In this document: positions 1 to 64,000 of the stretch, one piece after another
Numbering within the stretch: position 1 is the first letter of the stretch
How the letters are laid out: the number at the start of each line of letters is the position of its first letter
Source of the DNA: an uncultured Propionivibrio sp.
GTDB taxonomy: Bacteria > Pseudomonadota > Gammaproteobacteria > Burkholderiales > Rhodocyclaceae
Direction: 5' to 3'
Assembly: GCF_963666255.1 (NCBI RefSeq)
Contig: NZ_OY762655.1
Coordinates: forward strand, 682,001 to 746,000
Length of the DNA stretch: 64,000 nucleotides
Position numbers and translations under genes: made by a program
Notes under the pieces: generated by a model
What the model was told of the DNA's origin: nothing
Database searches by the model: none
The model's input: only the letters and a program-made list of their open reading frames with translations

Positions 1-41
1 GCGGCCGGCAATCCGTATAACCCGTATCAAGACAGCGCAAT

Positions 42-72
42 AAAAAAACGGGAGCCGCCGAAGCGCTCCCGT
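42..72 (-). terminator. Rho-independent terminator of the terC-like gene
   Basis: A perfect 8-bp stem (ACGGGAGC with GCTCCCGT) around a 9-nt loop is followed on the minus strand by seven T. It lies just after the stop of the TerC-family gene. Confidence 0.88.
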
Positions 73-97
73 CTGGTTGATACTTAAATACCCGGTT

Positions 98-820
98 TCA
101 GCCACGCTCGATGACATGCTCCTCATCGTCGTCGAGCATCTGGACCATGTCCGAAGATGCCGGCGATTTCGCCACGCGATTGCGCCACCAGCCATAGCCG
201 ATCACACCAACCGTCAAGAGCAACGCCAGGTACGGCGTGTCATGGAAGATGCCAGGCAGATACGGCTGCACCGCCTTGTCGCCCTCGATCATCTCGCCCG
301 CCGTGTAAGCGATCAGGCCCGCACCGATATAGACGATCACCGGATAGCGCGCGATCAGCTTCATGATGATCGTGCTGCCGAAAACAATCAGCGGAATCGA
401 CAGGACGAGACCGGTGATCAGCAGCGCCCAGTCACCCTTGGCGATGCCGGCGATGGCCAGCGTGTTGTCGAGGCTCATGACAACGTCAGCGACCAGGATC
501 GTCTTCACCGCGGCCAGCAGGTTGTCCTGCGCCTGATGCGCCTCACCTTCACCGTGTTCGTCCTCGATCAGCAGCTTGATGGCGATCCAGACCAGCAGAA
601 GCGCACCGAAAAACTGCAGGAAGGGTACTTTCAGCAGGGCGACGGCGATGATGGTCAGAATCACGCGCAGCACAATGGCGCCGCCGCTTCCCCAGAGAAC
701 CGCCTGTTTCTGTTGATGTGCCGGAAGATTTCGCGCCGCCAGCGCGATTACGACGGCATTGTCACCGGAGAGCACGATGTTAACCATCATGATCTGCATC
801 AGGGCAATCAAAAAATCCAT
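98..820 (-). CDS. TerC/YjbE-family integral membrane protein
   Basis: A 240-aa polytopic membrane protein of the TerC family (YjbE-like), which is linked to metal-ion (often Mn2+) export and tellurite resistance. About seven hydrophobic segments are visible. Near the start is the family motif LSGDNAVVIALAARNLP, and DVVMSLDN follows mid-protein; acidic residues in these motifs are the presumed ion ligands. The start was placed at the internal ATG because AAGGAG lies about 10 nt upstream; the 22 extra in-frame residues upstream look non-coding. The gene is monocistronic with its own terminator. I searched the leader for a yybP-ykoY Mn riboswitch and saw none. The substrate is unproven. Confidence 0.85.
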   Translation of the reverse strand: MDFLIALMQIMMVNIVLSGDNAVVIALAARNLPAHQQKQAVLWGSGGAIVLRVILTIIAVALLKVPFLQFFGALLLVWIAIKLLIEDEHGEGEAHQAQDNLLAAVKTILVADVVMSLDNTLAIAGIAKGDWALLITGLVLSIPLIVFGSTIIMKLIARYPVIVYIGAGLIAYTAGEMIEGDKAVQPYLPGIFHDTPYLALLLTVGVIGYGWWRNRVAKSPASSDMVQMLDDDEEHVIERG

Positions 821-1023
821 GTCCACTTGTCTCCTTGATTCTGCAAGCGCAATTCGAAAATAACGCCAGGCTTCATTCAATTTCACAAGGCGAAAACATC
901 ATTCGTCTTGTGGCAAGATTAATCCAACGGAAACGAATCGTAGAGGGCGACTGCTATTCCAGCAAGTCGTTTTTTTTCCGAAACACATCGTCTTTTTCGA
1001 AGTATTGCGAATAACACGAAGGC

Positions 1024-1058
1024 AAAAAAACAGGGGCGCCTGACGCGGCCGCCCCCTG
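1024..1058 (-). terminator. Terminator after tyrS
   Basis: A GC-rich hairpin (CAGGGG with CCCCTG arms, one bulged C) is followed by seven T on the minus strand, 26 nt after the tyrS stop. Confidence 0.8.
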
Positions 1059-1083
1059 CCTTGATGCCAGCCACCTGGACGTA

Positions 1084-2358
1084 TTACGCCCAGCGCAGCA
1101 TCGCGTAGTTTTTCTTGCCCCGCCGGAGCAGCGTGAAGCGCCCGAAGCGCCGATCCGCCTCGCCAAACTGGTGATCGATGGCATCCACCTTGGCGCTGTT
1201 CACCAGCACGCTGCCGCCCTGGACGAAGCTGCGCGCCTCGCTCTTCGACTTCGCCAGACCCGACGCCACCAAGGCATCGAGGAGTCCGGTCGCCGACGCG
1301 TCAAGCGTGACACCCGGCACGCCGTCCTGCGCCAATTGTTCGAGATCGTTTTCGTTCAGCGCGTCGAGGCTCCCCGAAAAGAGGCATTGCGAAATGCGCT
1401 GTGCCGCCTCAAGCGCGGCCCGGCCATGGACGAGTTCGGTCGCCTGCTCGGCAAGAATGCGCTGCGCTTCCGGTTTTTGACCGCTGGCCTTGTCGGCCGC
1501 TTCGATCGCATCGATGTCGGCGACCGAGAGGAAGGTGAAGAAACGCATGAAGCGATAAACGTCGGCATCCGCCGTGTTGAGCCAGAACTGATAGAAAGCG
1601 TAGGGCGACGTTTTTTTGGGGTCGAGCCAGACGGCGCCGGATTCCGTCTTGCCAAACTTCGTGCCGTCCGACTTGGTGATCAGCGGCACGGTCAAGCCAT
1701 AGGCCTGCTGTTGATGCAGGCGACGCGTCAGATCGGTGCCAGCAACGATATTGCCCCACTGGTCGGAGCCACCGACTTGCAGGATGCAGCCATGTCGCTT
1801 GTAGAGTTCAGCAAAATCGTAGCCCTGCAACAGGCTGTAGGAAAACTCGGTATAGGAAATGCCCTGGTCCTCGCGTACCAGGCGCTGTTGCACCGATTCC
1901 TTCTTGATCATCGCATTGACGGAGAAATGCTTGCCGATGTCGCGCAGGAATTCGAGGCAGTTCATGCTGCCGAACCAGTCATAGTTGTTGGCCATGATCG
2001 CCGCGTTCGGGCCATCAAAATCGAGGAAGGGCGCAACCTGATCGCGAATCTTGCCAACCCAGCTGGCGATCACCTCGGGCGTATTGAGCTTGCGCTCGGT
2101 CGCCTTGAAGCTGGGATCGCCGATCATGCCTGTTGCGCCGCCGACCAGTGCGATCGGCTTGTGCCCCGCCTGCTGGAAGCGTTTGAGCACCAGCACCGGC
2201 ACGAGATGTCCGAGATGCAGGCTGTCGGCCGTCGGGTCGAAGCCGCAATACAGGGTCACCTGCGACTTGGCCAACAGTTCGTCAAGCGCTTTGGCATCGG
2301 TCGTCTGAGCGACCAGGCCACGCGCGTGCAAATCCTGCATCAGGGCTGACTGGTACAT
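1084..2358 (-). CDS. tyrS: Tyrosyl-tRNA synthetase
   Basis: Class I aminoacyl-tRNA synthetase that charges tRNA-Tyr with tyrosine in the cytoplasm; 424 aa, the normal length for the bacterial TyrS form. The HIGH-like motif HLGH follows [11 protein letters not shown], and the KMSKS-equivalent KFGKT is in [12 protein letters not shown]. The GGSDQWGN motif of the tyrosine and adenylate site is present. The C-terminal ~70 residues form an S4-type RNA-binding domain ([18 protein letters not shown]). The ATG at 2358 is preferred over an upstream TTG because CGGAGA precedes it and homologues begin here. Confidence 0.97.
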
Positions 2359-2396
2359 CGAAACATCTCCGCTTTGTGTCAAGGGTTAAACGAGGG

Positions 2397-2402
2397 ATTC
2401 TA
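2397..2402 (-). promoter_or_regulatory. Possible -10 box (TAGAAT) of tyrS
   Basis: TAGAAT on the minus strand, 38 nt upstream of the tyrS start. No good -35 is seen at 17 bp, so this is a weak call. Confidence 0.3.
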
Positions 2403-2444
2403 GCATGCTCCGACAGCCCCTCGCCCACTGCCGGTATCACAGAC

Positions 2445-3206
2445 TCAAGCGACCGTCAGGCCCCGCGACGTAAAGTGCTGGCGCACGCGCGCCATCGTCG
2501 CCGCATCCGGCGGCTCGGTGGCAGCCAACTGATACGGCTTGCGCAGTTCCTGCCACTTGAATTCGCCCATCTTGTGGAAGGGCAGCATCTCGACACGTTC
2601 GACCGTCTTCACCGACGCGACGAAATCGGCCAGGCCTTCAACATGCTCATCGATATCGGTGAGCCCCGGCACGACGACGTAGCGTATCCAGATCGATCGT
2701 CCAAGACGTTCAAGGCGCCGCGCAAAATCGAGCGTCGGCTGCAGATCGACGCCGCACAGACGCCGGTAAGTGTCGGGATCGTAGGACTTGATGTCGAGCA
2801 TCACGAGATCGATATCGGCCAGCATCGCATCGCTCGCTTTCTCGCCCAGATAGCCGGTGGTATCGAGGGCGGTATGCAAGTTCATTTCCTTGCAACCGCG
2901 CAGGATCGAACCGACAAATGCCGGCTGCACCAGCGGCTCGCCGCCGCTGATCGTGACGCCCCCCTTGGCCCGCTTCAGGAAGGTCGAAGTATTCTCGATT
3001 TGGTCGAGGATCTCGGCCGACGCGACCCGTTTACCGTGTTTCAGCCGCCAGCTGTCCGGGTTATGACAATAGAGACAGCGGTGCGGACAGCCCTGCGTGA
3101 AGACGACGAAACGCACGCCGGGACCATCGACGGTGCCGAGCGTCTCGAGCGAATGAATGTAGCCATCGACGGATTGTGTCTTGCGCGGACCGGTACGGAT
3201 TCTCAT
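2445..3206 (-). CDS. pflA: Pyruvate formate-lyase activating enzyme (radical SAM)
   Basis: Radical S-adenosylmethionine enzyme that installs the glycyl radical on PflB under anoxia. The cluster motif CX3CX2C is seen as GCPHRCLYCHNPDSW near residue 38, binding a [4Fe-4S] cluster. Just before it, ETLGTVDGPGVRFVVF is the classic PflA signature. Length is 253 aa against 246 in E. coli. The ATG has AGAAGGTGG upstream. It follows pflB on the same strand, separated by a stem-loop with a T-run, so it is probably made at a lower level by read-through. Confidence 0.97.
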   Translation of the reverse strand: MRIRTGPRKTQSVDGYIHSLETLGTVDGPGVRFVVFTQGCPHRCLYCHNPDSWRLKHGKRVASAEILDQIENTSTFLKRAKGGVTISGGEPLVQPAFVGSILRGCKEMNLHTALDTTGYLGEKASDAMLADIDLVMLDIKSYDPDTYRRLCGVDLQPTLDFARRLERLGRSIWIRYVVVPGLTDIDEHVEGLADFVASVKTVERVEMLPFHKMGEFKWQELRKPYQLAATEPPDAATMARVRQHFTSRGLTVA

Positions 3207-3225
3207 GAAACCACCTTCTGTATCG

Positions 3226-3261
3226 AAAAAGGCCGGCTGAACCCGTGGGGTCCAGCCGGCC
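3226..3261 (-). terminator. Intercistronic attenuating terminator pflB/pflA
   Basis: A perfect 9-bp stem (GGCCGGCTG with CAGCCGGCC) is followed by TTTTT on the minus strand, between the pflB stop and the pflA Shine-Dalgarno. It should cut most transcripts after pflB, giving excess PflB over its activase. Confidence 0.75.
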
Positions 3262-3281
3262 TCATTTTGCTACTTCATCGC

Positions 3282-5609
3282 TCAGGCGTGCGTGGACAGC
3301 TTCTCATGGAAGGTCCGGTTGATGACGTCGAGTTGCTGCTCGCGCGTCAACTTGATGAAGTTGACCGCATAGCCCGACACGCGAACCGTCAGCTGCGGAT
3401 ACTTCTCCGGATGATCCATCGCGTCCTGCAGTGTCTCGCGGGTAAACACGTTGACGTTGATATGCTGGCCGCCTTCACCGAAATAGCCGTCGAGCAGACC
3501 AACCAGGTTGCCGATGCGTTCGTTGCCGGTCTTGCCGAGCGCCTTCGGCACCACCGAGAAGGTGTAGGAAACACCATCCTGCGCGTGCTCGTAGTCGATC
3601 TTGGCGACCGAGCGCATCGATGCCAGCGCGCCCTTCTTGTCGCGACCGTGCATCGGGTTGGCACCCGGTGCGAACGGTTCGCCGGCCTTGCGGCCGCACG
3701 GCGTATTGCCGGTCTTCTTGCCATACACGACGTTCGAGGTGATGGTCAGGACCGACTGCGTGTGCATCGCGTCGCGATACGTCGGATGCTGGCGCAGCTT
3801 CTCCATGAAGCTCTTGACCACCTTGGTCGCGATCTCGTCGACGCGGTCGTCGTCGTTGCCGAAGGCCGGGTACTCGCCGTCGATCTGGTAGTCGACCGCG
3901 AGGCCGCTCTCGTCGCGAATGACATGGACCTTGGCGTACTTGATCGCCGACAGCGAGTCCGCCACCACCGACAAGCCGGCGATGCCGCAGGCCATCGTGC
4001 GCAGGATGTGCATGTCATGGAGCGCCATTTCGATGCGCTCGTAGGCATAACGGTCGTGCATGTAGTGGATGACATTCAGCGCATTGACATAAGTGCCGGC
4101 CAGCCAGTCCATCATGTGGTCGAAGCGCGACATCACCTCGTCGAAGCTGAGGACGTTGGCGGTGATCGGCGCGAACGGCGTCGTCACCTGCTTGCCGCTC
4201 ACTTCGTCGCGACCGCCGTTGATCGCGTACAGCAGCGCCTTGGCGAGGTTGACGCGGGCGCCGAAGAACTGCATCTGCTTGCCGGTGCGCATTGCCGAGA
4301 CACAGCAGGCGATCGAATAATCGTCGCCCCAGTACTGGCGCATCAGATCGTCATTTTCGTACTGGATCGAGCTCGTATCGATCGATTGCTGGGCGCAGTA
4401 ATCCTTGAAGCCTTGCGGCAGCAGGTGCGACCAGAGCACGGTCAGGTTCGGTTCCGGTGCCGGGCCGAGCGTCGTCAGCGTGTGCAGGAAGCGGAAGCTG
4501 TTCTTGGTCACCAGCGGACGGCCGTCGATGCCGACACCGCCGATTGCTTCGGTCACCCAGGTCGGGTCGCCCGAGAACAACGCGTTGTAGTCGTGCGTGC
4601 GCAGGAAGCGGACCATACGCAGCTTGATGATCAGGTCATCGACGAGTTCCTGCGCTTCAACTTCGGTCAGCAGACCGTCCTGGATGTCGCGCTCAACGTA
4701 GATGTCGAGGAAGGTGCTGACACGGCCGAGCGACATGGCGGCGCCGTTCTGCTCCTTGATCGCCGCCAGATAACCGAAATAGGTCCACTGGATCGCTTCC
4801 TGGGCGTTGCGCGCCGGCTTGGCAATGTCAAAGCCATAGCTTTGCGCCATCTGGCCGAGTTCTTCGAGCGCCATGATCTGACGCGAGAGCTCTTCGCGCA
4901 GGCGGATCGTCTCTTCCTTGATCACGTCGAGGCGGAGTTCATGCTTCTGCGATTTCTTGTCCTCGATCAGGCGGTCGAGACCGTAAAGGGCAACGCGGCG
5001 GTAATCGCCGATGATACGGCCGCGGCCGTAGGCATCGGGCAGGCCCGTGATGATCGCCGAATTACGCGCCCGCATCATGTCTTCGGTATAGGCATCGAAG
5101 ACGCCCTGGTTGTGCGTGCGGCGATATTCGCTGAAGACGCGCTCGATCTCGGGATCGATCTGGTAGCCGTATTCCTTCAGCGCCTGTGCTGCCATGCGAA
5201 TGCCGCCGAACGGCATCATCGCCCGCTTCAGGGGCTTGTCGGTCTGCAGGCCGACGATCTTCTCGAGCTTGGCGTCGATGTAACCAGCCGCATGCGTCGC
5301 GATATTGCCGACGACATGCGTATCGGCATCGATCACGCCACCCTTGTCGAGTTCTTCCTTGTAGAGCGCGAGGACCTGGGTCCACAGTTTTTGCGTGCGA
5401 TCGGTCGCCGGCGCCAGGAAGGCGCTGTCGCCGTGGTACGGCGTGTAGTTGCGGTGGATGAAATCGCGGACGTTGATTTCCTTCGCCCAGATCCCGGCTT
5501 CGAATCCCTCCCAGGCATTCTCGCGAACCGGCTGTGCCGCCACCGTCGTGTCGTTGTCGCTGACGCCGACCGCTTTCGCCTTGTCAGCCGTTTTCTTGCC
5601 TTTGGCCAT
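3282..5609 (-). CDS. pflB: Formate C-acetyltransferase (pyruvate formate-lyase)
   Basis: Glycyl-radical enzyme cleaving pyruvate with CoA into acetyl-CoA and formate; 775 aa (E. coli PflB 760). The active-site Cys pair is in [13 protein letters not shown], and the glycyl-radical motif [10 protein letters not shown] is about 40 residues from the C-terminus. An N-terminal stretch rich in Lys and Ala precedes the PFL domain. The start at 5609 is fixed by a strong GGAGG 8 nt upstream; 23 further in-frame residues have no ribosome binding site. It sits between an FNT channel gene and pflA as an operon. PFL implies mixed-acid-type metabolism, less usual in betaproteobacteria. Confidence 0.98.
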
Positions 5610-5684
5610 TACTGCTTCCTCCAGTTGATTACATCGATTACTTCGTAACTTCTTGCACGCTATTGGCATCAACGGCAACCCGCA

Positions 5685-6539
5685 TCAGCGGACGTCGCCA
5701 TTGGCCCGAACAATCTTTCTGCCGCTCATGCGCAACGCCGTCGCCGGTTCCTCGACGTCATCGGCGGCCACCGCCTCGGCAATCGAGGGGCGCGACGCAA
5801 ACCAGTACGCAACGCCCATGAACAACACGCCGCTCGTCGCATTGCCGAGCGTCGCCCACAGCAGGTTGTGGCCCCAGCCGGCGAGATTCACCGCCGGATC
5901 GCCGCCGCCCATCACACCGATCGACAGACCGGTCATGTTGGCGACGCTGTGTTCGTATCCGCTGGCGATGAAGCCGAGCAGACACCAGAAAATCAGGATG
6001 CATTTCGCCGCGTCGCTGGTCGTGCGGGCCGTCATCCAGACGGCAAGACAGACGAGCCAGTTGCAGAGGACGCCCTTGGCGAAAATCTGCAGCGCCGGCG
6101 GATGCATCTTGTAGGCGACGATTTCGTACAAAACCGTCCCATGCACCAGGTTGCCGCCTCCGGAAAGCATGAAGAGCGACGAGACGAGCAAGGCACCGGC
6201 CAGGTTGCCGACCCAGGTCAGCGCACAGAGCTTGACCGAATCGCCCGGCGAGGTCCGTCCCCGCAACCACCCCAAGGCCATGTACATCGTATAGCCGGTA
6301 AACAACTCCGATCCGGCAAAGATCACGAGCGTCAGCGAGATACCGAAACAGGCGCCCATGACCAGTCGACGCACCGACGGCGGCACATCGTTGCCGAGCG
6401 TAAAAATCAGGATGATCGCAAGACCCACATAGGCGCCGGCCATCATTGCGCCAACAAAGAATCCAGCGGGGGACTTCTTCTGATAGGCCACTTTTTTGGC
6501 GGCCAGATCGGCAAACTTATCGACGGTTTCAAGGTACAT
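5685..6539 (-). CDS. Formate/nitrite transporter family channel, NirC-like
   Basis: A 284-aa FNT-family pentameric channel with six membrane segments. Motifs AGAYVGLAIILIFTLGN, FAGSELFTGYTM, ASGYEHSVANM (with the central His) and GHNLLWATLGN match NirC (nitrite) more closely than FocA. Its place directly upstream of pflB, where focA normally lies, suggests formate export and uptake, so the substrate may be formate, nitrite or both. A ~30-residue charged tail after the last segment is unlike E. coli NirC. It is the first gene of the FNT-pflB-pflA operon and follows a near-consensus sigma70 promoter. Family assignment is firm; substrate is inference. Confidence 0.9.
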   Translation of the reverse strand: MYLETVDKFADLAAKKVAYQKKSPAGFFVGAMMAGAYVGLAIILIFTLGNDVPPSVRRLVMGACFGISLTLVIFAGSELFTGYTMYMALGWLRGRTSPGDSVKLCALTWVGNLAGALLVSSLFMLSGGGNLVHGTVLYEIVAYKMHPPALQIFAKGVLCNWLVCLAVWMTARTTSDAAKCILIFWCLLGFIASGYEHSVANMTGLSIGVMGGGDPAVNLAGWGHNLLWATLGNATSGVLFMGVAYWFASRPSIAEAVAADDVEEPATALRMSGRKIVRANGDVR

Positions 6540-6613
6540 GGGCCACCACGCTAGGACTATCGCATAGAGAAATTATATTTCACCATGCGGGATATGGTCG
6601 TAAAAATCGGCGT

Positions 6614-6642
6614 ATTATAGTGATTTACACGAGGAAAATCAA
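6614..6642 (-). promoter_or_regulatory. Sigma70 promoter of the FNT-pflB-pflA operon
   Basis: On the minus strand TTGATT, a 17-bp spacer, then TATAAT: a near-consensus promoter about 75 nt upstream of the FNT start codon. No canonical FNR box (TTGAT-N4-ATCAA) was seen at the usual position. Confidence 0.7.
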
Positions 6643-6663
6643 GCAATTCCGTCCGAAGCGCGT

Positions 6664-6690
6664 GATTGCCACACTATCACTGTGGCAATC
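6664..6690. promoter_or_regulatory. Perfect palindrome, putative operator
   Basis: GATTGCCACA and TGTGGCAATC form perfect 10-bp inverted repeats around a 7-bp centre. The site lies about 22 bp upstream of the -35 box of the FNT-pfl promoter, an activator-like position. The regulator is unknown. Confidence 0.55.
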
Positions 6691-6929
6691 CGGCAAATCG
6701 CCACGCGTTGCGCCTCCTGCCTTCAGGCGCCCGCATCCATCACGGCAGACAAGCACCGCCATTGCGGAGGCTCAGGCGTCCCGGCGTCGCAATAAGAGTC
6801 ACTCAAACACCGGTCGCAGCCACACCGAGGCTGCCAAGGCGCATGACGCGATCTGAACCGTAAGAGGAGGCGCGTCGTAACGATGGCGGCACTCGAAAGG
6901 CGCCGTCGAAGCGGCGCGTCCGTACTGCC

Positions 6930-7505
6930 TCACCAACCCGCGCGGATCACTTTCTCGGCCCAGAAAAGCGCCGTAATCGTCTTTCCGTCGGTGATCTCGC
7001 CACTGCGCACACCGGCAATCGCCTCGTCGAGACTCAGCGTCAGCAAATCGAGGAACTCGCCATGATCGAGTGACTGACCCGCCTGGCGAACAAGACCGCG
7101 CGCGACAAAAATCTCGATCCGCTCGTTTGAATAGCCGATACAGGGATGCATGACGCCCAAATAACGCCAGTCGCTCGCCGTATAGCCGGTCTCCTCGAGC
7201 AGTTCGCGCTGTCCTGTATTCAGGATATCCTCGCCCGGATCAATCTTTCCGGCCGGAAATTCGAGAAAAGCCTGACGCGGCGGATAGCGGAATTGCCGCT
7301 CGAAAATCATCCGACCGTCATCAAGAATCGGAATGATCACCACCGCGCCCTGATGCCGGACGTATTCCCGCGTCGTTTCATGGCCGTCCGGTTGGCGGAC
7401 ACGATCAAGGCGCACCTCGAGCAGTCGCCCACGATAAACCTCGGTGCTGGCGATCTCGGTTTCGGTCAGGTGGGGATACCTGTCGTCTGGCAACTGGCTC
7501 ATCAT
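6930..7505 (-). CDS. NUDIX hydrolase, ADP-ribose pyrophosphatase-like
   Basis: A 191-aa NUDIX protein of the NudF/ADP-sugar pyrophosphatase group, hydrolysing nucleoside diphosphate derivatives such as ADP-ribose. The complete Nudix box GX5EX7REUXEEXGU is seen, from GKIDPGE to RELLEETGY (about residues 89-111). Two consecutive ATGs open the gene; GAGG is better spaced from the second. It follows nuoN after a terminator on the same strand. A NUDIX gene next to nuoN is common in betaproteobacteria. Confidence 0.88.
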   Translation of the reverse strand: MMSQLPDDRYPHLTETEIASTEVYRGRLLEVRLDRVRQPDGHETTREYVRHQGAVVIIPILDDGRMIFERQFRYPPRQAFLEFPAGKIDPGEDILNTGQRELLEETGYTASDWRYLGVMHPCIGYSNERIEIFVARGLVRQAGQSLDHGEFLDLLTLSLDEAIAGVRSGEITDGKTITALFWAEKVIRAGW

Positions 7506-7516
7506 AACCTCGCATG

Positions 7517-7540
7517 AAAACGCCCCGGCAAGCGGGGCGT
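7517..7540 (-). terminator. Terminator of the nuo operon
   Basis: An 8-bp perfect stem (ACGCCCCG with CGGGGCGT), 5-nt loop and TTTT on the minus strand, 30 nt after the nuoN stop and just before the NUDIX gene. Confidence 0.75.
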
Positions 7541-7569
7541 CGGTGATTCAGAAACGCTGCAGGCTTCGG

Positions 7570-9057
7570 TCAGAGCGACCGCAGCAACACAAACGCGCAA
7601 ATCGACATCAGCATCTGCGGGAACAGACCGAGCGCCGCCACAGCCAGGCCATTGAACGACATCAGCACCTTGACGTCGAGCGAGGCGGTAATCGGCGCAT
7701 CATCCGTCGGCACATCGAAATACATGACCTTGACGACGCGCAGATAGTAGTAGGCGCCGACCAGAGAGAACAACACGGCAGCGATCGCCAGCCAGAGATA
7801 GCCGGCGGCTACGACCGCCTGCAGTACCGAGAACTTGGCGAAGAAACCAACGAAGAACGGGATGCCGGCCATCGAGAACATCATCATCATCATGACGGCG
7901 GCAAACCAAGGGCTGCGCTTGTTGAGGCCGGCGAGATCGCTGATTTCCTCTGACTCGAAACCGGCACGCGACAGCAGCAGGATCATGCCGAAGGTACCGG
8001 CACTGGTAATGACGTAGGTCATCACATAGAACATCGACGAACTGTAGGCATTGATCGCAAAGCGCGCATCGCCGCCAACGACGCCGACGACGAGGCCGAG
8101 CAGCATGAAGCCCATGTGCGAGATGGCCGAATAGGCCAGCATGCGCTTGAGATTGGTCTGCGCGATCGCGGCGAAGTTACCGACGGCCATCGACAGCACC
8201 GACAGGATCAGCAACATGTTCTGCCAGTCGTTCGAGGCGACAAGCAGGCCACCGACCAGCATGCGCATGACGATCGCAAACGCCGCGAGCTTCGGCGCGC
8301 TGGCGATGATCAGCGTCACCGCCGTCGGGGCGCCGTGATAGACGTCCGGAATCCACATGTGGAACGGCACGACGCCGAGCTTGAAGGCAATGCCGGCGAC
8401 CAGGAAGACGACGCCGAAGAGCAGCACGATCATGTCCGCCTGGCCCGAGAACAGGCGTTCGGCCACCGTCGTGATCTCGAGCGAGCCAGTCGCGCCATAG
8501 ATCATCGACATGCCGTAGAGCAGCAGACCCGACGCGAGCGCGCCGAGGACGAAGTACTTCATCGCCGCCTCGGTCGCCTGGACCGAGTCGCGATTCAGCG
8601 CCACCATGCCATAGAGCGACAGCGACAGGAGTTCGATACCGATGTAGATCGTCAGGAAATGGTTGGCGGAGATCATCACCATCATGCCGAGCGTCGCGAA
8701 CAGCGTCAGCGTGTAGAACTCGCCCTTCGCCAGTTGCGGGCGATCGAGCACGTAGCCGCGCGAGTAGAACAGCACAACGATCATCACGATATCGAGCATC
8801 AGCTTGAGCAGATCGCCCATCAGATCGCCGACGTACATGTTGCTGAAGGTGTAGGCAACCTGTCCGCTGCTCACCATGACCGTCACGACGGCCGACGCCG
8901 CCAGGGTGAATTGCGTGAGGACGAAGGTCAGCGTGCGGTTCTTATCCCGGACGAAGAGATCGACGATCATGATCAGGCAGGCCATGGCCAGCAGGAAGAT
9001 CTCGGCGCTGGCGAGGCGCAGATCGGGCAGAGCAAATTGCATTTCGGCGAGCGTCAT
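7570..9057 (-). CDS. nuoN: NADH-quinone oxidoreductase subunit N
   Basis: Antiporter-like membrane subunit of complex I, 495 aa with about 14 hydrophobic segments; it belongs to the proton-pumping arm. The family motif [17 protein letters not shown] is present, as is a Lys within a membrane segment ([11 protein letters not shown] region flanks it). It is the last gene of the nuo operon, 12 nt after nuoM and followed by a terminator. Order and length match other betaproteobacterial nuo operons. Confidence 0.97.
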
Positions 9058-9069
9058 AACGGATACCAG

Positions 9070-10554
9070 TTAGAGGATCTTGCTTGCGGCAACGTGACGG
9101 AGCAGCTCTTCGACCGAGCTGTGCATGATGTCGGTAAAGGGCGCCGGGTACAGGCCCATGCCCAACGCACCGGCAGCGAGCAGGGACAGCACCAGGAATT
9201 CACGCGGCGTGATGTCGGTCAGTTCGGCGACATGGTGGTTGCCGACGTCGCCGAAAACGACGCGCTTGTACATCCAGAGCGTATAGGCGGCGCCGACGAT
9301 CATCGTCGTTGCGGCAATGGCGGCCACCCAGAAGTTGAACTTCACCGCTCCCATGATCACCATGAATTCACCGACGAATCCCGACGTTGCGGGCAGGCCG
9401 GCATTGGCCATCGAGAAGAGCATGAAGAAGGCGGCGAACTTCGGCATCGTATTGACGACACCGCCATAGTCGGCGATCTTGCGCGAATGGACGCGGTCAT
9501 ACATGACGCCGATGCTGAAGAACATGGCGCCGGAAACAAAACCGTGCGAGATCATCTGCACCAGCGCCCCCTCGATACCGAGCGCGCTGAACATGAAGAA
9601 GCCAAGGGTGACGAAACCCATGTGCGCGATCGACGAGTAAGCCACGAGTTTCTTCATGTCGTCCTGAACAAGCGCGACGAACCCGATATAAACGACGGCG
9701 ATCAGCGAAAGCGTGATGATCAGGCCGGCCAGTTCATGCGAGGCATCCGGCGCGATCGGCAGCGAAAACCGCAGGAAACCGTAGGCACCGAGCTTCAGCG
9801 CGATGGCCGCCAGCACGATCGAGCCACCGGTCGGTGCTTCGACGTGGGCATCCGGCAACCACGTATGCACCGGCCACATCGGCACCTTGACGGCGAAGGC
9901 AACCAGGAAGGCCAGGAAGATCCAGCGCTGCTGCCCTGCCGCCAGCGGCAGCTGATGCCAATCGAGAATCGAGAAGCTGCCCCCCGACTGCACGAACAGA
10001 TAGATCAGCGAGACCAGGAAGAGCAGCGAGCCCATCAAGGTGAAGAGGAAAAACTTGAAGGCGGCATAGACACGGTTCGGACCACCCCAGACACCGATGA
10101 TCAGGTAGAGCGGAATCAGCGAGGCTTCGAAGAAGACGTAGAACAGCATCGCGTCGAGCGAGACGAAGATGCCGTTGAGCAGGCCCGACATGATCAGGAA
10201 GCCGGCGTTGTATTGCGCGACCTTGTTCTCGATCACCTTCCAGCCGCCGAGCACGACGATCACCGTGATGAAGCTGTTAAGGATCACGAACAGCATCGAG
10301 ATGCCGTCGACGCCGAGGTGATAGTTGATGTTGAAGCGCGGAATCCACGATGCCAGTTCGACGAACTGCATCTGCGGCGTCGTCAGGTCGAAACCGGTGT
10401 ATAGCGGCAGCGTCACCAGCAAGCCGGCGACGGCGCCGGCCAGTGCGAGCATGCGCGCCAGCGGCGCGTTGCGATCCGATCCGGTCAGCAGCACGGCGAC
10501 GCCGGCGAAGATCGGAACCCAGATGGCCAAGGAGAGAAGCGGCATACCAGACAT
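9070..10554 (-). CDS. nuoM: NADH-quinone oxidoreductase subunit M
   Basis: Antiporter-like membrane subunit of complex I (494 aa), one of three proton-channel subunits. The conserved loop-helix motif WLPDAHVEAPTGGSIVLA is seen around residue 235, and a charged segment GGPNRVYAAFKFF around residue 155. Roughly 14 membrane helices are predicted by eye. It lies between nuoL and nuoN with short gaps, so translation is likely coupled. Confidence 0.97.
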   Translation of the reverse strand: MSGMPLLSLAIWVPIFAGVAVLLTGSDRNAPLARMLALAGAVAGLLVTLPLYTGFDLTTPQMQFVELASWIPRFNINYHLGVDGISMLFVILNSFITVIVVLGGWKVIENKVAQYNAGFLIMSGLLNGIFVSLDAMLFYVFFEASLIPLYLIIGVWGGPNRVYAAFKFFLFTLMGSLLFLVSLIYLFVQSGGSFSILDWHQLPLAAGQQRWIFLAFLVAFAVKVPMWPVHTWLPDAHVEAPTGGSIVLAAIALKLGAYGFLRFSLPIAPDASHELAGLIITLSLIAVVYIGFVALVQDDMKKLVAYSSIAHMGFVTLGFFMFSALGIEGALVQMISHGFVSGAMFFSIGVMYDRVHSRKIADYGGVVNTMPKFAAFFMLFSMANAGLPATSGFVGEFMVIMGAVKFNFWVAAIAATTMIVGAAYTLWMYKRVVFGDVGNHHVAELTDITPREFLVLSLLAAGALGMGLYPAPFTDIMHSSVEELLRHVAASKIL

Positions 10555-10578
10555 ATCGTTCCCAGTCTTATTGTTCGT

Positions 10579-12651
<2,073 letters not shown>

Positions 12652-12653
12652 GG

Positions 12654-12959
12654 TCAACCCTTCAGGCTATCCAGATCATCCACATGGATGGTCTTCAGGT
12701 TGCGGAACAGGACGACCAGGATCGCCAGACCGATCGCCGATTCGGCAGCAGCCACCGTCAGGACGAAGAAGACGAAGACCTGACCGGCCAGATCATCGAG
12801 GTAATGCGAGAAGGCGATGAAGTTGGTATTGACCGCGAGCAGGATGAGTTCGATCGACATGAGCAGCACGATCAGGTTTTTCCGGTTGAGAAAAATCCCG
12901 ACAACGCCGATCGCAAACAGGATCGCGCTCAATATCAAATAATGGGACAGTGTCAGCAT
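12654..12959 (-). CDS. nuoK: NADH-quinone oxidoreductase subunit K
   Basis: Small three-helix membrane subunit of complex I (101 aa), homologous to MrpC. Seen: [20 protein letters not shown] for helix 1, [14 protein letters not shown] with the conserved membrane Glu in helix 2, and [20 protein letters not shown] with a second membrane Glu in helix 3. Both Glu are known to be needed for proton transfer. It precedes nuoL by 2 nt and follows nuoJ after 62 nt. Confidence 0.97.
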
Positions 12960-13021
12960 GTGTCTTCCCTGATTTTTTCCTCAAATGACGGCGTATTCGA
13001 CCATCACGTTGAACAACTCTT

Positions 13022-13648
13022 TTAAACCGCCGGCCCGGCCGGTTCATCCTGCGACGGCTCGGCCGCCATCTTGACGATGCGCACGCGATCGGCCGCCTTG
13101 ACGAAGACCTGCTCGGACGGACTCACCGACTTGCTCTTGCGCTTGCCTCGCAGCGTCAGCGCCACGGCAGCGACGACGCCAACCAGCAGCACGACCGACG
13201 CCAGTTCGAACGGATAGACGTAATCGGTAAACAACAGGCGCCCGACCGCCTTGGCATTGCTGAACGAGGCATCGGCCTGACTGGCAACGCTCTCCTGCAC
13301 CGACGAAAAGCGCGCGTAGAGCACCAGGCTCATTTCCGCGACGATCAGGAGCGCGACGATGGCGCCCAGCGGCAGATAGCTCCAGAAGCCCTCACGCAGC
13401 CGGTCGAGATTGATGTCGAGCAGCATGACGACGAAGAGGAACAGCACCATCACTGCGCCGACGTAGACGAGGATCAGCGCGATCGCGAGAAACTCCGCCT
13501 GAAGCAGCACCCAGAGGCCGCTCGCGCTGAAGAACGCCAGCACCAGATTCAGCGCCGCATGCACCGGATTGCGCAAGGTAACGACACGCAAGCTGGCGAA
13601 AACCAGGATCGCGGCCAGAAAGAAAAAAACGAAGGTCTTGAATTCCAT
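13022..13648 (-). CDS. nuoJ: NADH-quinone oxidoreductase subunit J
   Basis: Membrane subunit of complex I with five helices (208 aa); its third helix, seen as LVYVGAVMVLFLFVVMLLD, is the conformationally mobile one next to the quinone site. The C-terminal ~40 residues are hydrophilic (RGKRKSKSVSPSEQ and onward), longer than in E. coli (184 aa). It lies in operon order between nuoI and nuoK. Confidence 0.96.
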   Translation of the reverse strand: MEFKTFVFFFLAAILVFASLRVVTLRNPVHAALNLVLAFFSASGLWVLLQAEFLAIALILVYVGAVMVLFLFVVMLLDINLDRLREGFWSYLPLGAIVALLIVAEMSLVLYARFSSVQESVASQADASFSNAKAVGRLLFTDYVYPFELASVVLLVGVVAAVALTLRGKRKSKSVSPSEQVFVKAADRVRIVKMAAEPSQDEPAGPAV

Positions 13649-13662
13649 CGTATCAGCGCCCG

Positions 13663-14151
13663 TTAGCGATATTTGGCGTCACGCTCGCGGTCCTCGGCGA
13701 TCTGCGCTTCATAGCGATCGCCAACAGCCAGCAGCATGTCTTTGGTGTAATACAACTCGTCGCGGCTCTCCCCGTGATACTCGAAGACGCGCGTCTCGAC
13801 GATGGCATCGACCGGACAGGCTTCCTCGCAGAAGCCGCAGTAGATGCACTTGTTGAAATCGATGTCATAACGCGTCGTCCGCCGCGAGCCATCCTCGCGT
13901 TCGGCCGACTCGATGGTGATCGCCATCGCCGGGCAGACCGCCTCGCACAGCTTGCAGGCGATGCAACGCTCTTCGCCGTTCGGGTAACGGCGCAAGGCGT
14001 GCAGGCCGCGGAAGCGCGGGCTCTGCGGCGTCCGCTCCTCGGGGTACTGCACGGTGATCTTGCGCGCAAAGATATGGCGCCCGGTCACCGCCATGCCCTT
14101 GAACAATTCCTTGAGCAGGAGGCTGTTGAAAATTTCCTTCATCGAACCCAT
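13663..14151 (-). CDS. nuoI: NADH-quinone oxidoreductase subunit I (2x[4Fe-4S])
   Basis: Ferredoxin-like subunit carrying clusters N6a and N6b that pass electrons toward N2 in NuoB; 162 aa, peripheral to the membrane. Both CX2CX2CX3CP motifs are intact: [12 protein letters not shown] and [12 protein letters not shown]. The N-terminal amphipathic helix ([17 protein letters not shown]) anchors it. It follows nuoH by about 10 nt. Confidence 0.97.
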
Positions 14152-14161
14152 GTCTTGCCTC

Positions 14162-15274
14162 TCACTTCCAGATGTTCCACGGCGACATCATCCAGACACC
14201 CACCACCGTCAGCCAGGTCAGGCAGACGGGGATAAAAACCTTCCAGCCGAGGCGCATGACTTGGTCATAGCGGTAGCGCGGGAAGGTTGAACGGGCCCAG
14301 AAGAAGACGACCAGCAATGCAAAGATCTTGCCGAACAGCCAGAGAATGCTGTCGGGCAGGAAAGCGACCGGCGACAGCCAGCCGCCGAGGAAGAGCAGCG
14401 ACACCAGCGTCGCGCCGAGGACCATCGCCGAATATTCGGCCAGCTGAAACACGGCGAAGGCCATGCCGGAATACTCGACGTGATAACCGACGATCTCCGA
14501 CTCGCCTTCGGCCAGGTCGAACGGCGCCCGGTTGCACTCGGCGAAGATCGACACCAGATACACCACGAACATTGGCCACAGCGGCAGCCAGTTCCACGAC
14601 AGGAACTTGAGTCCCATGTCGGCGAACAGCCCCTGATCCTGACTCTTGACGATGTCGATCAGGTTGAGGCTGCTCGAGATCATCATGACGACGACCAGCG
14701 ACAGGCCCATCGCGACTTCGTAGGAAATCATCTGCGCCGCCGAGCGCATGCTGCCGAGGAAGGCATATTTCGAGTTCGACGCCCAACCGGCGAGGATGAT
14801 GCCGTACACGCTGATCGAAGTGACCGCCATGACAAAGAGCAGACCGGCATTGACGTTGGCGACGACGAGGAACTCGTTGAACGGGATGACTGCCCAGGCC
14901 ACCAGCGCCGGCGCGAAAGCAAAGACCGGTGCGAGCAGGAAGACGGCACGGTCGGCCTTGGCCGGGATGACGACTTCCTTGAGCATCACTTTGAGACCGT
15001 CGGCCAGCGGCTGGATCAGACCGAGCGGACCGACGCGGTTCGGACCGATACGCACCTGGATAGCGCCGATCACCTTGCGCTCGGCATACGTCGTGTAAGC
15101 GACGACGAGCAGCAGCGGCGCGATCACCAGCATCACCTTGATCACCGCCCAGACGGCGGTCAGCAGATTCTGCCAGACGGCCGGTCCGAAATAGCCGGCG
15201 CCCAGTTGCATCGCCTGGTCAAGATAGGGGAGAAGAAACCCCGGCAGCAATTGCTGTAGCGTTTCCACCATCAT
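14162..15274 (-). CDS. nuoH: NADH-quinone oxidoreductase subunit H
   Basis: Membrane subunit forming the quinone-binding channel of complex I (370 aa, eight helices). The conserved loop [20 protein letters not shown] and [19 protein letters not shown] are present. The start was chosen as the first of two ATGs overlapping the nuoG stop (ATGA overlap), implying coupled translation; the 26 in-frame residues upstream lie inside nuoG. Length fits the family (about 325-370). Confidence 0.97.
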
Positions 15275-17604
15275 GCACGCTCCACGTTGATCATTCCGAA
15301 CATATCGCCGAGCGCCGCCGTTGTACCGTGGCCGGCGGCCACGCGCACACAACCGGCCGGCACCGTTTCATCGACGGCCAGCACCAGGACGGCATCGCCC
15401 TGCCCTTGTCTAACCCGGACCGACGCGCCGGCGGAAAGCCCCAGCGTCGCCGCCGTGGCGCCGTTCATCCGCGCGGCAGGCAGCGCCGCATCGCGCGTCT
15501 TCTGCAGCGCCGTAGCGCGACGCACGAGCGCATCGCTGAAATAAATCGGCACCTCGGCAATCCGTTGCAAACCGTCGAAGCTGCCATCAACCGCCAAAGC
15601 CAGCGCACCCGTCAGGGCGTTATCGAGGCCGGTCACAAAGCTCGTTCCGACCGGCAGCACCGCATCGCGTACCTCTTCGCTCGACGCGTAGTCGAAGCCG
15701 GGAAGGTCGAGCAGATTGCCGAGCACGCGGAGAATCTTCCAGCCCGGCCGCGTTTCGCCGAGGGGACGGCAAACGCCGTTGAAACTCTGGGCGCGGCCCT
15801 CGGTGCTGATAAACGTCCCCGACGTTTCGGTGAAGGGCGCCGTCGGCAGCAGCACATCTGCGTAATCGAGTGCCGCCACATGCTTGAACGGCGTCAGCAT
15901 GACAACGAGATCGGCCTGCCTGAGCGCCGCAATCGCCTGCGCCGGATGGTGACAATCGCATTCGGGCTCGAGGCCGAAGAGCACATAGGCGCGGCGCGGC
16001 TGCGCGAACATCTCGTAGGCATTGAGGCCGGACGGCAGCGCCTGCGCGACATAACCGCCGACGCTGTTGGCCGCTTCGCCGATGAAGCCGACGCGGGCAC
16101 CGGTCAGGCGTCCGAGTTCAGTCGCCAGCGCCTGCAGTTGCGCTGCATTGTCGAGTTGCTCGGCGACATTGCCGAGGAAAATCGCGGATTTCTTGCCATC
16201 AACGAAGCTTTGCGCGATCTTGCGCGCTGCCTCAGTCGGCTCGACTGATTCGAGACCTGCCGGCACCGGCTGAGACTTGATCTGCGCGGCCGCCTTGACG
16301 ACGCCGGCAAGCGCCGCGGCGAGCTGGGCCGGCGCCACCGTCACCTGCGCGAACAGGCGCAGCAGCGGATCGTCCTTGGTCACCGACAGCAGGCTGACCT
16401 TGCCACGACGCCGGGCAAGCTGACGCAACCGTTGGGCGAAGAGCGGATGATCCTTGCGCAGGAAACTGCCGACCACCAGCGCGGCGTCGAGCGATCCGAT
16501 TTCGGCGAGTTTCATGCCCAACCAGGGAATGCCGGCGCGTTGCGCATCGGCGGAAAAATCGCGGCGACGCGGACGGAAATCGACGTTGCCCGAACCGATA
16601 CCGTTCGTCAGCTTCTGCAACAGGAAGAGTTCTTCAAGCGTCGCATTCGGTGCTGCCAATGCGGCGACCGATGGCGCACCGTGCGTCCTGACGATGTCCT
16701 TGAGACCGTGCGCGACGTAATCCAGCGCAACGTTCCACTCGACCTCACGCAGCGCGCCATCGACACGCACCATCGGCTTCTGCAGTCGCTCGGCGGAATT
16801 CAGGCCCTCGTACGAGAAACGGTCGCGATCGGAAATCCAGCATTCGTTGATCGCCTCGTTCTCGCGCGGCACGACACGCATGACGCGATGGCTCTTGACC
16901 TGCACATTCAGATTGGTGCCCAGGCTGTCGTGCGGGCTCACCGACTTGCGTTGCGCCAGTTCCCAGTTACGGGCGGTGTAGCGGAACGGCTTCGAGGTCA
17001 GCGCGCCGACCGGGCACAGGTCGATCACGTTGCCCGACAATTCCGAATCGACGCTGCGACCGACGAAGGTCTGCACTTCCGAATGGAAGTTGCGGTTGGC
17101 CATGCCGAGTTCCATGACGCCGGCAATTTCCTCACCGAAACGGATACAGCGCGTGCAATGGATGCAGCGCGACATTTCCTGCATCGAGATGAGCGGTCCG
17201 ACATCCTTCTGGAAGACGACGCGCTTTTCTTCGGAGAAGCGCGAGGACGAACTGCCGTAACCGACTGCCAGATCCTGCAACTGGCACTCGCCCCCCTTGT
17301 CGCAGATCGGACAATCGAGCGGATGGTTGATCAGCAGGAATTCGAGCACGCCTTTCTGTGCGTCCAGCGTCGTTTCCGAATGCGTAAAGACTTTCATGCC
17401 GTCGAGGATCGGCGTGGCGCAGGCCGGGACGGCCTTCTTCGCCTTCGACACTTCGACCAGGCACATCCGGCAGTTCGCCGCCAGCGACAGCTTCTTGTGG
17501 TAGCAGAAATGCGGAATATGGACCCCGGCAAGCGCGGCGGCCTCGATGATCATCGACCCCTCGGGCGCCTGGACCTTCTTGCCGTCGATTTCAAGTTCAA
17601 GCAT
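15271..17604 (-). CDS. nuoG: NADH-quinone oxidoreductase subunit G
   Basis: Peripheral-arm iron-sulfur subunit (777 aa). The N-terminal [2Fe-2S] domain is seen ([20 protein letters not shown]), followed by the His-ligated [4Fe-4S] motif [18 protein letters not shown] and [16 protein letters not shown]. The rest is a molybdopterin-oxidoreductase-like domain that has lost catalytic function in this family. It is shorter than E. coli NuoG (908) but typical for betaproteobacteria. Confidence 0.97.
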
Positions 17605-17613
17605 GTCGTTACC

Positions 17614-18948
17614 CTAAACCGTAGCTTTGAAGAAGCCGCTGCCGGCACGCTGAACATCCAGCGGAACCAGGCACTGCTTGTGTTCGATGTGATAGACGAA
17701 TTCGTCGCGGAACTGCTTGATGAAGCTTTCGACCGGCGCCGCCGCAGCGTCGCCGAGCGCGCAGATCGTGTTGCCCGAGATGCGCGAAGCGATGCTGTCG
17801 AGCACTTCGATATCCTCCATCCGCCCCTGACCGTGCTCGATGCGGTGGATGATCTGGTACATCCAGTGCGTCCCTTCACGGCACGGCGTGCATTGGCCGC
17901 AGGATTCCTCGAAGAAGAAGTACGCGATCCGTTCGAGCGCCTTCACCATGCAGGTCGTCTCGTCCATGATGATGACGGCGCCGGAACCGAAAGACGAGCC
18001 GGCCTTGCTGATACCGTCGAAGTCCATCGTCGTTTCCATCATGCGCGAGCCAGGGACCACCGGACAGGAGACGCCGCCGGGGATGCAGGCTTTGAGCTGA
18101 CGTCCGCCGCGCATGCCGCCGGCCAGTTCGAGCAGCTTCGGGAACGGCGTGCCGAGCGGCACTTCGTAGTTGCCGGGCCGATTGACATGGCCCGACACCG
18201 AGAAGATCTTGGTGCCGCCGTTGTTGACGGTACCCATGTCCAGATACGCCTCAGCGCCCATCTTGAGGATGAACGGGATCGACGCATACGACTCGGTGTT
18301 GTTGACGTTCGTCGGCGCACCGTAGAGACCGTTGCTGGCCGTGTAAGGCGGCTTGTAGCGGGGACGCCCGGCCTTGCCCTCGATCGACTCGATCAGCGCC
18401 GTTTCCTCGCCGCAAACGTAGGCGCCGAAACCGTGATGCGCCTGAATTTCCATGCAGAAATTCGAGCCGGCGATGTTGTCGCCGAGCAGGCCGGCAGCAC
18501 GTGCTTCGCCGAGCGCTTCTTCAAAGCGCTTGTAGATCTCGTAGATTTCGCCGTGGATGTAGTTGTAGCCGCGCGTCGCGCCCATCAGGTAGCCGCCGAT
18601 CAGCATGCCTTCGATGACCGCGTGCGGATTGAAGCGCAGGATGTCGCGGTCCTTGAAGGTGCCCGGCTCGCCTTCGTCGGAGTTGCAGACGATGTACTTC
18701 TGGCCGCCGCGGAACGCCGGCATGAAGCCCCACTTCAGCCCCGTCGGAAAACCGGCACCGCCGCGCCCGCGCAGGCCTGAGCGCTTGATGACACTGATGT
18801 ATTTGTCGCGCCCCGTATCGCTCTTGAGAAGTTCCTTGAGCACGGCGTAACCGCCGCGTGCCAGGTAACCTTCGAGCCGCCACGAGGTATCGCTGTCGAA
18901 ATCGATGCCGGCCATCAGCATCGGATTGATGGTGCCGAGGATTGCCAT
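17614..18948 (-). CDS. nuoF: NADH-quinone oxidoreductase subunit F (FMN, NADH site)
   Basis: NADH-oxidising subunit with FMN and cluster N3; 444 aa (E. coli 445). The NADH/FMN glycine-rich motif [18 protein letters not shown] is near residue 60, and the [4Fe-4S] ligands are in [13 protein letters not shown] near residue 350. The start is the ATG that overlaps the nuoE stop (TAATG); 77 further in-frame residues upstream are out-of-frame nuoE sequence and were rejected. Confidence 0.97.
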
Positions 18949-19421
18949 TATTCGAGCTCCGCCAGCAATTTGTCGATTTCTTCCGGCAGCATCGAACCGC
19001 ACATGCGCCGCGCGTTCACGAGCATCACCGGCGCATCGCCGCAGGCACCCATGCACTCGCCCTGCTTGAGCGTGAACTTGCCGTCCGGCGTCGTTTCGTC
19101 GAAGCCGATGCCGAGTTTCTGCTTGAGATACTCGGCCGCATCGACCCCGCCGGAGAGCATGCACGGCAGGTTCGTACACACCGTCAGCTTGTACTTTCCG
19201 ACCGGCTTGAGGTTGTACATGTTGTAGAAACTGGCGACCTCGTAGGCCGCCATCGGCGTCATGCCAAGATAATTGGCGACGAACTCGATCGTTTCATTCG
19301 ACAACCAGCCCTTTTCGTCCTGGGCAATCGCCAGCGCAGCAACGGCGGCCGACTGCTTGCGCTCGGGCGGGTACTTGGTGATCTCGCGATCGATTTTCTG
19401 TAAGGATTCTTGAGTCAGCAT
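18948..19421 (-). CDS. nuoE: NADH-quinone oxidoreductase subunit E ([2Fe-2S])
   Basis: Thioredoxin-fold subunit with cluster N1a (157 aa). Cluster ligands are seen as [12 protein letters not shown] and CMGACGDAP, matching CX4C...CX3C. The helical N-terminal domain ([21 protein letters not shown]) is typical. Both ends overlap neighbours by one or a few bases (nuoD stop/nuoE start TGATG; nuoE stop/nuoF start TAATG), so the genes are translationally coupled. Confidence 0.97.
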
Positions 19422-20674
19422 CAGCGGTCAATCTCGCCAAAAACGATGTCAATCGTACCAACCATGGTGACCACGTCGGCAATCATGTGCCCACGCACCA
19501 GTTCATCCATCGCCGACAGGTGCACGTAGCCCGGCGAACGGATCTTCAAACGATACGGCTTGTTGGCGCCGTCCGAAATTACATAGATGCCGAACTCGCC
19601 CTTGGGGTGCTCGATGGGCGAATAGACCTGCCCTTCCGGCACGTGGATCCCTTCGGAACAGAGCTTGAAGTGATGGATCAGCTCTTCCATGCTGCTCTTC
19701 ATCAAGGCCCGCGACGGCGGCGCGACCTTGTGGTTGTCACAGATCACCGGTCCCGGATTGACACGCAGCCAGTCGATGCACTGCCGGATGATCCGCGCCG
19801 ACTGCCGCATTTCATTGACGCGCACCAGATAGCGGTCGTAGCAATCGCCGGTCACGCCGACCGGAATGTCGAAATCGAGCTTGTCATAGACCGCGTAGGG
19901 CTGCTTCTTGCGCACGTCCCAGGCGATACCCGAACCGCGCAGCATGGCGCCGGAACACCCGAGTTGCAACGCACGCTCGGGCGACAGGACGCCGACATTG
20001 ACAAGCCGCTGCTTCCAGATGCGGTTGTCGGTCAGCAACGTCTCGTAGTCGTCGACGATCTTCGGGAAGCGCGTGATGAAATCGTCAAGAAAATCGAGTA
20101 GCGAACCGCTGCGAACCTCGTTGAGCTGCTTGACCTTGGCCGCGCTCTTCCACTTCGATTCCTTGTACTGCGGCATCGTGTCCGGCAGGTCGCGATAGAC
20201 ACCACCCGGCCGATAGTACGCCGCATGCCAACGCGTGCCGGACACCGCTTCGTAGCAGTCGACCAGATCCTCGCGCTCGCGCATGGCATAAAGCATCATC
20301 GTCATCGCGCCGACGTCGAGACCGTGCGAACCGATCCAGAGCAGGTGGTTGAGGATGCGGGTGATCTCGTCGAACATGACGCGGATGTACTGGGCGCGAA
20401 CCGGCACCTCGATACCCAGCATCTTCTCGATTGCCAGGCAGTAGGCGTGCTCGCTGCACATCATCGACATGTAGTCGAGACGGTCCATGAACGGCAGGTT
20501 CTGGATCCAGGTCTTGTTCTCGGCGAGTTTTTCGGTCGCGCGATGCAGGAAACCGATATGCGGATCGGCGCGCTGGACGACTTCGCCGTCGAGCTCAAGC
20601 ACCATCCGCAATACGCCGTGCGCGGCCGGGTGCTGCGGTCCGAAGTTGATCGTGTAATTCTGGATATCAGGCAT
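19421..20674 (-). CDS. nuoD: NADH-quinone oxidoreductase subunit D (49 kDa)
   Basis: Peripheral-arm subunit forming the quinone pocket with NuoB; 417 aa, homologous to the large subunit of NiFe hydrogenases. The motif [15 protein letters not shown] holds the conserved His of the quinone site, and [17 protein letters not shown] follows. The start at 20674 (MPDIQNYT) was preferred over one three codons upstream because homologues begin here; it overlaps the nuoC end by 8 nt. Confidence 0.96.
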
Positions 20675-21281
20675 TTTCGACATTCCCGTAATTCGCGGGG
20701 CGGACGATGCGCGGCGTGATTTCGCGCATCTCGATCGACACCGGCTCGTAAATCACGCGCTTCTGCGCGTCGTCGTAACGCATTTCGACATACCCCGTCG
20801 TCGGGAAATCCTTGCGGAACGGATGACCGACAAAACCGTAGTCGGTCAGGATACGGCGCAGGTCCGGATGCCCGGGGAAGACGATGCCATACAGGTCGAA
20901 AGCCTCGCGCTCGAACCAGTTCACCGAATTCCAGATCGACACCACCGACGGGATCGACGGGAAGTCGTCATCGACGGCAAAACAGCGCACTCGAACGCGC
21001 CAATTATGCATCACCGACAACAGGTGGCTGACCGCGGCAAAGCGCTTGCCGACGGCCGGGCCTTCAGGCGTGTCGCCGTAGGTCGAATAATCGACACCGC
21101 ACAGATCCATCAGCTGCGCGAAGCCCAACTCGGGGATATCTCGCAGCAGTTGCATGGCTTCCGGGTAATTCACCACATCGACATCGACAGTGATCTCGTC
21201 CAATGCAATTTGCATTGCCGCGATCCGATGACCGAGATGCTGCGTCAGGTTCTGGCGAAGCGTTTCCAGCTTGGCGGACAT
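20667..21281 (-). CDS. nuoC: NADH-quinone oxidoreductase subunit C (30 kDa)
   Basis: Small peripheral subunit (204 aa) that stabilises NuoD; it binds no cofactor. The family signature is ERE(A)[16 protein letters not shown] followed by [17 protein letters not shown]. In E. coli nuoC and nuoD are fused; here they are separate but overlapping, the usual betaproteobacterial state. Confidence 0.96.
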
Positions 21282-21299
21282 GGGTAGAACTCCGGACTA

Positions 21300-21782
21300 T
21301 CAGGGTTTGCGGGCGATGGTGCTGGTGCGGTTGATCTTGCCTTGCAACTGGAGCAGGCCGTAGATCAGCGCTTCCGAGGTCGGCGGACAGCCCGGCACGT
21401 AGATATCCACGGGCACGATGCGATCACAGCCGCGCACGACCGAATACGAATAGTGGTAATAACCGCCGCCATTGGCGCAGGACCCCATCGAGATCACCCA
21501 GCGCGGCTCGGCCATCTGGTCATACACCTTGCGCAACGCCGGCGCCATCTTGTTGGTCAGCGTGCCGGCCACGATCATGACATCCGACTGACGCGGGCTT
21601 GGCCGGAAAACGATGCCGAAGCGGTCAAGGTCGTAGCGCGAGCAGCCGGTATGGATCATCTCGATGGCGCAACAGGCGAGACCGAAGGTCATCGGCCACA
21701 TCGATCCGGTGCGCATGTAATTGATCAGCTTGTCAGCCGTCGTGGTGACGAAGCCTTCCTGCAGAATCCCTTCAATACCCAT
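21300..21782 (-). CDS. nuoB: NADH-quinone oxidoreductase subunit B (cluster N2)
   Basis: Carries the terminal [4Fe-4S] cluster N2, which reduces quinone (160 aa). The adjacent Cys pair is in [14 protein letters not shown]; further ligands are in [15 protein letters not shown] and [16 protein letters not shown]. The start [11 protein letters not shown] follows nuoA by 3 nt. Confidence 0.98.
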
Positions 21783-21785
21783 TGC

Positions 21786-22160
21786 TTACTCCCAGTCCAG
21801 CGCGCCCTTGATCCAGGCGTAGGCGTAACCGACAACCAGGATGGCAAGGAAAACCAGCATTTCGATGAAGCCGAACCAACGAACCGATTCGGTTCCGACG
21901 ATTTCCTTGAAAATCGTCGCCCACGGGACCAGGAACGCCACTTCGAGATCGAAAAGGATGAAGAGGATCGCGATCAGGTAATAGCGCACATCGAACTTCA
22001 TGCGCGCGTCCTCGAACGCCTCGAAGCCGCACTCGTAGGGCGACAGCTTTTCATCGTCCGGCCGGTGTGGAGCCACGACCATCCCGGTGATGACCGGCGC
22101 TATACCAAAAACAAGTCCAATCAGGACAAAGACGAGTACCGGGAAATAATTTTCCAGCAT
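21786..22160 (-). CDS. nuoA: NADH-quinone oxidoreductase subunit A
   Basis: First gene of the nuo operon: a three-helix membrane subunit of complex I (124 aa). Seen: [19 protein letters not shown] for helix 1, the loop [20 protein letters not shown] with the conserved Cys region, and [15 protein letters not shown] for helix 2. The start at 22160 matches family length; 41 upstream in-frame residues are not supported. The ribosome binding site (GGCGGA) is weak. The operon likely starts in the 400-bp leader between here and tRNA-Leu. Confidence 0.96.
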
Positions 22161-22567
22161 GATCCGCCGCGCAGTTGATGGTTCAAGGGAGGGAACTGCT
22201 TGCCCAAACCAAGGACTCGCCGCTCCCACTTGGTGCCGAAGGTGAACAAGGGATTCCCGCTTGAATCCAGGATTCCCGCGCATATTCGCGGAAAGCTGCG
22301 GGAATCGACACGCACACTGGCCGGCACCACCAAATCAGGTGCGGCATTCTACCATGTGGTTTACCGAAACAGGAACTACTCTAAAGGGGAAATTGCCACC
22401 AAAACCAGGCAATCCCGCGTTCCGCGAAGGGTTGCCAAAATATTCCAACGGCACAGAGACGAAGAAACGCGACGCCCGGAAACGAGCCAGAAAACACTGG
22501 ATTCACGCTGGATTTTAAAACTCGGACTACGCGCTATTGTCTGTTCTTTTGCGCAATCGAGATGTTC
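22161..22567. other. Leader region of the nuo operon
   Basis: About 400 bp without a gene between tRNA-Leu and nuoA. It holds the GGATTCCCGC repeats listed separately and a TAGAAT -10-like hexamer at 22346-22351 (minus) without a clear -35. No small ORF with a ribosome binding site stands out. Confidence 0.55.
22251..22306. repeat. GGATTCCCGC direct and inverted repeats in the nuo leader
   Basis: GGATTCCCGC occurs at 22251-22260 and 22270-22279, and its inverted copy GCGGGAATC at 22298-22306. The second and third copies can form a 9-bp stem with an 18-nt loop. It lies 90-145 bp upstream of nuoA, so it may be an operator or a leader RNA structure. Confidence 0.5.
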
Positions 22568-22652
22568 TGGTGCCGACGATGAGACTCGAACTCATACGAC
22601 CGAAGTCACTACCCCCTCAAGATAGCGTGTCTACCAATTTCACCACGTCGGC
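22568..22652 (-). tRNA. tRNA-Leu(GAG)
   Basis: An 85-nt tRNA with a perfect 7-bp acceptor stem (GCCGACG with CGTCGGC), discriminator A and encoded CCA. The anticodon loop CTTGAGG gives GAG (Leu, CUC/CUU codons). The long class II variable arm (GTGACTTCGGTCGT region) and T-loop GTTCGAGTC are present. It sits between secG and nuoA, a layout common in betaproteobacteria. Confidence 0.95.
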
Positions 22653-22713
22653 ACTGCGTACAACCCGGTCGGACGGCTGATCTCTGAGGGGACCGCCCAA
22701 CCTTTACAACAAA

Positions 22714-23082
22714 CTACTTGGGAATTTCCTTCGTCTTCGAACCGGCATCCGCGGGCGCATTGCTTTGCTCAGCGCCACCTGCAGGCATCGAAGAAGGCCG
22801 CGATTGTACAGCATCCTGCATCACACTGCCAGTACTTTTTGGCTTATTCGAAGCAATAAATGCCAAGGACAGGCTGGTGATGAAAAACACCACGGCCAAT
22901 GCCGCCGTCGTACGGCTCAGGAAGTTCGCCGAACCGGCTGAACCAAAGAGGCTACCCGACGCGCCGCTACCAAAAGCGGCACCCATGTCGGCACCCTTGC
23001 CATGCTGAACGAGTACCAAACCGACAATACCGACAGCCGCCAGGACATGCACGACCAAAATCAACGAAAAGAAGTATTCCAT
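22714..23082 (-). CDS. secG: Preprotein translocase subunit SecG
   Basis: Auxiliary subunit of the SecYEG translocon, 122 aa. Two membrane segments are seen (LILVVHVLAAVGIVGLVLVQ and AALAVVFFITSLSLAFI) joined by the signature loop HGKGADMGAAFGSGASGSLFGS. The C-terminal tail is Pro/Ala/Ser-rich and low complexity. It follows tpiA by 13 nt on the same strand and precedes tRNA-Leu, so all may be co-transcribed. Confidence 0.95.
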   Translation of the reverse strand: MEYFFSLILVVHVLAAVGIVGLVLVQHGKGADMGAAFGSGASGSLFGSAGSANFLSRTTAALAVVFFITSLSLAFIASNKPKSTGSVMQDAVQSRPSSMPAGGAEQSNAPADAGSKTKEIPK

Positions 23083-23095
23083 AAACCCCGACTCT

Positions 23096-23851
23096 TTACT
23101 TCGCCGCAGCGCGGCAAATGGCGAGAAAATCCGCCGCTACCAAGGAGGCACCGCCGATCAAGCCGCCATCGATATCCGGCATGCCGAAAAGCTCAGCCGC
23201 ATTCGACGGCTTGACGCTGCCGCCATACAAAATCTGCAGGTTTACCGCCACGGCCGCATCGCCGCGCGCCACCTGCGCCCGAATCGCGGCATGCACTTCC
23301 TGCGCCTGCTCGCTCGTTGCCGTACGACCGGTACCGATCGCCCAGACCGGTTCGTAGGCGACGACCGCCTTGGAAAACGCCGCCACGCCGGCACGATCGA
23401 TCACTGCCGCCATCTGCGCCGCGACCACTTCGGCCGTCTTGCCCGACTCACGCTCGGCCAGCGTCTCGCCGACGCACAGCACCGGCGTCAGACCCGCCGC
23501 CAGTGCCACCGCGAATTTCTCGGCCACCAGCGCATCGCTCTCGCCGTAAATCGCACGACGCTCGGAATGCCCGACCAGCACGTAACGGCAGGCAAAATCA
23601 TTCAGCATCGAGGCGCTGACTTCGCCGGTGTAGGCACCGCTTGCTTTGTCGCTGAGGTTTTGCGCACCCCAGGCCACCGCACCTCCAGCCAAGGCAGATT
23701 GCGCCTGCGCCAGATACGGGAACGGAACGCAAACAGCGACGGCAACATCACGCAGCCCAGCAACTCCGGAAACCACTTCTTGAAGAAGCTGCGAATTGAC
23801 GCTCAACCCGCCGTTCATCTTCCAGTTACCAGCAACCAGCTTCTGACGCAT
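23096..23851 (-). CDS. tpiA: Triosephosphate isomerase
   Basis: Glycolytic enzyme interconverting dihydroxyacetone phosphate and glyceraldehyde 3-phosphate; TIM barrel of 251 aa. Catalytic residues are visible: Lys in AGNWKMNG, His in VGHSERR, and Glu in [14 protein letters not shown]. The phosphate-binding motif YGGSVKPSN is near the C-terminus. It leads the tpiA-secG pair. Confidence 0.98.
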
Positions 23852-23938
23852 GGTTCACCTGCCGAAAAAAAAACGCATTATACCGATGCCCCGCAAATAC
23901 GGTCAATCGCAGCCGCCACGATCAGGACATCGGCGCCA

Positions 23939-25309
23939 TCAGCTCTCGCCGACCGCGTCGCGCACCGCGCCAGCCAGCGTTTCGGCGGCATCACGAACCC
24001 TCACCGCATCACGGCCTTCGACCATGACGCGCAGCAAGGGCTCGGTGCCTGACGCACGCAGGAGCACACGGCCTTCACCGGCAAGGCTTTCCTCGACGGC
24101 CACCCGCGCCGCCGCGATCGTCGGATTGTCCTTCCAGACAAAGCCCTTGGCCAGCGGCACGTTGATCAGAACCTGCGGATACAAGCACAGACGGCCGACC
24201 AGTGTCGCGAGCGTGCCGCCCTCCTCGCGCAGTGCCGCGAGCACCTGCAGCGCCGAGACGATGCCGTCACCGGTCGTATGCCGATCGAGACACAGGATGT
24301 GACCGGAATTCTCGCCGCCGAACAGCCAGCCTTTTTCCTTGAGAACTTCCATGACATAGCGATCGCCGACATTGGCGCGCACGAACGGGATTTTCATTTC
24401 ACCCAAGGCATGCTCGAAGGCCAGATTGGTCATCAGCGTGCCGACCACACCGGCGACCGGCCCCTTGCGCGCACGGCCCCGCACGATGGCGAGCAGGAGT
24501 TGATCGCCATCGTAGGCTGAACCGTCCGGACCGACCATCATCAATCGGTCGGCATCGCCATCGAGCGCCACGCCGAAATCCGCCTGGCGCGCCAGCACTG
24601 CATCGCTCAGCGCGCGCAGCGAAGTCGCACCGACATCCTGGTTGATGTTGAGACCGTTCGGATCGGCACCGATGGTACTTACCTCGGCGCCCAATTCGTG
24701 GAACACGTGCGGCGCGATATGATAGGCCGCGCCATGGGCGCAATCGACGACGATCTTGAGGCCGCGCAGATCGAATTCGTTGGGGAAGGTGCTCTTGCAG
24801 AATTCGATATAGCGCCCGGCCGCATCGGCGATCCGCCTCGCCCGCCCGAGTTCGCTCGACGGAACGCAGCCCATCGGCGCGTCGATCCCGGCCTCGATCT
24901 GCGCTTCCAGCGCATCATCGAGTTTCGTGCCCTGCGCCGAGAAGAATTTGATCCCGTTGTCGTAATACGGGTTATGCGAGGCGGAAATCACGATCCCGGC
25001 CTGCAGGCGCAGTGCACGGGTGAGATAGGCGACCGCCGGCGTCGGCATCGGACCGACCAGGCAGACATCGACACCGGCCGCCGAAAGACCCGACTCGAGT
25101 GCCGCCTCCAGCATGTAGCCCGAAATCCGCGTGTCTTTGCCGATCAGCACCGCTGGCCGCTCTCCGGCCTTGAGATGGCCGCGCGACGAGGCCTCGGCAA
25201 GCAGAACCTTGCCAGCGGAATAACCAAGACGCATGACGAAATCGGGGGTGATCGGCGTCTGACCGACCCGGCCGCGCACGCCATCCGTACCGAAATATTT
25301 TCTGCCCAT
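23939..25309 (-). CDS. glmM: Phosphoglucosamine mutase
   Basis: Converts glucosamine 6-phosphate to glucosamine 1-phosphate for peptidoglycan and LPS precursors; 456 aa. The phosphoserine loop [12 protein letters not shown], the Mg-binding DGDADR and the C-terminal phosphate-binding [12 protein letters not shown] are all present. The start [13 protein letters not shown] has AGGAGA 8 nt upstream; 45 in-frame residues upstream were dropped. In many proteobacteria glmM directly follows folP, but here several genes separate them. Confidence 0.97.
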
Positions 25310-25410
25310 CGTTGATTCTCCTACCCGAAACGGCTTTCCGAAAAGCCTGTCATTGTACTGAAACCTGCGCCCCCTAGAGTAACACTCTGGACAACAGGGG
25401 AGATTCCGCC

Positions 25411-27270
25411 ATGCCAGCCACGCTGATCCGTTGCGATCGCGCACCGTTATTTCTCGTCGACGCGATTCGCCCGGCCAACTATGACAGCAACGAAGAACTG
25501 CTTGAGGACATTCTCGAACGCCGCCGCCTGACCGCCGTATTCCAGCCGATCATTGATTTCGGCAACCACGCGTATATCGCCTTCGAAGGCCTCATCCGCG
25601 GACCGTCCGACACGCCCCTGCATACGCCAAAGGCATTATTCGAAACGGCCGAGCGCCTTGGCCGTCGACGCCAGCTGGAACAGGCCTGCCGCGAAACGAT
25701 TTTCCGCGCCTTCGCACAATTGCAATTGCCGGGACTGCTCTTCATCAATTCGAGCCCCGACTGCCTCGACGACGATCTTCTGCTCGACGGCAGCAGCACC
25801 GACTTGCTCCACCAGATCGGCATCCGCCCCGACCGTGTCGTCATCGAACTGACCGAAAACCAGCGCATCACCGACTACCCCGACATCCATCAGACGCTGG
25901 CGCACTACCGCCGTCTCGGCTACCGCATCGCCATCGACGACCTCGGCGAAGGCTTCGCCAATCTGCGCATGTGGTCGGAAATACGGCCGGATTTCGTCAA
26001 GATCGACCGTCATTTCATCAACGGCATCGCCGAAGACACGCTCAAGCACCGCTTCGTCCAAGCCATGCAGAACCTGGCCGAAAGCTGCTCGGCGCAAATC
26101 ATCGCCGAAGGCATCGAGCGGGAGGCGGATTGCCTGACCGTGCGCGACCTCGGCATTTCGCTGGGCCAGGGCTACCTGATCGCCGTACCGACCAGCATGC
26201 CGCGCGCCCTGCCAAGCGAAAAGATCATCAGCATCGTCAAGCAGCGACGCATCGCCGTCTTTCCCGCCGCGCTCGGACCGACCAGCAACGTCACGGTGCG
26301 CAGCCTGATCCGTCCGGTCACGCCGATCACACCCGACACCGGCAATGACGACGTCTTCCGTCGCTTTGACACCGACCCTGAATTGATTTCGATGCCAGTG
26401 GTGGCGGATGGCACGCCGCTCGGCCTCATCAACCGGCACGAACTGATCGACCGCCTGTCGCGCCCCTACCGCCGCGAACTGTTCGGCCGCAAATCCTGCG
26501 CCCAGTTCATGGATCCGATGCCACTGTGCATCGACGAAGACGCACCGATCCAGGATGCCGCCATGACCGTCAGCCGCTCCGCACGCCGCCACATTTATGA
26601 TGGTTTCATCATTACGCGCAACGGTCGCTACGCCGGCATCGGCAGCGCGCACGACCTGATGGGAATGATCACGCAAATGCAGATCCAGGCGGCGCGCTAT
26701 GCCAATCCGCTGACCCAACTGCCCGGTAACGTGCCGATCAACGAGCACATTGACCGGCTGCTGGCACGCAAGATTCCGTTCTGCGCCTGTTATGTCGATA
26801 TCGACCACTTCAAGCCATTCAACGATGTCTATGGCTATCGGCGCGGCGACGACGTCATCGGGCTGCTCGCGCAGACGCTGACCGGCATCACCCACCCGCT
26901 CGCCGACTTCTGCGGCCACATCGGCGGCGACGATTTCATGGTCCTGTTCCAGAGCGAGGACTGGGAGGCACGCTGCCTGCAGGCACTGACGCGCTTCGAC
27001 CAGCACCTGGCGGCACAGGTGGACGCCGATTCGCTGACGCTTGTCGACGGCTGGCACGGCTATTACGCCGAGAACCGGCGCGGCGAGCGCGTCTTCTATC
27101 CGCTCCCGAGCGTGTCGATCGGCGCCGTGCCTGTGCTGGCCGACCGTTTCGAATCGCACCGCGAACTCTCCGCGGCCGCCTCTGAGGCGAAAAAACACGC
27201 CAAGAAAACGGCGGGCAGCAGCCTCTTCGTCGAACGCCGACAGCCCGCCGGGAACGTGCTCAAATCATAG
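25411..27270 (+). CDS. EAL-CBS-GGDEF c-di-GMP signalling protein
   Basis: A 619-aa cytoplasmic protein, architecture EAL (about 35-275), CBS-like pair (about 295-420), GGDEF (about 435-600). The EAL domain keeps the catalytic set: Glu59 in the EGL variant of EAL, Asn113, Glu146, DD176-177 in DDLGEG, Lys197 and Glu233, so it probably hydrolyses c-di-GMP. The GGDEF motif is GGDDF (505-509), and the inhibitory I-site RxxD is absent (PLAD), so cyclase activity is doubtful; it may serve as a GTP-sensing domain. No signal peptide or membrane helix is seen. It is the only plus-strand gene in this stretch, divergent from glmM. GGGGAG precedes the ATG. Confidence 0.9.
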
Positions 27271-28548
27271 ATAGCCGAGGTGCCGCGGCAACCAGAGCGC
27301 AAGATCGGGCACGAAGGTCACCAGCAACATCATGCCGGCCATCGCCGCGACCATCCACAACACCCAGGGCACGGTCGACTCCATCGACACGCCAGCCATG
27401 CGACAGGTGACCATCAGATTGACGCCGAGCGGCGGATGGAACTGTCCGAGCGCCATGTTCATCGTGATGATCACGCCGAACCAGACCAGATCCCAGTTGA
27501 AATGCAGCGCAATCGGCACCAGCAGCGGCAGGAAGATGAAGTAGATCGAAATCGCATCGAGGAACATGCCGGCGATCAGCAACAGCAACTGGATGCTGAG
27601 CAGCATCGGAATTTCCGAGAGTCCGGTTCCGAGCAGCGCCGCCGCCAGATGGTCAAAGGTGCCGAGCGTATTGCTCGCCCACGCGAAAACGCTGGCCAGC
27701 GCGACGACGGCGAGAATGACCGACGAAATTTCCGCCGACTCGACGAGCACCTGATAGATATCCTTCCAGCTCAGGCTGCGATAGATCACCATGCCGACGA
27801 GCACGCCGTAAAAGACGGCGACGACGGCCGCCTCGGTCGGCGTAAACAGGCCGCTGCGCATGCCGCCGAGGATGATCACCGGCGCCAGCAGCCCCCAGCC
27901 GGCTTCCTTGAGACTCTGCCAGAACGGCGGCCGGGTTTCGCCCGGCGTTGCCTCGAAATTGTTCCTGACCGACAGCCACCAGGCGACCAGGATCAGCGTC
28001 AGCCCGGACAGGATGCCGGGAATCATGCCAGCGGCAAACAAGGCCGGCACCGATGCCTGCGGCACCAGCAGGCTGTAGATGACAAATGCGATCGACGGCG
28101 GAATCAGGATGTCGGTCGACCCCGCTGCCGCGATGACGCCGGCAGTGAAGGAACGCGGATACCCGGCCTTGAGCATCGAGGGCAGCATGACGGCGCCGAC
28201 GGCGGCCGAATCGGCCGGCCCCGACCCGGAAATGCCGCCGAGAATCATTGCCACCATGATCGCGACGATGGCGAGGCTGCCGCGCCGCTGACCGACCAGC
28301 GCCGAAGCGAAACGGACGATGGTGGCGGCGACGCCGGCACGCTCGAAGATCAGCCCTGCAATGACGAAGACCGGAATCGCCATCAGCGGATACTTGGCGA
28401 TGCCGGTGTAGACATTGGTCGGCAAGGACATCATGCCGAGGCCAGTCAGGGCAACGACAGCAGTGCCTGCAAGCCCCATGGCGACGGCCAGCGGCACGCC
28501 GGCGAACATCAGGACGCCGAACAGGCCGAACAACAACCAATCCATCAT
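27265..28548 (-). CDS. dctM: TRAP transporter large permease (DctM)
   Basis: Large membrane subunit of a tripartite ATP-independent periplasmic transporter, 427 aa with about 12 helices. It drives Na+-coupled uptake of an organic acid delivered by the DctP protein. Family features: GGISGSGPADSAAVGAVMLP and TPTEAAVVAVFYGVLVG. The ATGATG start overlaps the dctQ stop, with GGAGG 8 nt upstream. The gene end overlaps the end of the convergent EAL gene by 6 nt. Confidence 0.93.
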   Translation of the reverse strand: MMDWLLFGLFGVLMFAGVPLAVAMGLAGTAVVALTGLGMMSLPTNVYTGIAKYPLMAIPVFVIAGLIFERAGVAATIVRFASALVGQRRGSLAIVAIMVAMILGGISGSGPADSAAVGAVMLPSMLKAGYPRSFTAGVIAAAGSTDILIPPSIAFVIYSLLVPQASVPALFAAGMIPGILSGLTLILVAWWLSVRNNFEATPGETRPPFWQSLKEAGWGLLAPVIILGGMRSGLFTPTEAAVVAVFYGVLVGMVIYRSLSWKDIYQVLVESAEISSVILAVVALASVFAWASNTLGTFDHLAAALLGTGLSEIPMLLSIQLLLLIAGMFLDAISIYFIFLPLLVPIALHFNWDLVWFGVIITMNMALGQFHPPLGVNLMVTCRMAGVSMESTVPWVLWMVAAMAGMMLLVTFVPDLALWLPRHLGYL

Positions 28549-29036
28549 GACGAGCGCCTCCGCAGGGAAGCGAGCAGACGGACGACAATCAGCGCCGAGA
28601 GCAGCGGTAACCAGATTGTGTAGAGCCACTGCGGAACGCCGAGCGAGGGCGAAGTCACCTCGAAGTCATAGTCATCCCAGGCCATCAGGACGCCGTAAGC
28701 ACAGAGCACCGTAAACATCACCAGCGAACAGAGCGTCGCGAAACGCTGCGACCAGACTCGCGCGCGGGTGCTGCCGCTGACGAAGAAGGTGATGGCGATA
28801 TGATGATTCGTGGCGAAGGCGTGCGAGGCGCCAACCAGCGTCATCACCACCAGCAGCGCCACCGAAATCTCCTCGGTGAAGGCGAACGATATGTCCGTGA
28901 AATAACGGACCAGCACGTTCGCCATCGTCAGCACGCACAACAGGCCCATCGAGCCTGCCATCAACAGGCGCTCGACACGCCCGAGCGACGAACGGGCGCC
29001 CGAGGCGCCCGCCGTTTCCTTGCTTGCCTCGTTCAT
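28545..29036 (-). CDS. dctQ: TRAP transporter small permease (DctQ)
   Basis: Small membrane subunit of the TRAP transporter (163 aa) with four helices. Typical: MANVLVRYFTDISFAFTEEIS and a conserved Gly-rich segment after the second helix. It starts 1 nt after the dctP stop and overlaps dctM, so the three genes form one operon in the order dctP-dctQ-dctM. Confidence 0.9.
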   Translation of the reverse strand: MNEASKETAGASGARSSLGRVERLLMAGSMGLLCVLTMANVLVRYFTDISFAFTEEISVALLVVMTLVGASHAFATNHHIAITFFVSGSTRARVWSQRFATLCSLVMFTVLCAYGVLMAWDDYDFEVTSPSLGVPQWLYTIWLPLLSALIVVRLLASLRRRSS

Positions 29037-29037
29037 A

Positions 29038-30054
29038 TCAGCGCTTGGCGATGGCCGCTTCGGCCTTTTTCACCAGATCGGCGCCGATGGTCTTTGCCCA
29101 CTTGTCGTAAACCGGCCGCGTCGCCTTGACGAAGGCATCGCGCTGCGCCGCCGTCGGTTCGGTCACCGACACACCGGAGGCCTCGATCTGCTTGAGGATG
29201 GCATTGTCCTTGCCGGCGATGCCCTTGCGCGCCTTCTCGACGTTCTCGCGACCGGCCTGCAGCGCAGCCTGGCGGACCGCATCACGATCGGCCGGCGTCC
29301 AGCTTTCCCAGACCTGCTTGTTGACGACGAAAATCAGCGGGTCGGCGACGTAATGCCAGAGCGTCAGATGCTTCTGCCCGACGGTCGGCAGTTTCGCGGC
29401 AACGAAGACCGACAGGGGATTTTCCTGGCCATCGACGGCCCCCGACGCCAGTGCCGGCTGCGCGTCGGCCCAGCTCATCTGGGTCGGATTGGCACCCAGC
29501 GCGGAAAACGTTTCGTTGTAGAGCGGCGACCCGACGACACGGAATTTGAGGCCCTTCATATCGGCCGGCGAGACGATCGGACGTTTCGAGTTCGACATCT
29601 CGCGGAAGCCGTTCTCGCCCCAGGCGAGCGGCACCACTTCGCGCTTTTCGAGCACGGCGAACAGATCCTTGCCGACCTCGCCCTGCGTCAGGGCATCGAT
29701 CGCCTTGTAGTCGGGCATCAGGAAGGGGAGCGAAAAGAGGTTGAGTTCCTTGATCTGCGGCGACCAGTTGATCGTCGACCCGACCGCCAGATCGATCACG
29801 CCCTGGCGGATCGCGGTAAATTCGCGGGTCTGGTCGCCGCCGACCAGCGAAGCGCCGGGATAGAGCTTGATGTTGATGCGCCCTTGCGTCTTTTCCTTGA
29901 CGAGTTCAGCCCAGCGCTCACCGGCCTGTCCCCAGGTAAACGCGGTATTCAGCACCGTCGACAGCCGGTACTCGGCACGATAGGTCTGGGCCATGACGGC
30001 ACCGCACAGCAGCGAACCGGCCAGCACGACGGCGGCCCCGAAAGATTTGCGCAT
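29038..30054 (-). CDS. dctP: TRAP transporter solute-binding protein (DctP)
   Basis: Periplasmic binding protein of 338 aa with a Sec signal peptide (GAAVVLAGSLLCGAVMAQ). The DctP family core is seen in KGLKFRVVGSPLYNETFSALG (its Arg normally binds the substrate carboxylate) and SGAVDGQENPLSVFVAAKLP. Substrates of this subgroup are C4-dicarboxylates or related organic acids; the exact one cannot be read from sequence. AAGGAGG precedes the ATG. The upstream in-frame extension to 30507 was rejected because the signal peptide sets the start. Confidence 0.93.
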   Translation of the reverse strand: MRKSFGAAVVLAGSLLCGAVMAQTYRAEYRLSTVLNTAFTWGQAGERWAELVKEKTQGRINIKLYPGASLVGGDQTREFTAIRQGVIDLAVGSTINWSPQIKELNLFSLPFLMPDYKAIDALTQGEVGKDLFAVLEKREVVPLAWGENGFREMSNSKRPIVSPADMKGLKFRVVGSPLYNETFSALGANPTQMSWADAQPALASGAVDGQENPLSVFVAAKLPTVGQKHLTLWHYVADPLIFVVNKQVWESWTPADRDAVRQAALQAGRENVEKARKGIAGKDNAILKQIEASGVSVTEPTAAQRDAFVKATRPVYDKWAKTIGADLVKKAEAAIAKR

Positions 30055-30158
30055 CACAGCCCCTCCTTGGTTTAGGAACGAGGGCCGATTATGCAGGCGA
30101 GGCACGACCGGCGCAAGGAACGCGAAGTAAAGACGCTGGGATAAACCGTCGGGATGGA

Positions 30159-31685
30159 TCAGCGCCAGGGCGGCGTCGCGTCGAGGAAGCGTTTGATCTC
30201 GGCGTCGAACAGGCCGGACAGCAGTTGCATCCGCCCGGCAATCCAGCCCGATACCAGCGAATCGGTGGTACCAGCCGTCCGCAGTTCGGCGATTAGCCGC
30301 GTTGCGGTTACCTGATCGTGATAGGCGCCGGCGGTTTCCTGCAACCGCGCCAGCAAGGCCTGATAGCGTGACTGCTCGGCACGCGGCAGCAGCGGTGCAA
30401 AGAAATCGAGCGCATAGCGCAGCTTCTTCAGCTCGATCCGCAAGCAATGCCGGTGCTCGGCCGTCGCCGGTGCGCACTGACGTGCCAGGACGACTGCCTT
30501 CTTCCACTGCCGTTGCAGCCGATCGGCGGCGAAGCGCCGTGGTTTCGTCACGGCTTCCGGCGCTGCAAGGGCGGCGATGGTCGGCTCCGACTGGCGCAAC
30601 AGCGCCGCCGAGAATGCCAGCAGCAAGCGGCTGTATTCGCTGCGTTTCAGCGTGCCGGCGGCGGCAGCGTCGGCGGTGAGGCGACGCGCCTGCGCCGCCT
30701 CGCGCAGGAAAGAAAGCTCGGCATGGCCAGGGAACGCGGCCTCAAGCGGGGCCAGGGTTTCGGCCAGCAGCACGTCCCAGTCGCGCGCCCGGCCGAGTTG
30801 TTCGCCGAGCCGCTTCCAGCGCGGCAGGTAGGTAGCGACGAAATCCGGCGAGAGCACCGGCTCGAAGATGCGAAATGCCGAACGCAAACGACGGATCGCC
30901 ACCCGCGCCTGGTGGACGTACTCGGGGTCTCGCCCGGCAATCGCGCCGGCTTCGTTGCGTTGCAAATGCACGAGACAGGCGGCTGCGGCAACACGAAACG
31001 CCTCGACCGGCGTCGCCTCGCGCCCGATCCGCACCGTCGCGGCGCGCAGCGGCGGCGCCACCGTCCCGGCGGCAAGCGCATAACCGCGCTCGGCCTTGCT
31101 GACAATCTCGGGATGCAGATGAAATTCGGCCGCCAGATCGATGGCCAAATCAAACAACGCGTCACTCGATTGGCCTTGCAGCAATTCGATTTCGACTTCA
31201 CAGATCGTTTCGCGAACTTCCCGATGCTCGCCGGAAACCGTGGTTGCCTTGACCCAGCCGCGATCGAGCGCCAGTTCAACGGTCGCTTCGGGCGAGGTCA
31301 GCCGCCAGGCTGTCCGCAGAAAATCGGTGGTAAAGACGGGCAGCAGATCGGCGCGACGCACTTCCAGAAAGGCGCGCAACTCCGGATCGCCGACGATGCC
31401 GAAATCGAAGCATCCGGGCGCAGTCGGCGCCTCCCATTCGCGCCGTTGCGCCAGACCGCCCGCCCCCGCATCGCCGCCCTTGACGGTCATGCGCCAGTCG
31501 TTCGCCCCCTGCCGCCGCAGCCGCAAGGCAATACCGCGGGCCCGCAATTCAAGGCCGGGCGTATCGTAATAGGTGTTGAACAGCTGTTTCTTTTCCGCCA
31601 CGAGGCCGGCCAGGCGCGGGCTGAGCGACAGCCTCTTACCCTGCGCCGGTGACAAGCGGAGCTTCAACTCGATTTCACGGGACAT
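30159..31685 (-). CDS. CYTH and CHAD domain protein, putative inorganic triphosphatase
   Basis: A 508-aa protein: an N-terminal CYTH triphosphate-tunnel domain (EIELKL gives the ExExK motif at residues 4-8) and a C-terminal CHAD domain of His-rich helices (VHQARVAIRRLRSAFR, HCLRIELKKLRYALDFF). CYTH enzymes of this form (E. coli YgiF) hydrolyse inorganic triphosphate, and CHAD binds polyphosphate. A polyphosphate-linked role is plausible in Rhodocyclales. The start is at MSREIELK because ExExK must be near the N-terminus; 20 residues upstream were dropped. Confidence 0.87.
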   Translation of the reverse strand: MSREIELKLRLSPAQGKRLSLSPRLAGLVAEKKQLFNTYYDTPGLELRARGIALRLRRQGANDWRMTVKGGDAGAGGLAQRREWEAPTAPGCFDFGIVGDPELRAFLEVRRADLLPVFTTDFLRTAWRLTSPEATVELALDRGWVKATTVSGEHREVRETICEVEIELLQGQSSDALFDLAIDLAAEFHLHPEIVSKAERGYALAAGTVAPPLRAATVRIGREATPVEAFRVAAAACLVHLQRNEAGAIAGRDPEYVHQARVAIRRLRSAFRIFEPVLSPDFVATYLPRWKRLGEQLGRARDWDVLLAETLAPLEAAFPGHAELSFLREAAQARRLTADAAAAGTLKRSEYSRLLLAFSAALLRQSEPTIAALAAPEAVTKPRRFAADRLQRQWKKAVVLARQCAPATAEHRHCLRIELKKLRYALDFFAPLLPRAEQSRYQALLARLQETAGAYHDQVTATRLIAELRTAGTTDSLVSGWIAGRMQLLSGLFDAEIKRFLDATPPWR

Positions 31686-31784
31686 GCGCGGCCCTGACGG
31701 GATTTCCAGTGGGAACCCGTTCAGCCTAGCAGAAAGAAAAAGCACTGTCTGTTGCGGTCAGCCGCAACGACGGATCGCTCCTGC

Positions 31785-32606
31785 TCAGCCGGCCGTCAGC
31801 GCCAGCCAGACAGCCAGCGCATCACGCGTCTCGGCAACATCGTGGACGCGCAGGATGCGCGCGCCCCGCTCCGCCGCCAACATGGCAGCGGCAACGCTGG
31901 CTGCGACACGATCGCCAACCGGGCGACCGGTGATTGCGCCGAGCATCGACTTGCGCGACATGCCGGCCAGCACCGGTAGGCCGGTCGCCGAAAAGCGCTC
32001 GAGCGCGCGCAACAGGTCGAGATTATGCGCCAGCGACTTGCCGAAGCCGAAGCCCGGATCGAGCACGATGCGTTCGCGCGCAATGCCGGCCGCCTCCGCG
32101 GCAGCGACGCGCGCGTCGAGAAAAGCCGCCACCTCGGCGACGACATCGACATAGTCCGGCGTCGCCTGCATGGTCAGCGGCTCGCCCTGCATGTGCATCA
32201 GGCAGATGGCGCAGTCACTGGCCGCGACCGCTTCCAGCGCGCCGGGCATGCGCAACGCATAGATGTCGTTGATCATCGCGGCGCCCGCCGCCAGGGCTGC
32301 TCGCATGACTTCCGGCTTGTAGGTGTCGATCGAAATGGGTACGCCGCAACCGGCCAGGCGGTCGAGCACCGGCAACAGGCGGTCGAGTTCCTCGGCCTGC
32401 GACGTCGGTTGCGCGCCGGGACGCGAGGACTCCGCGCCGATGTCGAGCAGATCGGCGCCGGCCTCGATCTGGTGCCAGGCATGCGCGACGGCACGGTCGA
32501 CGTCCTGGGTGAGACCGTCGCCCGAAAACGAGTCCGGCGTCAGATTGACGATGCCCATCACCAGCGGGCGGCTCTGGGGCAACGCAAATGAAGCGCAATG
32601 GCGCAT
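31785..32606 (-). CDS. folP: Dihydropteroate synthase
   Basis: Condenses 6-hydroxymethyl-dihydropterin diphosphate with p-aminobenzoate in folate synthesis; TIM barrel of 273 aa. Signatures: MGIVNLTPDSFSGDG, GAELLDIGAESSRPGA-like (ADLLDIGAESSRPGA), DPGFGFGKSLAHN and AGMSRKSMLG. GAGGAG precedes the ATG; 18 in-frame residues upstream were dropped. It follows ftsH on the minus strand after a stem-loop, the classic ftsH-folP pair. Confidence 0.97.
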   Translation of the reverse strand: MRHCASFALPQSRPLVMGIVNLTPDSFSGDGLTQDVDRAVAHAWHQIEAGADLLDIGAESSRPGAQPTSQAEELDRLLPVLDRLAGCGVPISIDTYKPEVMRAALAAGAAMINDIYALRMPGALEAVAASDCAICLMHMQGEPLTMQATPDYVDVVAEVAAFLDARVAAAEAAGIARERIVLDPGFGFGKSLAHNLDLLRALERFSATGLPVLAGMSRKSMLGAITGRPVGDRVAASVAAAMLAAERGARILRVHDVAETRDALAVWLALTAG

Positions 32607-32628
32607 GTTTGACTCCTCAACAATGCAA

Positions 32629-32652
32629 AACGGGGGAGTTGCCTCCCCCGTT
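32629..32652 (-). terminator. Stem-loop between ftsH and folP
   Basis: A perfect 10-bp stem (AACGGGGGAG with CTCCCCCGTT) and 4-nt loop, followed by a short T tract on the minus strand. It is probably a partial terminator that lowers folP relative to ftsH. Confidence 0.65.
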
Positions 32653-32675
32653 GTTCGCAACCAGAATGTCGTCGA

Positions 32676-34559
<1,884 letters not shown>

Positions 34560-34623
34560 AGCACATCCTTCTGCGTACCGCTTCCGTCGTCATCGACGGC
34601 AGCCCGATCATGCGAAAGTCCTG

Positions 34624-34629
34624 ATTGTA
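34624..34629 (-). promoter_or_regulatory. Possible -10 box (TACAAT) for ftsH
   Basis: TATACAAT on the minus strand, about 65 nt upstream of ftsH, in the 215-bp gap between rlmE and ftsH. The -35 is unclear. The rest of the gap contains a tandem CAAGCCGCTTT repeat and no gene. Confidence 0.3.
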
Positions 34630-34774
34630 TATCGTTCGCGCCGTTTTCGGCAGGAAGCCCGCACACTTCAGCAAAGCTTCCGACGACGCCAACGCCTTCA
34701 AACTGCTCTTGTCCAACCACTTCAACCGCCCAGCACCCCCATCAGGCTGCCGTCAAACCCGATTCAAGCCGCTT

Positions 34775-35398
34775 TCAAGCCGCTTTTAACCCTTTTCCCA
34801 GCAAATACACCTCGGCGCTGCGGCCACGTGACGCATCCGGCTTGCGTGTCGCCACGCTGGCAAACGTCCGCCGCATCTCGCCGACGAATTCCTCGTAGCC
34901 ATAGCCCTGAAAAACTTTGACCAGAAACGCCCCGTCAGGTTTCAGCCAGCGCTGAGAAAACTCGAGCCCAAGCTCGGCAAGGTGCATGACGCGGGCCTGA
35001 TCCGACACCGGCACCCCTGAGATATTGGGGGCCATATCCGAAAGCACAAGCCCCACCCGCTCGCCCTGCAGCAGATTTTCCAGCGCGGCCAGTACGTTCT
35101 CCTCGCGAAAATCGCCCTGGATCACGGTCACGCCCGGCAAGCCCGCCATTTCCAGCAGGTCGAGCGCAACGACGCGCCCCCTGCCCTTCATCCGTTGCGC
35201 CGCGACCTGCGACCAGCCCCCCGGCGCCGCGCCAAGATCGACGACGACATCGCCGGGACGGATCAGACGATCGCGATCGTCGATCTCCATGAGCTTGTAC
35301 GAGGCCCGCGAGCGATAGCCTTCGGCCTTGGCGCGCTGGACGAAAGGGTCGCTGACATGCTCGTGCATCCAGGCTTTGCTGGTTCTGGTTCGTTTCAT
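34775..35398 (-). CDS. rlmE: 23S rRNA (uridine-2'-O)-methyltransferase RlmE
   Basis: Methylates U2552 of 23S rRNA (FtsJ/RrmJ family), 207 aa. SAM motif [17 protein letters not shown], and the K-D-K-E catalytic tetrad is seen in [25 protein letters not shown] and SAEVYLL. It is divergent from yhbY and upstream of ftsH, the conserved yhbY/rlmE-ftsH arrangement. Confidence 0.97.
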
Positions 35399-35443
35399 TG
35401 CCTCAAACCCTGTAAAATACGTGTTTTGCTAAGGTCTTCACGC

Positions 35444-35800
35444 ATGCTCGACATCACTTCAGAACAGCGCCGCGCCCTGCGCGCCCGTGCCCACGGTCTC
35501 AACCCGGTCGTTTCGATCGCCCAGAACGGTCTCAGCGAGTCCGTCATGCGCGAAATCGCGCACAGCCTCGACAGTCACGAACTGATCAAGATCCGCGTCT
35601 ACAACGATGTCCGCGAAGAGCGCGAGACCTACCTGAAGACGATTTGCGACGAACTCGGCGCCGCGCCGGTGCAGCACATTGGCAAGCTGCTGGTCGTCTG
35701 GCGCCCGGCCCCCGAGGAAGCGGCACCGGCCAAGGCACGCCCGGCGGTCCGCCGCGCCCGCAGCGAGCCGCGACGCAGCAAGCGAAGCTTCCAGAACTGA
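35444..35800 (+). CDS. yhbY: YhbY-family CRM-domain RNA-binding protein
   Basis: A 118-aa protein with a CRM domain (residues 1-95), which associates with the pre-50S ribosome. Typical segments are LNPVVSIAQNGLSESVMREI and ELIKIRVYNDVREER. After residue 95 comes a basic Ala/Pro/Arg/Lys-rich tail (ARPAVRRARSEPRRSKRS). The start ATG at 35444 matches the family; a long in-frame upstream extension overlaps rlmE and was rejected. Divergent from rlmE; TAAAAT at about 35413 may be its -10. Confidence 0.93.
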   Translation: MLDITSEQRRALRARAHGLNPVVSIAQNGLSESVMREIAHSLDSHELIKIRVYNDVREERETYLKTICDELGAAPVQHIGKLLVVWRPAPEEAAPAKARPAVRRARSEPRRSKRSFQN

Positions 35801-35817
35801 GGGGCCGGCAGCGGGCC

Positions 35818-35840
35818 GCGGCAACTGTTGCAGTTGCCGC
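35818..35840. terminator. Hairpin between convergent yhbY and greA
   Basis: Perfect 10-bp stem (GCGGCAACTG with CAGTTGCCGC) and a TTG loop with no T-run, midway between two convergent genes. Probably a factor-assisted or bidirectional terminator. Confidence 0.5.
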
Positions 35841-35861
35841 ATCGGACGCCGCACTGAACGC

Positions 35862-36338
35862 TTATTCGTAGCGGACCTCAAGCACTTCATATTCGCGCAA
35901 ACCGCCCGGAGCCTGTACCTGGGCGATGTCGCCGGCATACTTGCCGATCAGCGCCCGGGCGATCGGCGAGTTCACCGAGATCTTGCCTTTCTTGATATCG
36001 GCCTCGTCTTCGCCGACGATCTGATAGGTCACCAGATCGCCGGAATCCTGATCCTCGATATCGACGGTCGAGCCGAAAACGCAGCGACCATCAGCATCGA
36101 GCAGCGCCGGATCGATGACCTGGGCGTTCGACAGTTTGCCCTCGACTTCCTTGATCCGCCCTTCGATGAAGGCCTGGCGCTCCTTGGCGGCATCGTATTC
36201 GGCGTTTTCGGACAGATCGCCGTAGGAACGCGCCTCGGCGATCGCCGCGATGACATTGGGACGATCCACGGCTTTCAGATGCTGGAGTTCGGCACGCAGC
36301 TTTTCGGCACCAGCGATGGTCAATGGGACCTTGTTCAT
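35862..36338 (-). CDS. greA: Transcription elongation factor GreA
   Basis: Rescues backtracked RNA polymerase by stimulating transcript cleavage; 158 aa. The N-terminal coiled coil carries the acidic tip residues ([21 protein letters not shown]), and the C-terminal FKBP-like domain ends with [14 protein letters not shown]. The start MNKVPLTI matches homologues; 13 upstream in-frame residues were dropped. It follows carB after a terminator-like hairpin, the common carAB-greA order. Confidence 0.97.
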
Positions 36339-36354
36339 ATTTTCACCACCAAAG

Positions 36355-36394
36355 CAAAACCGCCGGCCCGTACGCAACGGGGTTTCCGGCGGTT
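36355..36394 (-). terminator. Terminator after carB
   Basis: AACCGCCGG and CCGGCGGTT pair (9 bp, 19-nt loop) followed by a short T tract on the minus strand, between carB and greA. Confidence 0.6.
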
Positions 36395-36403
36395 AAAGGG
36401 TTA

Positions 36404-39610
<3,207 letters not shown>

Positions 39611-39613
39611 GAG

Positions 39614-40774
39614 TTACTTTCCCTCGGCCTTCTTGTCTTGCATGAGCTTAATGAAACGGTCAAAGAGATAGGCGACGTCGTGCGGCCCCGGACTCGCTTC
39701 CGGGTGTCCCTGGAACGAGAAGGCCGGCACGTCCGTGCGCGCGAGGCCCTGCAGCGAGCCGTCGAACAACGACACATGCGTCGGCCGGACATTCGCCGGC
39801 AGCGTCTCGGCATCGACTGCGAAGCCGTGGTTCTGGCTGGTGATCATCACCTGTTGCGTATCGAGGTCCTTGACCGGATGGTTGGCGCCATGGTGACCAA
39901 ACTTCATTTTCACCGTCTTGGCACCGGACGCCAGCGCCAGCAACTGGTGACCGAGACAGATGCCGTAGGTCGGAATGCCCTTGGCCAGCAACTCGCGGAT
40001 CGCCGCGATCGCGTAATCGCAAGGCTCGGGATCGCCCGGGCCGTTCGACAGGAAAATCCCGTCCGGATTATATTTGAGCACCTCGGTAGCCGGCGTCTGC
40101 GCCGGCACCACGGTCACCTTGCAACCGCGCTCGGCGAGCATGCGCAGGATGTTACGCTTGACGCCGTAGTCGAAGGCGACGACATGGTAGTTCGGCGCCG
40201 CGCCATCGACGTAGCCCTTGAGCGTCCAGGTGCCCGCGTTCCATTCGTAGGGCGTGTCGACCGAGACCACTTTCGCGAGGTCCATGCCCGCCAGCCCCGG
40301 GAAGGCACGGGCTTCCGCCAGCGCGCGCGCTTCGTCGAGCGTTTCCGACGGCGCCCCGGCAAGGATGCAGCCGGCTTGCGCCCCTTTCTCACGCAGGATC
40401 CGCGTCAGCTTGCGCGTGTCGATGCCAGCGATGGCGACGATGCCGTGTTTCTTCAGGTAATCCGGCAGCGTCTGCTGCAGACGCCAGCTTTCGGCGCGCA
40501 GCGGCAGATCACGGATAACGAGACCGGCGGCATAGTTGGCGCGCGACTCGAAATCCTCGTCGTTGCAGCCGACATTACCGATATGCGGATAGGTCAGCGT
40601 GACGATCTGGCGGCAATAGGACGGATCGGTCAGGATTTCCTGATAACCGGTCATGGCCGTATTGAACACGACTTCGCCGCTGGTCGAACCGGCGGCACCG
40701 ATTGCGTAGCCGCGGAAGATGGTTCCGTCGGCCAGCACAAGAATCGCGGGCGGAAGAGAGGGTAACAACGACAC
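39614..40774 (-). CDS. carA: Carbamoyl-phosphate synthase small subunit
   Basis: Glutaminase subunit (386 aa) supplying ammonia to CarB. The catalytic Cys lies in [15 protein letters not shown], and His and Glu of the class I amidotransferase triad lie in [14 protein letters not shown]. The N-terminal small-subunit domain starts [15 protein letters not shown]. It is the first gene of carAB, 167 bp after dapB and beyond the dapB terminator. Confidence 0.98.
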
Positions 40775-40805
40775 GTAGGACTCCTGTTCCGTGGCTTAGA
40801 TATGC

Positions 40806-40835
40806 AAAAGCGGGAGGGCGTTCAGCCCTCCCGCT
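40806..40835 (-). terminator. Terminator after dapB
   Basis: A perfect 11-bp stem (AGCGGGAGGGC with GCCCTCCCGCT), 5-nt loop and TTTT on the minus strand, in the dapB-carA gap. Confidence 0.85.
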
Positions 40836-40941
40836 AACTTTCTGAAAACCTTGAGATTATAGCTCAAGCGCCAGCCGCCGGCAATCGCCGGACAGCGACA
40901 AGGACGCCGCAAACGCCCGGGAACTCCAGATTTTCGGGCGT

Positions 40942-42226
<1,285 letters not shown>

Positions 42227-42322
42227 GCGCGGGAGTTCTTCGCTGGTTTCGGAGATGCAGGCGCGGGCAATTACCCGCGGCACTGCGCCGGAGGCCGTAT
42301 CATACCCGAAAACCCGTCGGCA

Positions 42323-42943
42323 TCAGGCGAAGAGATCGAGCGTCGAACCGATACTGGTTTGCGTCGCGGACTGCTGCACGGCACGGTAGAACACGACAGA
42401 GTTCGCGGCTGATCCGGACGAAGCTGACGGCGCCGACCCGGACGACGAGGACGCCTGGGACTGCTGCGCCTGCACTTCGCCGCGCGCCTTGGCCTCCATC
42501 TGGGTGGCGATACTGGCCACGCCGCGATCCTGCGGCGAAGGATCGGCCGGGGCCAGCGCCGTCGCCCGGATGTGCTGCGCCTTTGGAATCGTTTCCTCGG
42601 GCGTCTTGGCCGGCGTGGTGTCGATCGACACTTCCCCCGCAACGGCATAGCGCTTCTGGTCTGGCCCGATCGTATAGGAATAACTTGCGCCGCCGCGAAT
42701 AAGTTCGCCGCCGACAGCAATATGGGCTTGTTCGTGGCGATGTACACGCGCATCGGTTTGCTTGAGCGCCTCGATTTCGCGTTGCTGCTCCGCAGTCAAC
42801 GTTTCCTGCGGCTGCGCCTTTACCCGACTCGACGCGACGGTGACGGCGACTTCCTGCGCCCACGTCTGCGCATCGGTACGCGCAAGCACACCGTACTGAA
42901 ACTTCGCCGAAGCAGAGTTCGTTGAAACGCCGCCGATCATCAT
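42323..42943 (-). CDS. Putative metalloprotease, SprA-related family
   Basis: A 206-aa protein with a zinc-protease HExxH motif in RVHRHEQAHIAVGGE (about residues 66-80), followed by GGASYSYTIGPDQKRYAVAGE, which marks the SprA-related putative metalloprotease family. No signal peptide is evident. The last ~60 residues are low complexity (Gln/Ser/Ala-rich), then a short hydrophobic end. The substrate is unknown. It lies alone on the minus strand upstream of bamE. Confidence 0.8.
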   Translation of the reverse strand: MMIGGVSTNSASAKFQYGVLARTDAQTWAQEVAVTVASSRVKAQPQETLTAEQQREIEALKQTDARVHRHEQAHIAVGGELIRGGASYSYTIGPDQKRYAVAGEVSIDTTPAKTPEETIPKAQHIRATALAPADPSPQDRGVASIATQMEAKARGEVQAQQSQASSSSGSAPSASSGSAANSVVFYRAVQQSATQTSIGSTLDLFA

Positions 42944-43104
42944 TCGGAAGGCCCCGACACGTCACCGGAATACAGTCACAGGATAGCCGATAAGCCGATG
43001 ATTTTCCACCGCAAAGACCACGCCAAAAGCGACACCCGCCCCCGGTGAGGCCGAACCACCCGAATCACAGGCGCTGAAGGTGAATGAAGCCGGGCAGCTT
43101 GCGC

Positions 43105-43110
43105 TATAAT
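43105..43110 (+). promoter_or_regulatory. -10 box (TATAAT) upstream of the lytic transglycosylase gene
   Basis: Consensus TATAAT, about 125 nt before the start codon; no clear -35. The surrounding gap (42944-43233) contains no other recognisable feature. Confidence 0.4.
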
Positions 43111-43233
43111 GCGCCGTTCCGCTTTATCGACAGGCGCCAGACATCTTCTGCCCAAGTGGCTGTGTCGCATGCGATCGCCTGCCTTTCACCCCAACCGCTG
43201 CGCCAAGCTTCACCGCGCTTTGACGAAAACCGG

Positions 43234-44832
43234 ATGACGCCACGCTCTCGTTTCCTGAAGGCACTGACGACCCTGATCCTGTGCATCGCACTAGGTGTGA
43301 TCACGGGGTGCGCCAGCGTACCGCCTTCCGGCGCACTGCCCGACGCGGGCGTTACTCCGACGCCAGGTGAAGCGGCGAAACGAAGCGAGGCGAAGCCCCG
43401 GACCAGGCCGTCTTCCGCCGCCGCCACCGCGATGCCGCTCCAGACCTACGAGATCGCGACCGAACCGGTCGCGATGCCGACAGTCGATCTGACAGCCGAA
43501 CCGGACGACATCCTGCAGAGAATCCGCAACGGATTCTCCATGCCGGACATCAACAACGACCTCGTGCTGTCGCATCAGCAGTGGTATCTGAACCGCCCGG
43601 ACTACCTGCGTCGCATGGTCGAGCGCAGCAGCCCCTTCCTGCATCACATCGTCGAGGAAATCGAGAAGCGCGGCATGCCGATGGAACTGGCGCTGCTGCC
43701 GATGGTGGAGAGCGCGTACAACCCGTCGGCTTACTCGCGCGCCAAGGCTTCGGGCCTGTGGCAGTTCATTCCGGCCACCGGCAAACGCTACAAGCTGGAC
43801 CAGAACTGGTGGAAAGACGAGCGACGCGACATCGTCGCCTCGACAGCGGCAGCGCTCGAATACCTGCAGTCGATCTACGAGATGCACGGCGACTGGCATC
43901 TGGCGCTGGCTTCCTACAACTGGGGCGAAGGCGCCGTCGCCAAGGCCGTCAACAAGAACCGCGCGCTCGACCTGCCGACCGACTACCTCAGCCTGACGAT
44001 GCCACGCGAGACGCAAAACTACGTCCCCAAACTGCAGGCGCTCAAGAACATCTTCAGCAACCCGACGCTGCTCAGCGAACTCGGCATCCCGCAGATTCCC
44101 AACCGCCCCTATTTCGCAACGATCAGCAAGTCGGCCAATATCGACGTCAAGGTCGCCGCCCAACTGGCCGGCATGCCGGTACAAGAATTCCTCGCGCTGA
44201 ACCCGGCGCACAACCGCGCCGTCATCGTCTCCGACAGCCCGATGGTCATCCCGGCCGAGAAGGTCGACGATTTCGTCAGCAATCTTGAAGCGCACGAGGA
44301 AAACAACAAGCCCTTGTCGGCCTGGCAGTCCTACACGCTGCGACCCGGCGACCGGCTCGAATCGGTGGCGCCGCGCTTCGGCATGTCGGTCGCCAACCTC
44401 AAGGCGGCCAATGGCATCAAGGGACGCATCCGGGTGACACCGGGGCTCACCCTGCTGGTCGCCCGACACGGCGGCGCCGACATGACACCGCTGCCGGGAC
44501 AGCCGCGCCTGCCCGAAGCCGACCCCGGACCGGCGGTACGCCGGCACACCGTCGCCAAGGGCGAGACGCTGCCCGGCATCGCCCGGCGTTACGACGTTTC
44601 GCTCGCCGAACTGCGTCGTCTCAACCACCTCAAGACCGACACGGTCAGTGTCGGCACCCGCCTGCTGCTGGCCTCGGCAGCAAAGCCGGCGACGCGAAGC
44701 GACAAGCCGGTCAGCAAATCCCCGGCCAAACCAGCGCCCCGCGCTGCCGCCGCAAAGCCCGTCGCCACACCGGCCAAGGCTGCGCCGAAACCGGCGCCTG
44801 CCCCGGCCAAAAAGCCCGCCGCCAAGAAATAG
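43234..44832 (+). CDS. mltD: Membrane-bound lytic murein transglycosylase D, LysM repeats
   Basis: Outer-membrane lipoprotein (532 aa) cleaving peptidoglycan glycan strands. Signal peptide II with lipobox ITGC, a GH23 transglycosylase domain (about 125-300; catalytic Glu in PMVESAYNPSAYSRAKASG), then two LysM domains (about 368-415 and 430-478). The last ~50 residues are an Ala/Pro/Lys repeat tail, likely for cell-wall contact. The start ATG at 43234 gives the signal peptide at the N-terminus; the 50-residue upstream extension was rejected. Convincing homologue of MltD. Confidence 0.94.
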   Translation: MTPRSRFLKALTTLILCIALGVITGCASVPPSGALPDAGVTPTPGEAAKRSEAKPRTRPSSAAATAMPLQTYEIATEPVAMPTVDLTAEPDDILQRIRNGFSMPDINNDLVLSHQQWYLNRPDYLRRMVERSSPFLHHIVEEIEKRGMPMELALLPMVESAYNPSAYSRAKASGLWQFIPATGKRYKLDQNWWKDERRDIVASTAAALEYLQSIYEMHGDWHLALASYNWGEGAVAKAVNKNRALDLPTDYLSLTMPRETQNYVPKLQALKNIFSNPTLLSELGIPQIPNRPYFATISKSANIDVKVAAQLAGMPVQEFLALNPAHNRAVIVSDSPMVIPAEKVDDFVSNLEAHEENNKPLSAWQSYTLRPGDRLESVAPRFGMSVANLKAANGIKGRIRVTPGLTLLVARHGGADMTPLPGQPRLPEADPGPAVRRHTVAKGETLPGIARRYDVSLAELRRLNHLKTDTVSVGTRLLLASAAKPATRSDKPVSKSPAKPAPRAAAAKPVATPAKAAPKPAPAPAKKPAAKK

Positions 44833-44924
44833 GCTGTCTCCCGGCTGCGCCGCCGTCACCGCGGATTGAATCCCGCGGACACACACCCATCTAAGCGATA
44901 GTTTCAGACGATGGAGAGCGCTTC

Positions 44925-46028
44925 ATGATGCCACTTCACAGGTTCCGGCAGCGTGCCCTGCTCGCGGCGGCCGCGCTGTTCCTGATCGCTGCCGGCGCCG
45001 CCGCCCAAGGCAATGCCGCCGCGCCGCGGCCCGTCACCCCGCGCGGCGAACTGACCAGCGACGAGCGATCGACGATCGACCTGTTCGAGCGCTCGCGCGA
45101 GTCGGTCGTGTTCATCACCACGCGATCGCAGGTCCGGGACTTCTGGACGCGCAACGTCTACTCGGTCCCGCGCGGCACCGGCTCTGGCTTCATCTGGGAC
45201 GAAGCCGGCCACGTCATCACCAACTTCCACGTCATCGAAAACGCCAGCGAAGCGATCGTCAAGCTGGCCGACGGCCGCGAATTCAAGGCTTCGCTCGTCG
45301 GCGCCTCGCGTGCGCACGATCTCGCCGTGCTGCGCATCGGCGTCGCCGCGCGCCGGCCGGCACCGGTCCCGATCGGCACCAGCCACGACCTGCGCGTTGG
45401 CCAGAAGGTGCTGGCGATCGGCAACCCCTTCGGCCTTGACTGGACGCTGACGACCGGCATCGTCTCCGCCCTCGACCGCTCCCTGAGCGGCGACGACGGC
45501 TATACCATCAATCATCTGATCCAGACCGACGCGGCGATCAACCCCGGCAATTCGGGCGGCCCGCTGCTCGACTCGGCCGGGCGCCTGATCGGCGTCAATA
45601 CCGCCATCTACAGCCCCAGCGGCAGCAGCGCCGGCATCGGTTTCGCGGTGCCGGTCGACACCGTCAATCGCGTCGTACCGCAGCTCATCCGGTCGGGAAA
45701 ATACACGCGCCCCAGCCTCGGCGTCGAACTCGACGAAGACCTCAACCGTCGCCTGTCACGGCTGCTCGAAGTCTCCGGCGTCGTTGTCCTGCGCGTCGGC
45801 ACTGGCACACCGGCTGCCAATGCCGGACTGAAGGGACTGACGATCCTGCGCAACGGTGACGTCACCGCCGGCGACATCATCACGGCGGTCGAAGGGAAAC
45901 CGGTCGACAGCGTCGGCAAGCTGCTCGCCCGCCTCGACGATTTCCGCGTCGGCGACACGGTCAGAATCAGCGTGCTGCGCAACGGCAAGACGATCGAACT
46001 GCGCCTCGCGCTGCAGGCCGGCACCTGA
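44925..46028 (+). CDS. DegS/DegP-type periplasmic serine protease with one PDZ domain
   Basis: A 367-aa trypsin-like protease with a cleavable signal peptide (about 27 residues). The triad is visible: His in ITNFHVI, Asp in RAHDLAVL and Ser in NPGNSGGPLLDS. One PDZ domain fills the C-terminus (about 255-360; VVVLRVGTGTPAANAG). Length and the single PDZ resemble DegS/AlgW regulators more than DegP, though the N-terminus looks cleavable rather than a membrane anchor. GGAGAG precedes the ATGATG start. It follows mltD by 92 bp. Confidence 0.9.
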   Translation: MMPLHRFRQRALLAAAALFLIAAGAAAQGNAAAPRPVTPRGELTSDERSTIDLFERSRESVVFITTRSQVRDFWTRNVYSVPRGTGSGFIWDEAGHVITNFHVIENASEAIVKLADGREFKASLVGASRAHDLAVLRIGVAARRPAPVPIGTSHDLRVGQKVLAIGNPFGLDWTLTTGIVSALDRSLSGDDGYTINHLIQTDAAINPGNSGGPLLDSAGRLIGVNTAIYSPSGSSAGIGFAVPVDTVNRVVPQLIRSGKYTRPSLGVELDEDLNRRLSRLLEVSGVVVLRVGTGTPAANAGLKGLTILRNGDVTAGDIITAVEGKPVDSVGKLLARLDDFRVGDTVRISVLRNGKTIELRLALQAGT

Positions 46029-46061
46029 GGGCCGGCGCGTCTGCCGACCGCGGCCCGCCGC

Positions 46062-48140
46062 TCAGCCGCCGGTCCGACGCGACAGGTAGCCGGCAAGCTC
46101 CTTGTCGACCTTGAGGATGTGGTTGAGCAGCCAGTCGCGGATGAAGGCCATCAGTTCGATGCTGATCGCCGCTTTGCCGCTGTCGAACTTCTCCTTGAAG
46201 GCGCTGACTTCCTCGACCAGCTTGCGATGTGCTTCCTTGTGCGCATCGCTCTGCGGATAGCGGTGCTTGCGCATTTCGCCTTCCTCGTAGCCGAAGTGCT
46301 GGACGGTATAGTCGACGAGTTCGTTGAGCACGCGTCCCGACGCCTCCGCCCCGGCACCGCTGTGCATCGCCGAATTGAGCTCATTGGCGATCTCGACCAG
46401 GCGCTGGTGCTGCGTATCAATTTCGGCATAACCCACCGCCAGCGCCGGCGACCACTCGATCAACGGCTTCACTGAAGTGTTCTGACGCCGCGCCGCCCCG
46501 ACCGCATGCTCACCGAGCTTGAAACGCCGCGTCATCTGGAACAGTTCGTTGGCATCGCGTTCGAGCACGCGCGAGGTTTCGTGCGACTGGCGGATCGCCT
46601 CATCCGCCTGACTCGTCGATTGCGACACATGGTCCATCTGCTCGACGATTTCGGAAATGCGGCGCGCCTGCGTGTCGGTCGACGCCACCAACTGCTGCAT
46701 CTTGTCGAGCGAGGCCATGGCGTAGGCCTCGATATCCTGCAGGGTACGCGCGGCGACATCCGACTGCTCGACGCCCGAGGCGATGACCGGCGCTGCGTCG
46801 TTCATGCCCTTGACGGCCAGCGCCGTCTCGGTCTCGATCGTCTGCATCACCTGGCTGATTTCGACCGTGCTGGCCGTCGTCCGCTCGGCCAGCTTGCGCA
46901 CTTCGTCGGCCACCACCGCGAATCCGCGGCCCTGTTCGCCGGCCCGCGCCGCCTCGATCGCGGCGTTGAGCGCGAGCAGGTTGGTCTGGTCGGCGATCTC
47001 CTTGATGACAATCGACATCTTGCTGATTTCCTGCATGCGCTCGACCAGATGTAGCACCTGCTCCGATGACTGGCGCACCATCGCAGCGATACTCTGCATC
47101 TCGGACGAGACCTTGCCGGCCAACGCCGCGCCTTCCTTCGAGCGCCGAGCCACTTCCTGCGAGCCGACCTCGGTTTCGTTGGCGAGGCTGGTGACCGTCG
47201 TCACGCTGGACGACAGTTCGAGCACACCGTCACGCGTACCCTTGACCACCGACGACTGGAGTTGCGTCGCCATGTTGATCTGATTGGCCTCGGACGACAG
47301 CGTCTCCAGGCTGCCGCGCACGTCGAGCGTATTCTTCTCGATCGCCTGCAGCAGTTCGCGCAGATTCGCCTGCATCTGCGACAGCACGAACAGCAGGCTC
47401 GAGCGGTCACCGGGTTGCAGGATGAATTCGCCCGTCAGGTCGCCCTGCGCCATTTGCCGGGCGATACGCATCGCATCGCGCGGCTCGCCGCCGAACTCAT
47501 CGACGATGCTGCGGCGCACGAGGCGTCCGACGACGATCAGGATCAGGGTCGTGACGAACACGACGATGCCGAGCCGGATCGCCTCCCCCTTGAAGTCGGC
47601 ATTCATGTCGTCGACATAGACGCCGGTGCCGATCACCCAGCCCCAGGGTTCGAACAGCTTGACGTAGGAAACCTTCGCTTCAGGCACCTTGGTTTCCGGC
47701 TTGATGCCGACGTAATCGACGAAACCGGTGCCGGCCTTGGCCGCCTTGACGAATTCGAGATAGATCGGCTTGCCCGACGGATCCTTGTTGTCGCTCTGAT
47801 CCTTGCCTTCGAGCTGCGGCCGGATCGGGTGCATGATGTTGCGCGGCTGCAGATCGTTCAGCCAGAAATATTCGGTCTTGTCGAAACGCGCCTTGCGCAG
47901 GCTTTCCTTCGCCTGCGTCTGGGCTTCTTCGAGCGTCAGCGCGCCGGATTTCGCCAGCCCGTCGTAGTATTCAAACTGAGTATGCGCGTACTCGACCAGG
48001 TTCTTGATCTTGTCTTTTTTCCCCTCGACGATGCAATGTCTGAGCGCCATCAGCGCAAAGACGTAAATCAGGATCAAACCCGCAGCCCCCAGCAACGCTG
48101 GCAGATACATGCGGGCGGACAGCTTCATTTTCGCGAACAC
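46062..48140 (-). CDS. Methyl-accepting chemotaxis protein with C-terminal hemerythrin domain
   Basis: A 692-aa chemoreceptor. TM1 (about 12-32), a periplasmic single Cache domain (about 40-185; [17 protein letters not shown]), TM2 (about 187-207), HAMP, then the cytoplasmic signalling domain with the hairpin tip [20 protein letters not shown]. The last ~125 residues form a bacteriohemerythrin with all diiron ligands visible: QH, HFGYEE, DAHKEAH and HILKVD. This is the DcrH-like layout, linked to oxygen sensing. GTG start, with GAGGGAG 8 nt upstream; an ATG four codons later is an alternative. Confidence 0.93.
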
Positions 48141-48168
48141 TGAACAACTCCCTCATCTTGGAAACCGG

Positions 48169-48190
48169 AAAACCTCCCGATGCCGGGAGG
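48169..48190 (-). terminator. Terminator after the LDH/MDH-fold gene
   Basis: 7-bp stem (CCTCCCG with CGGGAGG), 4-nt loop and TTTT on the minus strand, between the dehydrogenase and chemoreceptor genes. Confidence 0.65.
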
Positions 48191-48212
48191 AACACGCACA
48201 CTCATCTCCTGC

Positions 48213-49124
48213 TCAGCCCCCCCGGCACAACGCCAGCGTCGCCCGGATCGACTCGGCGCTTGATCGGAGTTGCTCGCGTTCATCGTCGCTGAGGGCCGGA
48301 TGCAGGATCCGCTGGACACCGCTGCGACCGATGACGCAGGGCAGCGACAGGCAGACGCCGTCGATGCCGGCGTAGCCGTCCGACCACACTGACACCGGCA
48401 TCGTCTGGCGGCTGTCATGGACGATGGCGCCGACGATCATCGCCGCCGCGCGTGCGATGGCGTGGTTGGTATAGCCACGGATACGGAAGACCTCGACGCC
48501 CTCCTCCATCGAGCGCCGCGCCAGTTCGCGCTGGTAACCGACGTCGTCGGCGAGTTCGCCGGCGAGATTCACCGAGGAGACGAGCGGCACCATATGCGGA
48601 CCGTGTTCGCCGAGGATGTACGCACGGATGTCGTTGCTATGCACGCCGGTATAGTCCGAGATCGCCGCACGCCAGCGCGCCGTGTCGAGCAGCGTGCCGC
48701 TGCCGATGACGCGCTCCCACGGGAAACCGGTGACTTCGAGCGCATAGCTCGTCAGCACATCCATCGGATTCGAGAGCATCAGCAGGATCGACGACGGACT
48801 GCGCCGGGCAATTTCGGGCAGCAACTTGCGCATCAGCGCGCCGTTGCCGGTTGCATAGTGGTTGCGGTCGGTGACGCCCGGCGGCAGGCTTACCGACGCC
48901 GTCACGATGACGATGTCGGAATCGGCACTGTCAGTCACGTCGCCGCCGAGAATCCGCATCGGCGAACCGCCAACGCAGGCGGCATGATGCAGGTCCATCG
49001 CCTCCGCGCGCGCCAGGTCACGATTGAGATCGACGAGCACCAGCGTCTTGCATAACTGTTCGGAAACCAGCGCGGCAGCGATCGACGAACCGACGCGGCC
49101 CATGCCGAAAATCGATATTTTCAT
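48213..49124 (-). CDS. Lactate/malate dehydrogenase-family 2-hydroxyacid dehydrogenase
   Basis: A 303-aa NAD-dependent dehydrogenase of the LDH/MDH fold. Nucleotide motif GMGRVGSSI followed by VLVDLN (Asp32 suggests NAD rather than NADP). Catalytic residues are present: Asp147 and Arg150 in GTLLDTARWR, His174 in LGEHGPHMVP, and Arg87. The substrate-selecting position, Gln in LDH and Arg in MDH, is Leu80 in SVSLPPGVTDR, so neither lactate nor malate can be assumed. The gene is followed by a terminator; its relation to the neighbouring peptide transporter (63 bp away, same strand) is unknown. Confidence 0.85.
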   Translation of the reverse strand: MKISIFGMGRVGSSIAAALVSEQLCKTLVLVDLNRDLARAEAMDLHHAACVGGSPMRILGGDVTDSADSDIVIVTASVSLPPGVTDRNHYATGNGALMRKLLPEIARRSPSSILLMLSNPMDVLTSYALEVTGFPWERVIGSGTLLDTARWRAAISDYTGVHSNDIRAYILGEHGPHMVPLVSSVNLAGELADDVGYQRELARRSMEEGVEVFRIRGYTNHAIARAAAMIVGAIVHDSRQTMPVSVWSDGYAGIDGVCLSLPCVIGRSGVQRILHPALSDDEREQLRSSAESIRATLALCRGG

Positions 49125-49187
49125 TGCATCCTCATGTCAAAAAAGTGCGTCCGGACTGCGCCATTGTCATACTCAAGGCGCATCGGC

Positions 49188-51197
49188 TCAAGCATGGTGG
49201 CAGTTTACCCGATGCGAGGCGGAAAACGACCGTTCATCCGGATAAGAAGCCCGACAAAGGTCGTTTGCGCGCGGGCAGCGTGGATGAAAATGGCATCCCG
49301 ACGGCGGTTTCGCCGGCGACGGCGTCTCGCCCGCCAGTCGTATGACAGGACGATCATCGAGGCCTGGACTCGGCACCGCCGACAGGAGCGCCTGCGTATA
49401 GGGATGGCGCGGCGTGCGCAGCACCTCGTCGACGCTGCCGCGTTCGACGATCCGTCCGAGATACATGACGGCGACGTCATGGGCGAGATAATCGACGACA
49501 GCGAAGTTGTGGGTGATGAAAAGGAAAGCGAGACCGAGCGATTCCTGCAGCGACTTCAGCAGGTTGAGGATCTGCGCCTGGACCGAGACATCGAGCGCCG
49601 AGGTCGGCTCATCGCAGACGATCAGATCGGGCTGCACCGCCAGCACGCGGGCGATGGCGATGCGCTGCCGCTGCCCGCCCGAAAACTCGTGCGGATAGCG
49701 CCCGGCAGCATCGGCCGGCAGGCCGACCTGCCCGAGCAGGCGCGCGATCGCCGCGGCGCGCTCCGCCCCGGCATCCCCGATGGCCAAGGCCTGCATGCCT
49801 TCGGCCAGGATGTCGCCAACGGTCAGGCGCGGATTGAGCGAGGCGAACGGGTCCTGAAAGACCATCTGCATCTGCCGCCGCAATGGCCGCAGCGCCGCGC
49901 GCGGCAGGCCGGTCAGTTCGCGCCCGTCGAGGTGCACGCTGCCGCCCGTCGGCTCGATCAGGCGCAGGATTGCCTTGCCGGCTGTCGTCTTGCCGCAGCC
50001 CGACTCGCCGACCAGCGCCAGCGTGCGGCCGCGCGCGAGTTCGAGCGCAACGCCGTCGACGGCCTTGACGTGACCAACGGTCTGCCGCAACAGCCCGCGC
50101 CGGATCGGAAAATGTACCTTGAGCGCGTCAACCTTAAGCAACGACAGCGCCGGCATCGCCGGCGTCATCACGGCAACGCCCGGCTCGCCGCGGTGGGCCG
50201 ACACGATCTCCGCGAACCGGTGACAACGCACGCGATGCCCGCCACCAAGATCGCTCCAACCAGGCGACTGTTCGCGGCAGCGCGCCTCGACATGCGGACA
50301 ACGGTCAGCGAAGCGGCAACCGGCCGGCATCGCGGAGAGCGGCGGCACCTGGCCGGGAATCGTCTCCAGCGCACGGCCGCGCGCCGCGACGTCGGGCAAG
50401 GCGGCGAACAGCTTGTGCGTGTAGGGATGACGCGGCGCCGTAAAGAAAATCTCGCGCGGCGCCTCCTCGACAATCTCGCCGGCATACATGACGCCGACGC
50501 GCTGCGCCATGCGCGCGACGACGCCAAGATCGTGCGTGATCAGCAGCATGCCCATGCGACGCTCGCCCTGCAGGCCTCGCAGCAGATCGAGGATCTGCGC
50601 CTGGATCGTCACGTCGAGGGCGGTGGTCGGCTCGTCGGCAATCAATAGCCGCGGCTCGCCGGCCAGCGCCATGGCAATCATCACGCGCTGCTTCATGCCG
50701 CCGGAGAGCTGGAACGGGTATTCGCCGAGACGGCGTTCGGCGTCGGACAGGCCGACCGCCTGGAGCAGCTCAAGCGCACGCGCCGCTGCGGCCGCGCCGG
50801 ACAGCCCGCGATGCCGCTCGAGTACTTCGCCGATCTGGCGACCGACGGTCAGCACCGGGTTGAGACTCGTCGCCGGCTCCTGGAAGATCATCGCCATGCC
50901 GCCGCCGCGCACGCTGCGCATCTCGGCTTCCGACAGATGCAGAAGATCGGTGCCGGCGAAATCGACTTCGCCGCCAAGCACGCGGCCGGCGGGCGGCAAA
51001 AGGCGCAAAAGCGACAAGGCCGTCGCCGACTTGCCGCAGCCCGATTCGCCGAGCAGCGCCAGCGTCTCGCCGGCGCGCAGGTCGAAGCTGACGCCATCGA
51101 CCGCCGTCAGCACCTGGGCACCGCGCCCGGCGGCAAAGCCCATGCGCAGGTCGCGCACGCGCAGCAGGAGGTCGTCGCTCGGCATCGGCGCGTTCAT
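49188..51197 (-). CDS. Oligopeptide ABC transporter, fused double ATPase (YejF/DppDF-like)
   Basis: A 669-aa protein with two ATP-binding cassettes. Walker A motifs GESGCGKSA and GESGCGKTT, signatures LSGGMKQR and FSGGQRQR, and Walker B motifs ending ADEPT and CDEPT are complete. Each half ends with the oligopeptide/dipeptide C-terminal Cys motif ([28 protein letters not shown]). ATGA overlap with the permease gene gives the start at 51197. It powers the peptide importer of this operon. Confidence 0.94.
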
Positions 51198-52618
51198 GCG
51201 GCGGCCATCCTCGGGTCGAAGGCGTCGCGCACGGCGTCGGCCAGCACGTTGGCGGCAAGCACCAGCGCGAACATGAAGACGAAGGCGGCCGCCAATGACC
51301 ACCACACCATCGGCTCGCGCGCCAGTTCCATGCGCGCATTGTTGATCATCGTGCCGAAGCTGATCGTCGTCGGATCGACGCCGATGCCGACGTAGGACAG
51401 CACCGCTTCGGACAGCACCAGGCCGGAGAAATCCATGACCAGCGCGATGATGACGAGATGCATCAGGTTGGGCAGAATATGACGGGCCAATATGCGCAGG
51501 TCAGCGACGCCGAAAGCCTGTGCCGCCTGGATGTACTCGAGTTCGCGCAACTTCAGCGTCTCGCCGCGCAACAGGCGGCACAGCCCGGTCCAGCTGGTCA
51601 TGCCGAGGATCAGGCAGAGCGCCAGCAGGCGCAGGTCGGCACGTTCGGCGGCGGTGGCGAACCACTGCGGATGCGTATCGATCACCACCTGCATCATCAG
51701 CACCGCTGCCGCGATCAGCAGCACGCCGGGAATCGAGGAAAGCGTCGTGTAGAGGTACTGGATCAGGTCATCGACCCAGCCGCGCCAGTAGCCGGCGAGG
51801 ATGCCGAGGGCGACGGCGATCGGCAGCGTCACCAACGTCGTCACAAGACCGATGACGAGCGCCGTGCGCACGCTTTTCAGCACCTGGTAGAAGACATCCT
51901 GCCCGACCTTGTCGGTGCCGAAGACATGGTAATCGACGCACAGCGCCAGGAGCGGCGCCGCCGTCAGCGCGAGCGCGCCAAGGCTCATCAGCACCGCGTT
52001 CCAGGCGATATCGGTATCGCCGCGCCAGAGTCGGCGCACCGCCTGCAAACACGGCAGCGCCTGCCGGCGCGCCAGCACCACGGCACCCACACCGGAAACC
52101 GCCAGGATCAGCGCCAGCGCGACCGCTTCGGCGGCGAAGGCACGGCCGAGCACATCGTCATCGCGCCGGGCTTCGTCGTCGCCAAGATGCGCGCCGCCGA
52201 AGACGAGCCGCGGGAAATCGCGGACGGCGTGCACCGCGCCGCCGGCGTCGCGCACCTCGATCGATTCCTTGGCATAGGCACGCGTCGCCAGCGGTGCCGA
52301 ATAAGTTTTCTCGCTGCGCGTGCGCAAGGGCGCGGCCAGCGCGTCGAGCGCCGACAGTACCTCGATCGAATACGCCGTCGGCTGGCCCGGCGCCACCGTC
52401 GCGAGCGGCGGTCGGAAATGCAGCGAATCAAGCAGGCCAACAAGAACGAAGGCAACGAGCACCGTCGCCGCCGCCATCCCCGGCCGGCTACGACCGACGC
52501 GGCGCCAGGCGGCGCGCAACGGCGGATTACGCGACGAGGCCCAGCCGAAGGCGACGACGCCCAGCACCAGCATCCAGATCAGCGCATCGGACCAGAGCAG
52601 GACGGGCTGGACGCTCAT
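51194..52618 (-). CDS. Oligopeptide ABC transporter permease (OppC/YejE-like)
   Basis: A 474-aa binding-protein-dependent transport permease with the EAA loop (KLRELEYIQAAQAFGVADL) and about six or seven membrane helices. It is longer than usual (about 300-340) because a ~130-residue polar segment sits between the second and third N-terminal helices. The start ATG overlaps the upstream permease stop (ATGA). With the neighbouring permease it forms the channel of a Yej/Opp-type importer. Confidence 0.92.
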   Translation of the reverse strand: MSVQPVLLWSDALIWMLVLGVVAFGWASSRNPPLRAAWRRVGRSRPGMAAATVLVAFVLVGLLDSLHFRPPLATVAPGQPTAYSIEVLSALDALAAPLRTRSEKTYSAPLATRAYAKESIEVRDAGGAVHAVRDFPRLVFGGAHLGDDEARRDDDVLGRAFAAEAVALALILAVSGVGAVVLARRQALPCLQAVRRLWRGDTDIAWNAVLMSLGALALTAAPLLALCVDYHVFGTDKVGQDVFYQVLKSVRTALVIGLVTTLVTLPIAVALGILAGYWRGWVDDLIQYLYTTLSSIPGVLLIAAAVLMMQVVIDTHPQWFATAAERADLRLLALCLILGMTSWTGLCRLLRGETLKLRELEYIQAAQAFGVADLRILARHILPNLMHLVIIALVMDFSGLVLSEAVLSYVGIGVDPTTISFGTMINNARMELAREPMVWWSLAAAFVFMFALVLAANVLADAVRDAFDPRMAAA

Positions 52619-53595
52619 GACTCGAAGCGGATCCGCGGATCCACCCAGCTGTAGGAAAGGTCGGTCAGGATCAGGCCAACGATGTAGAGCACCGAACCGA
52701 TGAAGACCATCGCCCGGACGACAGCGAAATCCTGCGCCTGAATCGCGTCGATGGTGTAGCTGCCGAGACCGGGAATGCCGAAAAAGGATTCGGTCAGCAG
52801 CGAGCCCATGAACAACAGCGGGATGACCACCACGACGCCGGTCAGGATCGGGATCAGCGCGTTGCGCAGCACATGCCGGAAGAGCACGGCGAGTTCGGAC
52901 AGCCCCTTGGCGCGTGCTGTCCGCACGTAGTCCTTGCCGATCTCCTCGAGGAAGATCGTGCGATACCAGCGCGTCGACGACCCGATGCCCGAAACGACAC
53001 CGATCAACACAGGCAGAATCAGGAATTTCCAGGCGTCGAGCCCGGCGCTGAAGCCCGAGATCGGCACCAGCCGCCAGAGCTTGCTGATCAGGTATTGCCC
53101 GCCGATGATGTAGAACAAGCCGGAAATCGACATCATCGCCACGCACAGCACGACGCCCCAGAAATCGAGCGGGGTCGCACGGAAGAACGCCAGCATCAGC
53201 GCCAGGCTGACGGTGACGAAGAGGCCGAGCACGAAGGTCGGCAGCGCGATCGCCAGCGACGGCCCCATGCGTGTCCTGATTTCGCGGGCGATGTCGCGGC
53301 CATCCTCGGCGCGCCCGAAATCGCCGACGAAAAGCCGCGCCGACTTGGTGAAGAAGATCGTCTCGGTGACGACGCCGACACCCGGAGCTTGCACATTGAC
53401 GAAGAGCGGCTTGTCGTAGCCGCGCTCGGCCTTCCACTTCTCGATCGCCTCGGCCGTCACGCGCTTGACGCCGAGTTGCATGCGCGCCATGTCGTCAGGC
53501 GTATTGACGACGAAGAACAGCGCGAAGGTGATCAGATTCACGCCGATCAAAATCGGAATCGCATAAAGCAGGCGGCGGACGAGATAGGCGAACAT
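52615..53595 (-). CDS. Oligopeptide ABC transporter permease (OppB/YejB-like)
   Basis: A 326-aa inner-membrane permease. N-terminal hallmark YLVRRLLYAIPILIGVNLITF, a long periplasmic stretch, then the EAA motif region IGKDYVRTARAKGLSELAV. It pairs with the OppC-like subunit whose start overlaps its stop. A 56-codon small ORF separates it from the binding-protein gene. Confidence 0.94.
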   Translation of the reverse strand: MFAYLVRRLLYAIPILIGVNLITFALFFVVNTPDDMARMQLGVKRVTAEAIEKWKAERGYDKPLFVNVQAPGVGVVTETIFFTKSARLFVGDFGRAEDGRDIAREIRTRMGPSLAIALPTFVLGLFVTVSLALMLAFFRATPLDFWGVVLCVAMMSISGLFYIIGGQYLISKLWRLVPISGFSAGLDAWKFLILPVLIGVVSGIGSSTRWYRTIFLEEIGKDYVRTARAKGLSELAVLFRHVLRNALIPILTGVVVVIPLLFMGSLLTESFFGIPGLGSYTIDAIQAQDFAVVRAMVFIGSVLYIVGLILTDLSYSWVDPRIRFES

Positions 53596-53604
53596 GACGG
53601 CGGA

Positions 53605-53775
53605 TTATGCCTCAAGCGACTCGGCGATGCCGAGGCGTTGACGCAGTCGCTCACATTCGGGGTTCAGCGACGCATCATCGAGAAAAGCCGGACGCTCCCC
53701 GCAAACGGAAGAACGCAGGGCGCGGATCCGGCGGCGAATATTGTCATCGAGCGCGAAACAGGGATTAGCGGCCAT
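53605..53775 (-). CDS. Small hypothetical protein inside the peptide transporter operon
   Basis: A 56-aa ORF beginning MAANPCFALDDNIRRRIRAL, rich in Arg and with two or three Cys. It overlaps the end of the binding-protein gene by 11 nt and ends 9 nt before the OppB-like permease; GGGGGA precedes the ATG. Position and spacing look operon-like, but I recognise no family and no function can be given. It could be a spurious ORF. Confidence 0.45.
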   Translation of the reverse strand: MAANPCFALDDNIRRRIRALRSSVCGERPAFLDDASLNPECERLRQRLGIAESLEA

Positions 53776-55942
53776 CGTTCCCCCGCGCATTGCGCCGCTC
53801 ACGCCGGCGATAGGCAACGACTGCTGGCACCACGATGGCAACACCGATCAGCAACAGCGCCGCCAGCGGCCACAGCACCGGTGCATTCCAGGCGTGACGC
53901 GCGGCGGCACGGGCGGCGACGTCGATGCGCTGGTACTTGAGGGTATTGTTGGCGACATCGTTCGGCTTGCGGTTGAGCAGCCAGGCGTGGCCGAGCGCGT
54001 AGTTCTTCGGATGGAAGCCGAAGACCCAGGGCGCGTCGTCCTGCAGCAGGCGGTTCATGCGCCGGACGATGTCGAGGCGCTGCGGCGTGTTGTCCATATC
54101 CTTCATTTCGGCGAACAGCCGGTCGAAGGCCGGATTCACGTAATTCGACGCGTTCTCGCCGCCCTGCGCCACCTTGCCCTCAGCCCCGACGAGCAGGAAG
54201 AAAAAATTCTCCGGATCGGGATAGTCGGCGTTCCAGCCGAGGTAATAGAGCTGCACGGCGCCCTTGCGTACTTTTTCCTGGAAACGGTTGAAATCGGTCG
54301 AGCGCACGACGAGCTGGATGTCGATCTTGGCAAACTGCCGCGTCAGCCAGTCGAGCCGCGACTTGTCGCCCATGCCGCCGCCGGTGGTATCGAGATAGAG
54401 CACGAGCGGCTCGCCGGTCTTCGCATCGCGCCCGTTCGGCCAGCCGGCTTCGGCAAGCAGCTTGCGCGCCGCTTCGACCGGTTTGCGCCAGGCGCGACCG
54501 TCGATCCAGTCGTAGACCACCGGATTGATGCCGCCCTCGCCCTCGACAAAGCCGAAGATGCCGGGCGGCAGCGGACTCATCGCCGGAATCCCGCGCCCGT
54601 TCATGAAGATCGAGATGAACTCCTCCTGATCGACGGCGATCGACACCGCCTGCCGCAGCTTGCGCGCCCGCGCCTCGCCGACGCCGTCCTTGCCGCCGAC
54701 GACAGGGTCGAGCAGGTTGAAGCCCATGTAGAAGGTCGAGGTGCGTACGCTCGTCAGCAACCGGATGCCCTTGGCCTGCATCTCGTCGGTCAGCGCCACA
54801 TCGCCGCCGACGGCAAGGCGCACGGCCTGGTCGAAACTGTCGGAGGCGATGCCGGATGCATCGTAGTAGCCCTGCAGGAACTTGTTCCAATAAGGGATGC
54901 TTTCCTTCTCGCGCGAGAACACGGCACGATCAATCAAGGGCAGCGGTTTGCCGCAATCGGCGAGCAGGCCGGCCTCGCGGTCGCCCGCTTCGCCCTCGCA
55001 GGGATAGGTCTCGCCGTGGAAATTCGGATTGCGTTCGAGCACCATGCGCCGGTTCGGATTGTTTTCGGTCAGCATGAACGGTCCGGTGCCGACCGGATAC
55101 CAGTCGAGCGACAGGTTCTTCGCCGCCATGCCCGGCTGGCTGTAGAAGCGATCGACCTCGCGCGGCACCGGCGCGAAGAACGGCATCGCCAGCCAGTAAA
55201 GGAATTGCGGATACTTGCCCCTGAGCGTGACGCGGTAGGTCGTGCGGTCGACGCGCTCGACGCCGGAGAGCGGGAAGCGATCGAGATCGAGCCAGGTGTC
55301 GGGATTCGCCTTGGCCGCCTGCTGCAAGGCGTCGCCGAGTTCGCGCAGGCCGACGATGTGCGCCGCCATCATGCCGAAGATCGGCGAATGCAGTTGCGGA
55401 TGCGCGAGGCGCTTGATCTGGTAGATATAGTCGTCGGCGGTCAGTTCGCGCGTGCCGGTGCGGGGAAAATCGGCGATTCGCTCAACCTTCGCCAGCGTCG
55501 CCGCATCGATCGTTTCATAGACCGGACGACCGTCGTCGCCGACTGCGAAGGCCGGATGCGGCTGGTAGCGGATGTCCGGACGCAACCGGATCTCGTAGAC
55601 GCTGCGCGCGATCGACGCGGCCGGCGCATCCGCCGGCAGGCGCTTGCCGGCGGCATCGTAGTAATCCGGAACCGGCACCTGCCCGGCGGCACCGGGAATC
55701 AGCGAATAGGGGCGCTTGAGATAGTGATACTGCAGGGGCGGTTCGTAGATCTGGGCAATGAAGGTGTTTTCGTCCTCGGTGTAGGACTGCGCCGGATCGA
55801 GGTGCTTGGGCCGTTCGGTGAAGGCCGAATAGAGGATCGCCTGCCCGCGCTCGGCGGCTGGATACGGATCGTTCTGCTCGCTGTCGCAGGCGGCCAGCAT
55901 GGCCGCGCCTGCCAGCAATACAATCAGACGCAAAAGGGACAT
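53765..55942 (-). CDS. ABC transporter peptide-binding lipoprotein with C-terminal membrane anchor
   Basis: A 725-aa family 5 solute-binding protein. Lipoprotein signal with lipobox MLAAC (Cys about residue 19), then two lobes with PVGTGPFMLTEN and AVSIAVDQEEFISIFMNGRG. Unusually, a hydrophobic helix (LWPLAALLLIGVAIVVPAVV) near the C-terminus precedes a basic tail (RRRERRNARG), so the protein may be held to the inner membrane at both ends. It is the first gene of the binding protein - permease - permease - ATPase operon. Substrate is probably a peptide. Confidence 0.91.
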   Translation of the reverse strand: MSLLRLIVLLAGAAMLAACDSEQNDPYPAAERGQAILYSAFTERPKHLDPAQSYTEDENTFIAQIYEPPLQYHYLKRPYSLIPGAAGQVPVPDYYDAAGKRLPADAPAASIARSVYEIRLRPDIRYQPHPAFAVGDDGRPVYETIDAATLAKVERIADFPRTGTRELTADDYIYQIKRLAHPQLHSPIFGMMAAHIVGLRELGDALQQAAKANPDTWLDLDRFPLSGVERVDRTTYRVTLRGKYPQFLYWLAMPFFAPVPREVDRFYSQPGMAAKNLSLDWYPVGTGPFMLTENNPNRRMVLERNPNFHGETYPCEGEAGDREAGLLADCGKPLPLIDRAVFSREKESIPYWNKFLQGYYDASGIASDSFDQAVRLAVGGDVALTDEMQAKGIRLLTSVRTSTFYMGFNLLDPVVGGKDGVGEARARKLRQAVSIAVDQEEFISIFMNGRGIPAMSPLPPGIFGFVEGEGGINPVVYDWIDGRAWRKPVEAARKLLAEAGWPNGRDAKTGEPLVLYLDTTGGGMGDKSRLDWLTRQFAKIDIQLVVRSTDFNRFQEKVRKGAVQLYYLGWNADYPDPENFFFLLVGAEGKVAQGGENASNYVNPAFDRLFAEMKDMDNTPQRLDIVRRMNRLLQDDAPWVFGFHPKNYALGHAWLLNRKPNDVANNTLKYQRIDVAARAAARHAWNAPVLWPLAALLLIGVAIVVPAVVAYRRRERRNARGNDGR

Positions 55943-56047
55943 GGACGGAGTTTAACCCGAGGCGCCGGCGCATGGCCAACCGGCGGGCGATAAAAAGACG
56001 CTGCGGCAAGCCCCTGACGCCTATCCGGGCATTACCGCCAAAATCCC

Positions 56048-56053
56048 CTATAA
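56048..56053 (+). promoter_or_regulatory. -10 box (TATAAT) of fabI
   Basis: Consensus TATAAT on the plus strand, 80 nt before the start codon; the -35 is weak. Confidence 0.5.
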
Positions 56054-56064
56054 TGCGCACCTGA

Positions 56065-56095
56065 CGAATCCCGGCCGGATATGGCCGGACGGATT
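56065..56095 (+). promoter_or_regulatory. Stem-loop in the fabI 5' leader
   Basis: GAATCC/GGATTC (6 bp) stacked on CGGCC/GGCCG (5 bp) with a 3-nt bulge and 6-nt loop, just downstream of the -10 box. It would lie near the 5' end of the mRNA, possibly affecting stability or binding of a regulator at DNA level. Confidence 0.45.
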
Positions 56096-56133
56096 CATCC
56101 GTTAGAACGTTAGCACTCGCCATTGGAGAACAC

Positions 56134-56934
56134 ATGGGATTTCTTGCAGACAAGCGCATTCTGATCACGGGCCTTCTGTCCAAGCATTCGATTGCCTACG
56201 GCATCGCCAAGGCCTGCCACCGCGAGGGCGCAAAGCTCGCCTTCACCTATCAGAACGAGCGCTTCGAGGAGCGTCTCGCCAAGTTCGCGGCCGAATTCGA
56301 CAGCACGCTGATTTTCCCCTGCGACGTCTCCGACGACGCACAGATCGACCAACTCTTCGTCGAAATCGGCAAGCACTGGGAAGGCCTCGACGGCATGGTG
56401 CACTCGATCGCCTACGCGCCGACCGAAGCCATCGAAGGGGATTTCCTCGACGGCATCACGCGCGACGCCTTCCGCATCGCTCACGACGTCTCGTCGTACA
56501 GCTTCCCGGCACTGGCCAAGGCCGCCCGTCCGCTGCTGCTCAAGGGCAACAACCCGGCGCTGCTGGCGCTGACCTACCTCGGCGGCGTGCGCACGATGCC
56601 GAACTACAACACGATGGGCCTCGCCAAGGCCAGCCTCGAAGCCGCCACCCGTTACCTCGCCTTCTGCCTCGGCCCGCAGGGCATCCGCGCCAACGCCATT
56701 TCGGCCGGCCCGATCAAGACGCTGGCGGCCTCCGGCATCGGCAACTTCGGCAAACTGCTGGCCTACAACGCGCACCACGCGCCGCTGCGCCGCAACGTGA
56801 CGATCGAGGAAGTCGGCAACGTCGCCGCTTTCATGCTGTCCGATCTCGCCAGCGCCATCACCGGCGAAATCACTTACGTTGACGGCGGTCTCAACACCAC
56901 CGCGCTCGGCAACACCGATCCGCTGCCGGTCTGA
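56134..56934 (+). CDS. fabI: Enoyl-[acyl-carrier-protein] reductase (NADH)
   Basis: Short-chain dehydrogenase family enzyme that reduces trans-2-enoyl-ACP in the last step of fatty acid elongation; 266 aa. The FabI-type active site YX6K is seen in [20 protein letters not shown], with the N-terminal [20 protein letters not shown]-terminal membrane-near motif [21 protein letters not shown] precedes the ATG by 7 nt. It is followed by a bidirectional terminator shared with ppiD. Confidence 0.97.
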
Positions 56935-56957
56935 TCCGCGCCGCAGACGCGCAAAGC

Positions 56958-56991
56958 AAAAACGCCGATGGCAAGCCATCGGCGTTTTTTT
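56958..56991. terminator. Bidirectional terminator between fabI and ppiD
   Basis: An 11-bp perfect stem (AACGCCGATGG with CCATCGGCGTT), CAAG loop, with A5 on the left and T7 on the right, serving both convergent genes. Confidence 0.9.
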
Positions 56992-57038
56992 GTCTCCGCG
57001 CCGGGGAAAGCAATCACTCCCCGGGCGTTCCGGCAGGA

Positions 57039-58943
57039 TCAGCGCGACTCGCGCGCTTCGAGCGCCGCCGTATTGATGTCGATCTTGGTGCGAGCGCGCA
57101 GCGCATTCACATACGCAGACAGTTCCTCCTGCGCCAGAATCCGCGTGTACTCGTTACGCAGCGCCTGACGGCGCGCCTCGTCGAGCTTCTCCGGCATGCC
57201 GACCTTGACAACCTTGTAGATTGCGTAAGCATTGCCCGTGCTGGCGCCGACATAGGCCGGCAGCTTCTGGACATCGGCCTTGAACAGCGCCCGGATGGCA
57301 GCCGGCGGCAGATCGCGCGGCACCATGCGCGAGGCCTGCTTGCTCGCCGACCAGGCCAGTTTGTCGTCGCCGCCCTTGCGCAGTTCTTCGAGACGCGCTT
57401 CACCGGCGGCTTGCGCCAGGCTCGCCGCTTCGCGCAACTTGAGCAGTTTTTCGATATCGGCGCGAACCGACTCGAAAGGCTTCGTCGAGGCCGGCACATG
57501 TTCGAGCACCCGCGCCGACAGGAGCGTGTTCGGTGCGATTTCGTAGGCTTCGGTATTGCGCTTGCCCTTGATCGAATCCTCGGAAAACAGCGCGCCAAGG
57601 ATCTTCTCGTTGGCGAACGGCCCGAGCATCGCCGCTTCACGCGGATCGGGATTCTTCTTCAGCCAGCCGCTCTGCTGGATCTTGAGCTTGAATTTGTCCG
57701 CCGCCGGCTGGAGGCTGTCCGACTGCTCATACACCGTGTTGTTGAAGGACTCCGCCGCCTCGGCGAACTTGCGCGTCGCCGTCTGCCGCTTGAGGTCGCT
57801 CTCAATGTCGGCGCGCACTTCGTCAAGCGAACGCACCTTGGCGGGCTTGATGCCGGTGAGCTTGATGATGTGATAACCGAATTCCGATTCGAGCACCTCC
57901 GAAATATCGCCTTCCTTCTGCTTGAAGACGGTATCCTCGAAAGCCTTGACCATCGACCCGCGACCAAAATAGCCGAGATCGCCGCCGGCCTTGGCCGAAC
58001 CGGGATCCTGCGAATACTGCTTGGCGAGTTCGGCGAACTTCGCCGGCGCCTTGCGCACTTCCTTCAGCACGTCCTCGGCCTTCGCCTTGGCCGCGGCCTT
58101 CTCGCCGTCATTCTTGGCCATGATCAGGATATGGCTGGCGCGACGTTCTTCGGGCTGCTGGTATTTGTCCTTATGGCTCTCGTACCAGGATTTCACCTCT
58201 GCATCGCTGACCGTCGCCTGCGACTGGATCGCGTCCTGTGACAGGATCAGGAACTCGGCCTTGATCTGCTCGGCGATCTCGAACTGCGCCTTGTTCTCGT
58301 CGTAATATTTCTGCGCCGCGTCGGCCGCGAGCTTGACCTTGTCGAGGAACTGCTCGGCCGGGAAGCGGAATTCGTTGAACTGCCGCTCCTCAAGCTGCAG
58401 ATTCATGACGGTATCGGCCTGCGCCTGGGCGACGAAGGCCGAATCGCCGACCGTGCCCATCAGTTGCCGCATCGTCAGGTCCTGGCGCAGCTTGGCTTCA
58501 AACTGCGGCTGCGACATCCCCTGGGCACGCAAGGCATTTTCGTATTTCTCCATCGAGAACTTGCCGTTTTCCTGCAAGGCCGGAATCTTGGCGATGACGT
58601 CGCGCAGCGCCTCGTCGGTGGTGACGAGCCGGTTCTTGCTCGATTCGATCAGCAGCAGGCGCTGGTCGATCATGCCGTTGAGCACGCTCAGGCGGGCGTC
58701 GGGCGTATTCAGCATTTCCGGCCGGAAGTTCTGGCCGAGCGCCTGGCGCATCTGATCCTGGCGCTCACGCAGCGCGGCATCGAATTGCGGCACGGTGATC
58801 TTCGTATCGCCGACACTGGCGACGTCGCTGCCGGCCCCGGAGTTCCGGACGTAGGAGTCGACGCCCCAGAAGGCAAACGGCAAGGTGATCAGTCCCAGGA
58901 ATATCTGAACGATTCTCTGATTGTTGCGTACGGCGTCAAACAT
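57039..58943 (-). CDS. ppiD: Periplasmic chaperone/peptidyl-prolyl isomerase PpiD
   Basis: A 634-aa inner-membrane-anchored, periplasmic folding factor. One membrane helix (IFLGLITLPFAFWGVDSYV, about 14-32), a SurA-like N-terminal chaperone region (about 36-200) and a parvulin domain (about 265-360; RRASHILIM and DLGYFGRGSMVKAFEDTVF). Length matches PpiD. Genes convergent with fabI. hupB, usually just upstream, is absent. Confidence 0.95.
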   Translation of the reverse strand: MFDAVRNNQRIVQIFLGLITLPFAFWGVDSYVRNSGAGSDVASVGDTKITVPQFDAALRERQDQMRQALGQNFRPEMLNTPDARLSVLNGMIDQRLLLIESSKNRLVTTDEALRDVIAKIPALQENGKFSMEKYENALRAQGMSQPQFEAKLRQDLTMRQLMGTVGDSAFVAQAQADTVMNLQLEERQFNEFRFPAEQFLDKVKLAADAAQKYYDENKAQFEIAEQIKAEFLILSQDAIQSQATVSDAEVKSWYESHKDKYQQPEERRASHILIMAKNDGEKAAAKAKAEDVLKEVRKAPAKFAELAKQYSQDPGSAKAGGDLGYFGRGSMVKAFEDTVFKQKEGDISEVLESEFGYHIIKLTGIKPAKVRSLDEVRADIESDLKRQTATRKFAEAAESFNNTVYEQSDSLQPAADKFKLKIQQSGWLKKNPDPREAAMLGPFANEKILGALFSEDSIKGKRNTEAYEIAPNTLLSARVLEHVPASTKPFESVRADIEKLLKLREAASLAQAAGEARLEELRKGGDDKLAWSASKQASRMVPRDLPPAAIRALFKADVQKLPAYVGASTGNAYAIYKVVKVGMPEKLDEARRQALRNEYTRILAQEELSAYVNALRARTKIDINTAALEARESR

Positions 58944-58965
58944 GATGATGGCCTGAGGTCAGTAA

Positions 58966-58992
58966 TAAAAAAGGCGAACTGGCGTTCGCCTT
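58966..58992 (-). terminator. Terminator upstream of ppiD
   Basis: A 9-bp perfect stem (AAGGCGAAC with GTTCGCCTT), TGGC loop, then six T on the minus strand. It ends transcripts coming from the right. It lies ~190 bp past the end of the isomerase-fold gene, with nothing recognised between. Confidence 0.8.
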
Positions 58993-59178
58993 CTGCAGTG
59001 GCGGCTGAAAACGGCGTCCGGCCCCGCCGGGGGCGCCGTTTCGGCGTCGGAAGGATACCAGAAACGCCGCCGATAGTTAAGGATGGCCGGCATCTCCGAC
59101 GCATAAGTCAGGTACCGGTGCATCGAATCCCCGGGATTTCGGCCCGCAGCCGCCAGGAAGTGCGGAACCCGGAATCCT

Positions 59179-60069
59179 TCAGGGCCGACCGCCCTGCCGC
59201 AGGCGCTCCATGTTGGGCACCGGCAGCGTCCGCCGCAACACGGTCTCGCCGAGCCAGTCGGCGGCGCGGCGCGCGCGCAGCGCGATTTCCTCGGGCGGCA
59301 TCTGCAGGTAATCGCTGTTGTAGACGTCGAAACTGTAATCACCGAAATAGCCGTTGTCCTCGAGCTTGACGACGAACTTCGAGAGGATGTCGCTGTGCGC
59401 ACCTTCGCCCGGAAACACCCGGAAGCGCGCCGCGGTCATGATTTCCTCCTCCGACGAACGCACTTCCTGGAGCATGAAGTCGGAAAGCTGAACGAGGAAA
59501 ACGCGCGGCGTGAAGATCGCATCGAGATCCTCCACCGGCACGCCGGCGGCGATGATGTCGAAAACGTCGATGGCGAGGCCGAGATTCGGACAATCAGCCA
59601 GGCCGACGATATCGGCGGCGGCGATGAAATCCTTGGCGGTACGGCTCCACGACAGCCCCTTGTAGGCGATGCGGATGCCTTTCGGCAAGGCGAGGAAGGC
59701 GAGCTTGCGCAGATCCTTGGCGATCTTTTCGGGGTCCGTGTCGGCATGCGTCGACGACGAAGCCTCCGCCACCAGCATGCGGCTCTGGATGCGGTCGCCC
59801 AGGGTCAGCATCGACTTGGCGACATCGACCTTGTAATCGTGCATGCGACCGTCGAGGCCCTCGAAATCGCGCAGCGCTTCCAGGCCGGTGACGCGCAGTC
59901 CGCTGCGCCGGATGGCCTGCACCGCAGTTTCGGTGTCCTGCGGGTGGCCGACGATATCGGCCGCCGAAATCATGATCTGCGTGAACCCCGCCTGTTTGGC
60001 CGCTGCCAGACGCGTCTCGAGCGAGCCGGCGAGCGAGGCGCTATCGATGCCGAAATCGTTGAAATTCAT
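59179..60069 (-). CDS. Sugar phosphate isomerase/epimerase-fold protein, QuiC1 N-domain-like
   Basis: A 296-aa xylose-isomerase-like TIM barrel. It resembles the N-terminal dehydratase domain of bacterial 3-dehydroshikimate dehydratase QuiC1: LRDFEGLDGR, IAYKGLSWSRTAKDF, LAIDVFDI, FLVQLSDF and RFRVFPGEGAHSDI. In QuiC1 the metal ligands are Glu, Asp, Gln, Glu; by eye alignment here they are Lys137, Asp168, Gln194 and Asp248, so the site is altered. It starts 5 nt after the VOC gene stop, so both are co-transcribed. It may be a dehydratase, epimerase or lyase on an unknown substrate. Confidence 0.75.
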   Translation of the reverse strand: MNFNDFGIDSASLAGSLETRLAAAKQAGFTQIMISAADIVGHPQDTETAVQAIRRSGLRVTGLEALRDFEGLDGRMHDYKVDVAKSMLTLGDRIQSRMLVAEASSSTHADTDPEKIAKDLRKLAFLALPKGIRIAYKGLSWSRTAKDFIAAADIVGLADCPNLGLAIDVFDIIAAGVPVEDLDAIFTPRVFLVQLSDFMLQEVRSSEEEIMTAARFRVFPGEGAHSDILSKFVVKLEDNGYFGDYSFDVYNSDYLQMPPEEIALRARRAADWLGETVLRRTLPVPNMERLRQGGRP

Positions 60070-60074
60070 GACGT

Positions 60075-60965
60075 TCAGGCTTGCATATCGGGGGTGGTGT
60101 GAACCAGCTCGAACATCACGCCGCCAAGCGCTGAGGTTGTCAGCGCACCGCGCTCGGTGGTGCGGACGCGCTCGGTCGACAGGAATTCGATGCCGCGCTT
60201 TTCGAGTTCTGCGGCGGTGCCGAGCACGTCGGGCGTACCGAGGCCAATGCGCTGCAGATTCTCCTCCATTGCCGCGAACTGTGCCGCGCCCTCGGGCTCG
60301 ATCAGCTGCAGGAAGAACTTGCGGCAGGGACTCTGCAAGAGCACGCCGCGCGGCATGATGCCATAACGCACGTTGTCGGGAATGCGGGTGAAGCCGAAGA
60401 TCTGGCGATAGAACTCGACCCAGTCCTCGGCCCGCTCGACGCCGACATATTGCACGAGGCCGAAGAAACCGAGCTTGTTGATCGCCGGCGGATGGCGCTC
60501 GACGCCCGGAATGGCGCGAAAATCGATGTCGAAGATCGAGAATTCGTCATAGCGGTCGACAAAATAGATCAGGCTTTCGCCGACGCCGTGAATGCCGGGA
60601 ATATTGAGTTCCAGCGCCTGCGCCCGCGGCGGCACGTCCCAGCAGCCGAGATCCTTCGCACGGCGGAACGCGGCCTCAGCGTCGCGCACGCGGAAGGCCA
60701 CGGCGCTGATGATCGGATGCTCGACCGGCGACACCGTGCGCGGCAGGTCGGCCGGCTGCGAATTGATCACGATGTTCATCGACCCCTGGCGGTACAGTTC
60801 GACCTCGCGCGAGCGGTGCCGCGCCACCGGACGGAAGCCCATGCGTTCGAGCACGTCGCCGAGGGCCTGCGGACGCGATGTCGTGTATTCGATGAATTCG
60901 ATCCCGTCCATGCCGATCGGATTGATCAGCTCTGGGATCGACTCGTGGTCAGCGTGATGTTCCAT
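60075..60965 (-). CDS. HPPD-like VOC-superfamily protein, QuiC1 C-domain-like
   Basis: A 296-aa protein of two vicinal-oxygen-chelate halves, related to 4-hydroxyphenylpyruvate dioxygenase and to the C-terminal half of QuiC1. Seen: GLVQYVGVERAEDWVEFYRQ, IFGFTRIPDNVRYGI, and VLGTAAELEKRGIEFL. Two iron ligands appear substituted: the first His (IDH in HPPD) is Lys164, and the second (QHIAL) is Arg239; the third, Glu286, is kept. It is therefore unlikely to be a standard Fe dioxygenase. AGGAGG precedes the ATG. It sits between the IclR gene and the isomerase-fold gene, same strand. Confidence 0.75.
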   Translation of the reverse strand: MEHHADHESIPELINPIGMDGIEFIEYTTSRPQALGDVLERMGFRPVARHRSREVELYRQGSMNIVINSQPADLPRTVSPVEHPIISAVAFRVRDAEAAFRRAKDLGCWDVPPRAQALELNIPGIHGVGESLIYFVDRYDEFSIFDIDFRAIPGVERHPPAINKLGFFGLVQYVGVERAEDWVEFYRQIFGFTRIPDNVRYGIMPRGVLLQSPCRKFFLQLIEPEGAAQFAAMEENLQRIGLGTPDVLGTAAELEKRGIEFLSTERVRTTERGALTTSALGGVMFELVHTTPDMQA

Positions 60966-61081
60966 TCCACCTCCTGCGTGTCTCGTGCTGCGATTTATCG
61001 CGTCGGACCGGCCGGCGCCTGCGTTATTGGCGACAGTATATCCTCAGCCGCCCGGATCGCAGCGACTTGATCGCCGCTTTC

Positions 61082-61852
61082 TCAAAAGGCCGACATCAGC
61101 GCGTATTCGGCTTCGCGCAGCAGGGGCAAGGCCCGCGCCACGGCGCGCTCGGAGGTTTCGCCCTCCATCGGCAGGCTGACGCTGACGGCACCGACGATCT
61201 CGCCACTGCGCTTGCGGATCGGCACGGCGATGCCGCGCACCGCCAGCGTCAGCTGCTGTTCGAGCAAGGCATAACCGCGATTGCGCGCATTGTTGATGTT
61301 CTCGCGCACCGCCGCCTCGGTCGTCGCCGTATGCGGCGTGTAGGCGACGAACTTGCGCCCCGTCAGCCAATGGTCGATCTCGGCCGGCGACTGGCAGGAC
61401 AACATCGCCACACCGGCGGCGACGAGATTGGCCGACAGCCGCGCACCGAGCACGAAGCCGACGTTCTGGATCTGGCTGAAGCCGTCGCGCGCGACAAAGA
61501 CGACGTCATCCTCGTCGAGCACGGCGAAAAACGCCGCGCCGCCGAGCGCGACGCTGATGCGCTGAAGGTGCGGCTGGGCGGCGCGCGGCACCTTGGCCGA
61601 ATCGAAATAGGACCAGCCGAGGCGCAGCACTTTCGGCGTCAGCCAGAAATGCTGACCGTCACTGTCGACATAGCCGAGGTGCTGCAGCGTCAGGAGATAT
61701 CGCCGCGCCGCCGAACGCGTGATGCCGGTGCGCCGTGCCGCGGTCGAGGCCGTCAGCCGCGGATGCGCGTCGTTGAAGGCTTCAATGACCCGCAAGCCCT
61801 TCTCCAATCCGGCGATCCAGTCACGCTTGTCGAGATCAATTTTCTCAATCAT
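61082..61852 (-). CDS. IclR-family transcriptional regulator
   Basis: A 256-aa regulator: N-terminal winged helix-turn-helix (about 10-75; GLRVIEAFNDAHPRLTASTA and RRTGITRSAARRYLLTLQHLGY) and C-terminal IclR effector domain (RGYALLEQQLTLAVRGIAVP). It is typical of PcaU/PobR-like regulators of aromatic or hydroaromatic catabolism. It is divergent from the acylating dehydrogenase gene, with a repeat-containing operator region between; it probably controls both sides. AGGAAA lies 6 nt before the ATG. The effector is unknown. Confidence 0.9.
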   Translation of the reverse strand: MIEKIDLDKRDWIAGLEKGLRVIEAFNDAHPRLTASTAARRTGITRSAARRYLLTLQHLGYVDSDGQHFWLTPKVLRLGWSYFDSAKVPRAAQPHLQRISVALGGAAFFAVLDEDDVVFVARDGFSQIQNVGFVLGARLSANLVAAGVAMLSCQSPAEIDHWLTGRKFVAYTPHTATTEAAVRENINNARNRGYALLEQQLTLAVRGIAVPIRKRSGEIVGAVSVSLPMEGETSERAVARALPLLREAEYALMSAF

Positions 61853-61869
61853 CGCTATTTCCTAACGTA

Positions 61870-61911
61870 ATTTGCGCGATTAACGAACTCATTTGCGCGA
61901 TTGTCGCGCAA
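61870..61911. promoter_or_regulatory. Putative IclR operator
   Basis: A 12-bp direct repeat ATTTGCGCGATT at 61870-61881 and 61891-61902 (21 bp apart, two helical turns). The second copy overlaps a perfect palindrome TTGCGCGA-TTG-TCGCGCAA at 61893-61911. It lies between the divergent IclR and dehydrogenase genes. No clear -35/-10 pair was recognised. Confidence 0.7.
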
Positions 61912-61985
61912 TAGTCAACTTTCGGCAATGCGCCGCGCGCAGCTTGCTCCTACCATGGGCAAAAAAGCGCGGCGATCCGGAACCG

Positions 61986-62002
61986 GAACGAACGAACGAA
62001 CG
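61986..62002 (+). repeat. GAAC tetranucleotide repeat
   Basis: Four tandem GAAC units plus one base, 26 nt upstream of the dehydrogenase start and about 10 nt before its Shine-Dalgarno. Confidence 0.6.
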
Positions 62003-62027
62003 CAATCATCAAAACACAGGAGCGGAC

Positions 62028-63521
62028 ATGAGCAGACAGAATGACATGGCGGAGCGCTACGCGGAGTTGAAGTGCTCGCCGGAGCAGATTCAGGAGCTGG
62101 ACGAGGCGTTTGCGCGGGCGGACAAGGCGCAGCGCGAGTTCGAGAAGTGGGACCAGGCGTCGATTGACCGGACGATCCAGTCGATTGCGCAGATCGTCGC
62201 CAACTCCAAGACCTTCCATGAACTGGTGATGCTCGGCATTTCCGAGAGCGATTTTGGTGATCCGGTCAGCCGCGAGGCCAAGCGTTTCAAGATTCGCGGC
62301 ATCCTGCGCGATTGTCTGCGCGAGAAGTCCGTCGGCATCATCGAGGAGATTCCCGAGAAGCGCATCGTCAAGTATGCCAAGCCGGTCGGCGTCATCGGCT
62401 GCGTCATTCCCGCCACCAATCCCGACCTCACCCCGGCCGGCAATGCCATTTACGCCATCAAGGCGCGTAATGCCATCATCTTCTGTCCGCATCCGCGCAC
62501 GCTCAAGACCAGCCGCAAGACGATCGAACTGATGCGCGAAGGCCTGCGTCGCGTCGGTGCCCCGGAGGATCTCGTCCAGATCCTCGGCTACAAGGGCAAG
62601 ATCAACAAGGGCTTCTCCGAAGCGATGATGACCAAGGTCGATCTGATCATCGCCACCGGTGGCCAGGGCGTCGTCCGGCGCGCCTACATGTCCGGCACCC
62701 CGGCCTATGCCGTCGGCGCCGGCAATGCCACGATGATCTGGGACGAGACGGCCAGGAAGGAGCTCAACAAGGCCGCTTTCAACACCATGCGCTCGAAGAC
62801 CTCCGATTTCGGCTCCGGCTGCTCCGCTGACGGCAACATCGTCATTCACGAGAGCATCTGGGCCGACGCGCTCAAGGAACTCGTTGCCGTCGGCGGTTAC
62901 ATGATGAGCCCGTCCGAGCAGGAGGCCATGCGCAAGGTCATGTGGGACGACGAATGCCATCGTCACTCCGACACCGTCGCCCTCTCTGCCGTCGATATGG
63001 CCAAGCACGCCGGTTTCGCCATCCCCGACGACCGCAAGTTCCTCATCGCCTCACACGGCACCGGCATCTTCAACGAGTCGCTCGAAGGCGTCTGGTGCCG
63101 CGAGAAGCTCTCCACCGTCCTCGCCGTCCATCAGTACCGCGGCGAATTCCAGAACGCCATCGACACCATCATGGCGATCCATGAGGTCGGCGGCATCGGT
63201 CACTCGGTCGGCATCTTCTCCTTCGATGACGATCACATCCACCGTCTCGCTTCCGTCGCCCGCGTCGGCCGCATCATGGTCCGCCAGCCCCAGTCCAAGG
63301 CCAACTCCGGCAGCATGAACAACGGCATGCCGATGACCTCCTCGATCGGCTGCGGCACCTGGGCCGGCAACGCCACCAGCGAGAACATCCACCTCCATCA
63401 CTACATGAACGTCACCTGGGTCTCCTGGGAGTTCGACAAGCCCGATCCCATGGTCGATGCCGAACTCTTCGGCGAGTTCTACGACCCCGAACTCGAAAAA
63501 ATCCAGTACTCGCCTTATTGA
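62028..63521 (+). CDS. CoA-acylating aldehyde dehydrogenase
   Basis: A 497-aa aldehyde dehydrogenase of the acylating (AdhE/EutE/SauS-like) class, converting an aldehyde and CoA with NAD(P)+ to an acyl-CoA or the reverse. Motifs: IPATNPDLTPAGNAIYAIKA, ARNAIIFCPHPRTLKTS, MSGTPAYAVGAGNATM, and the catalytic Cys265 in SKTSDFGSGCSADGN. No alcohol dehydrogenase domain is attached. Sulfoacetaldehyde dehydrogenase SauS is one possible relative. AGGAG precedes the ATG. It leads a plus-strand operon with the ThDP enzyme and diverges from IclR. The substrate is not evident. Confidence 0.88.
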   Translation: MSRQNDMAERYAELKCSPEQIQELDEAFARADKAQREFEKWDQASIDRTIQSIAQIVANSKTFHELVMLGISESDFGDPVSREAKRFKIRGILRDCLREKSVGIIEEIPEKRIVKYAKPVGVIGCVIPATNPDLTPAGNAIYAIKARNAIIFCPHPRTLKTSRKTIELMREGLRRVGAPEDLVQILGYKGKINKGFSEAMMTKVDLIIATGGQGVVRRAYMSGTPAYAVGAGNATMIWDETARKELNKAAFNTMRSKTSDFGSGCSADGNIVIHESIWADALKELVAVGGYMMSPSEQEAMRKVMWDDECHRHSDTVALSAVDMAKHAGFAIPDDRKFLIASHGTGIFNESLEGVWCREKLSTVLAVHQYRGEFQNAIDTIMAIHEVGGIGHSVGIFSFDDDHIHRLASVARVGRIMVRQPQSKANSGSMNNGMPMTSSIGCGTWAGNATSENIHLHHYMNVTWVSWEFDKPDPMVDAELFGEFYDPELEKIQYSPY

Positions 63522-63556
63522 TCAACACGCTAAGCAAACACACGCAACACCCAGGC

Positions 63557-63578
63557 CGCCGCACCGCGAGGTGCGGCG
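63557..63578 (+). promoter_or_regulatory. Intercistronic GNRA-loop hairpin
   Basis: Perfect 9-bp stem (CGCCGCACC with GGTGCGGCG) closed by a GCGA tetraloop, no T-run, in the 106-nt gap between the dehydrogenase and ThDP genes. Likely an mRNA stability or processing element. Confidence 0.5.
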
Positions 63579-63627
63579 AAGCCAAAACCATAATCATAAA
63601 AAAACAAGCAAACAAGGAGCGTCAGAC

Positions 63628-64000
63628 ATGAAGGATCTGATTTCGAACCAGCTGGTGAAGTATCTGGAAGCGCGTGGGGTGGAGCACATTTTCGGTTTGT
63701 GCGGGCACACCAATATTGCCGTGCTGGCCGCCCTGTCGAAGAGCGACAAGATCAAGTTCGTCAATACCCGGCATGAGCAGATCGCCGCGCACGCCGCCGA
63801 CGGTTATGCCCGCGCCACCGGCAAGGCCGCGGTGCTCCTCTCGCACCTCTCGCCCGGTCTGACCAACGCCGCCACCGGCGTCGCCAACGCTTCGCTCGAT
63901 TCGATCCCGATGGTCGTCATCGCCGGCGATGTCCCCACCCATTACTACGGCAAGCATCCCCACCAGGAAGTCAATCTGCATGCCGACGCGTCCCAGTGCG
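63628..64000 (+). CDS. ThDP-dependent enzyme, acetolactate synthase-like superfamily (partial)
   Basis: The first 124 residues of a thiamine diphosphate enzyme, cut by the window edge. The Pyr-domain pattern is clear: catalytic Glu50 in FVNTRHEQIAAHAADGYARA, LSHLSPGLTNAATGVANASL, and IPMVVIAGD. At residues 22-28 FGLCGHT carries a Gly-His pair resembling IolD (FGHGN) and cyclohexane-1,2-dione hydrolase (GHTS), rather than the PGG of acetolactate synthase. AAGGAG lies 8 nt before the ATG. It follows the acylating dehydrogenase on the same strand. Whether it is a ring-cleaving hydrolase, a carboligase or a decarboxylase cannot be settled from the fragment. Confidence 0.8.
   Translation, partial: MKDLISNQLVKYLEARGVEHIFGLCGHTNIAVLAALSKSDKIKFVNTRHEQIAAHAADGYARATGKAAVLLSHLSPGLTNAATGVANASLDSIPMVVIAGDVPTHYYGKHPHQEVNLHADASQC

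Follow-up and report, generated by a model that had tools for sequence, protein, structure and literature searches.

A conserved gene cluster of an uncultured Propionivibrio sp. and a proposed non-aromatising breakdown of quinate/shikimate-type acids via homocitryl-CoA

The window, i.e., the whole stretch of DNA analysed, comprises 64,000 nt of an uncultured Propionivibrio sp. (GCF_963666255.1, contig NZ_OY762655.1, positions 682,001-746,000, forward strand). Profile searches of the translated open reading frames (ORFs) recovered all 5 genes of the divergent cluster described at its end in a previous sequence-only reading:

59179-60069, minus strand: ISO1, an isomerase-fold (AP_endonuc_2, PF01261) protein with a xylose-isomerase-like TIM barrel
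60075-60965, minus strand: VOC, an HPPD-like protein (PF14696, 148.9 bits)
61082-61852, minus strand: an IclR-type regulator, PcaR/PobR-like (TIGR02431, 244.5 bits; cut-off of 284.75 not reached)
62028-63521, plus strand: a CoA-acylating aldehyde dehydrogenase (ALDH) of the SauS/EutE/AdhE-N group, according to NCBIfam models
63628-64000, plus strand: the first part of a ThDP enzyme with a Gly-His-Thr-Asn motif, which runs on to contig position C1:747400

Past position 64000, where the sequence-only reading had suggested looking for a transporter or a dehydrogenase, both are present: 3' of the ThDP gene lie a second isomerase-fold gene (ISO2) and genes for an AroE-like dehydrogenase, a dehydroquinate (DHQ) dehydratase, and a TRAP transporter. 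The transporter is followed by a near-identical partial copy of the cluster, with almost identical second copies of the ALDH and ThDP genes approximately 10 and 12 kb downstream. The window-side copy carries no lyase gene, and the downstream copy carries both an HMG-CoA-lyase-like and a citryl-CoA-lyase-like gene, the products of which exceed the cut-offs of the respective family models (319.1 bits against 246 for NF004283 and 393.6 bits against 261 for PRK06224.1-1). A chance arrangement is ruled out because the neighbourhoods are conserved in other genomes.

ISO1 and VOC are homologues of the N-terminal and C-terminal halves of QuiC1, respectively. In the QuiC model NF042435, the two proteins match the first and the second half, with 94.3 and 83.8 bits, respectively, remaining below the cut-off of 1200 of a model built for the fused protein; in the HPPD model, VOC covers only positions 2-266 of 353. 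The label "split QuiC1-like pair", given to these genes previously, is thus fair as a statement of homology. The dehydratase role envisaged for the pair did not withstand inspection of the catalytic residues. At the positions of Glu134, His168, and Glu239, which belong to the active-site list of QuiC1/QsuB given in PMC7442255, ISO1 of the window has Lys, Asp, and Asp, as do 11 of the 17 ISO1-type proteins, among which the QuiC1 residues are kept in 6, 3, and 5 cases, respectively. It is very unlikely that the pair converts dehydroshikimate to protocatechuate in the ordinary, aromatising way, with the ALDH/ThDP operon being unrelated. The matches to both halves of the QuiC model and the fuller active sites of some ISO1-type proteins from other loci speak for this possibility, but the active site is degenerate in the window protein, a family search of the genome yielded no PF00775 dioxygenase, and the DHQ-linked genes sit inside the ThDP operon; we have rejected it. 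The genome contains a single match to the LigB family, which we take, from its motif, to be YgiD-like.

The window ALDH has its top NCBIfam match in SauS (NF047625, 382.7 bits), followed by AdhE- and EutE-type models. The active-site Cys motif G-[SA]-G-C-[SA] is present in all 47 ALDHs of this kind, and the best matches all belong to acylating families. A sulfonate route, in which a SauS-type sulfoacetaldehyde dehydrogenase would act together with a sulfoacetaldehyde acetyltransferase-like ThDP enzyme, would account for the top match of the ALDH. However, that match does not reach the 600 bits set as the threshold for SauS, the ThDP protein reaches only 309 against a cut-off of 620 in the sulfoacetaldehyde acetyltransferase model, and the recurrent neighbours are DHQ dehydratase, the AroE-like dehydrogenase, and acyl-CoA lyases, making this route extremely improbable. 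Downstream genes of a sulfonate or acetoin pathway, which would have counted against the previous reading, are absent among those identified.

For the ThDP protein, the best curated model is that of acetolactate synthase (TIGR00118), yet the score of 427.4 bits is below the cut-off of 538.35; hence, an ordinary acetolactate synthase, the assignment that would have undermined the previous reading, was rejected. In the ThDP tree, 24 of the 91 inner branches are open and the reference ThDP families sit on very long branches. In myo-inositol catabolism, a cyclic ketone is dehydrated to a 1,2-dione by IolE, the ring is hydrolysed by the ThDP enzyme IolD, and a semialdehyde is later oxidised by the CoA-acylating IolA. 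The same chemical order is proposed here, although our cluster ends with a retro-Claisen lyase and has DHQ-linked genes. A myo-inositol cluster proper was rejected, with the ThDP proteins scoring 233.8-251.4 bits in the IolD model TIGR04377 (cut-off 715) and the genome containing no IolE above the cut-off of 290 bits (a single match, 19.8 bits). Nevertheless, a His follows the N-terminal FGxxG turn in the ThDP proteins of 80 out of 80 loci (78 HTN and 2 HTV, in a residue tally that held the proteins of the window organism twice). This Gly-His motif is common to the ThDP family and 4 annotated IolD proteins (HGN), with HGS in one haloarchaeal relative, and was not found in the reference sequences compared, namely, GCL, AlsS, 2 annotated ALS, and Xsc. 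We therefore propose that the ThDP enzyme is a ring hydrolase with an IolD-type Gly-His-Thr-Asn motif. Another likely parallel is the cyclohexane-1,2-dione hydrolase of Azoarcus sp. 22Lin, a ThDP enzyme that opens the ring of a cyclic 1,2-dione by hydrolysis to give a semialdehyde acid (PMC13327070), and the H28A/N484A double variant of which ligates instead (PMC8541089 and PMC12247030). Judging from the alignment ends, His28 of this enzyme probably corresponds to His27 of the window protein, but the two match with only 157.7 bits, ranking under many acetolactate synthases.

Collectively, the gene content and the residues suggest, with what we consider an even chance of being correct, that the cluster serves to import quinate/shikimate-type acids and to degrade them non-aromatically via homocitryl-CoA to acetyl-CoA and 2-oxoglutarate, all steps being deduced from these two sources. 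The substrate would be taken up by the TRAP transporter and oxidised to 3-dehydroquinate by the AroE-like dehydrogenase (a zinc dehydrogenase in Bacillota), whereas shikimate would enter through DHQ dehydratase working in reverse, which would restore the C1 hydroxyl. ISO2 would then take off the C5 hydroxyl beside the C3 ketone, as QuiC1 does with dehydroshikimate. The tertiary alcohol at C1 would keep the product non-aromatic, making it 1-hydroxy-3,4-dioxocyclohexane-1-carboxylate rather than protocatechuate. Hydrolysis of the C3-C4 bond by the ThDP enzyme, akin to the reactions of IolD and cyclohexane-1,2-dione hydrolase, would give homocitrate semialdehyde, and the ALDH, as the proposed acylating homocitrate-semialdehyde dehydrogenase, would yield homocitryl-CoA; in many Bacillaceae, an NAD-ALDH and a CoA-transferase would take its place. 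Finally, the HMG-CoA-lyase-like or citryl-CoA-lyase-like enzyme would split homocitryl-CoA into acetyl-CoA and 2-oxoglutarate. The predicted net reaction is quinate + CoA + 2 NAD+ -> acetyl-CoA + 2-oxoglutarate + 2 NADH. Of the previous reading, the non-aromatising breakdown of a hydroaromatic acid is thus supported, with the split QuiC1 pair discarded as its dehydratase, and the suggested order of dehydration, C-C cleavage, and CoA activation fits the DHQ dehydratase, AroE-like dehydrogenase, TRAP transporter, and acyl-CoA lyases found past position 64000. It is the final lyase step, which lies beyond the window available to that reading, that points to homocitryl-CoA.

The likely dehydratase is ISO2, located outside the window. 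Equivalents of the QuiC1/QsuB residues E134, D165, H168, R210, and E239 are kept in 60 out of 60 ISO2 ORFs, and position 191 is H in 54 and Q in 6 of them (positions were mapped via alignments, and 13 short, fused, or distant ORFs were excluded; the tallies for ISO2, ISO1, and ALDH enter the proteins of the window organism once). Compared with the QuiC1/QsuB route via protocatechuate, the hydroaromatic substrates are alike and the QuiC1-type active site resides here in ISO2, but the proposed route is non-aromatic, the QuiC1-like pair of the window is split and degenerate, and ISO2 stands alone as a protein of one domain with little similarity in sequence, scoring 12.4 bits against 5hmq. QuiC1 is among the best matches of ISO2 in a fold search; the top match there, as well as the top PDB sequence match, is the isomerase IolI. 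This, together with one of the lyases passing the citryl-CoA lyase model, would suit a variant of the same pathway class in which ISO2 is an IolI-like ketone isomerase or the split is of the acyloin type, and the cleaved compound is another 3-hydroxy-3-carboxyacyl-CoA, e.g., citryl-CoA after C4 loss. We regard this variant as unlikely, given that the dehydratase residues, including His168, are invariant in ISO2, that further enzymes or carbon loss would be needed, and that no extra enzyme is common to the 5 Rhodocyclales-type loci listed.

The nature of the substrate also has to be considered. The AroE-like dehydrogenase scores 134 bits against TIGR00507 (cut-off 200.2, not reached). In an alignment of 11 such proteins (10 of the 25 listed ORFs and the one from Azoarcus) with AroE and YdiB as reference, all 11 keep Lys65 and Asp102, presumably the catalytic residues, and all have lost Ser14, Ser16, Tyr215, and Gln244, with F/V and A at the positions of Ser14 and Ser16, which we take to form the carboxylate site of AroE/YdiB. 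Owing to this loss, the dehydrogenase may lack the usual mode of binding shikimate or quinate, which would agree with another substrate bearing a tertiary alcohol group, a C7 cyclitol or hydroaromatic acid, which DHQ dehydratase would link to 3-dehydroquinate. We consider such a substrate decidedly unlikely, since a DHQ dehydratase gene is found within 10 kb in 41 of the 80 loci, usually co-directional, and Propionivibrio limicola is called a hydroaromatic specialist in a title. Close relatives of both the ThDP enzyme and ISO2 occur in the same 2 of 150 genomes of the family, those of the window organism and P. limicola. The AroQ of the cluster is the sole AroQ of the genome and, hence, may serve biosynthesis, a point against the proposed route.

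The gene set recurs in 80 loci, the best 80 of 169 relatives, mostly from Proteobacteria and Bacillota. Among the 52 loci with long flanks, ISO2 is present in 41 and missing from 11, any ALDH is present in 49, any lyase is present in 40 and missing from 12, and any DHQ dehydratase is present in 31. The loci without ISO2 or a lyase weigh against the proposed route, as do the lack of a lyase in the window-side copy and the presence of both kinds in the downstream copy. By a stricter count over all 80 loci, 59 contain ISO2, 46 an acylating ALDH, 55 any lyase, and 15 a CoA-transferase (64, 47, 57, and 17, respectively, with DHQ dehydratase in 40, in a looser first count). Genes are largely oriented in the same direction as the ThDP gene: ISO2 in 58/59, acylating ALDH in 46/46, citryl-CoA-lyase-like in 21/21, HMGL in 32/34, AroD in 30/31, and AroQ in 11/13 cases.

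The 2 lyases pass their family cut-offs but alternate in one operon context, suggesting a shared substrate other than HMG-CoA from leucine or citryl-CoA from citrate. They occur together in none of the 80 loci, and the ThDP tree implies at least 6 exchanges between them; the 2 ALDH types co-occur in a single locus and exchange at least 4 times (both estimates from a quick tree with labels of the looser count). These swaps suggest one underlying chemistry, from an aldehyde through an acyl-CoA to retro-Claisen cleavage, and make the cluster a clear case of one enzyme being repeatedly replaced by an unrelated one.

Plants contain quinate and shikimate in abundance, and the textbook breakdown of these acids proceeds via protocatechuate and needs oxygen for opening the aromatic ring. 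The textbook route therefore leaves anoxic hydroaromatic breakdown by fermenters unexplained, a question which, to our knowledge, has been open since Brune and Schink (1992). The gene set would offer a complete, carbon-conserving answer, and a role is proposed for widespread genes annotated under unspecific names, e.g., "thiamine pyrophosphate-binding protein", "sugar phosphate isomerase/epimerase", and "citryl-CoA lyase". No description of such a route, nor the name homocitryl-CoA, was found in the literature searched, the scope of which was outside subscription journals. We tentatively suggest, at somewhat less than an even chance, that this is an undescribed non-aromatising quinate/shikimate route via homocitryl-CoA with 2 unrelated lyases, and that it fills the gap in what is described of hydroaromatic fermentation by Propionivibrio, operating in Bacillota too.

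The plasmid operon of Azoarcus KH32C includes a CoA-transferase gene and neither ISO2 nor any ALDH, and the related locus L078 is alike in this respect; both count against the proposed route. A CoA-transferase gene accompanies an acylating ALDH gene in 1 of the 80 loci (2 in the looser count). At a 45% identity filter, which drops the CoA-transferase loci L029 and L078, both devoid of an adjoining NAD-ALDH, the Bacillaceae-type CoA-transferase adjoins an NAD-ALDH in 15 out of 15 cases.

The five genes named by the sequence-only reading are all present in the window (G000:C1:682001-746000): an IclR regulator, two homologues of the halves of QuiC1 (the isomerase-fold ISO1 and an HPPD-like VOC protein), a CoA-acylating aldehyde dehydrogenase (ALDH) and a ThDP enzyme. 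The DNA past 64000, read in the same contig (C1; locus L008, C1:745000-764900), continues the operon and then holds a second gene set.

C1:745628-747400, ThDP gene of the first set, crossing the window end
C1:747500-748348, same strand as and directly after the ThDP gene, second isomerase-fold protein (ISO2)
Then, on the ThDP strand, AroE-like dehydrogenase, type II 3-dehydroquinate (DHQ) dehydratase (AroQ), TRAP transporter genes DctQ, DctM, DctP
Opposite strand, after these TRAP genes and before the second set, LysR gene
Second set, in order: ALDH, HMG-CoA-lyase-like (HMGL-like), citryl-CoA-lyase-like, ThDP, ISO2, diverged AroE-like, diverged TRAP transporter

ALDH, ThDP and ISO2 are present twice in tandem in almost the same sequence, at window positions 62028-64000 and at G000:C1:754168-760300 of this genome, with a spacing of 10-12 kb. 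The ALDH genes match at 99.7% over 1552 bp, ThDP, ISO2 and most of the dehydrogenase at 94.4% over 3572 bp, and the ThDP proteins are identical; with their diverged AroE-like and TRAP genes, the copies point to a recent duplication or gene conversion. Contig 3 holds a third and older version (L010, G000:C3:196000-212000), with ThDP (64% identical), isomerase-fold, AroE-like, TRAP and split transketolase genes. This locus also includes a gene of the Asp/Glu racemase family and showed neither an ALDH nor a lyase. Relatives of its transketolase pair and racemase gene adjoin HMGL, ThDP, isomerase-fold and ALDH genes in a member of the Negativicutes (L057). No second AroQ exists in this genome beyond that of the cluster, and one AroD lies elsewhere; either of the two may be the biosynthetic DHQ dehydratase.

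The cluster is real, and a better find than first thought. Scanning the ThDP protein against genome contigs returned 169 relatives, and the best 80 (68-89% identical, mostly from Rhodocyclales, Burkholderiales, Bacillaceae and Negativicutes) were used as loci. Within 10 kb of these 80 ThDP genes, by the stricter neighbour count, lie ISO2-type genes at 59 loci, acylating ALDH at 46, NAD-ALDH at 20, HMGL-like at 34, citryl-CoA-lyase-like at 21, CoA-transferase at 15, AroD at 31 and AroQ at 13, nearly always on the ThDP strand (ISO2 58/59, acylating ALDH 46/46). Where at least 7 kb is available on both sides (52 loci), ISO2 is found in 41, any ALDH in 49, any lyase in 40 and any DHQ dehydratase in 31, with ISO2, ALDH and lyase all present in 34. 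The fullest window-like layout seen, L020, has IclR, VOC and ISO1 divergent from an operon of AroD, ALDH, citryl-CoA-lyase-like, ThDP, ISO2, DctQMP, AroE-like and AroQ genes. This conserved gene content gives good support to the general claim of the sequence-only reading, namely a non-aromatic route with dehydration, C-C cleavage and CoA activation. Further neighbours are a shikimate-kinase-domain protein near the cluster in 22 loci, L035, L079 and other Bacillaceae ones among them, a membrane protein of roughly 450 aa, without a Pfam match and often encoded next to the former, in 18 loci, and a LacI-type regulator in 26 loci.

The split QuiC1 pair had been put forward as the dehydratase, but this is probably not its role in the window. 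Excerpts of PMC7442255 give the QuiC1/QsuB active site as Arg64, Leu97, Glu134, Leu136, Asp165, His168, Gln191, Ser206, Arg210 and Glu239. Aligned to 5hmq, whose chain numbering is two higher, window ISO1 has Lys for Glu134, Asp for His168, Ala for Ser206 and Asp for Glu239; its string K-D-D-Q-R-D recurs in 11 of 17 ISO1-type proteins, which keep Glu134 in six cases, His168 in three and Glu239 in five. Of the HPPD model, VOC matches just the first three quarters, and VOC and ISO1 co-occur in all 15 loci having either. ISO2, by contrast, is the likely dehydratase: each of 60 ORFs keeps the aligned equivalents of Glu134, Asp165, His168, Arg210 and Glu239, and position 191 is His in 54 of them and Gln in 6; 13 short, fused or distant ORFs were omitted. 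Since the best match of the ISO2 structure model (pLDDT 93.9) is IolI, followed by Lmo2234 and QuiC1 (TM ~0.72), with IolE and AsbF ranking lower, ISO2 may instead be an isomerase. Among the five loci with ISO1 and without ISO2, four (L070, L077, L081 and L082) have retained both Glu134 and Glu239, consistent with ISO1 taking the role of ISO2 there; the fifth, L024, has a degenerate ISO1.

The ThDP enzyme scores below the cut-offs for acetolactate synthase (427.4 bits vs 538.35) and IolD (234-251 vs 715), and in a tree with reference ThDP families it sits on long branches, its placement unsure. A His follows FGxxG at all 80 loci (HTN in 78, HTV in 2), as it does in four annotated IolD proteins (HGN) and unlike in GCL, AlsS, two annotated acetolactate synthases and Xsc. 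Because the alignment to cyclohexane-1,2-dione hydrolase begins at query 9 and chain 10, His27 of the cluster enzyme probably falls on His28 of that hydrolase, whose H28A/N484A variant ligates, according to excerpts of PMC8541089 and PMC12247030. More distant relatives include actinobacterial proteins (51-52% identical), of which that of L099 (Streptomyces sp. NBC_01450 plasmid) keeps GHTN, and haloarchaeal ones (~36%); the member on a Haladaptatus plasmid (L100) has a GHGS motif and a nearby gene annotated iolM, and so may be a further ring hydrolase acting on cyclitols.

Two separate families, the HMGL-like (PF00682) and the citryl-CoA-lyase-like (PF00285) proteins, catalyze the same type of step, from a 3-hydroxyacyl-CoA to acetyl-CoA and a keto compound. 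They occur together at none of the 80 loci (best 80 of 169 relatives); the second copy in this genome, which holds both while the first holds none, is an exception. Acylating ALDH and NAD-ALDH co-occur at one locus of 80 (L090). On a quick ThDP tree, labelled from a first, looser neighbour count, lyase type changes at least six times and ALDH type at least four. The Bacillaceae-type CoA-transferase (45% identity filter) appears only alongside NAD-ALDH (15/15, L090 included), and there are two ways from a semialdehyde to a CoA ester, a single acylating enzyme or oxidation followed by CoA transfer. The swaps thus suggest a cluster that converts an aldehyde to an acyl-CoA, which it then cleaves. 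A more distant CoA-transferase in Azoarcus-type operons (also L078), without any ALDH there, is not explained by this logic unless the ALDH sits elsewhere.

In DHQ, C3 is a ketone, C4 and C5 each bear a hydroxyl, and C1 bears the carboxylate and a tertiary hydroxyl. Removal of the C5 hydroxyl in the manner of QuiC1 would give a 3,4-dione and, unlike dehydroshikimate, the DHQ-derived ring would not aromatise unless the C1 hydroxyl were also lost. When IolD acts in inositol catabolism, the carboxylate arises from the carbonyl beside the new CH2, and the aldehyde from the other carbonyl; applied to the dione, this rule would put the aldehyde at C3, at a distance of two bonds from the tertiary alcohol, and the product would be homocitrate semialdehyde. 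Its CoA ester, homocitryl-CoA, would be a 3-hydroxy-3-carboxyacyl-CoA, a form that either lyase family could accept, and its cleavage would yield acetyl-CoA (C2, C3) and 2-oxoglutarate (C1, C4-C7). The overall equation balances (quinate + CoA + 2 NAD+ -> acetyl-CoA + 2-oxoglutarate + 2 NADH + 2 H+), and no additional enzyme would be required. Dehydroshikimate derived from shikimate would have to be hydrated to DHQ, regaining the C1 hydroxyl, which would account for the DHQ dehydratase in an operon for catabolism. Homocitryl-CoA and the exact intermediates are what we infer from this chemistry; the term "homocitryl-CoA" did not occur in the literature searched, and the titles and abstracts among the matches listed describe no such route, most subscription literature lying outside the search.

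Some observations speak against the homocitryl-CoA route, the possible biosynthetic use of AroQ among them. All 11 aligned AroE-like proteins keep Thr61, Lys65, Asn86 and Asp102, and have Phe or Val for Ser14, Ala for Ser16, Met or Leu for Tyr215 and Met for Gln244; if Ser14, Ser16, Tyr215 and Gln244 hold the carboxylate of shikimate, the substrate of the dehydrogenase or its binding would differ. In Azoarcus KH32C, the operon comprises VOC, ISO1-type, CoA-transferase, citryl-CoA-lyase-like, ThDP, AroE-like and AroD genes, and neither ISO2 nor ALDH was found in it.

Among 150 genomes of the family, ThDP (E <= 1e-200) and ISO2 (E <= 1e-60) relatives occur in the same two, this one and Propionivibrio limicola, presented in a paper title as a specialist for hydroaromatic compounds; at those limits, two other genomes of the genus among the 150 have neither. 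P. limicola GolChi1 (L018) carries the ThDP gene at 65560-67317 of its contig, as well as an HMGL at 88% identity and a citryl-CoA-lyase-like protein at 62%; the second of these matches contains one flagged stop. Another P. limicola locus (L132, G001:C11:232000-251900) has a row of TRAP binding protein, MaoC-like, CoA-transferase-like, weakly AroE-like, AroQ and citryl-CoA-lyase-like genes, adjoined on the opposite strand by what appear, by eye only, to be genes of a 2-oxoglutarate dehydrogenase complex.
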